A stretch of DNA of 64,000 nt, from IMG/VR virus record IMGVR_UViG_3300031951_000060, positions 1 through 64,000 of that record; one strand, given 5' to 3'. Source of the DNA: a virus. Made by a program: the position numbers and the translations under genes. Every line of letters starts with the position of its first letter. Within the stretch, counting starts at the first letter, position 1. Below are positions 1 to 64,000 of this stretch, one piece after another. The notes beneath the pieces are model-generated. The model saw only the letters and a list, made by a program, of their open reading frames with translations. It ran no database searches and had not been told where the DNA came from.

Positions 1-87
1 CAGGTTACTATAGATGGAGAAACTATATGGACTCCAGTAATAGGAACAATAAATGTACTTGGAGATGTAACGGGAGGTAGTTTATAA
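1..87 (+). CDS. C-terminal end of a fibre-type protein (partial)
   Basis: An open frame enters from the left edge and stops at TAA 85-87, giving the last 28 residues of a protein whose start is outside the window. The tail contains the stretch INVLGDVTGG, which resembles the beta-rich ends of neighbouring fibre proteins. Its stop overlaps the ATG of the next gene (TAATG), so the two are probably translationally coupled. Function cannot be assigned from so short a piece; a fibre or baseplate protein is the natural guess from context. Confidence 0.6.
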   Translation, partial: QVTIDGETIWTPVIGTINVLGDVTGGSL

Positions 88-962
88 TGCCAGTTATTAA
101 GATAGTGCCATTTCCTGGTGTACCAGGCGAAAAAGGCGATAAAGGCGATACAGGAAATACTGGGCCAATAGGTCCAACTGGATTGACTGGTGCGATGGGG
201 CCACAAGGTCCTGAAGGACCACAAGGTGAGCAAGGGATACAAGGTATCCAAGGTATACAAGGAGAAACTGGACCTGCTGGAGCAGATGCTCTTTGGAATT
301 ACACTGGAGCATATAGTGGTGGCTCAGCATATGGCGTCGGAGATCTAGCAACATATGACGGACAACTTTGGTATCGCAAACACGCTAATGGCGGTAATGT
401 TGGAGACACACCATCTGAAGGTTCGTTCTGGGATTTACTTGCAGCAAAAGGTGCAGATGGCGCACAAGGTCCTCAAGGAGAGCCAGGACAAGATGGTTCA
501 ATAGCAAATCTTAAATTTGGATCTTTTTTTGATACAACAATTCAGCCAGGTGGCGCTATTTCTCCTATATCCTTAAACTCTACAGATTTTTCAAACGGAG
601 TAACAATTGTAGATGGTTCAAGAATAACAATGGATACTTTGGGAATTTATAATATTGCATTTAGTTTACAATTAGAAAAAACTGGTGGATCTTCAGCAGA
701 TGTTTATATTTGGATGAGGCATAATGACGTGGATGTTCCAGATACAGCAACAATTATTCACATGGCTAATAATAATACTTACAATGTTGCTGCGTGGAAT
801 TTCTTTGTAAATTGTGACGTTCTACCTCAAGACTTTCAGTTGATGTGGTACACAGCAAGCACAAATGTTTCTATTTCTGCCATTAATGATGCTGGTACTC
901 CAGTTGGAGTTCCTTCTATACCGTCAATTATTGTGACAGTAAATAAAGTCGGGGATCTGTAA
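87..962 (+). CDS. Collagen-like fibre protein with CBM-like insert and C1q-like head
   Basis: A 291-residue modular protein, presumably a trimeric virion fibre. Residues 11-67 are 19 uninterrupted Gly-X-Y triplets, the collagen triple-helix signature. Residues about 70-120 (NYTGAYSGGSAYGVGD, then LWYRK) look like the aromatic-rich carbohydrate-binding module 5/12 type found in chitinases and phage fibres. A second short Gly-X-Y run follows (about 121-137), and the last 150 residues form a beta-rich domain with the SRITMDTLGIYNIAF pattern typical of C1q/TNF-like or BclA-like trimeric heads. The order collagen, sugar-binding module, collagen, globular head suggests a receptor-binding spike. Most prolines are in the X position of the triplets, with few in Y. 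Collagen assignment is direct; the CBM and C1q calls are pattern recognition. Confidence 0.85.
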   Translation: MPVIKIVPFPGVPGEKGDKGDTGNTGPIGPTGLTGAMGPQGPEGPQGEQGIQGIQGIQGETGPAGADALWNYTGAYSGGSAYGVGDLATYDGQLWYRKHANGGNVGDTPSEGSFWDLLAAKGADGAQGPQGEPGQDGSIANLKFGSFFDTTIQPGGAISPISLNSTDFSNGVTIVDGSRITMDTLGIYNIAFSLQLEKTGGSSADVYIWMRHNDVDVPDTATIIHMANNNTYNVAAWNFFVNCDVLPQDFQLMWYTASTNVSISAINDAGTPVGVPSIPSIIVTVNKVGDL

Positions 963-972
963 AGATTGAGCC

Positions 973-1692
973 ATGGCTGTATCTAAATCCATGGACTTTC
1001 CTACAGGTAAAAAATCTAGTTATGCCGCACAGGTAGTCGAAACTCAAAATGTTAACACAGATGTATTAATTAACTATGTGCCCGTTCCAGGGCCTATGGG
1101 GCCACAAGGACCGCAAGGGGTACCTGGACCTATGGGGCAGTCTGGAAAAGACGGAGAAAGAGGTCCTAAAGGCGATAGAGGGGCACCAGGAAAAGACGGT
1201 CAAAGTTCTTTGTCAGCATCTGGACAGCAGTCTGGTTGGGGTGCATATTTTAATTCTATTAAGAAAGAGATAAGGCTAGGTGCAGACAAAGGTGAAGACG
1301 GATGGGTTAGTGTCTGGGTAGATTCGAAAGGAATTAATACAAACCAAAAATACTTACCAGAAGAATGTACAAGTCTGTGGAATGCAGACCAAAGAATGCT
1401 TAATTTTCATGGGTTAAAAATAGGATCTCAGGTTTTTGTAACTTATAACTTTGAATTAACAACGTATAGTAATAATACAGAGGTTTGGATGAGAACATTT
1501 TTTCCTAAATCTACCACCGAAATTTCGCAGTTTGTGGCGTCTCTAAAATACCAATATGTTTATAATATGTATGTCACTCAGCATTTCTTTATTGAAAACA
1601 ACACTATGTGGTCAGCAGGTGCAATTCCACAGATTCGAACCGACTATGAATCTTCAGTTTTAATGAATTCTATATATGTATCTGTGATATAA
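973..1692 (+). CDS. Second collagen-like fibre protein
   Basis: A 239-residue protein with a 36-residue N-terminal region (virion attachment, by inference), 13 Gly-X-Y triplets at about residues 40-78 (GPMGPQGPQGVPGPMG and following), and a C-terminal beta-rich globular domain with many Tyr, Phe and Trp residues. The collagen run is rich in charged triplets (GKD, GER, GDR), which stabilise bacterial and phage collagens lacking hydroxyproline. It sits 10 bases after the first collagen-like gene and has only a weak ribosome site. The globular end is not obviously related to that of the first protein, so the pair look like two fibres or two parts of one adhesion device rather than a simple duplication. 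Confidence 0.8.
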   Translation: MAVSKSMDFPTGKKSSYAAQVVETQNVNTDVLINYVPVPGPMGPQGPQGVPGPMGQSGKDGERGPKGDRGAPGKDGQSSLSASGQQSGWGAYFNSIKKEIRLGADKGEDGWVSVWVDSKGINTNQKYLPEECTSLWNADQRMLNFHGLKIGSQVFVTYNFELTTYSNNTEVWMRTFFPKSTTEISQFVASLKYQYVYNMYVTQHFFIENNTMWSAGAIPQIRTDYESSVLMNSIYVSVI

Positions 1693-1693
1693 T
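1685..1693 (+). promoter_or_regulatory. Extended -10 element TGATATAAT
   Basis: Perfect TG-n-TATAAT overlapping the stop codon of the upstream fibre gene, 15 bases before ATG 1709. A strong ribosome site (GAGGAGG) lies between it and the start. No convincing -35 box. Confidence 0.5.
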
Positions 1694-1708
1694 TTACGAG
1701 GAGGAACT

Positions 1709-2125
1709 ATGGCATTTCCAGGAACATACAATATTTCATATTACAAGGGTGACACCCACGAGTTTCGTATTTACCCCAAAACAGCAGATGGAGATGTTTT
1801 TGATCTTACCCCATATGTAGGTGGAGACTATGATGACGATAATAATCCAGGAACTCCAGTTGTTGACGCAGACGCCGTAGTTTTTTCTTTTTCAGAAAGC
1901 AGAGGGGCCTCAAATCCTCATAAATGTTTTGCACAAATATCTGAGGATAAGACTTACATAACTTGTGTCATTAGACCAGAAGATTCTCAATACTTAACTG
2001 CAGGAACTAATTATGTATATGACGTACAAATATTTAAACCAGCAAGTGGATCTATAACATATCCAACGATCCATACTTTACTTACTGGTAATATCACTGT
2101 AACTGGACAGGTATCGCAGTGGTAG
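1709..2125 (+). CDS. Baseplate/fibre adaptor protein, BppU N-terminal-like
   Basis: A 138-residue protein with no signal peptide. The start has a strong ribosome site, GAGGAGG, six bases upstream. The pattern YYKGDTHEFRIYP near residue 12 followed by alternating beta-strands and a closing ITVTGQV strand resembles the N-terminal beta-sandwich of phage baseplate upper proteins (BppU family), used to dock fibres to the virion. A second protein at 9534-9938 has the same pattern (IVRGDTASFKVYV), so the two are probable paralogues, each heading one fibre block. Assignment is by pattern only. Confidence 0.55.
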   Translation: MAFPGTYNISYYKGDTHEFRIYPKTADGDVFDLTPYVGGDYDDDNNPGTPVVDADAVVFSFSESRGASNPHKCFAQISEDKTYITCVIRPEDSQYLTAGTNYVYDVQIFKPASGSITYPTIHTLLTGNITVTGQVSQW

Positions 2126-2709
2126 ATGTTCTTTTAGCAAGCGATGATTTAGTTGTTCTTGGAGGTCCAGAAACTGTAAATGTTGAAGTGGATTTCGGAC
2201 AAAAAGGAGATAGGGGCAGTCTGGTTTTTGTAGGAAATCAAAAACCAATTGATGATCCAGAAGATTTTAAAGACTTAGTTGGTCAAACTCCAAACATATT
2301 TGATTTATATATAAATTTATTAACAACTGATGATGAATACCTAATGATATATCAGTATGTAGAAGTCTTAGGGGCAAAACAGTGGCAAACTCTTACAAAG
2401 TTAATTCCTAATACTTATGTTACCAATCAAAATATTGATTTTACTACATCTAATTATTGCCATATTCCAATTGCATCAATAGTTGATCCATCTTATGTTG
2501 GTAATACAAATGCATCCAATTTTAGTGTTCAGGCAACATTTAGTACATCAGCAGGATATCCAATTGTTAGTTCTATAAAAGTAGAAGTAGTGTCTTTAAG
2601 TGGTATTCAAAATTTAAAAATAACGTTTTATGCAAAGGAATTTGACGGAACCAATTGGGTTGATATCTCTGGATCCAGAACGGCCAACCTTCATATTTCA
2701 GTGGTATAA
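2119..2709 (+). CDS. Fibre protein with short Gly-X-Y remnant
   Basis: A 196-residue protein beginning at GTG 2119, which overlaps the TAG of the preceding gene, so translation is likely coupled. It has a short docking segment, then GQKGDRGS (residues about 27-34), a remnant of collagen triplets, then a middle part resembling the linker seen in other phage fibres (FVGNQKPIDDPEDF), and a C-terminal beta-sandwich ending in LHISVV. It may be a fibre whose collagen stalk has been lost, or a partner of the longer collagen-like proteins upstream. No enzymatic motif was seen. Confidence 0.55.
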   Translation: MVDVLLASDDLVVLGGPETVNVEVDFGQKGDRGSLVFVGNQKPIDDPEDFKDLVGQTPNIFDLYINLLTTDDEYLMIYQYVEVLGAKQWQTLTKLIPNTYVTNQNIDFTTSNYCHIPIASIVDPSYVGNTNASNFSVQATFSTSAGYPIVSSIKVEVVSLSGIQNLKITFYAKEFDGTNWVDISGSRTANLHISVV

Positions 2710-2710
2710 T
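2702..2710 (+). promoter_or_regulatory. Extended -10 element TGGTATAAT
   Basis: TG-G-TATAAT formed partly by the last codons and TAA of the upstream gene, 17 bases before ATG 2727. The same arrangement occurs at 1685 and 50955. Confidence 0.45.
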
Positions 2711-2726
2711 CAAAGGGGTGGTTTAA

Positions 2727-3377
2727 ATGGCAGTAGAAAATATTGGTGGTCTATACAATACTAAGCAGCCTGGATACGAAGATGCTGCAGATATACAAGC
2801 AGCACTAAAGGCTTTTCTTTATGGTAGTTATACCTATGACACTACAAGCACAGATCCTACACAACTGCCAAACCCCTCTTTAGCAAGACATCTTCAAGAT
2901 CTGAGAGATGATGTAACATTTTTAGAAAACCAGGGAATTGGATCTGATTATTTAACTTTAGCCCAAATTGCAGCAATAGTATCTCCTACTGATGGCTATA
3001 TTGCTATGGCATCAGATTCTAATGGTGGAGCAGTTGAATCCTTATATGCCTCCGCTTTTTATACAAATGAGGCACCCACAACAGATATAGTAGATGGAGT
3101 TCTTTGGGTAGACAAGGATTCCGCAGCACTTGATACATATGTTTATGACTCAACACTTTTACCAGGGGACCCATGGGTAAGAATCAATGATCTTAAGAAT
3201 ATTATTCAGGCAAAGGGTGATATACTTATCGGCAGTTCTGCTGAAAATGTTGACAATTTGTCTGTAGGCGCAAATGGAACAGTTTTAACTGCAGACGACT
3301 CAAGTCCACTTGGTGTCAAATGGCAACAGGTAGATACTGAGTCTATTATAATTTCATCCGTAATGGGTGCGTATTAG
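2727..3377 (+). CDS. Phage fibre protein, uncharacterised
   Basis: A 216-residue protein with an upstream AAGGGG ribosome site. The N-terminal third (IGGLYNTKQPGYEDAADIQ) looks like a helical attachment segment; residues about 95-160 contain AMASDSNGG and DGVLWVDKD, motifs common to fibres that alternate short beta units; the end carries KGDILIGSSAENVDNLSVG, the familiar repeat of bacterial and phage fibre tips (KGDLLVGT...NVTRLSVG). That last motif is the strongest evidence for a fibre role. The exact function and target are unknown. Confidence 0.6.
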   Translation: MAVENIGGLYNTKQPGYEDAADIQAALKAFLYGSYTYDTTSTDPTQLPNPSLARHLQDLRDDVTFLENQGIGSDYLTLAQIAAIVSPTDGYIAMASDSNGGAVESLYASAFYTNEAPTTDIVDGVLWVDKDSAALDTYVYDSTLLPGDPWVRINDLKNIIQAKGDILIGSSAENVDNLSVGANGTVLTADDSSPLGVKWQQVDTESIIISSVMGAY

Positions 3378-3385
3378 GAGGAGAT

Positions 3386-3688
3386 ATGGCTACTACACCA
3401 AAATTAATGTATCGTGGAAATGCAGCAACATCTAACACCACACTTTATACAGTTGGTTCTGGAAAAACTGGAATTGTTACTGATATCGTTGTAACAAATA
3501 CAGATTCTGTGTCTGCTACTTTTACAATTAATCTTAATGGTACCGCTTTGCTTTCTGCAGCAACAATCGCAGCAAATAGCATGGCAACTTTTGAATTAAA
3601 ACAAGTATTAGAAGCAGCAGATACTATTTCTGGTTCTGCATCTGCTACTACTGTTAAATTTCATATAAGCGGAGTTGAGGTTGTCTAA
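3386..3688 (+). CDS. Small beta-sandwich virion protein
   Basis: A 100-residue protein rich in Thr, Ala and Ser, with a strong AGGAGGAG ribosome site. Alternating strands (YTVGSGKTGIVTDIVVTN, FTINLNGTALL) match small beta-sandwich proteins that many phages carry among tail fibre genes. No catalytic residues or membrane segments are visible. The stop overlaps the next start as TAATG. A structural or decoration role is likely from context only. Confidence 0.5.
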   Translation: MATTPKLMYRGNAATSNTTLYTVGSGKTGIVTDIVVTNTDSVSATFTINLNGTALLSAATIAANSMATFELKQVLEAADTISGSASATTVKFHISGVEVV

Positions 3689-4290
3689 TGGCTTATTCCG
3701 TATACCCCGCACCTAGTTCTGGAATAACAGTCTCAGATGGAAACAATGCTGGTTGGAATCTTGGAGAAACTCAATGGGAGCAAATCTCTGAGTATAAAAA
3801 TGCAACAACTGTTGCTAATATAGATTTTTCTAGTATTCCGCAAACCTATAGAGGTTTAAAGTTGCAAATTGTTGGGTTAACTTTGTCAACTGCTGATCAA
3901 GTTTATTTAAGAATTAATAATGATTCTACTGTTAGCACTTATTCAAGATTTGGAAGAGCAGAAAGATCAAATAATAGTGGAACTATAACAGTAATACAGC
4001 AACATTCTCAAAACAAAATACAATTAAACGGAGATCAAAATGTAGAGTCAGGAAATACTTTTCATTGTTTCATACATTTTCCAAATTATACATCTTCTAA
4101 TGTTAAAAAACTTGAGTGGAACTCATATTATCAAACCGCAGTTGGAGCAGAAACTTTTTCTGCAGAGGGCACTTTTAGAAAAGGAACAACAACCCCAGCA
4201 ATAACATCTTTGAGATTACTTACCAATAGTACTAATATGTATTTTGATGGTAATGAGGCATTATCTGCATCATTGTGGGGTATAAAGTAA
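3688..4290 (+). CDS. Fibre-associated beta-rich protein
   Basis: A 200-residue protein of mostly beta character, coupled to the preceding gene through TAATG. The central segment ([20 protein letters not shown], residues about 44-63) and the closing [18 protein letters not shown] resemble a jelly-roll-like domain found in many phage fibres and hypothetical structural proteins. It lacks Cys except one and has no coiled coil. A receptor-contact domain of the fibre cluster is the best guess. Confidence 0.5.
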
Positions 4291-4291
4291 A

Positions 4292-6028
4292 ATGTCAACA
4301 GTTAGTTCAACCAGTAAAGTAGCATACATGTATGACCAAGCGTCAGACACTTGGTATGCTGTTGCTGGTACTGCTAACACAAATGTTGCATATAACTGGA
4401 ATGCTGCTCATACTTTTGGATCTGTTGTAACTGTTAATGATGTTATTCGTGCCAAGGGTGGAGTAAATAGATTTCAAAACCCTACCGCCAGAAATACAAT
4501 AATCCCATCTCCTGTTAAAGGTACAGTTTGTTTTGTTGAGCAAACAGACGGCGGTACTGATATTAACCAAGTTCAAATTTATAACGGCACATCATGGGTA
4601 GGAATGTTAGATACCGAAACCCTAGTAACAAAAACTTCTGATTATACTTTAGGTCTTGCAGATGCAGGAAAAACTATTCTTGTTGATTCGACTCTATCTA
4701 GAAACATCACTATTCCAACAAATTTGTCTGTTCCATTTGCAATTGGACAAACCTTAAAAATAAATAGGCTAAATACTGGCGCTGTAAATATAGTAGGCTC
4801 ATCTGGAGTTATTATAAATAGTAGACAGGCTTCGACATCGATTGCAGAAAGATATGGAGTTGTAACTCTTATAAAAACAGATTCTGATACTTGGCTATTA
4901 TATGGCGACCTACTTCTTTCTTCTTCTTTTATTTCAACACCTACCCCTACCCCAACACCTACTCCTACTCCTACTCCAACAATAACTCCAGCACCTACCC
5001 CAGCACCTACCCCAGCACCTACCCCAGCACCTACACCTACTCCAACATCAGCACCAGAACCAACACCAACACCAACACCGACACCGACACCAACACCAAC
5101 ACCAACACCAACACCGACACCAACACCAACTCCAACACCAACCCCAATTCCAACAGTAACCTGTGGATCTCAATATGGAACGACTACTGGAGGAGTTTAT
5201 AGCGGATCATGTCCAGATGGGTCATGTCCAGGATGTACTCATTATCAAGAAGCCTGGTATAAGTGTTCTGACGGAACTACAAGTTCTACTAAGATATATG
5301 TTGGACTTGGATGTTCTACCCCAACACCAACCCCAACTCCGACTCCTACACCAACAACAAATTGTACTGATACAAGTCTTTTGTCTTCATCTCAGTGCGC
5401 TGACTGTGGTATGGTTTGGAGTCCTTTGTATGGTGAATGTATTTATGAATCATCGCCAACACCAACACCAACACCTACCCCAACACCTACACCAACACCT
5501 ACACCTACACCTACACCTAATCCATGCTCTGGAGATATTTCTCTTCTTGGCCCAAGTGCGTGTCAGTCTTGTGGATATTATTATTCAACCCAATTTGGAG
5601 AATGTATTGATATGCCTTCTCCAACCCCAACACCAACCCCAACACCAACCCCTACTCCTACCCCTACACCAGCACCGACACCTTCGCCTTGTGTTGCAGG
5701 CTCATGGGCATATTCTGAAACACCATGCCAAGATGGAACAGAATATGGATATAGATATAATGCAGACTGCAGTATGTATTGGTCAACAAGATCTTGTTCA
5801 AGTTCCCCAGCGCCTACCCCAGCGCCTACCCCAGCACCAACTCCAGCGCCTACCCCAGCACCAACTCCAGCGCCTACCCCAGCACCAACTCCAGCGCCTA
5901 CCCCAGCACCAACTCCAGCGCCTACCCCAGCACCAACTCCAGCGCCTACCCCAGCGCCTTGTGAGTGCGTAATGGATGAATGTTGGATGGGATGTCCTGC
6001 ATGCTGTAATGGTCAGTGCGGATGCTAA
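4292..6028 (+). CDS. Pro-Thr/Pro-Ala-rich, cysteine-rich modular fibre
   Basis: A 578-residue protein unlike its neighbours. Residues 1-210 form a conventional fibre domain ([19 protein letters not shown], ending WLLYGDL), related to the C-terminus of the fibre at 12821-14482. From about 216 on, long linkers of strict Thr-Pro or Ala-Pro-Thr-Pro alternate with five small cysteine-rich modules: about 290-340, 357-387, 411-440, 466-505 and 556-578. Modules two and three are duplicates with spacing CX10-11CX2CX10C. The linkers resemble mucin-like or plant arabinogalactan/extensin glycomodules. The protein is followed within 1.4 kb by a prolyl-hydroxylase-like oxygenase and a hydroxyproline-type GlcNAc-transferase, making it the best candidate substrate. 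No signal peptide, so it should reach the outside as part of the virion. Length of the linkers is probably unstable. Confidence 0.8.
4939..5157 (+). repeat. Thr-Pro codon repeat
   Basis: Degenerate 6-base repeat (ACN CCN) coding a long Thr-Pro/Ala-Pro linker in the modular fibre. Shorter linkers of the same kind occur at about 5320-5360, 5457-5520 and 5620-5690. Codons vary between ACA, ACC, ACT and CCA, CCT, CCG. Confidence 0.85.
5808..5958 (+). repeat. 24-bp tandem repeat coding (Pro-Ala-Pro-Thr)n
   Basis: About five nearly exact copies of a 24-base unit, each coding two Pro-Ala-Pro-Thr tetrads, with one shorter copy at each end. Unlike the Thr-Pro linkers, the copies keep the same codon pattern (alternating GCGCCTACC and GCACCAACT), which implies recent expansion by slippage or recombination. 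Confidence 0.85.
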
Positions 6029-6033
6029 CTTAG

Positions 6034-6041
6034 TGTATAAT
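6034..6041 (+). promoter_or_regulatory. -10 element TGTATAAT
   Basis: TATAAT at 6036-6041 directly preceded by TG, in the 30-base gap before ATG 6059. An AAGGAG ribosome site lies downstream of it. No clear -35. Confidence 0.4.
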
Positions 6042-6058
6042 GTATAAAAAGGAGAAAA

Positions 6059-6496
6059 ATGGCCAAATTTGCATTCGTAGTAAATAATTCAGTGAAATAT
6101 GTTCTTTCACTTACTTCAGATTCAGAAGTTAATAATAAATGGATTGCTGCCTTAAAATCTGATATTGTTTTTAAAGATGCATCGTTAAACTATGGACTTG
6201 CTCCGTTAGATTTATTTATAGATAATAAATTTTATAAAAATAATAACGGTAACTTGGTCGAAGTTGTTGAAAATGAAGACTGGCAAAACTCAGATGCCAT
6301 TAGAATTGCAGGAATTATAGATGGAGAGGTGATTGGCATGAGAATAATAAATAAAGATGCCTTTTCAGAAGAAGATTTGCAAAGAATTGTAGATGCTTTC
6401 TTGTCAAATTCATCTATCATTGAGATAAGTGAAGATTCTCAGGTATCCATAGGATGGAACTGGGATGGCGACAATTTTTCAGAACCGAGCAATTAA
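6059..6496 (+). CDS. Uncharacterised 145-residue protein
   Basis: Begins after an AAAGGAG ribosome site. It is acidic, with an N-terminal part containing FAFVVNNSVKYVLSL and a C-terminal part with two short helices (EEDLQRIVDAFL) and an odd aromatic end (IGWNWDGDNF). Tryptophan-ended small proteins of this style are often fibre-assembly or fibre-associated proteins in marine phages, but no family was recognised. It is the first gene of a coupled set 6059-7331 (TAATG overlaps with the next gene, which in turn overlaps the oxygenase), so it may belong functionally to the modification enzymes downstream. Confidence 0.45.
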   Translation: MAKFAFVVNNSVKYVLSLTSDSEVNNKWIAALKSDIVFKDASLNYGLAPLDLFIDNKFYKNNNGNLVEVVENEDWQNSDAIRIAGIIDGEVIGMRIINKDAFSEEDLQRIVDAFLSNSSIIEISEDSQVSIGWNWDGDNFSEPSN

Positions 6497-6735
6497 TGTC
6501 TGAAGAATTATCAGCATGGCAAAAATATAAACAAAATTTAGGAGAAACCAGGCCATGGGATTTGGTAAATCCTAATAGTGAATGGGTTTCAGAAGAAGTG
6601 TCTTCTTCACGTTATGAAATATGCAAGGCATGCCCAGAATTGATAAAATTAACCAAACAGTGTAAAAAGTGTGGATGCTTCATGTATGCAAAAACTAGAT
6701 TAGAAAAAGCAACTTGTCCGATAGGAAAATGGTAA
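6496..6735 (+). CDS. Small zinc-ribbon protein, DUF6171-like
   Basis: A 79-residue protein. The chosen ATG 6496 overlaps the upstream TAA (TAATG). An upstream in-frame start exists at 6454 but would sit inside the preceding gene. Cysteines at 43, 46, 56, 59, 61 and 74 form CKAC, CKKCGC and ATCPIGKW, the pattern of a small phage zinc-binding family seen next to 2-oxoglutarate oxygenases and glycosyltransferases in aquatic phages. Its stop again overlaps the next start (TAATG at 6733-6737), so it is probably made in step with the oxygenase. Precise role unknown. Confidence 0.65.
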   Translation: MSEELSAWQKYKQNLGETRPWDLVNPNSEWVSEEVSSSRYEICKACPELIKLTKQCKKCGCFMYAKTRLEKATCPIGKW

Positions 6736-7331
6736 TGAATAAAATCGAAATTGCTCCAGGAATAATGATTTACAAAGATGTAATAGATGGATACGAGTCT
6801 ATCATTACTGATATAGAGGATGCTGTATTATTAAAGTCAGCATCATGGTCCCCTGCAGGAGTAAAAAGTGGAGAGCAGAATGGGGTAGATACAACCAAAA
6901 GAGATACTCTAACTATAGGTATTCCATATTCTGCAACGCCACAAGAAGATTTATCTAGTCCCTCTAAGGCGTTTTACTCTATTCTGGGCGGTATATTCTT
7001 TAATGCTTTTGATCCAGTAGAAAAAGATTATGCAAGAACTTATATGATTGATCTCCCATGGCATGACACATATGGAATACTAAAATATGGTGTGGGGCAA
7101 AAATTTGTAAACCATATAGACGATCATACAGATTATCACAGAAGAGTGTCTTTTGTATATTATTTAAATGATAACTATACTGGAGGAGAAATTAATTTCC
7201 CAAGATTTGATATATCGTACAAACCAAAAGCAAATGAAATGTTAGTTTTTCCATCAACATATGTATATAATCATTCTGTATCAGAGGTCACAGAGGGAGA
7301 ACGCTACGCCGTTGTAAGTTGGTTAAGATAG
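6735..7331 (+). CDS. Prolyl-4-hydroxylase-like 2-oxoglutarate/Fe(II) oxygenase
   Basis: A 198-residue enzyme that should use Fe(II), O2 and 2-oxoglutarate to hydroxylate a substrate side chain. The double-stranded beta-helix core shows iron ligands H127-x-D129 (NHIDDH) and H180 (YNHSV), with R190 (ERYAVVSW) placed to bind 2-oxoglutarate; YYLNDNYTGGEINFP and KANEMLVFPS are the usual P4H-like core strands. ATG 6735 was chosen because it overlaps the upstream stop as TAATG; a TTG 21 bases earlier is less likely. Neighbours argue for a protein proline substrate: collagen-like and Pro-Thr-rich fibres upstream and a Gnt1-type GlcNAc-transferase directly downstream. Family assignment is firm; the substrate is inference, since phage relatives may act on other targets. 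Confidence 0.88.
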   Translation: MNKIEIAPGIMIYKDVIDGYESIITDIEDAVLLKSASWSPAGVKSGEQNGVDTTKRDTLTIGIPYSATPQEDLSSPSKAFYSILGGIFFNAFDPVEKDYARTYMIDLPWHDTYGILKYGVGQKFVNHIDDHTDYHRRVSFVYYLNDNYTGGEINFPRFDISYKPKANEMLVFPSTYVYNHSVSEVTEGERYAVVSWLR

Positions 7332-7333
7332 TG

Positions 7334-7342
7334 TGGTATTAT
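7334..7342 (+). promoter_or_regulatory. Extended -10 element TGGTATTAT
   Basis: TG-G-TATTAT ends 7 bases before ATG 7350. Initiation at the usual distance would give a transcript starting at or within a base of the ATG, i.e. a leaderless message. No ribosome site is present between them. Confidence 0.5.
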
Positions 7343-7349
7343 TTATAAT

Positions 7350-8276
7350 ATGTCTACTATATTTATAAGTATTCCTTGCTATCAAGATCCAGAAATATGG
7401 GAAACAGTTTCAAGTTTTTATAATAATGCTACTAATCCAGAAAATGTTTATTTTGGAATTACTAATCAGACAGATTCTCCAGAATTACACAAGGAAATGC
7501 TTTTAAAATTCCCAAATGTACAAATGCATATCTTGGAGCCTGGATCTTTGCCAGGGTGCCAGCCAGCAAGATTAAAGTCCCATGAGTTTTATGATGGGCA
7601 GGACTACTATTTAAACATGGACTCTCACATGAGAGCAGTTAAAGATTGGGATTCTAGGCTAATAGCAGAATTAAATGAAACAAATTTTATATACGGACCT
7701 TCAGTGCTAACTGGATACGTTGCAGGATATGACAAAGATGAATACGGAAAAGATATAATTCCTGAAGTTACATATACTACAGTTTTTAGAATGAATGAAA
7801 AAAATATAAATCATTTTATAAATCATGGCATTCCTCAGTTTATTTCCTTTCCTCATGAAACCAACAAGCCAATACCATCTCCGTACATCTCTGGTCATTT
7901 TTTCTTTACTACTGGTCAAGCAGTTTTAGATTCACCTTTTGTTGAAGATGTATTTTTTACAGAAGAAGAAATTTTTATGGCTGTTAGATTTTTCACTGCT
8001 GGATATAACTTATTTCAACCGACTACAACATATGTGTATCATAGATATGGAAGAAACAATCGTAGACTTTTTTGGGAAGACTTTCCTGAACATTGGTATG
8101 AAAATGATAAAAGGTCAAGAGATTTTGTAAATAATGTTTTACAAAACAATATAATTGATCCTAAAAAGGGATTATTTAATAAAAGAACTTTAGACGAGTT
8201 TGAGGAATATTCTGGAATTAATTTTAGAAAAAGAGCGTTATCAGATTCGGTAATTAAGGGTACATCGTATTTATAA
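7350..8276 (+). CDS. GlcNAc-transferase, Skp1-Gnt1 family
   Basis: A 308-residue GT-A type glycosyltransferase. The start IFISIPCYQDPEIWETV, then YFGITNQ, then CQPARLKSHEFYDGQDYY and LNMDSHMRAVKDWDSRL are the family blocks of Pfam GlcNAc (PF11397); D91-S-H93 is the metal/nucleotide-sugar motif in place of DXD. The founding member, Dictyostelium Gnt1, transfers GlcNAc from UDP-GlcNAc to hydroxyproline on Skp1 after a prolyl hydroxylase has acted. Here the gene lies 18 bases after a prolyl-hydroxylase-like gene. No signal peptide or membrane segment, so it would work in the host cytoplasm during virion assembly. It has no ribosome site and probably a leaderless transcript. It is followed by a terminator, closing the fibre/modification block. 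Family call is strong; sugar and acceptor are inferred. Confidence 0.85.
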   Translation: MSTIFISIPCYQDPEIWETVSSFYNNATNPENVYFGITNQTDSPELHKEMLLKFPNVQMHILEPGSLPGCQPARLKSHEFYDGQDYYLNMDSHMRAVKDWDSRLIAELNETNFIYGPSVLTGYVAGYDKDEYGKDIIPEVTYTTVFRMNEKNINHFINHGIPQFISFPHETNKPIPSPYISGHFFFTTGQAVLDSPFVEDVFFTEEEIFMAVRFFTAGYNLFQPTTTYVYHRYGRNNRRLFWEDFPEHWYENDKRSRDFVNNVLQNNIIDPKKGLFNKRTLDEFEEYSGINFRKRALSDSVIKGTSYL

Positions 8277-8280
8277 AATA

Positions 8281-8325
8281 AAAATATCCCAGAGCCAAAC
8301 AATATGAATGACCCTGGGATATTTT
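8281..8325. terminator. Bidirectional terminator between convergent genes
   Basis: Perfect 12-bp inverted repeat: AAAATATCCCAG at 8281-8292 and CTGGGATATTTT at 8314-8325, with a 21-base loop. A-rich and T-rich flanks on both sides give a U tract for either strand. It lies exactly between the convergent stop codons of the glycosyltransferase (+) and the lysozyme-like gene (-). Confidence 0.85.
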
Positions 8326-8331
8326 ATTTAT

Positions 8332-8895
8332 TTATTGCGGGAATTTACCAATCCATTCTTTTGTCCTTGGTGTTATTCCTTTCCAAGCACTCCAGTTTTC
8401 TCCGCCATTTGACATATGAAATGCGATTTGTGCATTTACAACTGGATTAAACAAGTCTGCATTGTGATCTAGGTCATATTTATTACGACGATCAGGACCA
8501 AGCATTCCGAGCATATTTATCTGGAAAATTCCATAAGAACTGTCTCCAGTTTTAGTATTTCCATTGAATGCAAGTGGTCGACCATTACTTTCTTTTTTAG
8601 CAATAGCCCATGCCTCCTTGAGATTTTGACCTTCAAATCCTACTAATTTAAGTAGTATCTTTAGGTCTTTATCAGATAGAGATGTGGCGTTGTTGTATTT
8701 TTCTAACTGATCTTCTTTAGCCTCAGAAACACTTTTGGCCTCTTTCGAGGCCTCTTTTGTTTCTTCTAGCACGATAGGTTTTATATCGTTTAATCGGTTT
8801 TCAGAAGCATTAGCAGCGTTTGACCAAACGGCAAACATAGCCAATATGCTGAGTGTACCAATGATGTTCTTGTTATTATTCATAAAAGTAATCAT
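8332..8895 (-). CDS. Secreted lysozyme-like (SLT-type) lytic enzyme
   Basis: A 187-residue protein, the only gene on the minus strand. ATG 8895 is chosen because AAGGAGG lies five bases upstream; an earlier in-frame ATG lacks one. Residues 1-30 are a signal peptide (hydrophobic IIGTLSILAMFAVW, cleavage near ANA-S), then a charged helical linker to about 70, then a lysozyme-fold domain: catalytic E102 in AKKESNG, followed by GDSSYGIFQINM, the hallmark of soluble lytic transglycosylase/resuscitation-factor-like muralytic enzymes. The end LSNGG-type motif (MSNGGENWSAWKG) is also family-typical. A secreted enzyme of this kind could serve lysis, or superinfection control. It has its own consensus promoter and a leader hairpin, and a bidirectional terminator at its end, so it is regulated apart from the flanking fibre genes. 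Confidence 0.8.
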   Translation of the reverse strand: MITFMNNNKNIIGTLSILAMFAVWSNAANASENRLNDIKPIVLEETKEASKEAKSVSEAKEDQLEKYNNATSLSDKDLKILLKLVGFEGQNLKEAWAIAKKESNGRPLAFNGNTKTGDSSYGIFQINMLGMLGPDRRNKYDLDHNADLFNPVVNAQIAFHMSNGGENWSAWKGITPRTKEWIGKFPQ

Positions 8896-8915
8896 AGTTT
8901 CCTCCTTAGAAACAG

Positions 8916-8939
8916 ATAACACCTTTTTAGGGGTGTTAT
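8916..8939 (-). promoter_or_regulatory. Leader hairpin/operator of the lysozyme-like gene
   Basis: Perfect 8-bp inverted repeat, ATAACACC at 8916-8923 and GGTGTTAT at 8932-8939, with an 8-base loop. It lies between the -10 box and the ribosome site of the minus-strand gene, so it could be an operator, or an RNA hairpin controlling elongation or translation. Confidence 0.5.
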
Positions 8940-8950
8940 ATTACTTCCTA

Positions 8951-8979
8951 GTATAACACAGTTTGAGCCAGATAGTCAA
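8951..8979 (-). promoter_or_regulatory. Sigma70-type promoter for the lysozyme-like gene
   Basis: On the minus strand TTGACT (8974-8979) and TTATAC (8951-8956) are separated by exactly 17 bases. This is one of the best promoters in the window. Confidence 0.8.
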
Positions 8980-8992
8980 ACAATGATATAAT
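8963..8992 (+). promoter_or_regulatory. Promoter with extended -10 for gene 9001
   Basis: TTGAGC (8963-8968), 18-base spacer, TG-A-TATAAT (8984-8992). The -10 ends 8 bases before ATG 9001, predicting a leaderless transcript. The element overlaps the divergent minus-strand promoter, so the two probably compete. Confidence 0.65.
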
Positions 8993-9000
8993 AATCTTCT

Positions 9001-9516
9001 ATGGCTGAAATAACTAATAACTATGGTCTAACATATCCAGAAGCATCTGACGCTGTAAATGTTCATAATGATATTAAAAAATTAGCGGATGATGTTGATG
9101 ATGCAATATCTTCTCTTGACGCATCAAATGTGCGGGTAAAGGTAACAAATAACTCAGGCTCAACCATAGGTGCAGCAAAACCAGTTTATGCAACAGGACA
9201 CACGAATAACAAAACAACAATATCTTTGTTTACCTTTGGACTCTCTGATGATAAACCATTTTTGGGATTAACAAAAACTTCTTTAAATAATGGAGAGTCT
9301 GGAGAAGTGGTTGTTGCTGGAGTTTTAACAAATGTCAATACAAGTGGATTTCCTGTAGGGTCCTTGCTTTATGTAGATTCTTACGGAGCATTGACTAATA
9401 CTGTCATTGGTGGCGCAATCGGAATTGTGGCTGTATCTAACACATCTACTGGCGTGATTGTTATTCAGGCAAAAGGAAATGGGACATGGGGAGCATTGAA
9501 GGCTGGATTAGCCTAA
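9001..9516 (+). CDS. Fibre protein, first of second fibre block
   Basis: A 171-residue protein with a short helical N-terminal region (residues 1-45, AEITNNYGLTYPEASDAVNV) and a beta-rich body starting VRVKVTNNSGSTIGAAKPVY. This body is a common phage structural domain in which STIGAGKPVYATG is the signature; it occurs in fibre and baseplate proteins. No ribosome site precedes ATG; the -10 box lies directly upstream, so translation is probably leaderless. It opens the fibre block that extends to 15545, apart from the first block at 1-6028. Confidence 0.6.
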   Translation: MAEITNNYGLTYPEASDAVNVHNDIKKLADDVDDAISSLDASNVRVKVTNNSGSTIGAAKPVYATGHTNNKTTISLFTFGLSDDKPFLGLTKTSLNNGESGEVVVAGVLTNVNTSGFPVGSLLYVDSYGALTNTVIGGAIGIVAVSNTSTGVIVIQAKGNGTWGALKAGLA

Positions 9517-9518
9517 TA

Positions 9519-9527
9519 TGATATAAT
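9519..9527 (+). promoter_or_regulatory. Extended -10 element before gene 9534
   Basis: TG-A-TATAAT ends 7 bases before ATG 9534 with no ribosome site, the same leaderless geometry as at 9001. No clear -35. Confidence 0.55.
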
Positions 9528-9533
9528 AATTAA

Positions 9534-9938
9534 ATGGCTCAGTTACGTGGATCTGCTTCTTCATATGATATAGGGAATAAACCTCCAACAATTGTTTGGA
9601 CTATTGTGAGAGGAGATACTGCATCATTTAAGGTTTATGTAACAGACGATGAAAAGCAGCCACTAAATATTCCAGACTGGAATATTAATATGAAAATAAA
9701 ACGTCCCAACAATACAGTTAACTTAGGCAAAATTACAGACGACGCTACATTAATTTTATCGCTAACACCATTAGCCGATGCAGATGATCAAATAGGAGAA
9801 TTTACAGTATCATTATTGTCATCAGAATCACAAATTCTTGAAACGGGAGATATCTTCGATATTCAATTGTCAAACGCAACATATGTTTGGACAGTTGCTC
9901 AGGGTAGCATGAAAATTCTTGAAGATGTAACAGATTAA
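9534..9938 (+). CDS. Baseplate/fibre adaptor protein, BppU N-terminal-like
   Basis: A 134-residue protein with a beta-sandwich pattern TIVRGDTASFKVYVTD at residues about 22-37, NINMKIKRP, then ATYVWTVAQGSMKILEDVTD at the end. The order and spacing match the small adaptor at 1709-2125, so it is likely a paralogue or a second copy of the docking protein for the second fibre set. The BppU-like assignment rests on the conserved GDT-x-F and closing strand. Its stop overlaps the next start (TAATG). Confidence 0.55.
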   Translation: MAQLRGSASSYDIGNKPPTIVWTIVRGDTASFKVYVTDDEKQPLNIPDWNINMKIKRPNNTVNLGKITDDATLILSLTPLADADDQIGEFTVSLLSSESQILETGDIFDIQLSNATYVWTVAQGSMKILEDVTD

Positions 9939-10162
9939 TGGCATCGGCAAAAATATTAGATAAAAATCAAAACAAATTAAAACTAATAAATGCAGTATCA
10001 TATGCAATAATTAACGTAGCAGATAATACAAGAGTAACTAAGATAAATGAAGTTCTTCCTTTTAGAGTTAAGTTTACTAATATAGGGATTGAAGGATATA
10101 GCAAAACAAACCCAGCAGGCATCGGCATTGCGGTAATTGGTTTTAGCAACTACATCCTTTAA
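9938..10162 (+). CDS. Small uncharacterised fibre-block protein
   Basis: A 74-residue protein coupled to the preceding adaptor through TAATG. Sequence alternates Lys/Asn-rich and hydrophobic residues, consistent with a small beta-sandwich (AIINVADNTRVTKINEVLP). No recognised family, Cys or membrane segment. Position suggests a structural accessory to the adaptor. Confidence 0.45.
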   Translation: MASAKILDKNQNKLKLINAVSYAIINVADNTRVTKINEVLPFRVKFTNIGIEGYSKTNPAGIGIAVIGFSNYIL

Positions 10163-10180
10163 TAATATAAAAATGGAGGT

Positions 10181-10186
10181 TATAAT
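10181..10186 (+). promoter_or_regulatory. -10 box TATAAT before gene 10193
   Basis: Exact TATAAT ending 7 bases before ATG 10193. The purine-rich GGAGG lies upstream of the box, not in ribosome-site position, so a leaderless start is likely. Confidence 0.5.
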
Positions 10187-10192
10187 ATAGCC

Positions 10193-10639
10193 ATGGCAAA
10201 AATATCAATACCAGCCGTAAAAAGTAAGTTCCAGACTGGTGATCGTCCTACTCAGCAGGATTATGAAGATTTGATTGACACCCTTGCTGGTGCAGGAAAC
10301 GATCTTGGCTCTTCTGGAAATAATGAAAACACAATCTCTGGCATTGAAAATGTCACAGTGATAGATAATTTTGACGCCACCGAATGGCGTATGGTCAAAT
10401 ACTTGGTCTCAATTGCAAAAACAACTGCGGGAGATAACAAGTTTTATGCAACAGAGTTGACCATCTTGGTAGACGGTACAAATGTAAACGTCTCTGAGTA
10501 TGGCACAATAGACAATGATGGGAATATTGGCACCATTAGCGTCTCCAGGGCTGGAAATACAGTATCCTTGACGGTTACTCCAGATCCTGCGATTAAGCCA
10601 GTCACAGTTCGTTATGCACGAATTGGACTTAAGGCATAA
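10193..10639 (+). CDS. Short fibre protein sharing a C-terminal module
   Basis: A 148-residue protein: N-terminal 60 residues helical (FQTGDRPTQQDYEDLIDTL, the pattern used by several fibre proteins near their docking end), followed by a beta-rich domain, WRMVKYLVSIAKTTAGDN to the end. That domain is clearly related to the C-terminus of the next gene (YRSAEFLVKIANGSHTEVSK), with matching strands EYGTIDNDGNIGTISV and EYAMVGTNGSLGSVSA. The two are thus fibre variants sharing a tip. Confidence 0.6.
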   Translation: MAKISIPAVKSKFQTGDRPTQQDYEDLIDTLAGAGNDLGSSGNNENTISGIENVTVIDNFDATEWRMVKYLVSIAKTTAGDNKFYATELTILVDGTNVNVSEYGTIDNDGNIGTISVSRAGNTVSLTVTPDPAIKPVTVRYARIGLKA

Positions 10640-10654
10640 CTAAGGAGATAAAAA

Positions 10655-12277
10655 ATGGCAACAGTCGTAAAAGACTTTAAGGTAAAGAATGGTCTGATTG
10701 TTGAAGGCGAAACAGGTACCATCAACAACCATGATATTCTTACAAAGAAAACAGATGACCAAAACTATATTATTGGTCTTATTGGCGGTTCTTCAGATTC
10801 CGCTAACACCCCAAATACAGTTGTAAAACGTGATGGCTCAGGCAATTTTGCTGCAGGTACAATTACAGCAAATCTTACAGGCGATGTAACTGGTAATGCA
10901 GATACAGCAACCACACTTGAGACTGCTCGTACAATTTCTTTGGCTGGAGATGTAACAGGTTCTGTATCATTTGATGGTTCACAGAATGTAAGCATTACAG
11001 CAACAATTGATGGATCTTTTGCAACAGATGCAGAAGTTGCTACTGCTAAAGGCGAAGCAATTTCAGATGCAGCATCAGATGCAACTACAAAGGCAAACGC
11101 TGCTAAGTCTGGCGCAGAAGCAACAGCAGCAGCAGCACTCGCTTCTGCAGTTTCTGATTTAGAAGATTATGCAGATCAGGCAGAGGCTGATGCTAAGGCA
11201 TATACCGATACTCGTGAGACTGCTATTACAGCAGCATATCAATCATATGCAGATACAGCAGAAGCAGACGCAAAGTCTTATGCTGATCAAAAGGTTGCAG
11301 ATCTTGTAGATTCTGCACCAGCACTTCTTGATACACTCAATGAATTGGCTGCAGCAATTGGCGATGACGCTAACTTTGCAGCAAACCTTGCTACATCAGT
11401 AGGAGAAAAGGTTGCAAAGGCTGGAGACACCATGACTGGCGCTCTTGTTCTTCATGCAGACCCAGTAAACAATCTTGAAGCAGCAACTAAGGCTTATGTT
11501 GATGCAGCAGAGGCAGATGCTAATGCATATGCAGATCAGGCTGAAGTTGACGCAAAAGCATATACAGACACTCGTGAGACAGCAATTACAACTGCTTATC
11601 AGTCTTATGCTGATACAGCAGAAGCAGATGCTAAGACATATGCAGATGGACTTGCTTCAACAATAAATGGAACTATTGCAGCACTTGATACAGACGATGT
11701 AGCAGAAGGTTCAAACCAGTACTTCACAGATGCTCGTGCTAAGGATTCAGCAGCAGCACTTCTTACAACTGCTACATTAGAAAACATCACAATTACTGGT
11801 ACAGGTAATGGTGGTCTTGTAATTACCGCAGAAAATGGTGTTGCAGACTCTACAACTGATGATCTTGCAGAAGGCGTAAACCGTCTTTACTTCACAGATG
11901 CTCGTGCAGTATCTGCTCTTGAAGCAGTTACTCCAGACTTCCCTGCAGTAGAGATTGCTTCTGTAGCAAAGCAGGTAGCAGCACAGGCAACTGTCGCAAC
12001 TGCAAGCACAAATACAGCAGTTTCATGGGCTAAGGCAGATTATCGTTCTGCTGAATTTCTTGTGAAGATTGCCAATGGATCTCACACAGAGGTTTCAAAG
12101 GTTATCCTAACACTTGACACTTCAGACAACGTAGCAGTTACAGAATATGCAATGGTTGGAACAAACGGTTCTCTTGGATCAGTTTCAGCAGACGTTTCTG
12201 GCAGCGATGTTCGTCTTCGTGTTACAACCGATAATAACAACTCAACAGTTGCAGTTATGGGTACGCTTTTAAAGTAA
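10655..12277 (+). CDS. Long Ala/Asp-rich tail fibre
   Basis: A 540-residue fibre with AAGGAG ribosome site. Residues 1-16 (MATVVKDFKVKNGLIV) are an attachment motif repeated in the next gene. About 60-110 carries beta repeats of the type ITANLTGDVTGNADTATTL, followed by two copies of an Ala/Asp/Glu-rich helical repeat (YTDTRETAIT..YQSYADTAEADAK, near residues 187 and 304) separated by LLDTLNELAAAIGDDANF. Repeated EGSNQYFTDARA and EGVNRLYFTDARA motifs mark shaft units. The last 95 residues form the tip module shared with the preceding gene. These are hallmarks of long trimeric phage tail fibres. No chaperone domain is visible at the end. Confidence 0.85.
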   Translation: MATVVKDFKVKNGLIVEGETGTINNHDILTKKTDDQNYIIGLIGGSSDSANTPNTVVKRDGSGNFAAGTITANLTGDVTGNADTATTLETARTISLAGDVTGSVSFDGSQNVSITATIDGSFATDAEVATAKGEAISDAASDATTKANAAKSGAEATAAAALASAVSDLEDYADQAEADAKAYTDTRETAITAAYQSYADTAEADAKSYADQKVADLVDSAPALLDTLNELAAAIGDDANFAANLATSVGEKVAKAGDTMTGALVLHADPVNNLEAATKAYVDAAEADANAYADQAEVDAKAYTDTRETAITTAYQSYADTAEADAKTYADGLASTINGTIAALDTDDVAEGSNQYFTDARAKDSAAALLTTATLENITITGTGNGGLVITAENGVADSTTDDLAEGVNRLYFTDARAVSALEAVTPDFPAVEIASVAKQVAAQATVATASTNTAVSWAKADYRSAEFLVKIANGSHTEVSKVILTLDTSDNVAVTEYAMVGTNGSLGSVSADVSGSDVRLRVTTDNNNSTVAVMGTLLK

Positions 12278-12307
12278 TAAAATAAATAAAAAGAGGGAGT
12301 GGTAATC

Positions 12308-12763
12308 TTGGCAACAGTCAACAAGGACTTCAAGGTTAAAAATGGACTTATCGTCACTGGTGGCGGTTCGTTCGGAGGAGCGGTAGTTGTAGGAACTCCT
12401 ACAGATTCTACCCACGCTACTACTAAAGCATACGTAGATTCAGTAGTAGGCGGAATGCAAGTCGGGGCTACCGCTCCCTCTTCACCAGACAATGGTGATT
12501 TATGGTTTGATACATTAACAGAAAGAGTTAATGTATATTATGGTGGCTCATGGCTTACCATAGCAACAATTGATGATACCCTCAATCTGCCAGAACATAT
12601 TCATGATGAGGCAATTGATGGCACAGGATTTATTGTTACTAAATTCGTCGATGGCGGTAGTTTCAATGATCCACAAGGAACTCCTGTAGACGCAGGAACT
12701 CCAACAACGTCATCTTGGGCATTAGTCTATAATGGCGGTATAGCAACAGATAACTTCAACTAA
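12308..12763 (+). CDS. Fibre protein with shared N-terminal attachment motif
   Basis: A 151-residue protein. The start is placed at TTG 12308: it is followed by ATVNKDFKVKNGLIV, which matches residue by residue the beginning of the long fibre at 10655, and GAGGGAG lies eight bases upstream. A GTG nine bases earlier is less likely. The middle (GGMQVGATAPSSPDNGDLWFD) is a typical fibre linker that ends short-tail or side-fibre stalks. The C-terminus is short. It probably docks to the same virion site as the long fibre, as an alternative or short fibre. Confidence 0.65.
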   Translation: MATVNKDFKVKNGLIVTGGGSFGGAVVVGTPTDSTHATTKAYVDSVVGGMQVGATAPSSPDNGDLWFDTLTERVNVYYGGSWLTIATIDDTLNLPEHIHDEAIDGTGFIVTKFVDGGSFNDPQGTPVDAGTPTTSSWALVYNGGIATDNFN

Positions 12764-12769
12764 AATTGA

Positions 12770-12778
12770 TGTTATAAT
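12770..12778 (+). promoter_or_regulatory. Extended -10 element TGTTATAAT
   Basis: Perfect TG-T-TATAAT in the gap before gene 12821, about 42 bases from its ATG. AAGGAG is placed correctly for the start, so this transcript has a normal leader. Confidence 0.5.
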
Positions 12779-12820
12779 AAGACATAAACTTGGTAGAAAT
12801 ACCATAAGGAGAGAATAAAT

Positions 12821-14482
12821 ATGGCAACAAGAATGCAACAGCGTAGAGGAACCGCTCAACAGTGGACTGACGCAAACCCTATTTTAGCAGCAGGAGAAAT
12901 CGGATTTGAGACTGACACAGGCAAGTTCAAGATGGGTAATGGTTCGTCTGCTTGGTCTGCCCTCTCCTACTTTACTGACTCATCAGACTTTGATACAACA
13001 AGTATCAATAATACAATTAACTCAACAGTAAGTGCAGCAATTGCAGGAGTAGTTGCAGCAGCACCAGGTGCTTTAGATACACTTAATGAGTTAGCAGCAG
13101 CAATTGGAGATGATCCAGACTTTGTGTCTACAATTACAGATGCAATTAGTTATAAGGCTCCATCTGCAAATCCAACATTTACAGGAACAGTTGCTCTTCC
13201 AGCAGCAACCAGCGTAACTATGAATGGCGTAAGTATTGAAACATATGTTTCTAATGAAATTGATCCAGTAGAATCACAAGTTAGCAATATTGCTTCTCAA
13301 GTTACCACAAACGAAGGAACACTAAATACTCTTTCTGGTACAGTTTCAAATATTGCAACTCAGGTAAATAATAACGAGTCTACTTTAAACTCTTTATCTG
13401 CATCAGTTGATACTTTATCTGACCAGGTTGATACAAATGAAACATCACTAAATTCATTGTCGGGTACAGTAAGTAACTTGTCTTCATTAGTTAATACAAA
13501 TGATGGAACCTTAACTCAGGCAGTTACAAATATCTCAACATTATTTGCCACAACCTCAGATCTAGAGGATGCAGATACAGCAATGGCAGCAGATATTTTA
13601 ACAAATGCTACAAATATTTCAAACATAGATTCAAACGTATCTACATTAACTGGAAATCTTAGTGCTTTAGATACACGTGTTGATGTTACAGAATCAGATA
13701 TTTCCGATTTAGAAACATCAACTTCTGCACACTCTTCTGCCACAATAAATGTGCATGGAATTGCAGATACTTCAGCACTTGCTACAAAATCTTATGTTGA
13801 TAGCGCAATTGGAAATACTGAAAATTATGCTGATACCGCACTTGCCCTTAAGGCAAATTTAGCGTCACCAGCACTAACTGGAACTCCAACTGCACCAACA
13901 GCGACAGTGGGCACTGATACAACTCAAATTGCTACAACAGCATTCGTACAAGATGCGATTGAGGCAGTTGTAGGTGCAGCCCCAGCAGCACTAAATACGC
14001 TGAGTGAATTAGCAGACGCTCTTGCTGATGATGCTAATTATGCGTCAACAGTTACATCTTCGTTAGCGCTTAAGGCACCACTTGCCTCTCCAACATTTAC
14101 AGGAACAGTTGCTCTTCCAGCAGCATCATCTGTAACGCTTGGCGGAACTGCACTATCAACAACACTAGCAGATAAGGCAGATAAGGCTGCAACTATTAAT
14201 ACAATGAATGGTTCTCATACTGCAGTTGCTGCAGATCTTGGAAATCTTCGTGAAATGAGCGGTGGCGGAACATTTACGATTCCATCAGACAACTCTTTCT
14301 GGCCAGTCGGCGGTACAGTAGATGTTCTTCAAACAGGATCATCTCAGGTAACTATTGTTGGCGCATCAGGTGTAACAGTTAATGCTACACCAGGTCTAAA
14401 ACTTCGTACTCAGTGGTCTTCTGCAACAGTGTTGAAGAGATCAGCAAATACGTTCGTGGTCATGGGCGACCTATCAGCCTAA
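12821..14482 (+). CDS. Tail fibre with Mtd-type N-terminal domain
   Basis: A 553-residue fibre. Residues 1-50 (MQQRRGTAQQWTDANPIL, GEIGFETDTGKFKMGNG) match the N-terminal docking domain of the major tropism determinant/phage hyaluronidase family. A DTLNELAAAIGDD unit follows, repeated at about residue 390 as NTLSELADALADD. Residues about 150-310 are a long heptad coiled coil (NEGTLNTLSGTVSNI and four similar units) that should form a trimeric rod. The C-terminal 90 residues (TFTIPSDNSFWPVGGTVDVL to VVMGDLSA) form a small beta tip shared with the modular fibre at 4292. Coupling of a docking domain, rod and tip makes the fibre assignment secure. Confidence 0.85.
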   Translation: MATRMQQRRGTAQQWTDANPILAAGEIGFETDTGKFKMGNGSSAWSALSYFTDSSDFDTTSINNTINSTVSAAIAGVVAAAPGALDTLNELAAAIGDDPDFVSTITDAISYKAPSANPTFTGTVALPAATSVTMNGVSIETYVSNEIDPVESQVSNIASQVTTNEGTLNTLSGTVSNIATQVNNNESTLNSLSASVDTLSDQVDTNETSLNSLSGTVSNLSSLVNTNDGTLTQAVTNISTLFATTSDLEDADTAMAADILTNATNISNIDSNVSTLTGNLSALDTRVDVTESDISDLETSTSAHSSATINVHGIADTSALATKSYVDSAIGNTENYADTALALKANLASPALTGTPTAPTATVGTDTTQIATTAFVQDAIEAVVGAAPAALNTLSELADALADDANYASTVTSSLALKAPLASPTFTGTVALPAASSVTLGGTALSTTLADKADKAATINTMNGSHTAVAADLGNLREMSGGGTFTIPSDNSFWPVGGTVDVLQTGSSQVTIVGASGVTVNATPGLKLRTQWSSATVLKRSANTFVVMGDLSA

Positions 14483-14510
14483 TAATAACTAAAAAAGGAG
14501 ATTGATTTAA

Positions 14511-15545
14511 ATGGCATTACAAAGAAGCAGAGGTAGAACAGTAAGAAAGTCTCAGGTACCAACCTTTTCAACTTCTTTTACTAGATCTCAATATCAGTCT
14601 ACCCTTAGTTCATTAGGATTGTCTTATTCGGAGTCGTCATTTAATACAAGTGATAACGGATTAGACCAAAAATGGCAAGCACAAAATATTACCCCAGGAA
14701 CAGTTGTTCCATTTGGAACTACTATTGGTATTACATATTATATGTATGTATATCCTGGTTTCAGCCATTACGGCGGATTTGGTCACTATGGTGGCTTTGG
14801 TCACTATGGTGGCTTTGGTCACTACAGTAACTTTGGTCACTACAGTAACTTTGGTCACTACAGTAACTTCAGCCATTACGGCGGATTTGGTCACTACAGT
14901 AACTTCGGCCATTATAGTAACTTCAGCCATTATAGTAACTTCAGCCATTACGGTGGTTTTGGTCACTATAATAGTTTTAGTCATTATGGGTCCTTTAGTC
15001 ATGGATATGGTGGCTTTGCCCACTACGGAGGATTCTACGGCGGATTTAGCCATCATGGTGGTCTAGGCTGGTACTCTATTGGAGCACAAACTGGTATTTT
15101 GACACCAACTGGATCAATTACTGCAGAAAATGTTAAGGTTGGAGATAAACTATTAGCATTAAATGTTGACGAGATTGATTTATCAACCTTTAATCCAAAT
15201 GATTGGACGTCTGAAACCTTTACATCTCCATCAGTTGTAGAAACAGAGGTTGTCTCTGTGGTAAAACATGTTAAAGATACTGCTGTAAGAATTAATGGTG
15301 ATGTATTTTCACAAAGCCATAAAATCCTAACAAGAAAAGACGGAATAGTGCAGTTTGTATTATCAAGTCTAATCGACGGATCTTTTGAGGTTTGGAGTTA
15401 TACTGAACAAAATTGGGTTCCTGTAACAGAATTTGAAACAATATCTTATATTGATAAGGTATATTCTATCAACTGTGAGCCATACGACATGTTCTTTACT
15501 AACAACATGTTGGTTTACGATAGCGATTCAAACATACCATCCTAG
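14511..15545 (+). CDS. PASTA-like / His-Tyr-Gly repeat / Hint-domain fibre
   Basis: A 344-residue protein with three parts. Residues about 18-80 (SQYQSTLSSLGLSYSES...ITPGTVVPFGTTI) look like a PASTA cell-wall-binding domain. Residues 83-160 are 13 hexapeptides of the form [GNS]F[GS]HY[GSN], then degenerate copies to about 188. From about 190 a Hint (hedgehog/intein) fold is readable: TGSITAENVKVGDKLLALN, SQSHKILTRKDG and VYSINCEPYDMFFTNNMLVYD. The canonical first Cys is missing (GAQTG at that place), and the usual end is followed by a few residues only. Without Cys1 classical splicing is unlikely; a structural or cross-linking Hint relic is plausible. Hint domains with this ending occur in phage and bacterial surface proteins. 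Confidence 0.75.
   Translation: MALQRSRGRTVRKSQVPTFSTSFTRSQYQSTLSSLGLSYSESSFNTSDNGLDQKWQAQNITPGTVVPFGTTIGITYYMYVYPGFSHYGGFGHYGGFGHYGGFGHYSNFGHYSNFGHYSNFSHYGGFGHYSNFGHYSNFSHYSNFSHYGGFGHYNSFSHYGSFSHGYGGFAHYGGFYGGFSHHGGLGWYSIGAQTGILTPTGSITAENVKVGDKLLALNVDEIDLSTFNPNDWTSETFTSPSVVETEVVSVVKHVKDTAVRINGDVFSQSHKILTRKDGIVQFVLSSLIDGSFEVWSYTEQNWVPVTEFETISYIDKVYSINCEPYDMFFTNNMLVYDSDSNIPS
14757..15060 (+). repeat. 18-bp coding repeat (Gly-Phe-Gly-His-Tyr-Gly)
   Basis: Thirteen in-frame 18-base units code hexapeptides of the consensus [GNS]F[GS]HY[GSN] from 14757 to 14990, and degenerate units continue to about 15074. Neighbouring copies are close to identical at nucleotide level, indicating expansion by slippage. 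Confidence 0.9.
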
Positions 15546-15559
15546 TAGAAAGCGGTATC

Positions 15560-16303
15560 ATGGGAAGACTTCCTAATGATGAGTATTATCCAAAAGAATG
15601 GAAAGAAAATCAGCCATACGTTCATAAACACGAAGACATATCACTAAATTCTGATCGTGTAACTAAGGGAGATATGGCAACACCATTTTCCATCAGTCCA
15701 CAAATATCTGACTTTACGAGAAAGTTTGGCGAAGAGTTAGCAGAAATGCCTACTGCAGAAGAGATGGCTCAATGGCATTTTCCCTGGGATAAAGAATACA
15801 GAGAGGGAACATCCTTTTTTGTACCAGAAAATAGATATACTCATGAAGCAATATTTCCTCCACAATTAGTTAAAGATAATATTTATAAAATATTACTTTC
15901 TCCAGATATATATGTAAAGATAATTTCTTCTGAATTAATTTTAAATAGTAAAAAACACATAACAAACGAGTATAAATTTATTAGTAGAACTCTTTATACT
16001 CATCTAGAGCCTACAGATAAAATAATTGAAGATGAGTCTATGTGGGAAACTTGGTGCCCTAGAGTGTATCAATGGAATATTAGGTGGCTACCAAAAGACA
16101 ATGCAAGATTAACATTTTTTGTGGATAAAGATATTGAAGATATGCTATACTGTAATGTAGAGGAATACTCTATAGATACAAAAGATATTGACGGAGGATG
16201 TGTGGCAGTCCCAGTTACTTTTAGGAGGGGTTTAAAGAAAAAAATGGCATATATGAAACATGATACCCCTTATTTATACTTAAAGGTTGACACCTATGAA
16301 TAA
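15560..16303 (+). CDS. Uncharacterised 247-residue protein
   Basis: Soluble protein with no recognised family. The first 70 residues are polar and Pro-rich, with IISPQ-like helix FTRKFGEELAEMPTAEEM; the centre contains WCPRVYQWNIRWLPKDN and the end a basic RRGLKKKMAYMKH segment. The use of Trp and the general layout recall the two following proteins, so it may be a diverged member of the same group, but no clear alignment was found. It starts 14 bases after the Hint gene and its stop overlaps the following ATG. Confidence 0.45.
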   Translation: MGRLPNDEYYPKEWKENQPYVHKHEDISLNSDRVTKGDMATPFSISPQISDFTRKFGEELAEMPTAEEMAQWHFPWDKEYREGTSFFVPENRYTHEAIFPPQLVKDNIYKILLSPDIYVKIISSELILNSKKHITNEYKFISRTLYTHLEPTDKIIEDESMWETWCPRVYQWNIRWLPKDNARLTFFVDKDIEDMLYCNVEEYSIDTKDIDGGCVAVPVTFRRGLKKKMAYMKHDTPYLYLKVDTYE

Positions 16304-17009
16304 AAAAAATATTATAAACTTTATTCCAAAAGATGAATACACTATTGAGTATGCATCAAAGCCAGAGCCAATGTCTAAAAACTTCCCTCTATGGTGGAGA
16401 AAACAAGAACCATATGTTGGTGGAGAAAAAAGAGTGGTAAATGGGCAATATAATGAAACTGTAAAAAAGTGTCCAGGAATATTAGATTTACTAGTTACTG
16501 GTTATCTTCTTAAGACCCCATGTGATATTTATGTGGATACCACTGAAGATAAATTACAATTTCAGGTTCATGATGCACACAAAGAATGCGTAACTATTCA
16601 TACTAGAGAACAAGTTGGCAATTGGGATTTTGATAGATCTGTCTGGTCAGATGATATTTTTAGAATACATCCTATGTGGGTTGTAACTACTCAAAAGGGC
16701 TATAGTACTTTATTTATTCATCCATCATTTCACAATGACCTACCATTTGATATTGTTCCAGCAATTATAGATACAGACATGTATCCATCAGATGGGCCAT
16801 TTTCTATGAGATTTAAAAAGGGTTTTAAGGGTGTAATAGAGGCTGGAACTCCACTCGTTCAATGTATCCCATACAAAAGAGAGCATTTTGAAGCCAACAT
16901 ATTGGAAAAGCCTGATTTAAAAATTTTAAAATCTTTACAACAAAAATTAAGACACAAGTTTGGCGGATCTTATAAAAAATTAATGTGGGAAAAGAAGGTG
17001 TTTAATTAA
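16296..17009 (+). CDS. Uncharacterised phage protein (paralogue A)
   Basis: A 237-residue protein. ATG 16296 overlaps the upstream stop; a TTG nine bases before is less likely. Recognisable blocks are IINFIPKDEYTIEYASKP, FPLWWRKQEPY, KKCPGILDLLVTGY, then FRIHPMWVVTTQKGYSTLF and GFKGVIEAGTPLVQCIPYKR. This is a conserved family of unknown function common in marine and freshwater phages, often near 2-oxoglutarate oxygenases. The next gene is a paralogue with the same blocks. The Trp-Trp motif and beta-rich body suggest a cupin or jelly-roll-like binding protein, which is inference. Confidence 0.55.
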   Translation: MNKKNIINFIPKDEYTIEYASKPEPMSKNFPLWWRKQEPYVGGEKRVVNGQYNETVKKCPGILDLLVTGYLLKTPCDIYVDTTEDKLQFQVHDAHKECVTIHTREQVGNWDFDRSVWSDDIFRIHPMWVVTTQKGYSTLFIHPSFHNDLPFDIVPAIIDTDMYPSDGPFSMRFKKGFKGVIEAGTPLVQCIPYKREHFEANILEKPDLKILKSLQQKLRHKFGGSYKKLMWEKKVFN

Positions 17010-17770
17010 TGGATAAATTTGAAGAAAAGTATAAAAATCCAGAACCACTAGAGGACAACGTGGTAAAGTTTTTTACCTCTAGTGCATATATTAAAACAAC
17101 TCCAAGCCCAGTGCCAGCAATAAACAATTTGCCAAACTGGTGGAAAGATAGGCCAATCTATCAAAGAAATGATGATATTGATAGATTATCTATAGTTAAT
17201 AATCGTGGTGCGGATGCAGCATCTATTAGCGTTAAGCATTGTATGCCGTTTTTTGATGCTCTTACATGTGGATATCACTATCTTTTACCAACCACAGTGA
17301 CAGTAAAAAAGACAGATGACCCAGATACTCCAGACATATCCTGGGACCCAACAAAAGCACGTCCTATAGAGATGCGTGGACATATAGAACTTCCAGTCCC
17401 AGCAAATTGTTATCCAATTCACTTTGTTTGGGATATGAGATGGGGAACAAAAATGCCAGATGGTTGGTCAGCAATGATCACTCATCCAATTGATAGGTAT
17501 GATCTTCCGTTTTTTACAATGACGGCAATTCAAGATTCAGACAGATGGTTTACTGGAAATGTTGTGACATTCTTTTTAAGAAAAGATTTTGAGGGTGAAA
17601 TTCCAGCAGGAACTCCAATAATGTCCATTATTCCAATTAAAAGAGCAAATTGGACGATGGAAGTTGACCACTCCCTTATGCACGAGGGTCTGTGGGATTT
17701 AGAGAGAAAAAGAAATTATTTATATGGATTCTATAAAAAGCATAGATGGATTAGAAAAAAATATCGATAG
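17009..17770 (+). CDS. Uncharacterised phage protein (paralogue B)
   Basis: A 253-residue protein coupled through TAATG to its paralogue. Matching blocks: LPNWWKDRPIY for FPLWWRKQEPY, KHCMPFFDALTCGYHYL for KKCPGILDLLVTGY, HPIDRYDLPFFTM for HPSFHNDLPFDIV, and GEIPAGTPIMSIIPIKR for GVIEAGTPLVQCIPYKR. The order of blocks is identical, so the pair arose by duplication, but overall identity looks low, so the duplication is old or each copy has a distinct partner. Function not known. Confidence 0.55.
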   Translation: MDKFEEKYKNPEPLEDNVVKFFTSSAYIKTTPSPVPAINNLPNWWKDRPIYQRNDDIDRLSIVNNRGADAASISVKHCMPFFDALTCGYHYLLPTTVTVKKTDDPDTPDISWDPTKARPIEMRGHIELPVPANCYPIHFVWDMRWGTKMPDGWSAMITHPIDRYDLPFFTMTAIQDSDRWFTGNVVTFFLRKDFEGEIPAGTPIMSIIPIKRANWTMEVDHSLMHEGLWDLERKRNYLYGFYKKHRWIRKKYR

Positions 17771-17778
17771 GAGATAAA

Positions 17779-18438
17779 ATGAACAACTACGAATATGGCG
17801 ATTCACATCAGCCAAGTGTTAGCAGGTCCAAAAAAGAGCATTTGTTCTTTGAAAGACAAATAGATATTAATGATACAGATCACCTAGCAAAATTAATGCT
17901 TGATCTAAATGAAAGAATATCTAGGGGAGAAGTGATCAAGGGAGATAGAAATCAGCACACCCCATGGGATAACTCTGGTAGTCAGCCAACAATTAATTGG
18001 AATAAATATAATGTATTTCAAGTATATGACAAAAACATACATACCCTTTTTAGGGCAGTTAGAGACATGACAGTTGAAGCATGTAAGCATTATGAGTTAG
18101 ACTTTACTAAAGAGCAGTTTATGGTTCAAGGTTGGTTTAATGTCAACTACAACCATATTGGAAAACTAGATTGGCATGAGCATGGTGGTGAAGGTGCGCC
18201 ACATTTTCATGGCTACTACTGCGTTAAGGCAGAGCCATCAATAACCTATTATCGTGTTTTTGAAAAAGAAATAGAAAATCATAATAAAAATAATCGTGCC
18301 ATATTGTCAGAGACAGGACACCCACATGCCATGGGTGACTGGGATTGGGAAGGTCCAAGAATTACTATAGCCTATGATGTAATTCCATTAAGACTTATTC
18401 CTATGGAGTGGGAGCAGCACTGGATTCCTTTGGTGTAA
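17779..18438 (+). CDS. Possible second 2-oxoglutarate/Fe(II) oxygenase
   Basis: A 219-residue protein. The centre reads VQGWFNVNYNHIGKLDWHEHGG followed by PHFHGYYCVKAE, and near the end ETGHPHAMGDWDWEGPRITIAYDV. Trp-Asn-x-Asn, His-rich motif, Gly-Tyr-Tyr and a late Arg-x-Thr-Ile-Ala strand are the order expected in the putative 2OG-Fe(II) oxygenase family used by marine phages, but the usual H-x-D is replaced by H-E-H, so metal binding or co-substrate use may differ. It could be an inactive or otherwise cupin-like protein. It follows the paralogue pair at 9 bases and is followed by three overlapping small genes. Confidence is moderate because no clean iron triad can be read. Confidence 0.5.
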   Translation: MNNYEYGDSHQPSVSRSKKEHLFFERQIDINDTDHLAKLMLDLNERISRGEVIKGDRNQHTPWDNSGSQPTINWNKYNVFQVYDKNIHTLFRAVRDMTVEACKHYELDFTKEQFMVQGWFNVNYNHIGKLDWHEHGGEGAPHFHGYYCVKAEPSITYYRVFEKEIENHNKNNRAILSETGHPHAMGDWDWEGPRITIAYDVIPLRLIPMEWEQHWIPLV

Positions 18439-18439
18439 A

Positions 18440-18787
18440 ATGTTATACACTGCTTCTGCCTTGTTTTTATTATTTTTAATATCTATGGTATTTTATAAAT
18501 ATACTATAGATACAAAGATAACAATTACAGAATTAAGAAAAGATCGTGATATATATAGAAATAAGTTATGGGTTTTAATTAAAAGAGGAGATAAACTAAA
18601 AGAAGAGTTTATAGTCGCTAACTCTTCAAATACTCTATATAAAAATCTAAAACAAAAAATTTCTTTGTTACGAAATGATCTTGCGGAAACAGATTTTGAG
18701 AATTATGAAAATATTAAAGATGAAATACTCAAGGCATTAAAAGATATAGATTCATATGGAGAGGGCAATGATAAAAGTAAAAATTAA
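18440..18787 (+). CDS. Membrane-anchored coiled-coil protein
   Basis: A 115-residue protein with one N-terminal transmembrane segment (residues about 4-19, TASALFLLFLISMVFY), then a charged coiled-coil to the end, with Lys/Glu heptads such as ISLLRNDLAETDFENYENI. This is the topology of inner-membrane spanins and of some holin accessory proteins, but Gram-positive-infecting phages usually lack spanins, so a role in lysis is only one option. It may anchor the ferredoxin or other soluble partners. The 3' end overlaps the ferredoxin gene by about 20 bases. Confidence 0.55.
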   Translation: MLYTASALFLLFLISMVFYKYTIDTKITITELRKDRDIYRNKLWVLIKRGDKLKEEFIVANSSNTLYKNLKQKISLLRNDLAETDFENYENIKDEILKALKDIDSYGEGNDKSKN

Positions 18788-18965
18788 TTATGACTGTCAG
18801 GCCTGGGGGCAATGTGTATTTGATGCTCCAGAAGTTTTTGATTTAGTTGATAGCGAACGAAAAACATGGAATTATAATGTTGAGGATAATTTGCTAGATA
18901 AAATTTCACTTGCAGTTAGCCATTGTCCAAATAGGGCTATATCTTTTGAGGTCGTAGATGATTAA
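18768..18965 (+). CDS. [3Fe-4S]-type ferredoxin
   Basis: A 65-residue electron carrier. ATG 18768 is chosen: GGAG ends six bases upstream, and the protein begins with the usual short strand IKVKIN. An ATG 12 bases earlier would include the ribosome site. Cluster ligands are C10, C16 (C-x5-C) and C53 (CPNRAI), with DAPEVFDLVD in between; this three-Cys arrangement and APEVF motif are those of bacterial single-cluster ferredoxins that feed P450s and other oxygenases, especially in Actinobacteria. It lies inside a run of overlapping genes behind the possible oxygenase at 17779. Its electron partner here is unknown. Confidence 0.85.
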   Translation: MIKVKINYDCQAWGQCVFDAPEVFDLVDSERKTWNYNVEDNLLDKISLAVSHCPNRAISFEVVDD

Positions 18966-19092
18966 GAAATTAATTTGCATATTATACGGACATAAAATTG
19001 AAGAGTCATCATGTCCATATACACTTAAGACATATCAAACGTGTCTCCGTTGTGGCTTACAAGGCATAAAAGAAAACCATAACCCTCAATAA
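18958..19092 (+). CDS. Small DUF1660-like zinc-binding protein
   Basis: A 44-residue protein overlapping the end of the ferredoxin gene by eight bases. It begins MIKKLICILYGHK and contains CP at residue 19-20 and CLRCG at 29-33. Start KK-L-x-C-x-L-x-GHK plus a later CxxC is the pattern of the tiny DUF1660 phage zinc proteins (function unknown). No separate ribosome site; translation is probably coupled. The gene is easy to miss because of its size. Confidence 0.6.
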   Translation: MIKKLICILYGHKIEESSCPYTLKTYQTCLRCGLQGIKENHNPQ

Positions 19093-19103
19093 TACAATTA
19101 GAG

Positions 19104-19132
19104 TTGTTAAAAATTAAAAACTCTGATATACT
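19104..19132 (+). promoter_or_regulatory. Promoter for the ribonucleotide reductase gene
   Basis: TTGTTA (19104-19109), 17-base spacer, TG-A-TATACT (19124-19132). The start codon GTG 19165 lies 32 bases beyond with AAAGGAG in place, so the message has a normal leader. The gap 19093-19164 holds nothing else recognisable. Confidence 0.75.
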
Positions 19133-19164
19133 TTACCAATAACAGTTCTTAAAGGAGAAAAACA

Positions 19165-21195
19165 GTGTCAGATTTTTTTAGTTTTCGTTTGTCAGAAGAT
19201 TTCGTAAATGAGTATAAAGCAAAGGAATCTCCTTTTGGATTTATAGATGCAGGTGGTAACTCATTAGGAGAGATTACGTTTATCCGTACCTACTCCCGTA
19301 TGAAGGATGATGGGACTAAGGAAAGATGGTACGAGGTTTGTCGTCGAGTAATCGAGGGCATGTATTCAGCACAAAAGAATCACGCTAAAGAAAACAGACT
19401 CCCCTGGAATGATTATAAGGCTCAGGCATCTGCTAAAGAGGCGTTTGACCGTATGTTTAATTTAAAGTGGACTCCGCCAGGAAGAGGCATGTGGGCTTTT
19501 GGAACACCTCTAACTATGGAAAAGAGAAACTCGGCAGCACTTCAAAATTGTGCCATGGTTTCTACAAAAGATATTGACCGTAATGACCCAGGGGCATTGT
19601 TTGCATGGGTGATGGACGCATTGATGATGGGTGTTGGTGTAGGGTTTGATACAGTAGGTGCAGAAAAACAACTTCCCATTTATACACCTACAGAACCAGC
19701 ACAAATATATGAAATTCCAGATACCCGTGAGGGATGGGTAGAATCTGTAAGACTTTTGTTAAATTCTTTTTTAAGGCCAAACCACTTTATTCAAGAGTTT
19801 AACTATGACCTTATTCGCCCCCTAGGAGCGCCCATTAAAGGCTTTGGAGGCACAGCAAGCGGTCCTGCACCACTTATTCAGTTACACAAGCAGATCAGGG
19901 CTGTAATCGGCGGTAGGGCTGGAGAGACCCTTGACTCAAGAGCAATAGTAGATATTGTTAATCTTATTGGTACCTGTGTGGTATCAGGAAATGTTAGACG
20001 ATCTGCAACCCTGGCTTTGGGTAATGCTCAAGATGAAGACTTTATGAATCTTAAGAATTCTGAGGTTTTTCCAGATAGAAACTCATTTGATCCAGAAAAC
20101 CCAGGTTGGGCGTGGATGTCGAATAACTCAATTTCTGCGACGGTAGGTACAAAGTACGAAGACTATGTAGACCTAATCGCAAGCAATGGAGAGCCAGGAT
20201 TCATTTGGCTTGATGTTGCCAGAAACTACGGCAGACTTAAGGATCCTGCGGATGGCAAGGATTATCGTGTAATGGGATTCAATCCTTGTGCAGAGCAGCC
20301 ATTGGAATCATACGAACTATGCACCTTGGTCGAGGTACATCTAAATCGTCATGAATCCAAGGAAGACTTCCTCCGCACCCTTAAGTTTGCTTATCTCTAT
20401 GGCAAGACGGTAACGCTGATACCAACACACTGGCAACAGACAAACGGTATCATGCAACGTAATCGTCGTATTGGAACATCACTTACGGGTATTGCTTCAT
20501 TCTCAGACAAATTTGGTTTGCCTGTTGTGCGTGAATGGATGGACGAAGGATATGAGACTATCCGTAAATATGATCACTCATATTCTGAATGGCTATGCGT
20601 TCGTGATTCCATTAGAGTCACAACTGTTAAACCATCGGGGTCTGTATCAATTCTTTCTGGCGCAACTCCTGGAGTTCACTGGGCGCCTGGAGGAAACTAT
20701 TTCTTGAGAGCAATTAGATTTGGGAATACTGACCCAATGATTCACTTGTTCAAGGCTGCTGGATATAAAATGGAGCCTGACCTTGTATCTGCGAATACAA
20801 CTGTCGTATATTTCCCAGTACATTCTGGCCACGCAAGATCTGAAAAGGATGTAACATTATTTGAGAAGATTGCGCTTGCTGCTACTGCTCAGAAATATTG
20901 GTCTGATAACGGCGTGTCTGTAACGCTTTCATTTGACAAAGAAACTGAAACCAAGCATATTGCGCCTGCTCTTCATATGTACGAAGGACAACTAAAGGCC
21001 GTGTCATTCCTGCCAATGGGAAATACGGTGTATCCTCAACAGCCATATACCGAAATTACTGAAGAAGAATATAATAGTTATATTGGTCAGATTAAAAAGA
21101 TCGACTGGTCTGCTATTTATGACGGAATAGAAAATCTAGAGGCTCAGGGTGAAATGTACTGCACCACAGATGCTTGCGAAATTAAAATCTCGTAG
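19165..21195 (+). CDS. nrdJ: Class II (adenosylcobalamin) ribonucleotide triphosphate reductase
   Basis: A 676-residue monomeric reductase that makes deoxynucleotides for phage DNA synthesis without oxygen dependence, using adenosylcobalamin. GTG start after AAAGGAG. PPGRGMWAFG is a family signature; C129 (LQNCAMVST), C375 (FNPCAEQPLESYELC) and C386 form the two active-site cysteines plus the thiyl-radical cysteine; the C-terminal YCTTDACEI supplies the CxxxxC redox pair (C666, C671) that reduces the active site. Length and layout match the Lactobacillus leichmannii type. It has its own promoter and stands between accessory genes and the virion module. Such enzymes are common in phages of Actinobacteria and cyanobacteria; the host must supply B12 or its transport. 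Confidence 0.95.
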   Translation: MSDFFSFRLSEDFVNEYKAKESPFGFIDAGGNSLGEITFIRTYSRMKDDGTKERWYEVCRRVIEGMYSAQKNHAKENRLPWNDYKAQASAKEAFDRMFNLKWTPPGRGMWAFGTPLTMEKRNSAALQNCAMVSTKDIDRNDPGALFAWVMDALMMGVGVGFDTVGAEKQLPIYTPTEPAQIYEIPDTREGWVESVRLLLNSFLRPNHFIQEFNYDLIRPLGAPIKGFGGTASGPAPLIQLHKQIRAVIGGRAGETLDSRAIVDIVNLIGTCVVSGNVRRSATLALGNAQDEDFMNLKNSEVFPDRNSFDPENPGWAWMSNNSISATVGTKYEDYVDLIASNGEPGFIWLDVARNYGRLKDPADGKDYRVMGFNPCAEQPLESYELCTLVEVHLNRHESKEDFLRTLKFAYLYGKTVTLIPTHWQQTNGIMQRNRRIGTSLTGIASFSDKFGLPVVREWMDEGYETIRKYDHSYSEWLCVRDSIRVTTVKPSGSVSILSGATPGVHWAPGGNYFLRAIRFGNTDPMIHLFKAAGYKMEPDLVSANTTVVYFPVHSGHARSEKDVTLFEKIALAATAQKYWSDNGVSVTLSFDKETETKHIAPALHMYEGQLKAVSFLPMGNTVYPQQPYTEITEEEYNSYIGQIKKIDWSAIYDGIENLEAQGEMYCTTDACEIKIS

Positions 21196-21197
21196 TA

Positions 21198-21206
21198 TGA
21201 TAAAAT
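21198..21206 (+). promoter_or_regulatory. Extended -10 element TGATAAAAT
   Basis: TG-A-TAAAAT ends 9 bases before ATG 21216, giving at most a 2-3 base leader. No ribosome site between. Confidence 0.45.
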
Positions 21207-21215
21207 AGACTCATA

Positions 21216-24200
21216 ATGTCTAGTCCTTCAAACCTTTACGCAGAGAAAATATATTCAGAGCATCCTCAGTTTCTGTGGGCACTTGATGATGAAGCAGATT
21301 ATGTATCGATAATATCTGAGGAACAAAGAGACGTTTCCCTATGGTCTATAGATAATGCAACAGCAATATCAACAGAAGAACTTGAAAATGCTCCATTTCC
21401 AGATAGTATAATCAATAAAGTTAGCATTAATTCAGTAATTGCAGACTTATTCTCAATTACAATGGTTAGTCCAAATATTGTAAACTTTAATGATTTAAAT
21501 TCAATACTAAAAACTTTTTCTGTAGGATCTTATTTGTATAGTTTGAGTCCATACATTTTAAGCGTTGAAATAGGCTATAGATACTACGATGATGCGCTTG
21601 AATCATATGTAGATGTGTTAAAGTCGTATGATGTTTCTTTAACAGAAAAGTGGTACTTTGTATCTGAAACTTTTAGTCCAGAAGAGACAACCGAGCCAAT
21701 TAGGTTGGTAATAAAAGTTAACTACTTGGGCCAATCATCAAACTTGGATGATTATACTTTTTATACAAACGGAATAACCTTTGGTCAGTGGGCTGAAGAA
21801 TTTCAATCAAGTTCTTTGGGTGTTTCAACGCTAACCCTTCCATCTAATGTTGCGCTGGATCCTGCAAAAGTTATAGAAGCAAAAGCATATGGCTTATCCG
21901 AAAATTCTGGATACTATTTTGTCAATAATAATTCGTTAATGGCTAAAAATTTCGGAATACCAATGGTTTTTGGTTCTTCCAATATCACTAAACTTTATAA
22001 CAATGGCAATAAGCCATCATTAATTGTTCCTTCTGCAGGGATGCTTTCTAATGGAGGAAGATATAAAGATTTTACTTTAGAATTTTGGTTAAGAACAAAC
22101 AACTCGTCTTCTGAATCAAAAAGAATTATAGGTCCAATAGCATCTACGGATGGAATATACCTAGATGGACCTTTTATTGTTTTAAAAATTAATCAAGCAT
22201 ATTCTTCATATTACGTGGGTCATTGGGAAAGGCCAATGCTAATTCACTGGAGATATACAAGTGATTTATCAACAGTTTTGCTTAATGGTGAAGAAATAAT
22301 ATCTTTATCAATTGATTCAGAATCTTTGACATTACCAGAATCTTCAATAATAGTAGGCGGAATTGAAAAAGGTCAAGACTGGATAGGCTTTTATGCACAT
22401 GAAAATATTGAACCTATTGAGATTGATTGTATTGCTATATACCCATACTCAGTTCCTTCGCTTGTTGCCAAACGAAGATTTGTGTATGGTCAGGGTGTAC
22501 AATATCCAGAAAACTTAAATGCTGCTTACGGCGGAAGTTCTGTAGTGTTTGATTATTCCTTTGCAGATTATACAAAAAATTATAATTACCCAGACCTCGG
22601 CTCTTGGGAACAGGGCGCCATAGACAATATTGCAATTGATAGCAATAGTCTTAGTATACCAAATATATCAACACCAACAATAGTTATTGATAGTACCAAC
22701 AAAACACAAGATGATCTTTTATCAGATTGTGCAATTATTCAAAACGAACAATCTTTATTTTTAAAACTGAGACCGAATACATCCTGGAACTCAATCAATT
22801 CATATTTATATCTTGATAACTTAACGCTTTCTGGAAATCCAATTCATGCTTTTTATGGATTATTTAAAAAGCCATCAACTTATTCTGGAACAGAAGTTTT
22901 GATTAGGCTTGAAGATCAAAACGGAAATTACTTTTCTATAGAGTGTGTTGGAAACGACATTAGATATATTTTTAAATATCAGTCTGCATCAGAGCAAACG
23001 CTTTATGAAGCGTTATCTGTTCCCAATGATAGTATATTTTCTGTAGGAATTGAGGTAGATATTTTTAGAGATTATTTTGGAAATGACATTTTGTCATTTT
23101 TTAATAATCAATCTTTGTTAAAGATGTATATCGGCGGTACAAAAGAATTTAATAAGACTTTTACTGGAAATATATATAAGATTGCTCTGTGCTCAGAGAA
23201 AAATGTTAAAGATATTAAAGATTTGTTTAATAATTTAGGCGTACCTAAAGACTATGAAAATATTTTTAATCTTTATGGACCAACAGTTGACTACGACGGA
23301 GGGGAGTCAGATCAAGAATTTTGGACATATTATTTAAACTCTGAAAGTCCTTTTGACTTTAATGCTTCAGAATTTTTATATATTAAGTTATCAGAGCATA
23401 AGCCAAGTCTTGGAATTACTCCAAAAAATTACTTTGATAACTTTTATTTAGATGTAGACATAAAAGGGTCATGGAAAGATTATATTCCTCTTTCTTATTT
23501 TGGACAATACATTACAGACGAATACGGAAATTCTAAGTTTGGAATAGATTTTATTCAATTTAATATAAACTATCCAGCCCCTGCGAAGTTTAAAGAGTCT
23601 GAAACTGTGGACGAAAATGGTTGGACATATTCTGAATTGGCTGCTGAATATTCTTACCCACAACAAAGAACTTATGAGGCTTTGGATAATTATTTATATA
23701 CTGGTTATTTAGACTATCAGGATTTAGCACAAAGATCGATAAAGACATACTCCTACGACACAACAGACTCTATTCTGAAGACTTATATTACTTTTGAATA
23801 TTTAGAAGATGGTGCCAATGCATCAAATGGATTTTTTGTAAACACAGAAAGTGTTCCAAAAAATGGAGTAATTACTCCAGGCTCTAATTGGATTAACACA
23901 AAGTATGAAATTGTAGATAACATAATTGTTTATCCTCCAAAAGGCGTTGATTTTAACGACATTGCAATAGTTGTACATTTAGAGTTTGAGGTTGATGGAA
24001 TCAGATATCAACCAATAAAGGTTAAGAGTTTACAGTTAGCCTCTCAAGCATTTAATTATAATACTGCAAATAACATTGGGACAAGATTTGGAACAAGTGT
24101 ATATCCATATGTAAATAATGGTTATTATTTCAATTACAAAACTAAAAATCCTTTTACTATATATAAGGGGTCTTCTCCGTATTTATATTTAACTAGGTAT

Positions 24201-24932
24201 TCTGGTTTAGAATTACGAGGAAATTACCATCCACTAACAAATCGAGGGGTGGCAATTCCCGTTAATGCAAATAAGTCAGAAAATTATGAAGTGATGGCAC
24301 TACAATCTTTGATCAGATTTAATGGTGACTTTTTCCCATATGCGCCAACACAGATAATGCAAATTAATGCAAAAGGTAAAACTATTAAATTTTATATGCT
24401 GGCAAACCACCCAAATGGAAAACGGGCAAAAATATATGCAATTGACGCAACAACTGGCGCATTGTTTGATGGTATTGTTTTTTATATTAATGGTAGGGTT
24501 GTTAAAGAGCCAGTATTAAATATTAATGAGTGGGCCATGATCGGCCTTGGCTTTCCAGCAATTCTAAACTTTAAGTCCTATGCTGGATCTATAATGATTA
24601 ATGGTCCTATTATTTTTAATAATTTATCATATTATCAAACTACAAATTTACAGGCAATTCAGACTGTAAATAAAAGGCCATGGGCTAGGGTTAAGTTTGC
24701 ATTAGAGGGGCTATTCGACTGGGAATATTGGACACAATATTATATGTGGCAGGGTGTACTAGTACAGTCTTCTATAAGTTATTATGGAGTCAACCCATCA
24801 GATTTATATAAGGCATACACAGGAACTAATAAGATTATTTTTGGAGACGATACAGTTTTTGGCTTTAGCAACTACGAATATTCGACATTCCAGAATATAA
24901 CTTGGCAAGCCCAGATATCAGATGCGGTATAG
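21216..24932 (+). CDS. Giant LamG/concanavalin A-like minor virion protein
   Basis: A 1238-residue, Asn/Ser/Tyr-rich protein with no Cys-rich or membrane segments. A laminin G/concanavalin-like domain is readable at about 285-430 (FTLEFWLRTNN, then LIHWRYTS, LNGEEIISL, IVGGIEKGQDWIGFYAHE, followed by ECIAIYPYSV-like sequence). A second jelly-roll-like segment lies at about 510-690 (YGLFKKPSTYSGTEVLIRL). The rest is beta-rich. Similar LamG proteins are usual minor tail or head fibres in actinophages. It lies directly before the portal module rather than with the tail genes, so it may be a head or tail-surface adhesin. Translation start has no ribosome site. Confidence 0.7.
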   Translation: MSSPSNLYAEKIYSEHPQFLWALDDEADYVSIISEEQRDVSLWSIDNATAISTEELENAPFPDSIINKVSINSVIADLFSITMVSPNIVNFNDLNSILKTFSVGSYLYSLSPYILSVEIGYRYYDDALESYVDVLKSYDVSLTEKWYFVSETFSPEETTEPIRLVIKVNYLGQSSNLDDYTFYTNGITFGQWAEEFQSSSLGVSTLTLPSNVALDPAKVIEAKAYGLSENSGYYFVNNNSLMAKNFGIPMVFGSSNITKLYNNGNKPSLIVPSAGMLSNGGRYKDFTLEFWLRTNNSSSESKRIIGPIASTDGIYLDGPFIVLKINQAYSSYYVGHWERPMLIHWRYTSDLSTVLLNGEEIISLSIDSESLTLPESSIIVGGIEKGQDWIGFYAHENIEPIEIDCIAIYPYSVPSLVAKRRFVYGQGVQYPENLNAAYGGSSVVFDYSFADYTKNYNYPDLGSWEQGAIDNIAIDSNSLSIPNISTPTIVIDSTNKTQDDLLSDCAIIQNEQSLFLKLRPNTSWNSINSYLYLDNLTLSGNPIHAFYGLFKKPSTYSGTEVLIRLEDQNGNYFSIECVGNDIRYIFKYQSASEQTLYEALSVPNDSIFSVGIEVDIFRDYFGNDILSFFNNQSLLKMYIGGTKEFNKTFTGNIYKIALCSEKNVKDIKDLFNNLGVPKDYENIFNLYGPTVDYDGGESDQEFWTYYLNSESPFDFNASEFLYIKLSEHKPSLGITPKNYFDNFYLDVDIKGSWKDYIPLSYFGQYITDEYGNSKFGIDFIQFNINYPAPAKFKESETVDENGWTYSELAAEYSYPQQRTYEALDNYLYTGYLDYQDLAQRSIKTYSYDTTDSILKTYITFEYLEDGANASNGFFVNTESVPKNGVITPGSNWINTKYEIVDNIIVYPPKGVDFNDIAIVVHLEFEVDGIRYQPIKVKSLQLASQAFNYNTANNIGTRFGTSVYPYVNNGYYFNYKTKNPFTIYKGSSPYLYLTRYSGLELRGNYHPLTNRGVAIPVNANKSENYEVMALQSLIRFNGDFFPYAPTQIMQINAKGKTIKFYMLANHPNGKRAKIYAIDATTGALFDGIVFYINGRVVKEPVLNINEWAMIGLGFPAILNFKSYAGSIMINGPIIFNNLSYYQTTNLQAIQTVNKRPWARVKFALEGLFDWEYWTQYYMWQGVLVQSSISYYGVNPSDLYKAYTGTNKIIFGDDTVFGFSNYEYSTFQNITWQAQISDAV

Positions 24933-24934
24933 TA

Positions 24935-24943
24935 TGGTATACT
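24935..24943 (+). promoter_or_regulatory. Extended -10 element TGGTATACT
   Basis: TG-G-TATACT ends 8 bases before ATG 24951, again giving a leaderless transcript. Confidence 0.5.
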
Positions 24944-24950
24944 TGTGGTA

Positions 24951-25319
24951 ATGAAAAAGAATAATCCTGCACAAATTGGTAAGTCAAAGATTCAAGTCAT
25001 CGACAAGATGTATGACTGGGGTATTTATGTCTGGAAAAGGCAAAACGGCAAATGGTTTACAGACGGTCAAGGAAACATACTAAACATACCCTCGATGAAG
25101 GGGGATATAACAAAAATTGCAGAATTGAAAAAGGCAGCAGCCCATTACGGAGAGCCAGATGGAGAGGCTGTATTTTTTGCGGGACTAAGTAGAATCTCTG
25201 ATGAAGAGTATGCAGAGCAAAAGCAAAGAATGTCAGAAGGCCTAATCCCTAATCTCAACGACCTTGGTGCAGTTCATGCAGCAAAACAAACTATTAGACA
25301 ATATGGGGCTGATGAATAA
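24951..25319 (+). CDS. Uncharacterised protein preceding portal
   Basis: A 122-residue soluble protein. ATG 24951 is chosen because the -10 box sits 8 bases upstream; a GTG six bases earlier would lie too close to that box. The first half has beta strands and Trp (MYDWGIYVWKRQNGKWF), the second half is helical (ITKIAELKKAAAHYGEP; ISDEEYAEQKQRM). A small protein of this size before portal may be a small terminase-related or head-assembly protein, but no DNA-binding motif is seen. Its stop overlaps the portal ATG (TAATG), so the two are coupled. Confidence 0.5.
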   Translation: MKKNNPAQIGKSKIQVIDKMYDWGIYVWKRQNGKWFTDGQGNILNIPSMKGDITKIAELKKAAAHYGEPDGEAVFFAGLSRISDEEYAEQKQRMSEGLIPNLNDLGAVHAAKQTIRQYGADE

Positions 25320-26908
25320 TGACAGAAGATAGAGAATATTTAATTGGTGCAAGGATAGATAATCTTGTAGAGTCTGCAGATCCATTTAAAGCATCTGATC
25401 CCTTTAATAAAGCGTGGTCAGAGTTAAAGTCCTATAATGGTATAGATAATAATTTTAAAAGAAGAGTTAATAGACTTTTAGAAAAAGCAAGTGCAAACGA
25501 CCCAAGCCAAGGATATCTTGATAGCGCAAGAGCAGAACAGCATGGTTTGGGAGATGCAAAATCAAAAGAGATTAATCCTGGAACGGTATACAGAAATGGC
25601 TATGGACTATTTGATGTAATTACCCCACCATGGAATGTTTATGAACTTGCTAACTATTACGATACATCTTTTGCAAACCACGCAGCCATTGATGCAAAGG
25701 TTGAAAATATAGTTGGGCTTGGGTATGACTTTGAAGTTTCTCCAAGTACAATGTTAAGACTTGAGTCAAATAAGGATAAGGGTCAAGTAGATAGAGCAAG
25801 AAACAGAATTGAACGTGCAAAAATAGAAATGCATGAATGGTTAGAGTCTTTAAATGATGATGATTCATTCACTACAACAATGATGAAGGTTTATACAGAT
25901 GTTCAGGCAATTGGAAATGGATATCTAGAAATTGGCAGAACAACACGTGGAGAGATTGGGTATGTTGGTCATATTCCAGCCACAACTATGCGTGTACGTC
26001 GTCTGCGTGATGGATACGTTCAAATTATCGGAAGCAAGGTTGTTTATTTTAGGAATTTTGGTGCAAAGAATCCAAATCCAGTAACATCGGATCCTAGACC
26101 AAATGAAATCATACACTTTAAACAGTATTCGCCTTTAAATACTTTTTATGGTGTACCAGATATAATGTCGGCAATAACATCGCTCCATGGAGACCAGTTA
26201 GCGTCACAATATAACATCGACTACTTTAGTAATAAGGCTGTCCCTCGTTATGTTGTGACGTTAAAGGGCGCAAAACTTTCTGGGGATGCTGAAGATAAGA
26301 TGTTTAGGTTTTTACAAACAGGTCTTAAGGGGCAATCACATAGAACCCTCTATATCCCACTTCCTGGAGATACTGATAACAATAAAGTTGAATTTAAGAT
26401 GGAGCCAATTGAAAATGGGGTTCAAGAAGGTTCGTTTGAAAGATACCGTAAGCAAAACCGTGATGATATTTTAATTGCACATCAGGTTCCACTTTCAAAA
26501 ATTGGTGGTGGCGATTCTGGAGCCATTGCAGCAGCCTTAGCACAGGATCGTACATTTAAGGAGCAGGTGTCTCGACCAGCACAAAGAGAACTTGAAAAAA
26601 TTATTAATAAGATTATTAAAGAAAAAACAGATGTATTAGTTCTAAAGTTTAAAGAGTTAACCTTAACTGACGAAATAGCACAATCACAGATTCTTGAGAG
26701 ATATGTAAAAAGCCAAGTCATGCTTCCTAACGAAGCAAGATCAGTTCTTGGACTCCCGCAAAGGGAAGGAGGGGATGAGCCTTTCCAGCCTAAACCAGCA
26801 GATAATTCTGATCGTGAGCGGGATGGAGAGAGACTGAACAATCAGTCTGACGGTGCTGCCACTATCAATGGCAGAAACCCAAAAGGTGAAGGTCGGGCTA
26901 CCGAATAG
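25319..26908 (+). CDS. Portal protein
   Basis: A 529-residue portal of the HK97/PBSX type, forming the dodecameric DNA gate at the capsid vertex. Recognisable blocks: YELANYYDTSFANHAAIDAK (about 105-125), GNGYLEIGR (about 200), GYVGHIPATTMRVRR, EIIHFKQYSPLNTFYGVPDI, SQYNIDYFSNKAVPRYVV and AHQVPLSKIGG, then a long C-terminal helix with KIIKEKTDVLVLKF. These occur in the order usual for this family. The C-terminus is Gly/Asp/Arg-rich. The gene is followed by the protease, scaffold and capsid genes as expected for the HK97 module. Confidence 0.9.
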   Translation: MTEDREYLIGARIDNLVESADPFKASDPFNKAWSELKSYNGIDNNFKRRVNRLLEKASANDPSQGYLDSARAEQHGLGDAKSKEINPGTVYRNGYGLFDVITPPWNVYELANYYDTSFANHAAIDAKVENIVGLGYDFEVSPSTMLRLESNKDKGQVDRARNRIERAKIEMHEWLESLNDDDSFTTTMMKVYTDVQAIGNGYLEIGRTTRGEIGYVGHIPATTMRVRRLRDGYVQIIGSKVVYFRNFGAKNPNPVTSDPRPNEIIHFKQYSPLNTFYGVPDIMSAITSLHGDQLASQYNIDYFSNKAVPRYVVTLKGAKLSGDAEDKMFRFLQTGLKGQSHRTLYIPLPGDTDNNKVEFKMEPIENGVQEGSFERYRKQNRDDILIAHQVPLSKIGGGDSGAIAAALAQDRTFKEQVSRPAQRELEKIINKIIKEKTDVLVLKFKELTLTDEIAQSQILERYVKSQVMLPNEARSVLGLPQREGGDEPFQPKPADNSDRERDGERLNNQSDGAATINGRNPKGEGRATE

Positions 26909-26929
26909 TTATCCACATAATTATTCACA
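26909..26929 (+). other. Two DnaA-box-like sites
   Basis: TTATCCACA at 26909-26917 is an exact DnaA box, and TTATTCACA at 26921-26929 differs at one base and still fits TTWTNCACA. They sit 12 bases apart in direct orientation in the 65-base gap after portal and just before a promoter. Either a DnaA-controlled operator or coincidence in AT-rich DNA. Confidence 0.5.
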
Positions 26930-26934
26930 TTTTG

Positions 26935-26963
26935 TTAACATTCGTATAAAAAGGCTCTATAAT
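26935..26963 (+). promoter_or_regulatory. Promoter for the prohead protease operon
   Basis: TTAACA (26935-26940), 17-base spacer, TATAAT (26958-26963). ATG 26974 is only 10 bases beyond the -10, so the leader would be about four bases. The -35 lies directly after the DnaA-box-like pair. Confidence 0.7.
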
Positions 26964-26973
26964 ATATTCTAGT

Positions 26974-28308
26974 ATGACTATATCAAAAGCCCATTGGGAT
27001 ACCAGTGGGGACTCAGTAAGACTTTCCCTTCCATTTGCGAAGGTTGATAAGGAGAGACGTATCGTCTCAGGTTTCGCATCTCTTGACAACATTGATAAGC
27101 AAGGTGACATTGTTACAGCAGAAGCATCAATGAAAGCATTTTCAAAATTCCGTGGAAACATTCGTGAAATGCATCAACCACTTGCTGTTGGCAAAATGGT
27201 TAATTTTAAAGAAGATAGATATTTCGATCCAGAATCTAAAAAGTTTTATTCTGGTGTTTTTGTTTCAGCATATGTATCAAAGGGTGCACAGGATACATGG
27301 GAAAAAGTTTTGGACGGTACACTAACAGGATTTTCTATTGGTGGTCGTATGAATAAGTGGGATGACGGTTATGATGAGAAGTCAGATTCCACAATTAGAA
27401 TTATTAAGGATTATGATTTGGTTGAGTTGAGTCTTGTAGATTCCCCAGCAAATCAATTTGCAAATATTATGCATGTAGAAAAAGTTGATGGCGTTGAAGT
27501 TGTTAAAGGACAAGACGTAGCATTAGAAAATGTTTTTTATGATGAGGAATCTGGATTAGTTATGGTATCAGAAGAAGAAACAGCAGTTAGCCCAACTACT
27601 GGAAATCAAATGAAGAATATAGGTTTCGTTGAAAAAGAAGACAACGAAAAAATGGATATAGTCAAATTCTTAGTAGATAGTGCTAAAGGCATTGATGCTA
27701 AGATAACAAAGGAGGATAATCCTATGGCAAGAAAAACAAAGACTGAAGAAGTCGAAGTTGCAAAGTCAGAAGAGATCGCTCCAGAGGCAGATGCAGTAGT
27801 TGAAACTCCTGTTGCCGAAGTTACTGAAAAGTCTGAAGAGACTGCAGTAGCCGAAGAAACTGTTGAAAAGTCTGAAGAGACACCAGCAACAGAAGAGGTT
27901 GCTAAGGCTGATGAATCAGTCGAAGAGCCAGCAGCAGAGGTTGCTACAGAAGTATCTAAATCAGATGAAGTAATTGTTGAATCAATTGCAGAAATCAAGA
28001 ATACACTTACATCAGCCTTTAGCGATTTAGTTGAAACTGTAAAGTCTTTGCAGGCAGAGGTAGAAATGCTTAAGTCTACAAAGGTTGATACAGATGCAGT
28101 AAAGAGTTCACTGGAAGCAGTCGCCAAAGACATTGCTGCAACAGTTGAGCAAGTTGACAAGTTTGGAAAGCGTGTTGACGCAGTAGAAGCAGATACAGCA
28201 TTCCGAAAGTCTGGCGATCTAGGCGAGATCGTACAGGAACAACCAGCAATGGTTGAAAAATCCCTATGGGGCGGACGTTTCCTCAAAACAGCCGACTTAT
28301 TTAATTAA
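26974..28308 (+). CDS. Prohead protease fused to scaffold
   Basis: A 444-residue protein. The first 165 residues are an XkdF/S78-type phage serine protease: H67 (REMHQPLAVG) and S121 (TGFSIGGRM) are the likely catalytic residues, and DYDLVELSLVDSPANQF is the usual closing block. Residues 170-250 link to an Ala/Glu/Val-rich, acidic C-terminal half (about 251-415) with repeats such as EKSEETAVAEETVEKSEE and a coiled coil (LVETVKSLQAEVEML), the look of a scaffolding protein. An in-frame start with a good ribosome site at 27724 should give the C-terminal part alone. So one gene makes protease-scaffold and free scaffold, as in lambda C and Nu3. Leader is nearly absent. Confidence 0.85.
   Translation: MTISKAHWDTSGDSVRLSLPFAKVDKERRIVSGFASLDNIDKQGDIVTAEASMKAFSKFRGNIREMHQPLAVGKMVNFKEDRYFDPESKKFYSGVFVSAYVSKGAQDTWEKVLDGTLTGFSIGGRMNKWDDGYDEKSDSTIRIIKDYDLVELSLVDSPANQFANIMHVEKVDGVEVVKGQDVALENVFYDEESGLVMVSEEETAVSPTTGNQMKNIGFVEKEDNEKMDIVKFLVDSAKGIDAKITKEDNPMARKTKTEEVEVAKSEEIAPEADAVVETPVAEVTEKSEETAVAEETVEKSEETPATEEVAKADESVEEPAAEVATEVSKSDEVIVESIAEIKNTLTSAFSDLVETVKSLQAEVEMLKSTKVDTDAVKSSLEAVAKDIAATVEQVDKFGKRVDAVEADTAFRKSGDLGEIVQEQPAMVEKSLWGGRFLKTADLFN
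27711..27726 (+). promoter_or_regulatory. Internal ribosome site and in-frame start
   Basis: AAGGAGGA ends seven bases before ATG 27724, inside the protease reading frame (codon 251). It fits the strongest ribosome sites of the window, whereas most internal ATGs lack one. It marks the start of the nested scaffold. Confidence 0.75.
27724..28308 (+). CDS. Nested scaffolding protein
   Basis: A 194-residue protein translated from the in-frame internal start of the protease gene. It begins MARKTKTEEVEVAKSEE, is strongly acidic and Ala/Glu/Val-rich, and holds a coiled coil near its C-terminal third. This composition and the position immediately before the major capsid gene are those of internal scaffolds. 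The overlap mirrors lambda C/Nu3. Supported by the ribosome site and composition; actual production is inferred. Confidence 0.65.
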   Translation: MARKTKTEEVEVAKSEEIAPEADAVVETPVAEVTEKSEETAVAEETVEKSEETPATEEVAKADESVEEPAAEVATEVSKSDEVIVESIAEIKNTLTSAFSDLVETVKSLQAEVEMLKSTKVDTDAVKSSLEAVAKDIAATVEQVDKFGKRVDAVEADTAFRKSGDLGEIVQEQPAMVEKSLWGGRFLKTADLFN

Positions 28309-28331
28309 GTAATCACTTAGGAGGTGACAAT

Positions 28332-29456
28332 ATGTCGGAAGAGATTAAGAAAAACCAGCCAGGAGAAACTGGCGAACTAGGCGGAACCGCACCTGGTCTA
28401 TACCAGGGACAAGGCGCTTTCGCTTCAGGTGGCGTTGGTGGTGTAACAGATCCAGGTGCAAATACACTTGGCAACATCCCTAATGCTAACTTTGGTGTTA
28501 CCACTGGTCCTAATGCCGTTAACCCTTCGGGTGATGCTGCAAGCGGAATCCTACGCCCTGAACAGGCACGTCGTTTTATTGACTACGTTTGGGATGCTAC
28601 CGTTCTCGCCCAAGATGGTCGTCGTGTGACGATGAGAGCAAACACCATGGAACTTGAGAAGATCAATGTTGGTGAACGTGTTATCCGTGCAGCCTCACAG
28701 GCAATCGGTGACTACACAAACACTGGCGCTCAGTTCTCTAAGGTAGAACTTACAACCAAGAAGATTCGTCTTGATTGGGAAGTTTCTGCTGAAGCACTAG
28801 AAGACAATGTCGAGGGGGCTGCATTAGAAGATCATCTCGTTCGCTTGATGACAAATGCATTCGCTAATGACATTGAAGATCTTGCTATCAATGGTGATGG
28901 TACAACAGCACCATTCCTTTCAATTATGCCTGGCTTCATCAAGAAGCACCAGACAAATGGAGACTCACATGAGGCAGCAATCACTGTTGCTGACAATGCC
29001 TGGACTCCAGAAAAAATGCAAGAGATTATCCTTGCCATGCCACGTAAGTACCGTGCACTTAAGAACAATCTTAAGTTCTATGCAGGTACAGATGCATTCG
29101 CAGGTATCGTTAAGAATAATGGTACATTGTCTGATGCAATCGCTGAGGCACTTGGTAAGAATGGTAATACCTATGCAAATACACAGGCATACCTTGATGG
29201 CCAAGGCCAAACTTTCGGTGGCGCACGTACAACTCGTGTCCTCGGAATTGATGTCCAAGAAGTTCCTTACTACCCAGATGGCTATGTCGATTTGACATTC
29301 CCACAAAACCGTGTATGGGGCTTCCAGCGTGATATCGTCGTTAACCGTGAATATGTTGCTAAGAAGGACACAATTGAATATACTGTGTTCGTTCGCTTCG
29401 GTATTCAATGGGAAGAAGAAGACGCTATTGCATGGGCAGACGCTACAGCAGATTAA
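28332..29456 (+). CDS. Major capsid protein (HK97 fold)
   Basis: A 374-residue protein with a strong AGGAGG ribosome site. The first 70 residues are Gly/Pro/Asn-rich and may be a delta-like or flexible arm. The core has GERVIRAASQAIGDYTNTG, KKIRLDWEVSAEALEDN, NAFANDIEDLAINGDG and, near the end, FPQNRVWGFQRDIVVNREY followed by VFVRFGIQWEEEDAIAW, all typical of an HK97-fold capsid subunit that ends with the P-domain and E-loop region. Strong codon bias (more GTC, CGT, AAG than its neighbours) fits a highly expressed protein. A terminator follows directly. Confidence 0.92.
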   Translation: MSEEIKKNQPGETGELGGTAPGLYQGQGAFASGGVGGVTDPGANTLGNIPNANFGVTTGPNAVNPSGDAASGILRPEQARRFIDYVWDATVLAQDGRRVTMRANTMELEKINVGERVIRAASQAIGDYTNTGAQFSKVELTTKKIRLDWEVSAEALEDNVEGAALEDHLVRLMTNAFANDIEDLAINGDGTTAPFLSIMPGFIKKHQTNGDSHEAAITVADNAWTPEKMQEIILAMPRKYRALKNNLKFYAGTDAFAGIVKNNGTLSDAIAEALGKNGNTYANTQAYLDGQGQTFGGARTTRVLGIDVQEVPYYPDGYVDLTFPQNRVWGFQRDIVVNREYVAKKDTIEYTVFVRFGIQWEEEDAIAWADATAD

Positions 29457-29475
29457 TCTGTAAATAGCACCTTTT

Positions 29476-29510
29476 GAGAGGGGGTAGGGGCGAAATCTCC
29501 TCCCCCTCTT
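29476..29510 (+). terminator. Terminator after the capsid gene
   Basis: GAGAGGGGG (29476-29484) pairs with CCCCCTCT (29502-29509), and an inner AGGGG/CTCCT stem closes on a CGAAAT loop, leaving one bulged base. The downstream U tract is modest (TTATCTTTA). It is probably an attenuating terminator that lets capsid message exceed that of later genes. Confidence 0.75.
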
Positions 29511-29523
29511 ATCTTTAGTATTC

Positions 29524-29532
29524 TGTTATAAT
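29524..29532 (+). promoter_or_regulatory. Extended -10 element TGTTATAAT
   Basis: Perfect TG-T-TATAAT directly after the capsid terminator, restarting transcription for the gene at 29555. A -35 would fall in the hairpin and is not visible. AGGAGG ribosome site lies before ATG. Confidence 0.6.
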
Positions 29533-29554
29533 AGTTCACATAGGAGGTTAAATA

Positions 29555-30055
29555 ATGGAAGAAAATAATTTAAATAATGAAGTAAGTGAAGTAGCAGTAG
29601 AAAGTTCTGTTGCTCCAGAAACTTCAGTTGAGTCACCAGTCATTGCAGAACCAGTTGTTGAGGCCCCTATGCCAGAGACTAAGGTTGAAGAAGTTGCAGC
29701 CGAAAATAGTATTCAGGCATCAGTAACTGAGGCACCAGAGGCTGTAGATGCAATTACTACATCAGACTTTAGCAGACCAAGTTCTGATACAGTTCAAGGT
29801 ATTGGATCTGTTGCTAATGGCGTAATTGGTGTTGCTGATAAGCCAAGACCAGTTAAGAAGGCTGCTCCTGCTGCAAAGGCAGCAAAAGAAGAAACAGTTG
29901 CCATTCATTCAACAAAGAATGTTAGTTGGTCTGGTGTAGGCAAAGTATATCGTGGATACAATATTGTATCAAAGTCTGCTGCTGAAAAGTGGTTGACAAG
30001 AAATCACGTTCGCATGGCCACCCCAGAAGAAGTAGCCAAGGAGTTTGGTCGCTAA
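29555..30055 (+). CDS. Head-associated acidic protein, uncharacterised
   Basis: A 166-residue protein: residues 1-105 are low-complexity, rich in Glu, Val, Ala and Pro; residues about 120-166 form a small basic domain (GKVYRGYNIVSKSAAEKWLTR, MATPEEVAKEFGR) with the look of a short helix-turn-helix-like or capsid-binding fold. Placed between capsid and head-tail connector genes, it is likely a minor head or decoration protein. A ribosome site GAGG and an extended -10 precede it. Confidence 0.5.
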   Translation: MEENNLNNEVSEVAVESSVAPETSVESPVIAEPVVEAPMPETKVEEVAAENSIQASVTEAPEAVDAITTSDFSRPSSDTVQGIGSVANGVIGVADKPRPVKKAAPAAKAAKEETVAIHSTKNVSWSGVGKVYRGYNIVSKSAAEKWLTRNHVRMATPEEVAKEFGR

Positions 30056-30934
30056 ATGCAAATTTTGAGAGTTCCGCCATATGACTTAAGTGTTACACTT
30101 GATGTTTCTTCAGCAAGTGTAGTATATAACTACACAATTGTTGATATGGCGGACTCTTCAGAAATAATTGGCATAGCCACCTCAGACACCTTTAAAAAGG
30201 TTGTTATTCCACTTTCTTCAAAATACGATACTCAATATAAAGTCACGGTAGACGGAGAAGACACATATGTAGATGTAGTACGTCCATATGTCAATCCAAA
30301 CGATCATGGTAGCACAGCAAGTGAAATCGCAGCGTATGCTAGTAACGAAGAATTAGCAAGAGCAATCATAGACTCCGTATGCGATGTAGAATTTTATTAT
30401 AAGAAAAAAGTTTTAGAGACAACTGGCCTAGGTGTAGATTATATTCCAATTTGGGTAGATGCTAAAAAGGTTGTTAAGGTTTATGAAAATAACGTGCTGC
30501 TATATGATGAATCTGATTTGGAAAATGCAGTATCAGAGTTTGAAATTATTGCAGATGGATCTGCTATAACAATGAAATATTCAGATGCAATCAATAGAGA
30601 TGAATCTGCACGTATTCTTTTGCCAGCATCTCCAACAGATATTGCAGAGTTAGATTATTCTGCTAGAGGATTTCCAAAAGGATGGGACTACAGGATTACT
30701 CTTGAAGTAGGCTATAACAAAGTTCCAGAGGATATTAAGAGGGCAACTGAACTGTTAATTCATGATATTGAGTGTGGTAAATTAGATTATTATAAGAGAT
30801 ATATCAGCGCATATAATACAGATCAGTTTAGAATTCAGTTTGATAAGGCTATATTCCAAGGTACAGGTAATTTAATAGTAGATAAAATACTTGACAAGTA
30901 TAGAAAACCAATTGAGTTCGTCGGAGTACTATAA
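30056..30934 (+). CDS. Head-tail adaptor with extra N-terminal domain
   Basis: A 292-residue protein. The second half (residues about 100-290) is helical with DYRITLEVGYNKVPEDIKRA-like sequence and LLIHDIECGKLDYYKRY, matching gp6/gp15-type head-tail connector adaptors that bind below the portal. The first 95 residues add a beta-sandwich (LRVPPYDLSVTLDVSSASVV) not seen in short adaptors, so this is an enlarged form. It starts one base after the preceding stop. The following genes fit the classic order head completion, tail completion, tail terminator, tail tube. Confidence 0.7.
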   Translation: MQILRVPPYDLSVTLDVSSASVVYNYTIVDMADSSEIIGIATSDTFKKVVIPLSSKYDTQYKVTVDGEDTYVDVVRPYVNPNDHGSTASEIAAYASNEELARAIIDSVCDVEFYYKKKVLETTGLGVDYIPIWVDAKKVVKVYENNVLLYDESDLENAVSEFEIIADGSAITMKYSDAINRDESARILLPASPTDIAELDYSARGFPKGWDYRITLEVGYNKVPEDIKRATELLIHDIECGKLDYYKRYISAYNTDQFRIQFDKAIFQGTGNLIVDKILDKYRKPIEFVGVL

Positions 30935-31383
30935 TGGTAATATGCGAAACTCCAGACTTCGCATTCCCAATGCAAGCAGATATATATCATCCTATAGTTG
31001 AACAAGGCGCTTACGGAAATATTAAAAAAACTTGGATATTGGACAGAACTATTGCATGTTCGTTTAATGCAGCAGGCACAGCATTTAAGGAAGAAGTACT
31101 TCCAAATATAAATATCACTCAAGATAAAATACTTCTTGGACGTGCAAAAACAGATATTCGTATTTCAAGTTTAGAGGCTAAAAATTCTATAACAAATGTT
31201 ATTATTACTAATATTCGTGATAAAAATTGTAATGAAATTTACTTAGAGACTTCTGGCCCACGTGCAGGCAAATCTACAATATTTGAAATTGCCACACAAG
31301 ACCCATTTACTGGTCCATTTGGAAATATTGAATATTATAAGTTAATTATTCGTAGATCAGAGAATCAGGCGGTAGATGTTTGA
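30934..31383 (+). CDS. Head closure (head-completion) protein
   Basis: A 149-residue, beta-rich protein coupled through TAATG. A typical strand order is readable: ADIYHPIVEQGAYGNIKKTW, CSFNAAGTAFKEE, ILLGRAKTDIRIS, then FEIATQDPFTGPFGNIEYYK. This fits the SPP1 gp16-like head completion family that sits below the adaptor and seals the DNA. Family call is by position and beta-barrel pattern. Confidence 0.6.
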   Translation: MVICETPDFAFPMQADIYHPIVEQGAYGNIKKTWILDRTIACSFNAAGTAFKEEVLPNINITQDKILLGRAKTDIRISSLEAKNSITNVIITNIRDKNCNEIYLETSGPRAGKSTIFEIATQDPFTGPFGNIEYYKLIIRRSENQAVDV

Positions 31384-32054
31384 TGAGAGTAGTTGTGGAT
31401 TCTAAAAGGTTTAAAATGGAAATGAATAAGATAATGGATTACTCTTTTGGATTTCTTGACGGTGTACAGAGAGGGAAAAAGGCTTTATACCTATCTCTTG
31501 GGCCAAAGATTGCAGAGTTAGCGTCTCAGTTTATTGACGCAAATGCTAGGATGTCGCCAGATTTACTGCATCATATATATGAGTGGGAGCAAACTGGAAG
31601 TCCAAAATCAAGGCTTTTTGATGTAGATTATACGATTAGTAATATTGGGATTACTTTTAAAACAACGCTTAAGCAGTCACAATCAATTAAAAAAGGATCC
31701 AGTGTTCCTTTTTACAATAAAGCATCAATTATGGAAAATGGCATAGCCGTAACAATAAAACCTAAAAAAGCAAAAGCATTAAAATTTGAGATAGACGGTC
31801 AAGAAATTTATACTTCAAGAGAAGTTCGTGTTGAAAATCCAGGTGGAAACACACAGGGACAATTTGAAAATGCAATAAATAACTTCTTTAATGTATATTT
31901 TAGACAATCATTTTTACGAGCAAGTGGACTACAAAATTACTTAAATTATCCAAAAGTTTACAGTAAAAATCTAAATGCTGGAAAGCGTGGCGGTAGATCT
32001 GTAGGAATTAAGACAGGATATCGCTGGGTAGCAAATGCAGGAGTTGCACTATGA
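31383..32054 (+). CDS. Neck/tail completion protein
   Basis: A 223-residue protein. ATG 31383 is chosen because it overlaps the upstream TGA (TGATG); a TTG just before it is less likely. Basic protein with an N-terminal MRVVVDSKRFKMEM and a central beta/alpha part similar to HK97 gp10-like neck proteins, then a C-terminal region (SFLRASGLQNYLNYPKVYSK) longer than usual. Position between head closure and tail terminator is that of a neck protein. Confidence 0.55.
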   Translation: MRVVVDSKRFKMEMNKIMDYSFGFLDGVQRGKKALYLSLGPKIAELASQFIDANARMSPDLLHHIYEWEQTGSPKSRLFDVDYTISNIGITFKTTLKQSQSIKKGSSVPFYNKASIMENGIAVTIKPKKAKALKFEIDGQEIYTSREVRVENPGGNTQGQFENAINNFFNVYFRQSFLRASGLQNYLNYPKVYSKNLNAGKRGGRSVGIKTGYRWVANAGVAL

Positions 32055-32620
32055 CAATATCTTATCCTCCAATTTTTATAAATGAATATTTAAAAGAAAA
32101 ATTACCAATGACAGGCAGAGAGGCAATGCCATTTTTCCCCACGATGCCTACGGACATACATTCTTTGACAGAATCATTCCCAGACGGAATGTTTGCAGTT
32201 TTTGATAGAATGTTTAAAATGCGTAGGGGACCCTTTCCACATATTAAGTGTGAACAATTGCTATATTATTTTTATAAGGTAGATGGAGACCCAGAATTAT
32301 TAATTGAACATACTCAAAGAGTTCAGGACCTTCTAGATCGAGGAGATGAATCAGCACAAGAACTTAATTCTTGGATAAAGGGAAAACTATCCACGAATAA
32401 GTTATTTGAAATTGATAATAAACAATTTTTACCTATATATTTTCATGATATTAAAATATATCAATTGGAAGAAACAAGAGATATAATTGATTTTGGTACA
32501 GCCAGGACCTATGCTGGAAACAAATTAATTATAGATTTTGATTACCATACCATGGGCCATAAAAATCCTGATACGGGATTTCTTGACCCATTAAAATATA
32601 ATGGAACAATAATTTCATAA
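32051..32620 (+). CDS. Tail terminator protein
   Basis: A 189-residue protein starting at ATG 32051, which overlaps the previous stop (ATGA). It has a mixed alpha/beta layout with DIHSLTESFPDGMFAVFDRM and a C-terminal ARTYAGNKLIIDFDYHTM. The order adaptor, head closure, neck, terminator, tube is conserved in siphoviruses, and this gene fills the slot directly before the tube protein. The function is inferred from place. Confidence 0.55.
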   Translation: MTISYPPIFINEYLKEKLPMTGREAMPFFPTMPTDIHSLTESFPDGMFAVFDRMFKMRRGPFPHIKCEQLLYYFYKVDGDPELLIEHTQRVQDLLDRGDESAQELNSWIKGKLSTNKLFEIDNKQFLPIYFHDIKIYQLEETRDIIDFGTARTYAGNKLIIDFDYHTMGHKNPDTGFLDPLKYNGTIIS

Positions 32621-32659
32621 AAGGCCTGTATAATTATAGCGAGGAAACACGCCTTTTAT
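32617..32659 (+). terminator. Inverted repeat enclosing a -10 box, possible terminator
   Basis: Perfect 9-bp arms ATAAAAGGC (32617-32625) and GCCTTTTAT (32651-32659) with a 25-base loop. The right arm runs into a T-rich tract, as in terminators. The loop contains TGTATAAT. Confidence 0.55.
32627..32634 (+). promoter_or_regulatory. -10 element TGTATAAT before the tail tube gene
   Basis: TATAAT at 32629-32634 directly after TG, inside the loop of the inverted repeat. The tube gene start is 52 bases later with GAGGTG in place. Confidence 0.45.
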
Positions 32660-32686
32660 TTCTATAGAAAAAAAGAGGTGAATTAA

Positions 32687-33304
32687 ATGGCATATACACG
32701 TGGAGATAGTACCCAAATCATCGTAGGTGCAGCAGCACTTTTTACGTATGAGGCAGGTCCACTACCAGAAGCAGGTGCTCTACCAGGGTACACTGCAGGA
32801 ACTTCTTACAAGGAAACACTTTCCACAGAAGAAGGCTTCCGTAACGTTGGTTATACAATGAACGGTCTTGAACTTCAGTTCCAACCAGACTTCGGCGAAG
32901 TACAGGTTGATCAGGTTCTTGACGTTGCCAAGTTGTTCAAGCAAGGTATGCAGGTTAACCTAAATACCACATTTGCTGAAGCAACATTGGAAAATCTTTT
33001 GTTCGCACTTGCAAGCAAGGATTCAAATCTCACAACGGTATCTGGTAATCCAACACTCAATCTTTCAGCAGGCGATATTGGCGAATGTCCAGTAGAGCGT
33101 GGTTTGGTTGCAGTTGGTCCAGGAACTGGCGATTGTGCTGACTCAGATTCGATTGAAAGAATCTACGTCGCATATCGTGCACTCTCAATTGAGAGCGTAA
33201 CAGTGGGTGCAAAGCGTGATGAGGCTACAATGTTTGAAGTTTCATTCCGTTTGCTACCAAATGATAACGCATCCTACGGTAAAATCGTAGATCGTTCTCT
33301 ATAA
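32687..33304 (+). CDS. Major tail tube protein
   Basis: A 205-residue beta-rich protein. The pattern FRNVGYTMNGLELQFQPDFG at about residues 50-70 and VDQVLDVAKLFKQGMQVNL, with later RALSIESVTVGAKRDEATMF, matches siphovirus tail tube proteins that stack as hexamers around the tape measure. It has its own promoter and a strong terminator immediately downstream, plus codon usage rich in preferred codons, all fitting a highly made virion component. Confidence 0.8.
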   Translation: MAYTRGDSTQIIVGAAALFTYEAGPLPEAGALPGYTAGTSYKETLSTEEGFRNVGYTMNGLELQFQPDFGEVQVDQVLDVAKLFKQGMQVNLNTTFAEATLENLLFALASKDSNLTTVSGNPTLNLSAGDIGECPVERGLVAVGPGTGDCADSDSIERIYVAYRALSIESVTVGAKRDEATMFEVSFRLLPNDNASYGKIVDRSL

Positions 33305-33322
33305 TACAATTTAATAGCAGAT

Positions 33323-33350
33323 AGCCCAGTCTTAATTGGCTGGGCTTTTC
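33323..33350 (+). terminator. Terminator after the tail tube gene
   Basis: AGCCCAGTC (33323-33331) pairs with GGCTGGGCT (33338-33346) around a TTAATT loop, with one G-T pair, followed by TTTTCTGTTT. Classic intrinsic terminator. Confidence 0.9.
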
Positions 33351-33354
33351 TGTT

Positions 33355-33363
33355 TGGTATAAT
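33355..33363 (+). promoter_or_regulatory. Extended -10 element before the first chaperone gene
   Basis: TG-G-TATAAT ends 7 bases before ATG 33370. No ribosome site is present, so the transcript is probably leaderless. Confidence 0.6.
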
Positions 33364-33369
33364 GGTTTT

Positions 33370-34059
33370 ATGCCTACTCAGATTTATGATAATACTATTG
33401 TTACCTTGATGGATGGTAGAGAGTTATATATTACACCGTTAAAAATAAAATATCTTAAGTTATTTATGCAAGAATTTCAAAATGTTAAGGCTGCAAAAAA
33501 TGATAGCGAAGCAATAGATGCTTTATGTTCTTGCACTACAATTATGATGAGACAGTATTGCCCAGAAATAAAAACACAAGAAGAATTAGAAGATAATATA
33601 GACATGCCAACAATATATAAAATATTAGAATACTCTGCTGGAATAAAAATAAATGATAAATCTGAAGAACCTGTAAAAGAGCAGGCGGAAAAGGGTGGGT
33701 CTTCTTGGGATGAGTTGGATTTAGCAGAATTAGAGTCAGAAGTATTTTTACTTGGAATTTGGAAAGATTACGATGAATTAGAATCTTCTATGTCTATGCC
33801 AGAATTAACAGCAACATTAAAAATAAAAAGAGATTTAGATTATCAAAATAAAAAGTTTTTGGCAGCAATGCAGGGTGTAGATTTAGATAAAGCAAGTGGC
33901 AAACAGGATGCATGGCAAGAAATGAAAGCAAGAGTGTTTAGTCAGGGCAAGGCAGCAAATGCGAAAGATGTATTAGCCCTACAAGGCGTAAATGCACAAA
34001 AAGCAGGGTTTGGAATAGGTATGGGTCTTGAGTATGAAGATCTAACCCAAAATAAATAG
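33370..34059 (+). CDS. Long tail assembly chaperone
   Basis: A 229-residue protein. Its first 95 residues (VTLMDGRELYITPLKIKYLK to IYKILEYSAGIK) are paralogous to the entire next gene, and residues about 115-170 (WDELDLAELESEVFLLGIWKD, SMPELTATLKIKRDLDYQNK) form a helical second domain. In lambda the short chaperone (G) is made from one frame and the long one (GT) by slippage; here long and short are separate genes with no frameshift needed. The order before a tape measure gene and the paralogy support the chaperone call. Confidence 0.8.
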   Translation: MPTQIYDNTIVTLMDGRELYITPLKIKYLKLFMQEFQNVKAAKNDSEAIDALCSCTTIMMRQYCPEIKTQEELEDNIDMPTIYKILEYSAGIKINDKSEEPVKEQAEKGGSSWDELDLAELESEVFLLGIWKDYDELESSMSMPELTATLKIKRDLDYQNKKFLAAMQGVDLDKASGKQDAWQEMKARVFSQGKAANAKDVLALQGVNAQKAGFGIGMGLEYEDLTQNK

Positions 34060-34066
34060 CCGTCTA

Positions 34067-34075
34067 TGGTATAAT
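34067..34075 (+). promoter_or_regulatory. Extended -10 element TGGTATAAT
   Basis: Perfect TG-G-TATAAT about 26 bases before ATG 34102. AAGGAGG is in place for the start. Confidence 0.55.
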
Positions 34076-34101
34076 TATTTCACTAACCTTAAGGAGGAAT
34101 A

Positions 34102-34428
34102 ATGGCCGAAAAGCCTTCCAATAAAAAAACAGTAACGCTGGTAGATGGAACAGAAATAGCAATCAGACCTTTGAAGTTGTCTTTGCTTAGACCATTTATG
34201 GTAAAGTTTGCTGATCTTGCATCAGTAAGCGATGATAACGATAAGTCAATGGATATTCTGCTTGAATGCGTACAAATTGCAATGAAGCAATATAAGCCAG
34301 AACTTGCAGAGGACAAAGAGCAGTTAGAAGAACTTCTTGATCTTCCAACTGTATATGAAATAGTAGATGCAGCATCTGGCATCCAAAACGCAGATGCAGG
34401 AGCAATGCTTAGTTCGCTAGGTAAATAA
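34102..34428 (+). CDS. Short tail assembly chaperone
   Basis: A 108-residue protein with AAGGAGG ribosome site. VTLVDGTEIAIRPLKLSLLR and DLPTVYEIVDAASGIQ correspond to blocks of the longer protein upstream. It lacks the second helical domain, like lambda gpG compared with gpGT. The two genes are probably an ancient duplication that replaced frameshifting. It has its own promoter and strong ribosome site, so the short form is probably the more abundant. Followed at 24 bases by the tape measure gene. Confidence 0.8.
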   Translation: MAEKPSNKKTVTLVDGTEIAIRPLKLSLLRPFMVKFADLASVSDDNDKSMDILLECVQIAMKQYKPELAEDKEQLEELLDLPTVYEIVDAASGIQNADAGAMLSSLGK

Positions 34429-34452
34429 AAAATAAAAGAGGTGTCTTGAGAG

Positions 34453-37400
34453 TTGGCAGATGTAAATTCTAACATTAATATCAACTTTAATACTGCCGAC
34501 GCATTAGCACAGTTACGTAGGTTGCAGGCAGGCCTCAGCAGGTTTCATCAATCACTTGCTGAGGGCAACCTCGCTGCTGCTAACGCACAAAAAGGTCTCA
34601 ACGCTCAACTAGTTCAAGCAATAGGTGCCACTGGTAAATTTGCAGTAAGTCAAGCAAAAGTTGCCTCAAGCACCATGGCGTTTACAACCGCCTTAGAAAA
34701 AAATAAGTTTTCTTTACGTGAATATTATAGATACAGCATGGCTGCAGCAACAGCCAATACAAGAGTTCTAGGCAAGGCTTTTGCTCAAGAACGTGAAATT
34801 ATAAATCGTGCTCGTAGAGACAGAGTAAAGGCATTACAGGCGCAGTACATACAAATGTCTAAAGCCCAAGGTGGGTTTATTGACGCAATGCGTGTTATGC
34901 CAAGAACATTGATGATGGCAAATGGAAGATTTACAGAACTTGGAACAAGAATACAGTATGCAGCACAAAGACAGCAGTTCTTAAATCAGTTATTAAAACA
35001 GGGTTCTACTCAACTTTTAAATTTTGGTAAGAATACTCAGTGGGCTGGACGTCAGTTAATGGTCGGTCTCACTATACCACTTATGATGTTAGGTGGATAT
35101 GCTTCTAAAGCATTTAGAGAATTAGAGCAGGCTACATTAAAGTTTAGACGTGTTTATGGTGATGCCTTTACAAATGATACTGAGGTTGAGGCTGCAGTAC
35201 AAAATATAAGGAAACTTGCAGACGAATTTACTAAATATGGGGTTGCAGTAAAAGATACCGTAGAGATGGCTGCCACCGCAGCAGCAGCAGGTTTTTCTGG
35301 CAGAGCATTAGAGGAACAAGTTAAGACTGCAACAAAATTAGCCGTGCTTGGTCAGGTAGAACAGCAACAGGCTCTTGAAACAACCATATCATTGCAAAAT
35401 GCTTTTGGTCTTTCAACTGAAGAACTTGCAGAAAAAATTAACTTCTTGAACGCAGTAGAAAACCAAACTGTTGTTTCTATCGAAGATTTAACTATTGCTA
35501 TTCCAAAGGCTGCTCCTGTAGTTAAGCAACTAGGTGGATCTGTAGAAGATTTAGCATTTTTCCTTACAGCAATGAAGGAAGGTGGTATCAATGCCTCAGA
35601 AGGTGCAAACGCTTTAAAGTCTGGTCTCGCATCATTAATTAACCCAACTAAAAAAGCAAGCGCAATGCTCAAAGATATGGGTATTAATATTACAGGAATT
35701 GTTGAGGCTAACAAGGGTGATATCAAAGCAACAGTGGTTGGTTTTGCAAGAGCACTAGACACCTTAGATCCATTAAACCGTGCTCGTGCAATCGAACAAT
35801 TATTTGGTAAATTCCAGTTTGCTCGTTTATCTACACTATTCCAAAACGTAACTAAAGAGGGTACTCAGGCAGCAAGAGCATTTGATTTAGCAGGAGCATC
35901 CGTAGAAGAGTTGGCAATTCTATCTGAGCGAGAAATGAAGAAGGTAGAGGAGTCAGTAGGCGTTAAATTCCAGGCTGCTGTAGAGCAATTTAAACAAGAC
36001 ATTATGCCATTAGGAAAGGCATTTCTTGAAGCAGTTACTCCAATTGTTAAATTTTTTGGCAGTCTGTTTGAAAAATTCAATAAGTTAAGTGACAACACAA
36101 AGAAAGTAATAGCGATCATTGTTGGTGTTGTTGCTGGTTTAGGCCCAATAGTTCTCATGACTTTTGGTTTGCTGGCAAACGGTTTGGCAAATTTAATTAA
36201 ATTATTTGCGACAATTCGTGGAGGCATAGCCAAGTTAAATGGTCAGACAAATATCTTGGGTGCTGGTTTTAATTATGTTACACAGGAACAACTTGAGCAA
36301 CAAGCAGCAAGCCAGGCATTGCATAATACGCATACAAGATTAGTTGAAATATTTAATGTTGAAAAGTCTGCTGCTTTACAGTTAGCAGCAGCATATAGCA
36401 GTTTAAGTTCTCAGATGCGAAATATGGCTGCACAAAATCCAGCCCTTTTTGCTGGAGGTATGCGTGGTGCTGCAGGAGCAGTTTCCAAACTTCCAAAGTC
36501 TCCAAAGGGATACGAAGACGGAATTATTAGTGTTCCAGGTCCAAAAGGCGCTGGAGATGTTGTTCCTGCAATGCTGTCACCAGAAGAAGCAGTTATTCCA
36601 TCCGATAGAGCAAAGAAATATCGTGGACTAATTACTGCTATATTCCAAGATAAAGTTCCAGGATTTATGGCTGGAAGGCTTCCGTGGGGAAATGCACATC
36701 CAATAAAGCAATCTGGGGCTATAAATATTGGAATGCCAAAAAGTTTTAAAGATGTAACTCAATCAAGACAGATTGCAGATCAAATAGATAAAACGGTCAA
36801 GTCTGGCAAATTTGGTTCCATGCCACCAACAGACTTTGGAACATTAATCCAGCCATTCTCTGGTAGAAGTTTCCCGATCCGTGGAGTTGGCGGGGTATAT
36901 AGAAAGCCTAACGGAGAACTAGTAGTAGTAAAGCCTACAATGGATGAAAAGACTGCTTTAGCAGAATTAAGGGCTACCCAAATAGCAAGAGAGGCACATG
37001 GATTAATTGCTCCAAAACAGTCAATAAAAACTATGATTGACCCAACAGATGCAACAGGAAAAAGAAAAATAATTGTTTTAGAATCTCCTTACGACCCAAG
37101 AATTGCTGAAGCAACTGGCAAATTTACTAAAAAGGATATGATTTCTCAATTAGTTGCATCTACATTAAGAGCAGACAAAGACTTATCTCAGTCAAACGTG
37201 TCTGGCAAAGTGTTGGCAGATGTTGGTACTGCTGGTGTATTTGATAGAGCATCTGGATTTAGAGATTTTGCCAAAGCCCTACCATCTATGGAAGAGCAGG
37301 CAATGATTAATCTCCTTGGCGTAAAAGGTGGGGCAAAGAAGTTTTTTGCACAACAGACATCTGGCATAGCAGCAAAAATGAGTCCTAAACAGTATAATGA

Positions 37401-40400
37401 AGAAATTATTAAGGAAATTGATAGAGTCCTTCCTAGACTAAAAAATACTATTGCAAAATTTGATTTAAATCCAGCAGAACAAATAGTTTATCAAAATATG
37501 ATAAAGAGGCTAGAGGATGGACGAAAGGTAGATTGGTCAAAACTACACTCAATTCATTCTAAGGCTGGAGAGTCAATTAAAAAACTTGAGGTCGGTCAAA
37601 ATAAAAAAACATATCAAGATGTTATAGATGCTCAAACTAAAAAGTTTGCCTTGGGCAATTTTGAAGAATTAAAGTCAGATCCAACTTCTAAAAATCAAAT
37701 AGATACAATTGTAAAAAGATTGGCAAAAGACTCAGTCGATGAATTAGAAAAATTAAAAACTTCTAATCCTAAACAGTATGACTTAATCACAGACTTATTA
37801 CGTAAAAAGAAAATAAATAATGTTACACAGCATGATTTGCTCAAATTTGTTAAAGATGAAATGGTATATAAAGATGGATTATATTATGATAAAAAGTCTA
37901 TTGAGGCAGGAACTACTCCAGCATCTGCAGGAAAGACATACGAGCAAGTCAGGAAAAATGTTTTATACAGACTTGGGCTTTTAGAAAAAGATGGTCAATT
38001 CTCTAATATTAAAAAAATGACTGTATCAAAACTTAGATTTGATATGAGTCCTACTGATAAAAAGAGTGGTGGATGGAAACAGTCTATACCAAAAGATTCT
38101 TTATTGTATAAAGTTTTAAGTGCAGAAGAAAAAAGATTTAAAGAAGAAAATGCTGCACAAGGGAAAAAGACTGACCCACTAAGATCCGTTAAAGAAACAA
38201 TGAAGGCTCTTGGATACACAGATAAAGAGATTGCCTATCAGTTAAGACCAGAACTTTCTCATATATCAAAAACTGGTGAATCTGGAAGAGGTGCAGAAAA
38301 ATGGCTTAAGGGTACTGCATTATTTGATGCCAGGTTATTAAATAACTACATGAATACTGAAAAACGAGCCACAAATATTTTAGATTGGAACGACCAAAAT
38401 AAGAATCCGTTAGGATTAACAAGAGATCAAATTAAAACATTCAGAAGTGCTGCAGACTTTATGTCAACTCAAACTCATCCAACAACAGAAGCACAGGTTA
38501 GGCTTGTTCGTTCTGCAACACAACTTGATATGATTGCTGAAGATTATTTAAATAAGCAACCAAGAAAGCCAAAGAAGTTCCCAGACCTAGGACAGGTTAG
38601 ACAGTCAAGAGCATTGGCACAATTAATTGATGATAGGCTTGGAACTAGATATTATGATAAATGGATACCTAAGTTTAATTTGCCAAGTGGTCCCGCAAAG
38701 TCTCAAAATGTTTTGGTTAATCCAAATAAAGAATATATGGTTGATACAAAAACTGGAGCAATTACTAAATTAAATATTTCAAACACAGGAAGTAGGCCTC
38801 TAGGCGCTGTTGCTGATACAGGTAATACAAATGATAGAAGAGTAGTTACAGAAACTGCTACAAGAAGAGTTGCTACTGCAGGACAGGCCCGTGCATTTGC
38901 AGGAAGAACTCCTTTTGTCATGCCTGGCAGGGAAGGTGGAGATCCTAGACTTAGTAAAAATGCTCAAGGTCGTGTACAGAAGGCTGTTCAGGATCAACAA
39001 AGACTGTTGAGATCTCAAAATAAATTTACAGAGCAACAAATTAGAGATGCTCTAAAAAGATTTAGACAAGTAAAAATACAAGAAGAATTGGCTGCTGCTA
39101 ATGCACGAAAGAAGGCTCAATTAGACAGGGAAGAAATACGTAATCGTCAAACAAAACAGATTAGCGAAAAGCAAAAAGCAAAACAAGAAAGAGCAGAGCG
39201 TAAAGCAATCAGGCAAGAAAAGGTAGGAAGGTTCTCTGGAGGGGCCTCAATGGCCCTAGGAACTGCTGGTATGGCTGCAATGATGTCTGGCAATGCTGGA
39301 ATGGGTATGGGGCTTATGGGGGCTTCAGCAGTGGCTGGTATGGCTCCAATGCTTGCTGGCATGGGGCCAGTTGGATGGGCCGTCACTGGTGTAACTGCTG
39401 CTGCTGGAGCATTTTATTTAGCAGATAAGGCAGCACAAAAAGCAGCAGAGTCTCAATCTAAATATGTTGATTCTATAACCGCTACAACTGAAAAAATGTC
39501 TCAGGTTGGACAACTTACAAATAAGGTCGGGGCCAGCGAAATATATTCTAGAAAGAGACAAACCTCTGCTGCGGATAGGTATACCACTGGTTTTGAAAGA
39601 GGAAAAGAGCAATTTGGCGAAACATTTATAGAAAGCGAAGTAGGAAAATCAGTTTTTGAAGGGTTTAAAAAGAATCTAACTTTGGGCGGTATAGATGCTG
39701 TTAAAGCAATATCGGTACAGTTAGCAGCATATGTGTCTGATGGAGTTATGACTGCAGAGCAAGCACATAGTGTTGCGTCACAAATTGGAATTGAACTAAA
39801 TAATACAACACTAATTTCTCAAATTAGTGGCCAACTATTAGACCTTATTGGTCCAGAAGGGCAGAATTTAATTACAGATCCTTTAACAGTTAGAATGAAC
39901 TTGGTTCAGGCACAAATGGATCTTGCACAATCTGGAAATAAGAATTTGATGGAAGAATTTGCTAAGAGTGGCATCAATGAAGATTCATGGGCGTGGATTA
40001 CAGATATGTTTGTTGAGACAGACTATGATAAAATGTCTTCTCAACTAGCAGCAATTAATACTCAAAATCTTGAATTAAATTTGGCTCAACAAGATTCATT
40101 ATCTAAGCAGTATGATACTGAACTTAAAAAGTTGCAGGCACAAAAGGCAGCAACTACAGATAAGGCAAAACAAAAGAAAATTGATGATGAAATAGAGAAT
40201 GTAGAAAAAAGAAGGCAATCTGGGCTAGAGGCACTCAGGGCAAAAAATAAAGAAATTTTAGATGATCAACTTAAAACATATAATATTGCAAGTCAAAATT
40301 CTTCTTTAAAGAATGCATTTTTTGATTCTCTAAATGCACAAGTAAAAACTAAATATGAGGGCAATCCTTTTCTTGATTCATTTTTAGATAAATCGGCAGG

Positions 40401-43400
40401 ACTAAAGTCAGAAGAACTAGAAGTAAAGATTAAAACAATAGTTGCTGCAGGCGATCTTGGGGTAGAAAGTGGACAAAGAATAATTGAAATTTTTGGAGAT
40501 GATGAAGAAGGTCTAGAAACAACTTTAGATCTTGCATTAACTAAACATGATCCAGGGTCGGTCACACAATTAATCAATGGTTTGGGTGGAGTTGAAAATG
40601 AAGTAGCCAAAAAAGTTTTAGTTGATGTTATGAGTAAAGATCCTAAAGAATTTGACAAGACAGCATCAGCCATAGCATTGGTACAAAAAATGGCTGGAAA
40701 AGAAATAAACATTGACACATTTTTCTCTAATAAAGATGCAGATGGAAATGAGATTGATCCTCTTGCTAAACTTAATGATTTGACAAAATCTTTAGAGGCT
40801 GTTGAGCAAATTGAAACCCCTATTACAAAAACAGCCCTAATTCAAATGAAAGAGGTTGGTGGCGTATCTTTAGACGGAATTCTGCCATTATGGGATCAAT
40901 GGGAAAATCTACCAGATGAAACTAAAAAGACTGTGCTACAAGAATATGTAACTGTATATAAGACTATTACAGAGGGTGACGTAGATGCTGAAATTAAAAA
41001 GAGGGTAGCAGCAGCAGGTGGCGGTGACACGGTTCAAAGATATTACTCAACTGAAGGAGCCAGAGAATCTGTAAGGCAGCAACTTGCTGGAGCAAGAACT
41101 ATGCAGCAGGTTAACCAAGATATTGCATCAGCAGAATCTAAAATAACAGACGATGACGGTGGTGGAGGCAAAAAAGAAGATCCATATGAATGGTTGCTTA
41201 CAAGATTAAAGAATGTTAGAAATGCAGCAATAAATGCTGCTGGAGGACTTGGCGAATTAAATAAGGCATTAGCAAAATCAGGCTCTAAGTCAGTAAAAAA
41301 TAAATTTATGGGTATAGAGCAGCAATTAATGGGTATGAATATGAATAGACAATTCATAGACTGGGTTACTGGCATGGATCCAAAAGAGCAGGCTAAGTAT
41401 GTTAAAACTGCTACAAAGAAAAATGTTAATCCGTTTACTGGTAAAAAAGAAAAAGGCATTAAAGTTGGACAAACTGTTCTAAGTTCTCAGGCTAAGAAAT
41501 ATGAAAAAGGACTTGATGCTGCAATAGTTGGAGACTTTAATGTTGCACAACAAAGAACACTGGATAATATTAAATATCAAGAACAAGCATATAGAAAGTT
41601 AGTTGCTGCTGGATATGATAATTTAACAATTCAGAGAATTCTTGAAGATGAGTATATGACTCAGCAAATTGCAATAGGACAAATAACTAAGGAAGAATTA
41701 ACAACAAATGCAGAATTAACAAAGCAGGTTTCAATTAGACAAAGAATTAATGGGTTAATCTCAAACGGACGAGATGCTTTACAACAACAAGCAAACATTA
41801 AACAAATACCAGATGTTGTAAAGTTTTTTGAAAAAATGTCTAAAGAAGGAATGACCCTTTCATCTGGAGCATTAACTAGTTTGATAGGAGATCCAGAGCA
41901 ACTATCAGGAGCAATTGCTGCCATGGAAGATTATGAAAGTGGTGCAGAGGGGGCAAGAGATAGACTTAAAGAGATTGTAGATGGACTTAATGCTATTAAG
42001 GCAAATTCTGATATTAAGATAGTGATAGACTATGTGCAAAAAAATCTTGCAGAAAAGGCACAGGCTGGAAAAGAAGCAGCAGAAAGAGTTCTCTCTGCAA
42101 AACGCAGCATATACTCAAACTTAACAGTTGGAGAACTTGGTGCTCAAACTGTAAAAAATCCTCTAACTGGAAATATAACTCAGGTAGGCAAATTAGCGCA
42201 AGCAAAAGTTAATGCACGATTTGCTACTTCTGCTGGTGGCCCAGGAGTCCCAACTAATATTGCTGGTCAGACACTTTCTGGAGTTCAAAAGCAAAGAGAA
42301 GAACTCGCAAGAAGAATGCAGGCTGTTCAGTTAAAGACAAGAGATATTCAGTCAAGATATTCCTCAGCACAGGACGACTTATCAAAGGCTCAAGATAATT
42401 TAGAAAAGGCATTAGATGCTGTCGATACCAAATATGATGGATTAATTGAAACTCAAAAAGATAAGATTGATTCTATAGAAGAGCAAATAAAAACTCAATT
42501 TGATGATAAGATTACTGTACTAAATAAAGAAAGTGGTAAGTTAAGTAATGATCTTGCCATTATGGATAATTTAGCAGAAAAAATTAATACCAAATATGAC
42601 AAGCAAATTGAGGCTTTGCAAAAGGTTAGTGATATAAATCAAGATATTGCAAATAGCCAAAGACAGCAATTAGATTTAGCAGATGCCCTGTCTCAAGGCG
42701 ATATTGCTGCTGCTGCCCGTGCAGCACAAGAAATGAGAGCAAGTTCATCGGAGTCTATGCTTAATGCTCAAATGTCTGGGCTTGATCAGGCTAGACAAAG
42801 AGAGTTAGGTGCACTTCGTGGCGCAGAATCTGGAATGACAAGAGAGCAAATATCTGAACGTCAATTCCAAATAACTCAAGAGATATATAGATTAGAAAAT
42901 GATCCAGCACGTTTGTTATTAGAGCAACAACTACAGGCTGCTCAAGCAGAAATAACTAGACTAGAAAAAGAAAGAGTAGTAGAACTTGACAAAGCCAGAG
43001 TTTTAAATGAAAAAGCAATTGCTGATGCACAAGCATTAGTTGATAAGATTAAAATAGAATTAGAAGATCAAAATAAGATTTTGGCTACACTAGAAAAACA
43101 AGACTTAGAGTTGGAGTCGCAAGAAACATACTTGCAATCAATAGTTGATGAGGCGATTGCATTAGATGATAGCACAGGAATGACTCTTGAAAAGTGGGAA
43201 GAGACGATAACTAAGTTAATTGACGTAGAGGCTTTGGCACAAGATTATGCAATTGCTTTGGCTGCAGCCGAAGATTCAGCAGCCGCAGCAGACGCATCTT
43301 GGCAGAGTATTTTAACTACCATCAATTCTATACCAGAAAGTGTAACAACTACACATATCATTAATGAAATTAGAAACATTACTGAAAATATTACACAATA

Positions 43401-43836
43401 TGTTCATACTGTTTATACCAGCAGTGGGAATACTGGTGGCAATAACGGTGGCAATAACGGTGGTAATAATGGAAATAGCGGATCAACTGGAAACAACTCT
43501 GGCGGAGGCGGAGGAGACTTTGGACTTACCTTCATGTCAACTGGTGGAATAGTTAAGGCAAAATACTTTGCAAATGGTGGAAGGCCATTAGGTAGTGATA
43601 TTGTTCCAGCAATGTTGACGCCAGGTGAATTCGTTATGAGCAGATATGCGGTTGAAAAGTATGGGCTAGACACTATGAAGGCAATAAATGGCGGAGAAAT
43701 GTCAGGCGACTCAGTGTATAATTATAGTATTAACGTAAATGTTAAGTCTGATGCTAATCCTGATGAAATTGCTAGAGCAGTAATGACACAGATTAAACAG
43801 GTAGATTCAAAGAAACTTAGGGGAGCACGTATATAA
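34453..43836 (+). CDS. Giant tape measure protein with kinase-like segment
   Basis: A 3127-residue protein that sets tail length and fills the tail tube. TTG start, since it begins MADVNSNININFN and GAGGTG lies upstream. The core tape-measure domain lies at about 200-520 (FRELEQATLKFRRVYGDAF, AFFLTAMKEGGINASEGANALK). Hydrophobic stretches at about 550-590 and 1596-1657 (GAMAAMMSGNAGMG-like) are candidate membrane-crossing segments. A GDVVPAMLSPEEAVIP motif near 700 is repeated near the C-terminus as SDIVPAMLTPGEFVM. Between, residues about 795-1060 read like a HipA/PI3K-type kinase fold (GGVYRKPNGELVVVKP, RADKDLSQSNV). A long coiled coil lies at about 2610-2900. At roughly 0.15 nm per residue the tail would be about 470 nm. 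Confidence 0.9.
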   Translation: MADVNSNININFNTADALAQLRRLQAGLSRFHQSLAEGNLAAANAQKGLNAQLVQAIGATGKFAVSQAKVASSTMAFTTALEKNKFSLREYYRYSMAAATANTRVLGKAFAQEREIINRARRDRVKALQAQYIQMSKAQGGFIDAMRVMPRTLMMANGRFTELGTRIQYAAQRQQFLNQLLKQGSTQLLNFGKNTQWAGRQLMVGLTIPLMMLGGYASKAFRELEQATLKFRRVYGDAFTNDTEVEAAVQNIRKLADEFTKYGVAVKDTVEMAATAAAAGFSGRALEEQVKTATKLAVLGQVEQQQALETTISLQNAFGLSTEELAEKINFLNAVENQTVVSIEDLTIAIPKAAPVVKQLGGSVEDLAFFLTAMKEGGINASEGANALKSGLASLINPTKKASAMLKDMGINITGIVEANKGDIKATVVGFARALDTLDPLNRARAIEQLFGKFQFARLSTLFQNVTKEGTQAARAFDLAGASVEELAILSEREMKKVEESVGVKFQAAVEQFKQDIMPLGKAFLEAVTPIVKFFGSLFEKFNKLSDNTKKVIAIIVGVVAGLGPIVLMTFGLLANGLANLIKLFATIRGGIAKLNGQTNILGAGFNYVTQEQLEQQAASQALHNTHTRLVEIFNVEKSAALQLAAAYSSLSSQMRNMAAQNPALFAGGMRGAAGAVSKLPKSPKGYEDGIISVPGPKGAGDVVPAMLSPEEAVIPSDRAKKYRGLITAIFQDKVPGFMAGRLPWGNAHPIKQSGAINIGMPKSFKDVTQSRQIADQIDKTVKSGKFGSMPPTDFGTLIQPFSGRSFPIRGVGGVYRKPNGELVVVKPTMDEKTALAELRATQIAREAHGLIAPKQSIKTMIDPTDATGKRKIIVLESPYDPRIAEATGKFTKKDMISQLVASTLRADKDLSQSNVSGKVLADVGTAGVFDRASGFRDFAKALPSMEEQAMINLLGVKGGAKKFFAQQTSGIAAKMSPKQYNEEIIKEIDRVLPRLKNTIAKFDLNPAEQIVYQNMIKRLEDGRKVDWSKLHSIHSKAGESIKKLEVGQNKKTYQDVIDAQTKKFALGNFEELKSDPTSKNQIDTIVKRLAKDSVDELEKLKTSNPKQYDLITDLLRKKKINNVTQHDLLKFVKDEMVYKDGLYYDKKSIEAGTTPASAGKTYEQVRKNVLYRLGLLEKDGQFSNIKKMTVSKLRFDMSPTDKKSGGWKQSIPKDSLLYKVLSAEEKRFKEENAAQGKKTDPLRSVKETMKALGYTDKEIAYQLRPELSHISKTGESGRGAEKWLKGTALFDARLLNNYMNTEKRATNILDWNDQNKNPLGLTRDQIKTFRSAADFMSTQTHPTTEAQVRLVRSATQLDMIAEDYLNKQPRKPKKFPDLGQVRQSRALAQLIDDRLGTRYYDKWIPKFNLPSGPAKSQNVLVNPNKEYMVDTKTGAITKLNISNTGSRPLGAVADTGNTNDRRVVTETATRRVATAGQARAFAGRTPFVMPGREGGDPRLSKNAQGRVQKAVQDQQRLLRSQNKFTEQQIRDALKRFRQVKIQEELAAANARKKAQLDREEIRNRQTKQISEKQKAKQERAERKAIRQEKVGRFSGGASMALGTAGMAAMMSGNAGMGMGLMGASAVAGMAPMLAGMGPVGWAVTGVTAAAGAFYLADKAAQKAAESQSKYVDSITATTEKMSQVGQLTNKVGASEIYSRKRQTSAADRYTTGFERGKEQFGETFIESEVGKSVFEGFKKNLTLGGIDAVKAISVQLAAYVSDGVMTAEQAHSVASQIGIELNNTTLISQISGQLLDLIGPEGQNLITDPLTVRMNLVQAQMDLAQSGNKNLMEEFAKSGINEDSWAWITDMFVETDYDKMSSQLAAINTQNLELNLAQQDSLSKQYDTELKKLQAQKAATTDKAKQKKIDDEIENVEKRRQSGLEALRAKNKEILDDQLKTYNIASQNSSLKNAFFDSLNAQVKTKYEGNPFLDSFLDKSAGLKSEELEVKIKTIVAAGDLGVESGQRIIEIFGDDEEGLETTLDLALTKHDPGSVTQLINGLGGVENEVAKKVLVDVMSKDPKEFDKTASAIALVQKMAGKEINIDTFFSNKDADGNEIDPLAKLNDLTKSLEAVEQIETPITKTALIQMKEVGGVSLDGILPLWDQWENLPDETKKTVLQEYVTVYKTITEGDVDAEIKKRVAAAGGGDTVQRYYSTEGARESVRQQLAGARTMQQVNQDIASAESKITDDDGGGGKKEDPYEWLLTRLKNVRNAAINAAGGLGELNKALAKSGSKSVKNKFMGIEQQLMGMNMNRQFIDWVTGMDPKEQAKYVKTATKKNVNPFTGKKEKGIKVGQTVLSSQAKKYEKGLDAAIVGDFNVAQQRTLDNIKYQEQAYRKLVAAGYDNLTIQRILEDEYMTQQIAIGQITKEELTTNAELTKQVSIRQRINGLISNGRDALQQQANIKQIPDVVKFFEKMSKEGMTLSSGALTSLIGDPEQLSGAIAAMEDYESGAEGARDRLKEIVDGLNAIKANSDIKIVIDYVQKNLAEKAQAGKEAAERVLSAKRSIYSNLTVGELGAQTVKNPLTGNITQVGKLAQAKVNARFATSAGGPGVPTNIAGQTLSGVQKQREELARRMQAVQLKTRDIQSRYSSAQDDLSKAQDNLEKALDAVDTKYDGLIETQKDKIDSIEEQIKTQFDDKITVLNKESGKLSNDLAIMDNLAEKINTKYDKQIEALQKVSDINQDIANSQRQQLDLADALSQGDIAAAARAAQEMRASSSESMLNAQMSGLDQARQRELGALRGAESGMTREQISERQFQITQEIYRLENDPARLLLEQQLQAAQAEITRLEKERVVELDKARVLNEKAIADAQALVDKIKIELEDQNKILATLEKQDLELESQETYLQSIVDEAIALDDSTGMTLEKWEETITKLIDVEALAQDYAIALAAAEDSAAAADASWQSILTTINSIPESVTTTHIINEIRNITENITQYVHTVYTSSGNTGGNNGGNNGGNNGNSGSTGNNSGGGGGDFGLTFMSTGGIVKAKYFANGGRPLGSDIVPAMLTPGEFVMSRYAVEKYGLDTMKAINGGEMSGDSVYNYSINVNVKSDANPDEIARAVMTQIKQVDSKKLRGARI

Positions 43837-44492
43837 TGGCAACATCTCAATACATGTCTGGTAGGAAAAAGTATCAAAGACCGCAGGCAATGCTTTGGTC
43901 TGAGAATTCTGGTACCCTAATTAACGGTGTTTATGTACCAAATGGGCTAGAGATAGGTCAAGATCCAGGTTCTGAATCTGATCAGTCTGTTTATGATCAA
44001 TTTTTAATATTATCAGATGATAACAGGAGTTCTATTGACTTTACCCCAACAAGAATAGAAACAAGAGAAAGAATGATTAATGGTCGTATGAGATCATATC
44101 ATGTTGCAGATAAATTAACTATTAATACATCTTGGAATATGCTTCCTTCAAGATCATATTTTACATCTCCAGATTTCAATGCAACTACTGGAATTTCTCC
44201 ACATAATGGATATGGTAGCCCAACGGGGGCTGATTTGCAATACACTACAGATGGTGGAGCAGGAGGAGTTGAGATATTAGATTGGTATGAAAATCACCAA
44301 GGCCCTTTTTGGGTATATCTTGCATATGATAAATATTCTAATTTTAATAAAGACTCTAATCCATATGCACATTTACCACAATACAATCAATTAATACAAA
44401 TGTATTTTTCTGATTTTAATTATAGTGTTGTAAAGCGTGGCGGAACTAATTTTGATTTCTGGAATATAAGTGTAACACTGGAAGAGGTATAA
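43836..44492 (+). CDS. Distal tail protein-like
   Basis: A 218-residue protein coupled to the tape measure through TAATG. The centre has DFTPTRIETRERMINGRMRS and TINTSWNMLPSR; the end has GTNFDFWNISVTLEEV, typical of a distal tail protein beta-sandwich that caps the tube and carries the tail tip. Place directly after the tape measure is the main support. No enzymatic motif. Confidence 0.6.
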   Translation: MATSQYMSGRKKYQRPQAMLWSENSGTLINGVYVPNGLEIGQDPGSESDQSVYDQFLILSDDNRSSIDFTPTRIETRERMINGRMRSYHVADKLTINTSWNMLPSRSYFTSPDFNATTGISPHNGYGSPTGADLQYTTDGGAGGVEILDWYENHQGPFWVYLAYDKYSNFNKDSNPYAHLPQYNQLIQMYFSDFNYSVVKRGGTNFDFWNISVTLEEV

Positions 44493-47400
44493 TGTTTCAG
44501 GCTGAAGAATTAAAATTACATTTAGAGAGTTCTTCAACAATAAGAACTCAAACCGCCATTATCGCTGAATGGAATATGAATATAGCAAACAACATATTCA
44601 GAATTGGCAACTATAGATATAGGCCATCATCAGACTCATCTGATAAATATAAAATAATTCCAAATACTTTTGACGTTAATGATCTTGGCAATTTCTATAC
44701 TGGTGCAACAGATGCCGATATCATAATAGATGGCGGAGTTAGTCCAGAAGACAATGATCAGCCATGGTTTTTATTTCCACAAAATAAAAAAAATAAAATG
44801 TTGTATTCGCTAGAAGATTGTTTTAAAAAATTTAGACCAAGATCTGGAATTAATAAGGCTGTTTATTTTCCAGGAAGAAAACTACACCATTCTAATCTAA
44901 ACATGTCTAATCGCCCCAGATACTACATGGCAGACAAAAATGATAACTTTAAATATTGGACATCTTTTAGAACAGATAGTGGTACATTAAGGGGCATAGC
45001 AAACAAGCCTTTGAACGGGCAGCAGTATATAGATGATGCCGCACCATTTGTTGTGTATGATAACCCAGTACCATCTAATAGGGTCATTATAAAAATGCAA
45101 ACAAATGTTGGCTCAGTTGACCTGGGTCCCTTCTCAAACTCCTCTGGTTCATTTTCAGATCCCTTGTATGGAGAGCAAAATAAGACAACTCCAGTTAAGT
45201 GGAAAGTTCAATCTCTACAAAATAATAATTGGGTGGATATTATTAGTTTTAATTCTGGCAGTAGAAGAAGAAATGGTACACCGATTATTAAAAGTGACGG
45301 ATATGTAGAACTATCTTATGGGCTAAAGGTTCCTGAAAAGTATCGTGATTATTTTGTTCGTGCTGAAGAATATACACATGAAGATTTTCTGCCAGAAAAA
45401 TCAATAAACGGATATGCATATTTAATTAAGGAAAATGAAGAAGATCTTGGCGTTTATCATATATGGTTTAATAGCGCATGGGAAACTTTTACGCCAGAAT
45501 ATGGGTGGCTTTTAGAAGAAGAAACAGTAGATAGACTAACAAATTTTGTTACAAATTTTGTAGACCCATTTAAATTTATATCTGATTCAGATGGAAGATC
45601 TATATTCCGTGAATTTGAATATATAAAAGGGCTAAGAATTGTAGTCGATACAATGAACAAAGTAGACTCTACTTTCGATCTTATTGAACTTTCTCCAAGA
45701 CTTTCTGCCGATATTACAGATACTGTGGTTGGTTTCGATGTATCAAAGACTGCCTCTGATTTAGGGGCAAGTGGCTTGCCAGTTGGACAATTACTGGCAT
45801 CAACTGGTACTATTAATATATTTGATTATAATAATTCATTTAATGAAAATAATACTAATAGCATAATTAGTCCTTATACCTCTCAAAACATCCAGATTAA
45901 GTTTTATGATGTTGTTGTTAATGTAGATGGTTATGATTACTTTGTACCCATCAAAACCATGTATTCAGAAGGATTTCCCTCATATTCTCATTCTGACAGG
46001 AAAGTAGATTTAACCCTTAGAGATTTATACTTTTATTTTGAATCATTAAAGGCACCAGAAATGTTAGTGACCAATGTTTCTTTGAGTTATGCTATCTCTT
46101 TGTTGTTAGATTCTGTAGGCTTTTCTAATTATGTTTTTAAGCGGATCAATGGAGAAAAAGAGTTAATTATTCCTTTTTTCTATATACCACCAGACAAAAC
46201 AGTTGCAGAAATACTAAATGATTTAGCAATTTCTAGTCAAACTGCTATGTTTTTTGATGAATATAATAATTTTGTTATGATGAGTAAAAATTATATGTTG
46301 CCAGATGTATCACAAAGAGATATAGACATAACTTTGCGTGGTTCTGACGACTTTATAGACTCTGGAGTTATTGAGAATAAAAATAAAAATATTTCTTTGA
46401 CTAACATTGTAGACATTTCATCTGAGGATAGGAATGTATATAATGATGGGGTAATTAACTATAGCACAAGATATATCCAAAGATCATACGGAAGCATTAA
46501 GCAAGCCTCAATGATAGATAATGAGGTCGCTGCAAAAAATTGGATATATAAACCAGCCCTTCTATGGGAAGTTTCTGGAGATCAGAATATAAGATCAATC
46601 AATAATGAGGTAAGTGATCAATCATCATATAACTTAGCGGCGATTCCGCTAAACTCAAATTTAACCTCTGCAGTTCCAGAGGTAGTTGGAAATAGACTAA
46701 CTAACAATGTAATAGACTTGGGCGAAGCAGTATATTGGCTTGGAAGATATAACGGATATCTTTACGCAAATGGTGAAATAATTAAATTTGATGCCGTTCA
46801 GTATAATATACCTGGAGCAGAAAAAAATATTATTAAAGAAGAATTAAATGGTACCATATCCTACACAACGCAAACTGTTGGGGCGGTAGGGAATGTCTGG
46901 ATTAGTAGTAACCAAGAGTACCAAGACTATATGTCAAAATTAGTGTTTAATGGAAAGATTTATCCAACAGGTCTTGTTCGTATATATGCGGAGCCAAAGT
47001 ATGAAGACATTAACGGTATAACTGTAATGAAAAATGGACCAGTTACAACACATGGTCGTGGACAATTTGGCACAGAGATTGTTGAGCACAGCGCTGGCTT
47101 ATCCAATGAATGGAAGAGCGACTCTTTTGTTCGTGGTGTTAATATGGAAAGTAAGCATTTATTTGGTTTGACTAATGGAGATATTTTAGATAATTCTGCT
47201 ATTGCGTCAAAGTCTTTGACAACGGGGGTTGCTGGAGCAAATAACACAAAAGCAAAAGATAATACTAGAAGTAGTATTATTAAAAACTTTTTGTCATATT
47301 CATATTTAAATGAGTCACAAAATAATACAAATAAATCGACACAGGCTGGATCAGTTCAATCTTCAGCATTAGTTATGGCTGGACCATCATTTAGTACTAC

Positions 47401-48886
47401 AGAGGCACCATTAAACTTTGTTTCATATCAATATAAGCCACTTAACAATAAGTATAAGCATTTTGGAACAAGGATGAGAGTTATAGGCAAAATTGAGGTT
47501 AGTGAGACAAAAGAGCAGACCCCAATAAATGCTACCCCTTATTATGTATTACCAGGAACTCAGCCTAACCAACAATTAAATATTGCTGGAGGGTCTGGCG
47601 GTATTGCAGTGATGCTTAATCCGAGTACTAACGTAGGATATTATTTTGAAATTGTTGCACTAACTGAAAAAAATGTTAGTGAATATTCGGCAGACATAGA
47701 TAATTTGCACAATGTTATTTTTTATAAAGTTTATGCAAACTCAGAGGGCAAGGCAATCCCTATTAAACTGTGGGGAGGACTCAGCAACATAATTGTTGAT
47801 GACGGCAAATTTACTGGTCAGGCAAGAATGATGGGGGAACAAAATCCAACTGTATATGATCTTGCCGTAGAGTATCAGGATATTGGAAGCACGAGAAGGT
47901 TTTATCTGTATATTAATAATAATCTTGTTAAGGTTATTGATGACTCTTCTCCTTTGCCTGTTTATAACAATGTTGCTCTTTTTGTTCGTGGTGGGTCAAG
48001 GTGTATGTTTGAAAATATTTACGCATTGGCAAATAACTATAGCCAAAATACTTCTTTTTCTTTAGAAACACCAGTATCAGCAGCCTTTGGCGATGACCAC
48101 ATAACAGCAAATGAATCATTTAGAAAGTATGCAATGTCTGGCATGGTTCAGTCAACCTATCTATCAGGAATTAATCCAGGACAGCCACCATCTTTTAATA
48201 TTTATTTTGATGAATTTGGTACAATAATGAGAGAAGCGGCTTATTTAAAGGTTAAATATGATAAGGCATATCCAGCATTATATGCTCAATTATCTCCAAC
48301 CTTCAATAGAATAAAAGGATACACAGTTTCTGGATTTAGGGCAGGCTCATATGGGGCAGAATTTTTAGTATTTAATGCTACCGATACATCTTTAAATTTA
48401 GACGAAACTAGTGGAAATTATTTAAGAATTCAAGGAATTACCTTTACGCAAGAATCAACTAATCAGTTAACAGTTGATGCCTATTTTGCAAAAAATGCTA
48501 ATTTTTCTGATCCAGAATTAAGCAAAAGCGGAACCATAATATCTCCGATTCGTGCTGCACTTGATTATGATAAAATAAAAACAAGCAGATTAACATATGG
48601 TAAAAAAGAATTTTCATTAGAGACTCCATATGTTCAATCTAACGATGATGCTAATGATTTAATGGCTTGGATGACCAATAAGATATTAAGACCAAGGAAA
48701 AACGTGGGGGTTAGAATTTTTGCTAATCCAATGATTCAGTTGGGTGATGTTGTAAACATTAATTATAAGGACGACCTTGGTAATGATATAATTGCATCAA
48801 GCGATAAAAGGTTTGTGGTCTATCATATAGACTATAATAAAAAATATCAGGGACCAGAGATGGTTCTCTATTTGAGTGAGGTATAG
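44492..48886 (+). CDS. Giant tail tip protein (Tal-like, LamG-containing)
   Basis: A 1464-residue protein coupled to the distal tail gene. The middle part (about 520-640) contains ISLLLDSVGFSNYVFK and FFYIPPDKTVAEILNDL, as in tail-associated proteins of the gp27/Tal lineage that form the tip hub. A concanavalin/LamG-like jelly-roll follows near 1100-1190 (RRFYLYINNNLVKVIDD, LFVRGGSRCMFENIYAL). The C-terminus has a second hub-like segment (MIQLGDVVNINYKDD). Without lytic motif, it is likely structural and sugar-binding rather than an enzyme. Confidence 0.7.
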   Translation: MFQAEELKLHLESSSTIRTQTAIIAEWNMNIANNIFRIGNYRYRPSSDSSDKYKIIPNTFDVNDLGNFYTGATDADIIIDGGVSPEDNDQPWFLFPQNKKNKMLYSLEDCFKKFRPRSGINKAVYFPGRKLHHSNLNMSNRPRYYMADKNDNFKYWTSFRTDSGTLRGIANKPLNGQQYIDDAAPFVVYDNPVPSNRVIIKMQTNVGSVDLGPFSNSSGSFSDPLYGEQNKTTPVKWKVQSLQNNNWVDIISFNSGSRRRNGTPIIKSDGYVELSYGLKVPEKYRDYFVRAEEYTHEDFLPEKSINGYAYLIKENEEDLGVYHIWFNSAWETFTPEYGWLLEEETVDRLTNFVTNFVDPFKFISDSDGRSIFREFEYIKGLRIVVDTMNKVDSTFDLIELSPRLSADITDTVVGFDVSKTASDLGASGLPVGQLLASTGTINIFDYNNSFNENNTNSIISPYTSQNIQIKFYDVVVNVDGYDYFVPIKTMYSEGFPSYSHSDRKVDLTLRDLYFYFESLKAPEMLVTNVSLSYAISLLLDSVGFSNYVFKRINGEKELIIPFFYIPPDKTVAEILNDLAISSQTAMFFDEYNNFVMMSKNYMLPDVSQRDIDITLRGSDDFIDSGVIENKNKNISLTNIVDISSEDRNVYNDGVINYSTRYIQRSYGSIKQASMIDNEVAAKNWIYKPALLWEVSGDQNIRSINNEVSDQSSYNLAAIPLNSNLTSAVPEVVGNRLTNNVIDLGEAVYWLGRYNGYLYANGEIIKFDAVQYNIPGAEKNIIKEELNGTISYTTQTVGAVGNVWISSNQEYQDYMSKLVFNGKIYPTGLVRIYAEPKYEDINGITVMKNGPVTTHGRGQFGTEIVEHSAGLSNEWKSDSFVRGVNMESKHLFGLTNGDILDNSAIASKSLTTGVAGANNTKAKDNTRSSIIKNFLSYSYLNESQNNTNKSTQAGSVQSSALVMAGPSFSTTEAPLNFVSYQYKPLNNKYKHFGTRMRVIGKIEVSETKEQTPINATPYYVLPGTQPNQQLNIAGGSGGIAVMLNPSTNVGYYFEIVALTEKNVSEYSADIDNLHNVIFYKVYANSEGKAIPIKLWGGLSNIIVDDGKFTGQARMMGEQNPTVYDLAVEYQDIGSTRRFYLYINNNLVKVIDDSSPLPVYNNVALFVRGGSRCMFENIYALANNYSQNTSFSLETPVSAAFGDDHITANESFRKYAMSGMVQSTYLSGINPGQPPSFNIYFDEFGTIMREAAYLKVKYDKAYPALYAQLSPTFNRIKGYTVSGFRAGSYGAEFLVFNATDTSLNLDETSGNYLRIQGITFTQESTNQLTVDAYFAKNANFSDPELSKSGTIISPIRAALDYDKIKTSRLTYGKKEFSLETPYVQSNDDANDLMAWMTNKILRPRKNVGVRIFANPMIQLGDVVNINYKDDLGNDIIASSDKRFVVYHIDYNKKYQGPEMVLYLSEV

Positions 48887-48888
48887 TA

Positions 48889-49392
48889 ATGTCAGTTAAT
48901 AGTACTCCAAGTTTGCCACAAGGAACTGCATCACAGTCAGGATCTGCAACTTCTGCAATTAAGCCAGCAACTCCAGATATTATACTATTTGATGACGAAT
49001 CCACTCCAATAGAAATAATGACAGACCTTATATTTGAAAATATAGGTGGTCAGGAGTTAGTTAACATATTAAGGTCTGATATTATAAATGGACAAAATGT
49101 TGTGTATCAGCCAATTAAAAATCTAACAAACTTATACTTTCAATATAATCCCCAAAATATTTTAGCATTACAAGATGTAGATTATAATTATTTTAAAAAA
49201 TTTCCAATTAATTTTTCTACCAAGGTACCAGAGTATGGGACTGGGCCAGAGGGGGCTATAGTTTATATTGACCCAGTCACTGGAGATTTAGTAATAAATG
49301 TTGTTAATTTGGCAAGAGATGAGCAGGTAGAGGTATCAATAGTCGCAGATGGCTCGATACTTGATGATACAATATATGAGGTGAATCAATGA
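48889..49392 (+). CDS. Baseplate protein, uncharacterised
   Basis: A 167-residue protein. The first 40 residues are Ser/Thr/Pro-rich and flexible; the rest is mixed (IIDGQNVVYQPIKN-like, VPEYGTGPEGAIVYIDPVTG, VSIVADGSILDDTIY). Its place directly after the tail tip hub gene, with the next gene overlapping as ATGA, suggests a tail-tip or baseplate accessory. No family recognised. Confidence 0.5.
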   Translation: MSVNSTPSLPQGTASQSGSATSAIKPATPDIILFDDESTPIEIMTDLIFENIGGQELVNILRSDIINGQNVVYQPIKNLTNLYFQYNPQNILALQDVDYNYFKKFPINFSTKVPEYGTGPEGAIVYIDPVTGDLVINVVNLARDEQVEVSIVADGSILDDTIYEVNQ

Positions 49393-50522
49393 TTACAAAT
49401 ATAGGCAAAGGTATATTGGCAAAGTATCTTATAGGGCAGGCGCCAGCATATGCGTCTTATCTTGCCATAGGCTGTGGAGCAAAGCCACTACCGTCTAACC
49501 ATAACTTTACAGAGGCCGAACTCGCTGCTTATTTTGCCAAACAGTCATTAGATTTTGAAATGTTTCGTGTTCCAATTACGTCAAGAGGGTATGTAAATGA
49601 AAATGGAAGCAATAAGATAGTTTTAACGGCAGAATTGCCAACAGACGAAAGATACGAAATAACCGAGGTTGGAATTTACTCAGCAGGCGCAAATCCATCT
49701 GCTGGTGCTTATGATAGTAGATCTCTTTTTGCATTTACAGTAAATGAAAACTGGGAATATCATAATGAGAGCACTGCAACAGAGTTACCAATTGTTTATG
49801 AACCATTAGATGGCTCAAACAATGACAATATTATAAATCAAACATATAAGGCTTTTCAGACCAATTCAGACAATCGACTTTTTACTAACTCTGATAGAAT
49901 TGCTAGATATGAAAGAGCAAGGTTTTATAATAACGTAGTAATGCTAAGAGGAGATCTTTCTAATCTGTCAGTGTCTGGCGATCATTTAGATTTTTCTACA
50001 GGGTCAAACCACATTCATCTACTTGGAACTTCACTAGATTTTAATAAAAATGCACCAACAGATGAGGTTAAGTTAGCATTTTGTATCATCAATAAAGATC
50101 CAGATCCATCAATTATTCCAGATGAGGTAAGAATACTTTTAGAATTTGCAGAAAGTGACTCACCAGGAAATGGTCAGTGGGCTAGATTTGAAATTGTGAT
50201 GTCTGCTGACGATTATGATTTTTCAGAAAATCGATATTATGTAATTACAAAACAATTACAAGAACTTTATAAGAGTACTGGATTCACTTGGAATAATGTC
50301 AGTATTATTAAATTTTACACTACAGTAATTAAAAATAATGTTGCATCATCTGATTTTTATATAGGTCTTGATGCCGTTAGGTTTGAAAATATATCAACAA
50401 CTAATCCAGTATATGGTTTGACTGGATATACTGTTTTAAAAAATACAAATGCTGAAACAGTAGTCAAGGCTGCGAACACAAGTAATTATGTTGAGTTTAG
50501 ATTTGCAATGGATGTGCAATAA
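49389..50522 (+). CDS. Baseplate/tail-tip protein
   Basis: A 377-residue protein starting at ATG 49389 that overlaps the upstream stop. The start NIGKGILAKYLIGQAPAYAS, AIGCGAKPL, then ELPTDERYEITEVGIYSAG (about 90) resemble the N-terminal domain of many baseplate wedge and fibre-connector proteins. The second half is beta-rich with no clear match. Likely a connector that carries fibres. Confidence 0.6.
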   Translation: MITNIGKGILAKYLIGQAPAYASYLAIGCGAKPLPSNHNFTEAELAAYFAKQSLDFEMFRVPITSRGYVNENGSNKIVLTAELPTDERYEITEVGIYSAGANPSAGAYDSRSLFAFTVNENWEYHNESTATELPIVYEPLDGSNNDNIINQTYKAFQTNSDNRLFTNSDRIARYERARFYNNVVMLRGDLSNLSVSGDHLDFSTGSNHIHLLGTSLDFNKNAPTDEVKLAFCIINKDPDPSIIPDEVRILLEFAESDSPGNGQWARFEIVMSADDYDFSENRYYVITKQLQELYKSTGFTWNNVSIIKFYTTVIKNNVASSDFYIGLDAVRFENISTTNPVYGLTGYTVLKNTNAETVVKAANTSNYVEFRFAMDVQ

Positions 50523-50962
50523 TGCCAACACCAGATCAAGGCATTAAAAAAGTAATTATTCCTAAAGCCAAACTTCCTGGATTCTTTGGAGAAAACAGAA
50601 AATATATACTTAGATATAGACTTATATCAGAAGATAAAAATAGAACGTCTCATTGGTCCCCAGCATATAAAATAGTAACCGAAGATACTCCGTCAGAAAT
50701 TTTAAATAGTATGGTTATAGATACTGCAAATAGGATAATTAACCTTACCTGGGAACCACAGAATAATATGGAAGAATATTTTATTTATGTTAAATGGAAT
50801 AATGCTGGATGGCAATATTATGGTAAAACTTCACAAACAAACTACTCTATTGTATATAACTCAGAAAGAACATATGTTCATGTTGCTGTTCAAGCAAAAA
50901 CTATCCCATTAGAAAGATTTGCAGATGCCATTTTATTTGAAAACGAAGGCGATCTGGTATAA
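50522..50962 (+). CDS. Fibronectin type III-like tail protein
   Basis: A 146-residue protein coupled through TAATG. Residues about 35-130 show a fibronectin-III-like pattern: SHWSPAYKIVTEDTPSEI, INLTWEPQNNMEEYFIYVKW, then WQYYGKTSQTNYSIVY. Ig-like folds are common on tail tips for weak carbohydrate contact. N-terminal segment IKKVIIPKAKLPGF probably docks to the hub. Confidence 0.6.
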   Translation: MPTPDQGIKKVIIPKAKLPGFFGENRKYILRYRLISEDKNRTSHWSPAYKIVTEDTPSEILNSMVIDTANRIINLTWEPQNNMEEYFIYVKWNNAGWQYYGKTSQTNYSIVYNSERTYVHVAVQAKTIPLERFADAILFENEGDLV

Positions 50963-50963
50963 T
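50955..50963 (+). promoter_or_regulatory. Extended -10 element TGGTATAAT
   Basis: Perfect TG-G-TATAAT overlapping the stop codon of the upstream gene, 15 bases before ATG 50979. Confidence 0.5.
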
Positions 50964-50978
50964 TAGATAGGAGAAATT

Positions 50979-51422
50979 ATGGCAAAAATACCATCACCAG
51001 AACCAGGGCAACCAATAGACGTTGCGTATATAGATCAAATCGTTAGGTCAATTAATGATCTTTCTGTTCAAGTGTCTCCAGCAATCTATAAGTATGTTAC
51101 AGTAGATGTTCCAAACTTCACATCTCAAAGTGCTAAGATTTCTGAAACAAGAGTTATTGCTGGATACGTTGATGTTGTAAAAAGTGGAAATCAAAGTGTA
51201 GGAAGTCAGCATCCATTTTCATATCCATTTAAACCAGAGTTTAAGTATCCTCCAATAGTTACAGCAACCCCAGTCAATATAGGTGGAACTGAGGCAGGAC
51301 GAAATGTTCACGTTGTAATTAAATCTATCACTACTTCAAGAGTTGATGGTGTAGTTAATTTTAATTCTACTGGAGATGTTTCTATCGGCGTTAATTTAAT
51401 TATCGTCGGCATACCTAATTAA
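50979..51422 (+). CDS. Tail fibre protein, H-type lectin-like
   Basis: A 147-residue protein with a short helical start (PIDVAYIDQIVRSINDL), then a beta-rich body. FSYPFKPEFKYPPIVTATPV followed by closing strands VNFNSTGDVSIGVNLIIVGI is a pattern found in H-type lectin-like fibre tips of phages, in which an F-x-x-x-F-x-x-x-P-x-V segment contacts sugar. Position after the fibronectin-like gene fits a tail-tip adhesin. GGAG ribosome site. Confidence 0.6.
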   Translation: MAKIPSPEPGQPIDVAYIDQIVRSINDLSVQVSPAIYKYVTVDVPNFTSQSAKISETRVIAGYVDVVKSGNQSVGSQHPFSYPFKPEFKYPPIVTATPVNIGGTEAGRNVHVVIKSITTSRVDGVVNFNSTGDVSIGVNLIIVGIPN

Positions 51423-51613
51423 TGATAAAATGCAAAAAGTGTTTACGAAATATGATGATAGACAGAGTCTACAGTTCCATATCTCATTTAGAAATATATT
51501 GTTTTATATGTGGATCAAGACGTTTTTTTCATCCACCATCTGATTCGGAGGAAGGAAGATGGCTACTAAAAAAGGAAATAGAACGAGCGAAGACTACAAC
51601 AGCGCCCCTATAA
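51422..51613 (+). CDS. Small zinc-ribbon protein
   Basis: A 63-residue protein with cysteines at 4, 7, 27 and 30 (CKKC and CFIC) forming a zinc ribbon. Starts at an ATG that overlaps the preceding stop (TAATG). Its last 55 bases overlap the start of the next gene in another frame. Such ribbons often act as transcription or nucleic-acid-binding cofactors; the specific role is unknown. Confidence 0.6.
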   Translation: MIKCKKCLRNMMIDRVYSSISHLEIYCFICGSRRFFHPPSDSEEGRWLLKKEIERAKTTTAPL

Positions 51614-52101
51614 TTTCAGGTAATAAAAAGGTATGGTTTTTAAATAATGATCTCATAAGGGTGGTTCATTATAACAGATCAAATGGCATTATGTCAATTT
51701 ATAATATAACCAAAGATAGGGTAGAAAGTTGTCTAATCAGCGATTTTAAAAATAAAAGAGAAAGAGCGTATACTGTCGGAGAAACTGCTGATTTAGTTAA
51801 TCGTCATAAAAAATATATGCCTTCATTAATGAAACGTGGAATTATTCCGTTTCCAACAGGCTCACAAAAAGGTGGCGCAAGAGGGTGGCAAGTAAGAAGT
51901 TATTATTCGGAGTCGCAAGTTAGAGAGATCCGTGATATACTGGCTACATACCATATTGGTAGACCGAGAAAAGATAATTTAATAACAAATGATATTACGC
52001 CCACAAAGGCTGAGTTGACACGCAGAATGGGCGATGGTATACTTACATATACAAAGACTGAAGATGGACGATTTATTCCTATTTGGTCAGAATCAATTTA
52101 A
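51559..52101 (+). CDS. Winged-helix (MerR/HTH17-like) DNA-binding protein
   Basis: A 180-residue protein. GGAGGAAGGAAG directly precedes ATG. Residues about 73-130 (YTVGETADLVNRHKKYMPSL, then GWQVRSYYSESQVREIRDIL) look like a MerR-family winged helix: the T-V-x-E-x-A helix, the second recognition helix and the S-x-x-Q-V-R-E-I region. The remainder is Gly/Arg-rich. A transcriptional regulator at the junction between structural and replication genes is a natural reading; a terminase small subunit is another possibility because terminase genes are otherwise not seen. Confidence 0.6.
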   Translation: MATKKGNRTSEDYNSAPIISGNKKVWFLNNDLIRVVHYNRSNGIMSIYNITKDRVESCLISDFKNKRERAYTVGETADLVNRHKKYMPSLMKRGIIPFPTGSQKGGARGWQVRSYYSESQVREIRDILATYHIGRPRKDNLITNDITPTKAELTRRMGDGILTYTKTEDGRFIPIWSESI

Positions 52102-52116
52102 CAGAAGGGTATGAAA

Positions 52117-52323
52117 ATGGAAGATACGAAAGTATCAGTAACGCTTGGATATACACTAAATCTTGGAAACTTTCAATCTTTAAGGCTTGACCTTGGGGTT
52201 GTAGACTCTAAGCGTGATGGCGAGAATACAGATCAAGCATTTGAGCGTGTTTATAAGTTTGTTGAAGATAAACTCGCAGCAAAAATCTCAGAAGCAAAGG
52301 CTGAACTAGAAGAAAGCAATTAG
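52117..52323 (+). CDS. Uncharacterised conserved actinophage-type protein
   Basis: A 68-residue protein. ATG 52117 is chosen over ATG 52111 because GAAGGG is then properly spaced. The sequence VSVTLGYTLNLGNFQSLRLD, then AFERVYKFVEDKL, is a pattern commonly encountered next to replication genes in actinophages: a small beta-hairpin with a C-terminal helix. Function unknown. Confidence 0.55.
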   Translation: MEDTKVSVTLGYTLNLGNFQSLRLDLGVVDSKRDGENTDQAFERVYKFVEDKLAAKISEAKAELEESN

Positions 52324-52324
52324 T

Positions 52325-52633
52325 GTGACAGACAAACAGAAGCGATTGGCTCTGTTGAGTAGGTTTGATAAACACTATCAGTTTAAACTAGGACAGAAGC
52401 CACAATATAATAAGTGGATTGAACAGTGGTCTGCTGATGCACTCATCGAGTCTTACGGCATGGATCTTTGCTACGAACTTCTTGAATATTATTTTGAGGT
52501 TACGGAAAATCCAACATGGAATCATTTTGCATATGTGGCACATGATATACTGGAAGCAAAAGAGCAATATGCTAAAGACATAAAAGAACGATCAGAACGC
52601 AGACAAAAGGCTAAGGAGTGGTTGAGTGAATAA
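52325..52633 (+). CDS. Possible helicase loader/replication accessory
   Basis: A 102-residue all-helical protein with GTG start two bases after the previous stop. Charged helices (YKWIEQWSADALIESYGMD-like, then KEQYAKDIKERSERRQKAK) recall small replication proteins that precede DnaB-type helicases. It overlaps the helicase GTG by eight bases and so is probably translated with it. A loader function is inference from position; no ATPase motif is present. Confidence 0.45.
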   Translation: MTDKQKRLALLSRFDKHYQFKLGQKPQYNKWIEQWSADALIESYGMDLCYELLEYYFEVTENPTWNHFAYVAHDILEAKEQYAKDIKERSERRQKAKEWLSE

Positions 52634-53852
52634 TACAGAATCAAAATTAATCTCAGCCGTGCTAAAAGATAAGCAGGCTCATGTATTGCTTCAGGCCAAT
52701 GTAGAAAATATTTTAACTACTCATGTCGATGTCTGGCAGTTTATTAGAAAATATTATGAGGCAAATGCTACTGTTCCACCAACAGAATTAGTTGTAGAGA
52801 AGTTTAGAGATTTTGAACCCATAGGCGGAGTTGGTGCAACTAAGCATCATCTTGAAGAATTACAGGCAGAATATTTAACCAATAGTCTAAAAGATATTAT
52901 TAGATCTGCAGCAACAGATGTTCAGGGTGGACAGGGTCTAGATGCTCTAGAGTCTCTAATTACTAAGACGGCAGAACTTAGAAAAAATACAGCAGCAATT
53001 CGTGATATTGATGTGACAGATTTAGATTCTGCTGTTGCATATTTTGAAAACCTTAAAAAACAACAAGAGGCTGGAGCACTAGGAATCAAGACTGGCCTCC
53101 CAGGATTCGATAACTACCTACCCTCTGGGATCATGCCAGGGCAGTTAGGAGTCTTCCTTGCATATCCAGGCATAGGAAAGTCATGGCTGTCTCTCTATTT
53201 TGCTGTACAGGCTTGGAAACAGGGTCGTAGCCCAATGATCATAAGCCTTGAAATGTCTGAGGTTGAAGTTCGTAACCGTGTATTTGCAATTATGGGAGAG
53301 GGAGTATGGTCCCATAGAAGGTTAAGCGCTGGCCAGGTTGAGATGGATATGCTAAAGTCTTGGCACACTAAACACGTTAGTGGTAAGCCAGAATTTCATA
53401 TTATCTCAAACGACACTGGTGGTGATATTACACCATTAGTATTGCGTGGAAAGATTGATCAATACAAGCCAGATTTTGTTATTGTTGACTATTTACAATT
53501 GATGTCCCCTAATCAAAAGTCTGACAATGAAACTATTCGCATGAAGAACCTTTCTCGTGAATTAAAACTAATGGCAATTGCAGAAGAGGTGCCAATTATT
53601 GCTATCTCATCTGCTACCCCTGATGATGTTACTAAACTTGAAACCGTGCCAACCCTTGGTCAAACTGCATGGTCTCGTCAGATTGCTTATGATGCGGACT
53701 GGGTACTTGCGCTGGGTAGAGGAAATAATAGCGATATTATTGAATGTGTATTCCGCAAGAATCGTAACGGTTTTATGGGAGAATTCTTGGTTCAGGCTGA
53801 TTTTGACAAGGGATACTATAGATATAAGGATTATGAAGATAAGTCAGTATAA
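52626..53852 (+). CDS. dnaB: DnaB-like replicative helicase
   Basis: A 408-residue RecA-fold helicase. GTG start inside the end of the preceding gene. Walker A lies near residue 180 (AYPGIGKSW), Walker B at about 290 (PDFVIVDYLQLM), and a DnaB-type arginine/H4 segment follows (FRKNRNGFMGEF). The N-terminal 120 residues match the short collar domain of phage DnaB. The protein is about 50 residues shorter than bacterial DnaB. It opens the replication set that includes primase and polymerase further right. Confidence 0.92.
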   Translation: MNNTESKLISAVLKDKQAHVLLQANVENILTTHVDVWQFIRKYYEANATVPPTELVVEKFRDFEPIGGVGATKHHLEELQAEYLTNSLKDIIRSAATDVQGGQGLDALESLITKTAELRKNTAAIRDIDVTDLDSAVAYFENLKKQQEAGALGIKTGLPGFDNYLPSGIMPGQLGVFLAYPGIGKSWLSLYFAVQAWKQGRSPMIISLEMSEVEVRNRVFAIMGEGVWSHRRLSAGQVEMDMLKSWHTKHVSGKPEFHIISNDTGGDITPLVLRGKIDQYKPDFVIVDYLQLMSPNQKSDNETIRMKNLSRELKLMAIAEEVPIIAISSATPDDVTKLETVPTLGQTAWSRQIAYDADWVLALGRGNNSDIIECVFRKNRNGFMGEFLVQADFDKGYYRYKDYEDKSV

Positions 53853-53853
53853 T
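53848..53853 (+). promoter_or_regulatory. -10 box TATAAT before gene 53861
   Basis: TATAAT at the end of the helicase gene, 7 bases before ATG 53861, with no ribosome site. Possible leaderless start; no TG extension. Confidence 0.35.
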
Positions 53854-53860
53854 ATGTCCC

Positions 53861-54187
53861 ATGGAGACATATCAGCACAAGCCAATAAAAAGGTTTGCCT
53901 TAGATGGAGTAATCAATGATGACTCTGCTATATACAGATTACAGCAGGAATATATCAGGTTACTCGTATCAGAGATGCGGTTATCAGGATATGCTCCACG
54001 ATTTGACATTGACCCACAATTTACATTATCATATAACGAAGCCAAAAACTATTTTGAATTTAAATTAAGCGTATACGGAATATATGTCGGGAGAAAAAAG
54101 AGCGAATGGATACTAGGAATAGACGGAGCCAAGCCAATATATACACAGCCAACCAAATTAAAAGAGTACTCGCAGGATCTGGCTTAA
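53861..54187 (+). CDS. Uncharacterised replication-block protein
   Basis: A 108-residue protein with no recognised motif. It is basic with several Tyr; residues 22-45 (SAIYRLQQEYIRLLVSEMRL) form an amphipathic helix followed by a beta pair (LSYNEAKNYFEFKLSVYGI). Its end overlaps the primase start by 82 bases. Likely a small accessory for helicase or primase. Confidence 0.5.
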   Translation: METYQHKPIKRFALDGVINDDSAIYRLQQEYIRLLVSEMRLSGYAPRFDIDPQFTLSYNEAKNYFEFKLSVYGIYVGRKKSEWILGIDGAKPIYTQPTKLKEYSQDLA

Positions 54188-55050
54188 ATATAGAAAAAGA
54201 GGCTGAGTCTGAATATATTGTCTTTTGTCCTTTTCATGCTAACCATAGAACTCCAGCAGGAGAAATAAATAAATTTAGTGGGCTTTTCTTTTGTTTTTCT
54301 TGCAGCAAGGTTGCAGATTTAGTAGAGTTAGTTATGCATTGTTCAAATAGAACCTATTTCGAGTCTGTTAGATTTATTAAGAGTAAAGAAATAGAAACAG
54401 ATATTTTATCTGACGTTACTCAAAAATTAATAGATAAAGAAGAGTGGAAGGAGTTTGACCACTCTCTTATAGATAAACTTAATAGCCAGGCATTGTCGGA
54501 TAATCGTGCTATTGAATATTTTAATAAAAGAAAATTAACCAAAGAGTCTATAGTAAAATTTAAATTGGGATATTCGTTGTCTCAAGATATGGTAACTATT
54601 CCAGTTCACAATCATGAGAACCTCTGCGTTGGCTTTGTTGCTAGATCTATAGAGGGTAAAGATTTTAAAAATACCCCAGGTCTCCCAAAGTCAAAACTAC
54701 TATTTAATTTAAATAGAATAAAAACAGCAAGCCGTGTCTATGTTGTAGAATCATCTTTTGATGCCATTAGGCTTGATCAGGTCGGAATGCCAGCAGTCGC
54801 AACATTAGGGGCAAATATTTCCACAAAGCAGGTCGACTTATTGAAAAAATATTTTACTGATATAATGGTTATAGCAGATAACGATGATGCTGGAGACAAC
54901 ATGAAAGATAAATTATTATCCAGATTTGGATCTAGCATTACATTTATTGCTTTAGATAAAAGATATAAGGACATAGGAGAAATGGAGGATGAAGAGATAA
55001 AAATGCTTGATTACTCTTTTGATAAAAGCATAATGTCTCTTTTACAATAA
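54106..55050 (+). CDS. DNA primase (CHC2 zinc finger plus Toprim)
   Basis: A 314-residue primase. ATG 54106 is the only reasonable start before the zinc finger. C41, H44, C63 and C66 form the CHC2-type zinc finger that reads template; IYTANQIKRVLAGSGLN precedes it as in phage primases. Toprim motifs are near 212 (VYVVESSFDAIRL) and 260 (VIADNDDAGDN). The family normally also includes a helicase-binding domain, missing here, so it is a short phage form working with the DnaB-like protein upstream. Confidence 0.9.
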   Translation: MDTRNRRSQANIYTANQIKRVLAGSGLNIEKEAESEYIVFCPFHANHRTPAGEINKFSGLFFCFSCSKVADLVELVMHCSNRTYFESVRFIKSKEIETDILSDVTQKLIDKEEWKEFDHSLIDKLNSQALSDNRAIEYFNKRKLTKESIVKFKLGYSLSQDMVTIPVHNHENLCVGFVARSIEGKDFKNTPGLPKSKLLFNLNRIKTASRVYVVESSFDAIRLDQVGMPAVATLGANISTKQVDLLKKYFTDIMVIADNDDAGDNMKDKLLSRFGSSITFIALDKRYKDIGEMEDEEIKMLDYSFDKSIMSLLQ

Positions 55051-55051
55051 T

Positions 55052-55576
55052 ATGTTATTAGAATCAGTTCCAAGTGGTCATACAATTATAAATGTTTTCA
55101 TGCAAAATCCAAAAAGATTTATGCCGCTACTTTCATTTGCACAAAACATTTTAAGGGAAGACTCTTTTTTAAGTTCTACAGATAGAGAAATAATTGCTAC
55201 GTTTACATCCAGTTTAAATAAATGTAAGTTCTGTACTGGATCACACCGAATTTTTGCTATTTCTGTAGGGGCAGATGAAAGTCAGATAGATAAGATAATC
55301 AATCAAGACTATCAAGATTTAAAGTTGGCTCCAATATTAGACTATGTTAAAAAATTAACACTAGAGCCATCTGAACTTAGCCAAGAGGATGTTTCTCGTG
55401 TTTATAATGCTGGATATTCTGAAGATGAATTAAAAGATGCAATAACAGTTTGTGCAGCATTTAATCTTTTTAATAGAATTGTTGAGGGGCATGGAGTAGA
55501 AGAAAATTCAGAAACATGGCTACCTTCAGCAGAAGAAATTAATAAGTTTGGCTATGATAGGAGTAAGGCTAATTAG
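55052..55576 (+). CDS. AhpD/CMD-family peroxidase-like protein
   Basis: A 174-residue all-helical protein. E46, C58, C61 and H65 (NKCKFCTGSH) form the E-x11-C-x2-C-x3-H active site of the alkylhydroperoxidase D/carboxymuconolactone decarboxylase fold, in which the cysteine pair reduces peroxides. It starts one base after the primase stop, and its stop lies 15 bases before the halogenase. It could protect against peroxide made by oxidised reduced flavin, or act in an oxidative pathway with the halogenase. Homologues of this fold outside peroxide defence exist, so the exact substrate is open. Confidence 0.8.
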   Translation: MLLESVPSGHTIINVFMQNPKRFMPLLSFAQNILREDSFLSSTDREIIATFTSSLNKCKFCTGSHRIFAISVGADESQIDKIINQDYQDLKLAPILDYVKKLTLEPSELSQEDVSRVYNAGYSEDELKDAITVCAAFNLFNRIVEGHGVEENSETWLPSAEEINKFGYDRSKAN

Positions 55577-55591
55577 TTTAGCATATAAACT

Positions 55592-57037
55592 ATGAATATA
55601 ATTATTGCAGGCGGAGGTACGGCTGGTTGGATTGCTGCTTATTTTATTAATAATGCTCAACCAAATATGCATAACATTACAGTCATTGAATCTTCTCAGA
55701 TAGGCATTGTCGGTGCAGGAGAGGCTGCTGCTGGATCTTTGTTTGAATTATTGGATGGTGGATTTTTTAATAAAAAAATACCTATTCAGGATTTTATTAA
55801 TAGCACAGATGCAACTACAAAGATGGGGATTAGACATACAAATTGGGCTGGTAAAAATGAATCTTATTTTGCTCCTATTGACCTAAGTCCTACAACACAA
55901 AAAAATATAGATTATATTTTTAACTATGTACTACATAAGTATGGTCCATCTAAAATTCATCTCGCCTCTAGACTTGGAATTCGTTATGAAAATAACCAAT
56001 TCGATAGAGGCAATGGATTACATTTTGACGGCCACAAAGTTGGCAAGTTTTTTAAAGAACATACGATAGGAAAGAATGTTTCTGTCATAGATGCAAAAAT
56101 ATTAAAGGTTAATATAGGTGCAGATGGCAGGATTGAATCTTTATTCCTAGATAACGACCAAACCATTGAAGGCGATCTTTTTATAGATTGCACTGGTTTT
56201 AGGCGTGTATTAATTAGCGAAACAGATGCAAAGTGGAAATCAGTTTCAGATATTTTAACAGTTAATTCCGCAATGCCGTTTATTGAACCATATGCTGATA
56301 ATAATAATTTTATTCCAGAAACTGGGGCAACCGCTTTAAGTTCTGGCTGGATGTTTGATATTCCACTAAAAACACGCAGAGGTATGGGATATATATATGA
56401 TAATAACTTTATATCTGATGATGATGCTAAACTTGAATTAGAAGAGAAAATTGGACATGAGGTAGAGCCAATTAAAATTATTAGGTTCGACACTGGATAT
56501 TTCGAAAAATCATGGAATAAAAATGTTTTGTCTTTAGGACTTGCCTCTTCATTTTTAGAGCCATTAGAGGCTACATCAATTCATAATACTATTGCTCAGT
56601 TGCATGTTTTTGTCAATCACTTTTTTAATGGTCATCTTCAGTCAATTAACAATGAACTAAGTCAACAGATGTACAATAAGTTAATATCAAGACTAAACGA
56701 AACAAGTATTGATTTTATTTCTTTGCACTATCAAGGCAAAAGAAATGATTCAGAATTTTGGCAAAATATATATCATAACAATCTTGCAACAGATACTGTA
56801 AAAGAGATAGTTAATGTTTGTCAGTATAGAATCCCCACTATAGCAATATATGATGGAGTTATAGGATCCTACGGAATACCTCTTGCAAAATGGAATATGG
56901 TTGGTCTTGGGCTAATCAATGAAGAGCAGGCATTGACAGAATTAATGATGTCTGATACACTAGATATTGCTAAGACTGAATACGATATTTTTAGAAATAC
57001 AGTATTAAGTAAAATGCAAATTCTAAAGTCTACTTGA
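55592..57037 (+). CDS. Flavin-dependent halogenase
   Basis: A 481-residue enzyme of the tryptophan halogenase family, which uses FADH2, O2 and halide to halogenate aromatic substrates. The FAD motif GGGTAGW at 7-13, IGIVGAGEAAAG at 37-48, the catalytic Lys K77 (ATTKMGIRH, compare K79 of PrnA) and the second active-site Glu E326 (SFLEPLEATS) are present. The W-x-W-x-I-P signature appears as W253-M-F-D-I-P, so the central Trp is replaced. Family length is usual. The known viral precedent is cyanophage enzyme VirX1, which iodinates diverse compounds. An unlinked reductase must supply FADH2. No signal peptide, so it acts in the cell. The neighbour is an AhpD-like protein. Substrate is unknown. 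Confidence 0.88.
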   Translation: MNIIIAGGGTAGWIAAYFINNAQPNMHNITVIESSQIGIVGAGEAAAGSLFELLDGGFFNKKIPIQDFINSTDATTKMGIRHTNWAGKNESYFAPIDLSPTTQKNIDYIFNYVLHKYGPSKIHLASRLGIRYENNQFDRGNGLHFDGHKVGKFFKEHTIGKNVSVIDAKILKVNIGADGRIESLFLDNDQTIEGDLFIDCTGFRRVLISETDAKWKSVSDILTVNSAMPFIEPYADNNNFIPETGATALSSGWMFDIPLKTRRGMGYIYDNNFISDDDAKLELEEKIGHEVEPIKIIRFDTGYFEKSWNKNVLSLGLASSFLEPLEATSIHNTIAQLHVFVNHFFNGHLQSINNELSQQMYNKLISRLNETSIDFISLHYQGKRNDSEFWQNIYHNNLATDTVKEIVNVCQYRIPTIAIYDGVIGSYGIPLAKWNMVGLGLINEEQALTELMMSDTLDIAKTEYDIFRNTVLSKMQILKST

Positions 57038-57062
57038 CAAACAAGTAATTCTTTAGTATACT
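57034..57062 (+). promoter_or_regulatory. Consensus promoter for the SSB-like gene
   Basis: TTGACA (57034-57039), 17-base spacer, TATACT (57057-57062). The -35 is a perfect match, making this the best promoter in the window. ATG 57091 follows AAGGAG. Confidence 0.9.
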
Positions 57063-57070
57063 TAAGTATA
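57057..57070 (+). promoter_or_regulatory. 14-bp palindrome overlapping the -10 (operator candidate)
   Basis: TATACTTAAGTATA at 57057-57070 is a perfect palindrome that covers the -10 box and runs past it. This is a suitable place for a repressor to block polymerase. Confidence 0.5.
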
Positions 57071-57090
57071 AAATAGATAAGGAGAAAACT

Positions 57091-57750
57091 ATGAGCGTTA
57101 TTAAGGGACTAAAAAATATCAATGCCCTGCTCGACAAACCAAAAGAAGACTCACCAAAGGTACGTTGGCTAAAATTGGCTGATGGACAGGCAGTAAAGGT
57201 TCGTTTCATTGAAGAGTTGGACGAAGATTCTGCACACTATGAAGAAAAGCGTGGCCTTGCACTAGTTGTCAAGGAACACACAAATCCAAAGGACTATAAG
57301 CGTAAGGCAGTAGACACCATGGATACTGAAGGCCGTGACTGGGCTGAAGAGATGTATCGAAAAGATCCAAAGGGCAATAGCGGATGGCGTGGTCGTCTTC
57401 GTTTTTATTGTAATGTACTTGTAGATGATGGTATTGAGGACAAGCCTTATGTCGCCATTTGGTCTATGGGTGTAAGCAAGCAATCTGCCTTTAACACAAT
57501 TCGTGAGTATGCTCTTGAAACAGGTAGCATTTCAAATATCACATGGAAGTTAAAGCGTAATGGTCAGGGTACTGAAACATCTTATACTTTGATTCCTTCG
57601 GCTCCAGATAAGGAACCGTTTAACTGGGAAGGCGTTGAGCCGTACCCATTGGAGAAGGCACTACGACGTGTACCATATGCAGAGCAAGAGGCTTTCTATC
57701 TTGGCTTTGATTCTCCATCTACAACATCAGCGACGAATATCGACTGGTAG
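57091..57750 (+). CDS. Phage single-stranded DNA-binding protein
   Basis: A 219-residue protein with AAGGAG ribosome site. Lys/Arg-rich N-terminal half around KVRWLKLADGQAVKVRFIEE and a central RFYCNVLVDDGIEDKPYVAI strand pair form an OB-fold-like pattern common in phage ssDNA-binding proteins. The C-terminus ends FDSPSTTSATNIDW, a short flexible acidic-aromatic tail as used for partner contact. Consensus promoter and high-frequency codons fit abundant product needed to coat DNA during replication. Confidence 0.75.
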   Translation: MSVIKGLKNINALLDKPKEDSPKVRWLKLADGQAVKVRFIEELDEDSAHYEEKRGLALVVKEHTNPKDYKRKAVDTMDTEGRDWAEEMYRKDPKGNSGWRGRLRFYCNVLVDDGIEDKPYVAIWSMGVSKQSAFNTIREYALETGSISNITWKLKRNGQGTETSYTLIPSAPDKEPFNWEGVEPYPLEKALRRVPYAEQEAFYLGFDSPSTTSATNIDW

Positions 57751-57753
57751 TAG

Positions 57754-60700
57754 ATGAATTACGTACCACTACACTTACATACCCACTTTTCACTATTCGA
57801 CGGAATTGGGTTGCCGTCTGAATATGTAGATCGTGCTACAAAATTGGGAATGCCTGCAATTGCGATTACAGACCATGGCTCCCTTTCTGGCCACAGAGAA
57901 ATGTATCGTGTTGCTAAAGCAAGTGGTATCAAGCCTATTCTTGGCATAGAAGGATATATGTGTGAGAACCGATTTGACCAAAGGGACAAAGAGGACAGAA
58001 CAACTCCACTAGATATGGTGTATAACCATATTATCCTTCTAGCCAAGAATAAGGTAGGCTTAGAAAATCTAAACAAGTTAAATGAAATTGCATGGACAGA
58101 GGGCTACTATAAAAAGCCACGAATTGACTTTGAAGTTTTGTCTAAATATAAAGAAGGAATTATAGTTTCATCTGCATGTCCAAGTGGTATTATTGCTAAG
58201 TCTATAGAACTTGGCGAACTGGGGATGGCAAAAAGATATATTAAGTGGTTTAAGGATGAGTTTAAGGATGACTACTATCTTGAAGTGATGCCACATAATC
58301 CCGAATCAATAAATAATGTAATTCTTCAGTTAGCAGATGAGTTTGGAGTAAAGCCTATTGTCACTCCAGACTGCCATCATGTTGACTCATCACAAAAAGA
58401 AATTCAAGAACTAAAACTTATTCTTAATACATATTCAAATAAGATTCAGAAAGATGCTACATACGAGAAGTCCAAAAAGCAAGGGGACTTAATGAAGCGT
58501 CTTGATTACCTATATGGCGCAGATAGACAAATGTCATTTAATAAGTTTGATATACACCTTCTGTCATACGAAGAGATTCAGGCTGCTATGGAAAAGCAAG
58601 CAATCTATAGAACTGATATTTATGAAAATACAATCGAACTTGCAAATAAAGTTGAAGACTATGATATTAAGGATGGACTAAACCTCCTTCCAGTTCAATA
58701 TAAGGATCCAGACAAACAACTAAAAGAATTGGCAATATCTGGTTTGGTAGAAAAGGGTCTTGACAAAGATCAGGAATATCTTGATAGACTTGATGAAGAA
58801 TTAAAAGTAATTCAAGATAAAAAGTTTGGACCTTACTTCCTTGTCGTGCAGAGTATGATTTCTTGGGCAAAGAAAGAAGGCATTATGGTTGGTCCAGGTC
58901 GTGGATCTTCTGCTGGCTCATTACTTTGCTATGCTCTTGGCATTACCGATATCGATCCCCTCAAGCATGGACTTTTGTTCTTCCGCTTTATTAATCCAGA
59001 ACGTAATGACTTTCCAGATATTGATACAGATATTCAAGACTCTCGCCGTGATGAGGTCAAAGATTATCTTGTTAGACAATATAAACATGTTGCTTCGATT
59101 GCAACATTCTTAGAGTTTAAAGATAAGGGTGTGGTACGAGATGTTGCTCGTGCATTAAATATTCCATTGGCAGATGTAAACAAAGTTTTGAAGTTGGTAG
59201 ATACTTGGGATGAGTATTGCACTTCAAAAACTACTGCATGGTTTAGAGAGAAATATCCAGAGGTAGAGCAATATGGCGAACAACTTCGTGGTCGTATTAG
59301 AGGTACTGGCATACACGCTGCTGGTGTTGTCACTAGTAAAAATCCTATTTTTAGGTACGCACCGATGGAGACACGTAATTCTCCTGGTTCCGATGAGCGT
59401 ATTCCTGTTGTGGCAGTGGATATGGAAGAGGCTGAAAAAATCGGGCTTATCAAAATCGACGCACTTGGACTAAAAACCTTAAGTGTAATTAATGATACAG
59501 TTAATATTATTAAAGAACGAGAAGGAACGGAAATAGATCTTTTAAATATTGACATGTCTGATTCAAAGGTATACCAGATGCTTTCTGAGGGATTCACAAA
59601 GGGTGTATTTCAGTGTGAAGCAACCCCATATACCAATCTTCTAATAAAGATGGGTGTAAAAAATCTAGCAGAACTTGCTGCTTCAAACGCTCTTGTTCGT
59701 CCAGGTGCAATGAATACTATTGGAAAAGACTATATTGAGCGCAAGCACGGTAGGCAGTCAGTAAATTATTTACATCAAACGATGAAGCCTTTCACAGAAG
59801 AAACATATGGGTGTATCCTATACCAAGAGCAGGTCATGCAGGCCTGCGTTCAACTTGGAGGTATGTCTTGGTCTGAGGCTGATAAGGTTCGCAAGATCAT
59901 TGGTAAAAAGAAAGATGCTAGAGAGTTTGATGCGTTTCGTGATCGTTTCGTTGACGGTGCTTCTAAGTTTATTAGTCCTAATCAGGCTCGTGATTTATGG
60001 CATGACTTTGAGGCGCATGCGGGTTATTCGTTCAACAAGTCTCATGCGGTTGCTTACTCTACGCTCTCGTATTGGACGGCATGGCTAAAGTATTACTATC
60101 CACTAGAGTTTATGTACTCTTTACTTAAAAATGAAAAGGACAAAGATGCGAGAACTGAATATCTTATTGAAGCGAAAAGAATGGGTATCAGCGTTAAATT
60201 ACCTCATATTAACGATTCGGATATTGATTTTAAAATTGAGGGTAAGGGTATTCGGTTTGGATTGTCGGGGATCAAGTTTATCTCTGATAAGATTGCAGAA
60301 CGATATATATCGGCACGACCTTTTAAGTCTTTCGAGGAAGTTAAAGCCTTTACATTTACGAAAGGTAATGGAGTCAACAGTAGAGCGTTAGAGGCATTAC
60401 GAATAATTGGCGCTGCAACATTTTTAGATAATCCTAGAAATGATAATGAGATTCGTGAAAACCTTTATGAATATTTAGGTTTGCCAGAGTTTACCCAAAC
60501 AGTTCCCTCACACTTTCATGCGTTTATTAACCCTGTAGAAGATTTTGAGGAAAAGGGATCTTTTATTTTAATGGGAATGGTAAAGGGGATCAAGCGTGGC
60601 AAAGGTTGGAGTCGTGTAGAAATATTAGATAAGACTGGAAGTATCGGTATTTTTGATGAAGAACAGACCACAATTGAGGCTGGTAGAAGTTATATTCTTT

Positions 60701-61029
60701 TATGTAGTGATAATAGAATTGTTAGCGCTGTTCCAGTTGATGAAATTAAAAAGTCAGACTCGGCATTAGTTAAATTTTTAAATTATAGAATGCTACCATA
60801 CAAGGATGATGAGTTGTTTGTTGTTTCGTTTAGGCCAAGAGTGACGAAGGCAGGGAAAAAGATGGCATCATTAACTTTAGCAGATACATCGAGAGAATTG
60901 CATCCAGTAACGGTTTTCCCAACGGCTTTTGCAAAGGCTTATATGAAAATTGAGGAAGGCAATGCTTATAAATTTGAATTAGGTAAAACTAAAGACGGGA
61001 CAGTAATATTGGAGGACATAAATGTTTGA
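57754..61029 (+). CDS. dnaE: DNA polymerase III alpha subunit (DnaE-type)
   Basis: A 1091-residue replicative polymerase, starting three bases after the SSB-like gene. The N-terminal PHP domain is intact (LHLHTHFS at 6-13, ITDHGSLSG, TPDCHHVD), so it may have metal-dependent proofreading. Catalytic aspartates lie at about 420-430 (PDIDTDIQDSRRDEV), preceded by GRGSSAGSLLCYALG. A helix-hairpin-helix region and an OB-fold (about 930-1010, FILMGMVKGIKRGKGWSRVE) follow. Length is close to bacterial DnaE. Phages with their own DnaE are common among actinophages and some cyanophages. It overlaps the MazG-like gene by eight bases. Confidence 0.95.
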   Translation: MNYVPLHLHTHFSLFDGIGLPSEYVDRATKLGMPAIAITDHGSLSGHREMYRVAKASGIKPILGIEGYMCENRFDQRDKEDRTTPLDMVYNHIILLAKNKVGLENLNKLNEIAWTEGYYKKPRIDFEVLSKYKEGIIVSSACPSGIIAKSIELGELGMAKRYIKWFKDEFKDDYYLEVMPHNPESINNVILQLADEFGVKPIVTPDCHHVDSSQKEIQELKLILNTYSNKIQKDATYEKSKKQGDLMKRLDYLYGADRQMSFNKFDIHLLSYEEIQAAMEKQAIYRTDIYENTIELANKVEDYDIKDGLNLLPVQYKDPDKQLKELAISGLVEKGLDKDQEYLDRLDEELKVIQDKKFGPYFLVVQSMISWAKKEGIMVGPGRGSSAGSLLCYALGITDIDPLKHGLLFFRFINPERNDFPDIDTDIQDSRRDEVKDYLVRQYKHVASIATFLEFKDKGVVRDVARALNIPLADVNKVLKLVDTWDEYCTSKTTAWFREKYPEVEQYGEQLRGRIRGTGIHAAGVVTSKNPIFRYAPMETRNSPGSDERIPVVAVDMEEAEKIGLIKIDALGLKTLSVINDTVNIIKEREGTEIDLLNIDMSDSKVYQMLSEGFTKGVFQCEATPYTNLLIKMGVKNLAELAASNALVRPGAMNTIGKDYIERKHGRQSVNYLHQTMKPFTEETYGCILYQEQVMQACVQLGGMSWSEADKVRKIIGKKKDAREFDAFRDRFVDGASKFISPNQARDLWHDFEAHAGYSFNKSHAVAYSTLSYWTAWLKYYYPLEFMYSLLKNEKDKDARTEYLIEAKRMGISVKLPHINDSDIDFKIEGKGIRFGLSGIKFISDKIAERYISARPFKSFEEVKAFTFTKGNGVNSRALEALRIIGAATFLDNPRNDNEIRENLYEYLGLPEFTQTVPSHFHAFINPVEDFEEKGSFILMGMVKGIKRGKGWSRVEILDKTGSIGIFDEEQTTIEAGRSYILLCSDNRIVSAVPVDEIKKSDSALVKFLNYRMLPYKDDELFVVSFRPRVTKAGKKMASLTLADTSRELHPVTVFPTAFAKAYMKIEEGNAYKFELGKTKDGTVILEDINV

Positions 61030-61339
61030 TGATTTAGCAGAACAAATACATAGTACAGCAGTAGAAAAAGGTTTTTGGGATAGAACAGTAGACCCGATTT
61101 TTATAGCCAAACAAATGATGATGATTGTTTCAGAGGTATCAGAGGCTATGGAAGCCCTTCGTAAAGATATGGATCCCGATCAAATATCAGATGAGTTTGC
61201 AGATATTATTATTCGTACACTTGACTTGTATGCAGGAATTGCAGAGGCAGGGTATGTAAAGAAATCTCTTGATTATGCTATTAAAGAAAAGATGGAACGC
61301 AATATACATAGACCAAAGAAGCATGGAGTAAGATTCTAA
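61022..61339 (+). CDS. MazG-like nucleotide pyrophosphohydrolase
   Basis: A 105-residue all-alpha protein with the MazG signature: E-x-x-E at EVSEAMEAL (about 39-47) and E-x-x-D at DEFADIIIRTLDL (about 58-70), which bind magnesium. It would cleave (d)NTPs or ppGpp-like molecules to monophosphate and pyrophosphate, cleaning nucleotide pools or altering host stringent state. Translation begins inside the end of the polymerase gene and ends with TAATG into RecA. Confidence 0.85.
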   Translation: MFDDLAEQIHSTAVEKGFWDRTVDPIFIAKQMMMIVSEVSEAMEALRKDMDPDQISDEFADIIIRTLDLYAGIAEAGYVKKSLDYAIKEKMERNIHRPKKHGVRF

Positions 61340-62352
61340 TGACAGTAACAGTTGAAGAAGTTTTAGCACAACTAAATCCCAAATTAAGAAAAAATATATT
61401 GGTTGGAGATGCAATACCAGAAACACAGTTTGCAAAAACTCCAAGTTATGGACTAAATCGTGCACTTGGTGGTGGCCTCCCATACGGAAGACAAGTTTTA
61501 ATTTGGGGCAGTAAGTCATCAGCCAAATCCTCTATGTGTCTTCAAATGGTTTCACTTGCACAACAAGAGGGAAAAATCTGTGCATGGATTGATGCAGAGA
61601 TGTCATATGATAAAACTTGGGCAGAGAAACTTGGAGTAGACACTTCTAAACTAATAGTGTCTCAAGTTAGAACAATCAATGAGATGGTAGATGTTGGAGT
61701 TCAACTAATGGAGGCTGGTGTAGATATTATTGTGGTTGATAGTATTACATCATTGCTTCCAGCAATTTATTTTGAAAAAGATTCGGATGAATTAAAAGCA
61801 TTGGAAAATACAAAACAAATAGGTGCAGAATCTCGTGATTTTAGCAATGCTTGGAAGATGATTAACTATGCAAATAATAAAGTAAAGCCAACTCTATTTG
61901 TGTTAATTAGCCAATCTCGTAATAATATAAATGCAATGTATACAAGTCAACAGCCAACTGGTGGACAGGCTACAAAATTTTATTCCTCAACAGTTATAAA
62001 GTTATTCTCATCTGAATCAGATAATCAAGCCCTGAAAGGCAAGATCTACGTTGGAGATAAGGCAATAGAGGAAAAGGTTGGAAGAAAGGTTCGTTGGGAA
62101 GTTCAATTTTCCAAAACCTCTCCTGCTTTTCAATCTGGAGAGTATGATTTTTACTTTAGAGGAAATCATATTGGCGTAGACTTTATTGCTGATCTTGTAG
62201 ATACGGCAGAATTAATGGGTATCGTAGAAAGAACTGGAGCCTGGTATCTTTTGCCAGATGGTTCAAAAGTTCAAGGAAGAGAGGGCTTTATCAATAGAGT
62301 ACGAGAGGATCTTGATCTACAGGATATGATTAAGAATAAAATAAGTGGCTAA
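61339..62352 (+). CDS. recA: RecA-like recombinase
   Basis: A 337-residue recombinase coupled to MazG through TAATG. Walker A reads GSKSSAKSS (57-65): Ala replaces the usual second Gly and Ser replaces Thr. Walker B is DIIVVDSITSLLP (about 130-142). A central QIGAESRDFSNAWKMINYAN and a stop-of-loop segment SQSRNNINAMYTS, plus Gly-Gly-x-Ala-x-K-F (TGGQATKFYSS) are RecA core blocks. C-terminus is acidic and shorter than in bacterial RecA. Roles: repair and recombination-dependent replication with the DnaB and Cas4-like enzymes. Confidence 0.92.
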   Translation: MTVTVEEVLAQLNPKLRKNILVGDAIPETQFAKTPSYGLNRALGGGLPYGRQVLIWGSKSSAKSSMCLQMVSLAQQEGKICAWIDAEMSYDKTWAEKLGVDTSKLIVSQVRTINEMVDVGVQLMEAGVDIIVVDSITSLLPAIYFEKDSDELKALENTKQIGAESRDFSNAWKMINYANNKVKPTLFVLISQSRNNINAMYTSQQPTGGQATKFYSSTVIKLFSSESDNQALKGKIYVGDKAIEEKVGRKVRWEVQFSKTSPAFQSGEYDFYFRGNHIGVDFIADLVDTAELMGIVERTGAWYLLPDGSKVQGREGFINRVREDLDLQDMIKNKISG

Positions 62353-62530
62353 ATACTCTATCTATGAAGGCAAGTTCCCATGTAGAACTTGTCGTGAAGA
62401 AGTTAAAACTATGAGAGTGTATCCCGAAACGGGCAAAGCCTCATGGATGTGTTCTAAAAAACATTTGTCAGAATCACAACTTTATCAAGTAGGATATAAA
62501 AAGAAAAAGGACTATGAGCGAGAAGAGTGA
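62345..62530 (+). CDS. Small zinc-finger protein
   Basis: A 61-residue protein starting at GTG 62345 that overlaps the end of recA. C13 and C16 (CRTC) with C36 and H40 (CSKKH) form a C-x2-C...C-x3-H zinc finger. Lys-rich end suggests nucleic-acid binding. Its 3' end overlaps the next gene by 17 bases. No family named. Confidence 0.6.
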   Translation: MAKYSIYEGKFPCRTCREEVKTMRVYPETGKASWMCSKKHLSESQLYQVGYKKKKDYEREE

Positions 62531-62804
62531 AAGTAAAAGAATAGGTGCCAAGCAGCATAAGAATTCTGGTAGAAATACTAAGAAAGGTGATGCCACATGG
62601 AACAACTTCACTGTAGATTTCAAGGAAGTAGGAAAGTCCTTTACCTTGAATCAGGATGTATGGGCTAAGGCTACTACAGATGCAATTAGAAATGGCAGTG
62701 ATCCAGCCATAGTTGTTGTAATTGGCGAGGGCAACAAGAAGGTCAGACTTGCTATAATAGAGTTAGAACTACTAGAACAGATGGTGAATAATGGAACAAA
62801 ATAA
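62514..62804 (+). CDS. Holliday-junction-resolvase-like PD-(D/E)XK nuclease
   Basis: A 96-residue protein. The start is Lys/Ser-rich (SKRIGAKQHKNSGRNTKKGD), D26 (KGDATW) and D35-F-K37 (VDFKE) fit a degenerate PD-(D/E)XK core, followed by FTLNQDVWAKATTDAIRNG and a closing strand VVVIGEGNKKVRLAII. This matches small phage resolvase-like endonucleases near recA and Cas4-like genes. A nuclease call is moderate because the motif is short. It is coupled to its neighbours by overlaps. Confidence 0.65.
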   Translation: MSEKSESKRIGAKQHKNSGRNTKKGDATWNNFTVDFKEVGKSFTLNQDVWAKATTDAIRNGSDPAIVVVIGEGNKKVRLAIIELELLEQMVNNGTK

Positions 62805-63096
62805 TACAACGCTTGAGATGGTTAATGGTTTGTCAGAAATAGCAGAATATATGGAGGATGAGGAATTAACCACAGCCCTTACCTTTATTGCTAAAATAAT
62901 TATTAAGCCAGACATACCTATGAATGTTGCAACTGTAGAAATTGTTCGACTTCAGGCAATAGCAGCAAAGATGGCTCTCAAGGCTACCTGGATGGCTAAT
63001 GTCGATAAGTCAAACAGAGGAAAGAAAAATCTATACTATACAGCAGCAGAGTCAATTAATAATCTTGTGTCTGCTCTCAAATATATCACTCGATGA
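62791..63096 (+). CDS. Uncharacterised helical protein
   Basis: A 101-residue all-helical protein starting 14 bases inside the preceding gene. Acidic first third and Ala-rich helices (VEIVRLQAIAAKMALKATWM; SINNLVSALKYI) with no recognised family. In this position, between a resolvase-like and a Cas4-like gene, related phages often have an uncharacterised protein of this size and shape. Confidence 0.5.
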   Translation: MEQNNTTLEMVNGLSEIAEYMEDEELTTALTFIAKIIIKPDIPMNVATVEIVRLQAIAAKMALKATWMANVDKSNRGKKNLYYTAAESINNLVSALKYITR

Positions 63097-63100
63097 TATC

Positions 63101-63109
63101 TGATATAAT
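63101..63109 (+). promoter_or_regulatory. Extended -10 element TGATATAAT
   Basis: Perfect TG-A-TATAAT in the 34-base gap before ATG 63131; AAAGGA ribosome site follows. Confidence 0.6.
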
Positions 63110-63130
63110 TGACTTAAACAAAGGATAATA

Positions 63131-63991
63131 ATGGCAAAAAATTTATTGCAACAAGTAATGTTAAAGGGTTCGGATAAAGTTAAGGGCGTCAAAGAAGACG
63201 AAGGCAATTTTGTAGAAGGATTAATAGAAAAAATAGAATCTGGATACATGACAAAAACTAAACCTAAATTTACCAAGAAGACAAATTTCTCTGCTTCTGG
63301 ATTGACATATGGTGCTGGAGAGTGCCCAAGATATTGGTATTTGGCTTTTGATGGTCAAGTTCACTACGACAACTCAGATGCGTATGGGGTAGCAAATAGA
63401 ACAAATGGAACTCTCGGTCATGAAAGAATTCAAGAGGCAATTCAAGCATCTGGAATTCTAGACGAATCGATGGAATTTGATTCTCTCCCAAGAAAATATA
63501 ATAAGCAAACTCATCCAGCAATGGAATTTAGAGTTAAGTCAGAAGATCCTCCACTAGATGGCTACGGAGATGTAATGCTTAATTATAACGGAGAACGTCT
63601 TGTGGGTGAAATTAAGACTATGCCAAATGAAGGCTTTGAGTATAAAAAGAATAGCCGAAAGCCTAAAATGGCACACTTAATGCAAATTTTAATTTACATG
63701 AAGGTTTGGAAAGTTGGTAAAGGTGTAATAATTTATGAAAACAAAAATAATCATGAGTTACTAACTTTACCTGTAGTAGTAAACGATCATTACCGTCGGT
63801 GGGTAGACCAGGCATTTGATTGGATGAGGGCAGTTCATAAATCTTGGAAAAATAGAGAGTTACCGCAAAAGCCGTATCGATCAAACTCTAAGATTTGTAA
63901 GGTGTGTCCAATTCAAAAAGCATGTGCTGAAGCAGAGACAGGGGTAATTAAAATTAAACCTCTGGAGTTGCTAGAAGATGAAAAATTGTAG
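63131..63991 (+). CDS. Cas4-like PD-(D/E)XK exonuclease with Fe-S cysteines
   Basis: A 286-residue nuclease. C65 (GECPRYW) and three C-terminal cysteines in KICKVCPIQKAC (about 256-265) form the four-Cys iron-sulfur site of Cas4/AddB-type nucleases. GDVML (about 146) and GEIK (about 160) are the PD-(D/E)XK core; QILIYM a little later is the QhxxY-like motif. Such phage enzymes serve recombination or DNA end processing, and may act with RecA and the resolvase-like protein. It is not tied to any CRISPR locus here. Confidence 0.88.
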   Translation: MAKNLLQQVMLKGSDKVKGVKEDEGNFVEGLIEKIESGYMTKTKPKFTKKTNFSASGLTYGAGECPRYWYLAFDGQVHYDNSDAYGVANRTNGTLGHERIQEAIQASGILDESMEFDSLPRKYNKQTHPAMEFRVKSEDPPLDGYGDVMLNYNGERLVGEIKTMPNEGFEYKKNSRKPKMAHLMQILIYMKVWKVGKGVIIYENKNNHELLTLPVVVNDHYRRWVDQAFDWMRAVHKSWKNRELPQKPYRSNSKICKVCPIQKACAEAETGVIKIKPLELLEDEKL

Positions 63992-64000
63992 ATGGTGTGA
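63978..64000 (+). CDS. Start of next gene (partial, CxxC)
   Basis: ATG 63978 lies inside the end of the Cas4-like gene and reads MKNCRWC to the window edge without a stop. CxxC in the first residues suggests a small zinc-ribbon protein. Only seven codons are visible. Confidence 0.4.

Follow-up and report, generated by a model that had tools for sequence, protein, structure and literature searches.

Prolyl hydroxylase genes are recurrent in phage genomes and viromes. According to a recent survey, the use that viruses make of these enzymes 'remains cryptic' (PMC9301287), and for the chlorovirus PBCV-1, evidence for 4-hydroxyproline in viral proteins is announced in the title of a paper cited there (Eriksson et al. 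1999). Papers on cyanophages class the 2-oxoglutarate (2OG) oxygenases with host metabolism (PMC3037559, PMC9602691), and the cyanophage S-SCSM1 has 24 2OG-Fe(II) oxygenase genes (PMC9602691), along with a GDP-mannose-3,5-epimerase and an O-fucosyltransferase. In actinobacterial phages, in turn, virion proteins are known or proposed targets of phage-encoded glycosyltransferases (PMC11256854). Here, we describe a locus from an uncultured sample, in a phage that probably infects actinobacteria, where a candidate prolyl 4-hydroxylase (P4H) and a glycosyltransferase are encoded downstream of a fibre protein with long X-Pro linkers, the probable substrate of both.

Layout of the fibre cassette

The window, i.e. 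the whole 64,000-nucleotide stretch of DNA analysed, has the following features at the locus:

87-962, + strand: collagen-like fibre protein of 291 aa with most of its Pro in X (matches to PF01391, E 6e-12, and to phage tail-fibre PHROGs)
973-1692, + strand: collagen-like fibre protein, 239 aa, lineage-wide with or without the oxygenase (PF01391, E 1e-6; homologues)
4292-6028, + strand: Pro-rich fibre, 578 aa, proposed substrate (phrog_8780 match; 91 Pro in runs)
4937-5152, + strand: X-Pro run 1, TP/AP, 72 residues
5318-5353, + strand: X-Pro run 2, (TP)6
5453-5524, + strand: X-Pro run 3
5612-5689, + strand: X-Pro run 4
5804-5959, + strand: X-Pro run 5, APTP repeats
6059-6496, + strand: 145-aa ORF with no assigned function, between fibre and enzymes (weak phrog_14370 match)
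6454-6735, + strand: small Cys-rich DUF6171-like protein (phrog_13558, E 1e-15; PF19668, E 2e-5, below the cut-off)
6735-7331, + strand: P4H-like 2OG-Fe(II) oxygenase, 198 aa (PF13640, alignment A1, model, Foldseek)
7350-8276, + strand: PF11397 GT-A glycosyltransferase, 308 aa (PF11397, alignment A2, model, Foldseek)
8332-8895, - strand: lysozyme/transglycosylase-like protein, cassette boundary marker (alignment A4, synteny)

The oxygenase, the transferase, the Pro-rich fibre and the collagens of the preliminary description are all present where it had placed them. Both enzymes are indeed downstream of the fibres, though not 'directly' so as it had stated: between the collagens and the Pro-rich fibre there are five ORFs (1709-4290), and between that fibre and the P4H a further two, both small. 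A profile search found no Pfam match above the cut-off for the first of these two; the second, the DUF6171-like protein, is kept in the cassette and is fused to the transferase N terminus in two relatives (L013 and L016). The slot between the fibre and the lysozyme/transglycosylase-like gene is syntenic among relatives, in most of which this gene, with a putative lytic function, ends the cassette.

The oxygenase and the transferase

The P4H extends from an ATG at 6735 to a stop at 7331, an alternative start at 6729 being possible (200 aa), and matches PF13640 with an E-value of 1e-18 (68.4 bits; cut-off 27). Its Fe- and 2OG-binding residues, H127, D129, H180 and R190, are invariant in an alignment of 18 relatives (A1). 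The basic 2OG-binding residue is thus Arg in the phage enzyme, while it is Lys in animal and plant P4Hs. The best PDB match to the predicted structure (pLDDT 90.5) in Foldseek is an algal P4H bound to (Ser-Pro)5 (PDB identifier 3gze; E 5.5e-11, TM 0.66), and all 50 of the 50 matches listed are prolyl hydroxylases, including the viral P4H of PBCV-1, a Dictyostelium PHD and EF-Tu-binding bacterial P4Hs (PDB identifiers 4iw3 and 5v7y). Fold, motif and profile bear out the assignment to the prolyl hydroxylase type, and the candidate P4H looks built to hydroxylate prolines.

The transferase begins 18 bases past the P4H stop codon and matches PF11397 with an E-value of 4e-52 (178.3 bits; cut-off 21 bits). 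In place of the D-x-D metal motif it has a D-x-H (D91-S-H93), of which D91 and H93 are invariant and S92 is conserved in at least 90% of the sequences in an alignment of 13 relatives (A2). Searches with the transferase sequence or its alignment found no sequence relative in the PDB, and no close homologue was found in cultured phages. The first 27 Foldseek matches to the model (pLDDT 91.6) are polypeptide GalNAc-transferases (GT27), with an identity of only about 13%, followed by the wall teichoic acid enzymes TarP, TarS and RmlT. Both enzymes resemble families that modify proteins. The narrower assignment of the transferase to a GlcNAc/Skp1-Gnt1 family is possible: the PF11397 profile and the D-S-H motif, also present in Gnt1, agree with it, and the nearest solved folds are GT27. 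Two more PF11397 genes are present in the source genome, away from the fibres.

The Pro-rich fibre and the collagens

The 578-aa fibre consists of an N-terminal domain followed by X-Pro linkers in alternation with small Cys-rich modules, and a PHROG profile search relates its residues 111-207 to a minor tail protein (phrog_8780, E 5e-16). Its 91 Pro are spread over five runs, where the codons are mixed (CCA 55, CCT 31, CCG 5; ACA 32, ACC 20, ACT 14), a mixture that rules out a mere DNA microsatellite artefact. Run 5 is the site of an 8-residue length difference from a near-identical relative (L006). Across relatives the linkers vary widely in sequence (TP, APTPV, VTPA, SPTPP) and retain the Pro periodicity; the residue preceding Pro in the runs is T in 1561, A in 490, P in 211, S in 118, F in 93 and V in 69 cases, Thr being the commonest among about 2,640 counted. 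The clustered, non-contiguous (Ser/Thr/Ala/Val)-Pro of plant-type hydroxyproline glycomodules is the pattern found here, the runs of the window being TP/AP.

Collagen is the classical P4H substrate, and as such would be expected to have Pro mainly in the Y position of Gly-X-Y. The two collagen ORFs, over 38 triplets, have 12 Pro in X and only 4 in Y, in agreement with the preliminary description, and collagens are present in 11 of 11 oxygenase-free loci examined. It is the linkers, not the collagens, that track with the oxygenase, as expected if the linkers are the better candidates.

Association of the oxygenase with Pro-rich fibres

A Pro-run ORF lies within 4 kb upstream of 42 of 52 distinct related P4Hs; for control genes, all over 6 kb away, the count is 2 in 135. 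Among the 10 exceptions, two or three are Pro-rich with a different spacing; the neighbours are Pro-poor at a few P4H loci (L106, L114 and L154). Over 53 dereplicated loci, the table of slot oxygenase against Pro-run fibre reads 38/4/3/8 (p=7e-5; the third figure counts Pro-runs without a slot oxygenase), with the caveats that the loci share ancestry, making the counts not fully independent, and that the Pro-run measure was refined after a first look at the data. The earlier, cruder measure (12 Pro in 40 residues), taken against the P4H family alone, had given a weak table (29/7/11/6); it was refined because VTPA repeats fell under its cut and because many 'P4H-less' Pro-rich loci had a second family, A5, in the slot. 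With a stricter run length (15) the association is weaker yet holds (33/9/3/8, p=0.0025). Two of the three loci with a Pro-run and no slot oxygenase belong to genomes with 6-7 PF13640 genes elsewhere. Conversely, the orthologous fibre has Thr-rich linkers in two relatives from which the oxygenase is absent (L192 and L120), and a scan of the 72.7-kb genome of L120 found no PF13640 gene. Thus, the oxygenase accompanies Pro-run fibres in relatives, and neither of two results that the preliminary description had named among those refuting it, enzymes usually found apart from Pro-rich fibres or kin that do not modify proteins, was obtained for the P4H. A scan of genome contigs returned distant relatives only; one of these (L275), which looks like a phage fragment, carries a P4H-like gene immediately preceded by an ORF with a PPFF Pro-run.

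The A5 family is a putative oxygenase on the basis of its invariant residues (H91xD93...H137), of an oxygenase-type match in L012 (PF13532) that is itself not significant, and of proteins from two cyanophages, S-T4 and S-SCSM1, with matches to the A5 and P4H profiles alike. Profile-profile alignment of A5 with the P4H was not significant, and neither a PDB relative of A5 nor a member in cultured phages was found.

A sugar enzyme is present in the slot at 32 of 42 oxygenase loci, its family varying, and none was recognised there at the other 10. Most P4H loci lack PF11397, having other sugar enzymes or none instead, and across loci PF11397 and Pro-runs are not associated (14/18 vs 27/35). In the clade of the window transferase (window, L010, L011, L015 and L012), the gene just upstream encodes an oxygenase in each of the five members where it is in view. 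Sister PF11397 transferases adjoin Thr-rich, Pro-poor, oxygenase-free versions of the same fibre, and one well-supported PF11397 clade spans both these and TP/oxygenase fibres. Since PF11397 is absent from most P4H loci and occurs without an oxygenase at such Thr-rich fibres, the proposal that GlcNAc is added to hydroxyproline (Hyp) is not established; as sister transferases serve oxygenase-free fibres, Thr is a live alternative acceptor.

Proposed mechanism and alternative readings

We hypothesize that the post-fibre cassette is a virion-modification module. The P4H would hydroxylate prolines in the Thr-Pro/Ala-Pro linkers of the adjacent fibre in the infected cell, prior to assembly, as its fold, motif and co-occurrence suggest. 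The transferase would then put a sugar from a nucleotide-sugar, plausibly UDP-GlcNAc or UDP-GalNAc, onto the same linkers, as suggested by adjacency and by its resemblance to polypeptide transferases. Stiff, extended and hydrophilic linkers would result between the small Cys-rich modules, a design close to that of plant hydroxyproline-rich glycoproteins. Hydroxylation of the linkers by the P4H is well supported and quite probable. That the same fibre is also glycosylated is likely, given the frequency of sugar enzymes at oxygenase loci, and both modifications together, on whichever acceptor atom, are reasonably probable. The most likely acceptor, tentatively, is the new hydroxyproline, and the neighbouring threonine follows closely.

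Rather than acting on Hyp, the transferase may target linker Thr (or Ser) regardless of hydroxylation, the P4H separately stiffening or tuning a polyproline-II linker. This somewhat doubtful reading gains from the mucin-type GalNAc-transferases among the closest solved folds, from the PF11397 clade found at fibres with and without an oxygenase, and from the abundance of Thr before Pro, since mucin-type transferases favour Thr beside Pro. It is opposed by the constant oxygenase upstream of the window clade and by the Skp1 precedent, where a P4H followed by GNT1 yields GlcNAc-Hyp (PMC11570480).

It is improbable that both enzymes act on host targets (e.g. EF-Tu hydroxylation, or envelope glycans against superinfection) with the fibre adjacency incidental. 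The EF-Tu-binding P4Hs and teichoic acid transferases among the fold neighbours and the additional PF11397 genes distant from the fibres are compatible with such a role, but the Pro-run association, the linker swap that accompanies oxygenase loss and the conserved fibre-to-lysozyme slot argue against it. Action of the P4H on the collagen-like fibres instead of the linkers would fit the classical substrate, a marine virus fragment (L274) with a GPP-rich collagen directly upstream of its P4H, and the collagens nearby in S-CAM7; with collagens kept without the oxygenase and their Pro mostly in X, collagen is rejected as the main substrate in this lineage, and the reading is very unlikely. Least credible of all is a role of the oxygenases in modulating nucleic-acid repair or 2-oxoglutarate in the host, which has been put forward for cyanophages (PMC3037559) and repeated since (PMC9602691), for the P4H fold matches are prolyl hydroxylases and both the location and the linker association would be left unexplained.

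Returning to modification of the fibre linkers, we put forward more tentatively that a large aquatic phage lineage, probably of actinobacteria, makes hydroxyproline-O-glycosylated fibres whose decoration is set by swappable cassettes, which might explain the recurrent P4H and sugar epimerase 'metabolic' genes. These cassettes would draw on two or more oxygenase families, on PF11397, GT61, GT8-like or O-FucT-like transferases, and on GDP-mannose-3,5-epimerase for L-galactose. The linkage points to a concrete candidate substrate, namely X-Pro linkers in a fibre encoded 1-3 genes upstream, which a single mass-spectrometry experiment can test. If true, bacterial viruses produce hydroxyproline-rich, possibly glycosylated structural proteins in the bacterial cytoplasm, a plant- and alga-like protein chemistry relevant to fibre mechanics, receptor binding and the recognition of hosts by phages. 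Many genes now called auxiliary metabolic would then be reassigned to virion modification.

Comparison with known systems

The cyanophage 2OG-Fe(II) oxygenases are homologous to the phage P4H and, like it, lie near tail-fibre genes, but have hitherto been read as metabolic genes; no X-Pro linkers were seen in the cyanophage stretches checked. Glycosylated mycobacteriophage virions share phage-encoded glycosyltransferases, without the prolyl hydroxylase step. The PBCV-1 P4H (PDB identifier 5c5t) is likewise virus-encoded and a fold neighbour, but belongs to a virus of a eukaryotic alga and is not tied to a tailed-phage fibre-transferase cassette. The Skp1 pathway of Dictyostelium and Toxoplasma (PhyA P4H, then Gnt1, placing GlcNAc on Hyp) resembles the phage pair in its P4H, its PF11397 transferase and its cytoplasmic setting; it modifies one Hyp in one regulatory protein, whereas tens of linker prolines are candidates in the phage, whose transferase has GT27 fold neighbours and only a predicted sugar and acceptor. 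The algal and plant P4Hs with their hydroxyproline-rich glycoproteins (Chlamydomonas 3gze with (Ser-Pro)5; arabinogalactan-protein glycomodules) differ in that the phage has no secretory pathway, a transferase of another family and a product that is predicted. They are alike in the hydroxylase fold, in sugar enzymes linked to the hydroxylase and in the type of substrate, clustered and non-contiguous (Ser/Thr/Ala/Val)-Pro.

Fibre region and enzyme cassette

The virus record has a total length of 100,597 bp, of which the window covers bases 1-64000, and its fibre region and enzyme genes include the following:

87-962, collagen-like ORF
973-1692, collagen-like ORF
4292-6028, 578-residue fibre with five X-Pro runs and 91 prolines
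6735-7331, prolyl-4-hydroxylase (P4H)-like oxygenase
7350-8276, PF11397 transferase

Five other ORFs separate the collagen-like ORFs from the 578-residue fibre, whose X-Pro runs are interrupted by small Cys-rich modules. The fibre is followed by a 145-residue ORF, a DUF6171-like Cys-rich protein, the oxygenase and the transferase, these four on one common strand, and the cassette ends at a lysozyme-like gene on the opposite strand. A near-identical fibre in a related viral locus (L006:1550-3262) is 8 residues shorter within an APTP run (window 5804-5959), which is repeat-length variation among close strains. The DUF6171-like domain, a small protein preceding the P4H in the window, is fused to the PF11397 transferase in L013:6803-7987 and L016:9752-10936. 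Some Pro- or Thr-rich fibres carry a Hint/intein-like C-terminal domain (CVEENTLVDT...HNK; L013:12388-13707, L016:7112-9733, L029:8007-9320, L258:5163-8156; the Hint_2 match in L029 is weak), which suggests that they are self-processing. A WhiB gene at another place in the record and a capsid protein whose nearest counterparts are in Streptomyces phages (at about 42% identity) suggest an actinobacterial host.

Predicted folds of the oxygenase and the transferase

The assignment of the oxygenase as P4H-like, made in the preliminary description, is borne out by a profile match to PF13640 (E 1e-18), by the invariance of H127, D129, H180 and R190 among 18 aligned relatives, and by its AlphaFold model (pLDDT 90.5), for which each of the 50 PDB matches listed is a prolyl hydroxylase of algal, bacterial, Dictyostelium, animal or chlorovirus (PBCV-1) origin. 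The best of these is 3gze, in which an algal P4H binds the substrate (Ser-Pro)5 (E 5.5e-11); its TM-score of 0.66 speaks for the family fold and not for substrate identity. The transferase likewise belongs to PF11397 as described (E 4e-52), with D91-S-H93 retained. A protein acceptor is plausible because the first 27 structure matches of its model (pLDDT 91.6; best E 5e-10, about 13% identity) are polypeptide GalNAc-transferases, with RmlT, TarP, TarS and GlfT2 following, though fold likeness fixes neither donor nor acceptor.

Two more PF11397 genes lie beyond the window and away from the fibres (79797-80861 and 86691-87752), the former 3.6 kb after a carbamoyltransferase (74733-80861 for the pair); such a pair is directly adjacent in Xanthomonas phage XacN1. 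The record also has a sulfotransferase-like gene outside the window (93690-94220; PF00685, E 6e-5).

Association of the oxygenase with X-Pro linkers

Viral relatives were gathered via the transferase, the P4H and two neutral neighbours, namely a 148-residue gene and the lysozyme-like gene. An upstream Pro-run ORF (at least 10 prolines at a spacing of at most 4 residues, within 4 kb) accompanies 42 of 52 distinct P4Hs (at least 150 bits, clustered at 85% identity), as against 2 of 135 control genes from the same loci more than 6 kb away. The misses include L013 and L016, with PPGFF repeats that exceed the spacing criterion, and L074, whose run reaches nine prolines. For PF11397, no association with Pro-runs is seen across loci (14/18 vs 27/35). 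The repeats vary among fibres (TP, APTPV, SPTPP, VTPA, TTTP), a diversity that favours selection on X-Pro over inheritance of a single sequence.

Among 53 loci that were dereplicated and extend 7 kb or more upstream of the anchor, an oxygenase in the slot between the fibre and the lysozyme-like gene (P4H, the second putative oxygenase family A5, or another scoring 50 bits or higher) and a Pro-run fibre occur together in 38, the oxygenase alone in 4, the Pro-run alone in 3 and neither in 8 (Fisher p=7e-5, or p=0.0025 when a run of 15 is required), a table that is post hoc because an earlier one, with a cruder proline measure and P4H alone, had come first and was weaker (29/7/11/6). Two of the three Pro-run-only loci (L221, L263) have 6 and 7 PF13640 genes elsewhere in their genomes, and the third (L129) is on a 13.5-kb fragment. 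L192 and L120 offer the clearest natural contrast: their orthologous fibre shares the N-terminal domain of the window's fibre but has Thr-rich linkers (overall Pro 5.6-6.4%), and the slot is devoid of oxygenase; L120, with a genome of 72.7 kb, lacks PF13640 genes altogether. Since every one of the 11 loci without an oxygenase still has collagens, these do not account for the enzyme, in keeping with the earlier preference for the linkers over the collagens.

Other enzymes of the slot

At least one sugar enzyme is present in the slot of 32 of the 42 oxygenase loci and its type changes among loci, including PF11397, a GT61, epimerases (one resembling UDP-glucose 4-epimerase) and GT8-like proteins (below cut-off). 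Two of the epimerases are plant-type GDP-mannose-3,5-epimerases by sequence (2c59; L021:13116-14138 and L137:5419-6441; E 3e-89 and 3e-92); epimerases of this type often adjoin an O-FucT-like ORF (E 0.0017, below cut-off), and L-galactose decoration is possible at these loci. The A5 family (L012:525-1091, L173:3238-3819, L257:14498-15088 and others; about 190 residues, invariant HxD...H, no Pfam family) replaces or follows P4H, and proteins with matches to both profiles exist in cyanophages S-T4 and S-SCSM1. A5 is labelled 'ferrochelatase' in PHROG; this name and 'DNA endonuclease', given to families matching the P4H domain or A5 (phrog_3531, phrog_2954, phrog_2297, phrog_274), look wrong.

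One A5-family gene, in the genome of L099 (71429-71992), has an in-frame TGA. Tandem arrays of up to about ten 2-oxoglutarate oxygenases occur mostly behind (PPFF)n fibres (L029-L034; genomes of L221, L135 and L263, for which a search gave 6, 10 and 7 PF13640 places above cut-off). Radical SAM/SPASM proteins in the slot (L019:10597-11532, L258:3409-4413) are possibly a further peptide-modifying enzyme, and a Cupin/JmjC-like family (L175:7462-8049, L058:9634-10221, L177:7516-8088) sits in the slot at P4H loci, often at those without a recognised sugar enzyme.

Proposed modification and comparison with known systems

The sequences, motifs, predicted folds, gene order and co-occurrence are established directly, and from these we infer that the 578-residue fibre is the enzymes' substrate. 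Its linkers are probably hydroxylated, and it is reasonably likely that the fibre is both hydroxylated and glycosylated; modification would precede virion assembly, and the sugar would be added to the same X-Pro linkers. Hydroxyproline and Thr are nearly level as sugar acceptors, since in the window's clade of the transferase tree an oxygenase is directly upstream in all five members with the preceding gene in view, whereas another clade mixes Thr-rich loci lacking an oxygenase with TP loci that have one. A sugar on hydroxyproline is conceivable though somewhat doubtful, and GlcNAc on hydroxyproline, exactly as first proposed, appears unlikely.

The literature searched yielded no description of hydroxyproline in the virion of a bacteriophage, a weak negative given that few subscription papers were covered. 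In a Baltic Sea water-column virome, galE ranks third among the most abundant auxiliary genes and P4H is similarly abundant, its viral use being said to remain 'cryptic' (PMC9301287). For cyanophage 2-oxoglutarate oxygenases, 2-oxoglutarate modulation or DNA repair (PMC3037559) and reprogramming of host metabolism (PMC9602691) have been proposed, and the precedent for GlcNAc on hydroxyproline is Skp1 (PMC11570480).
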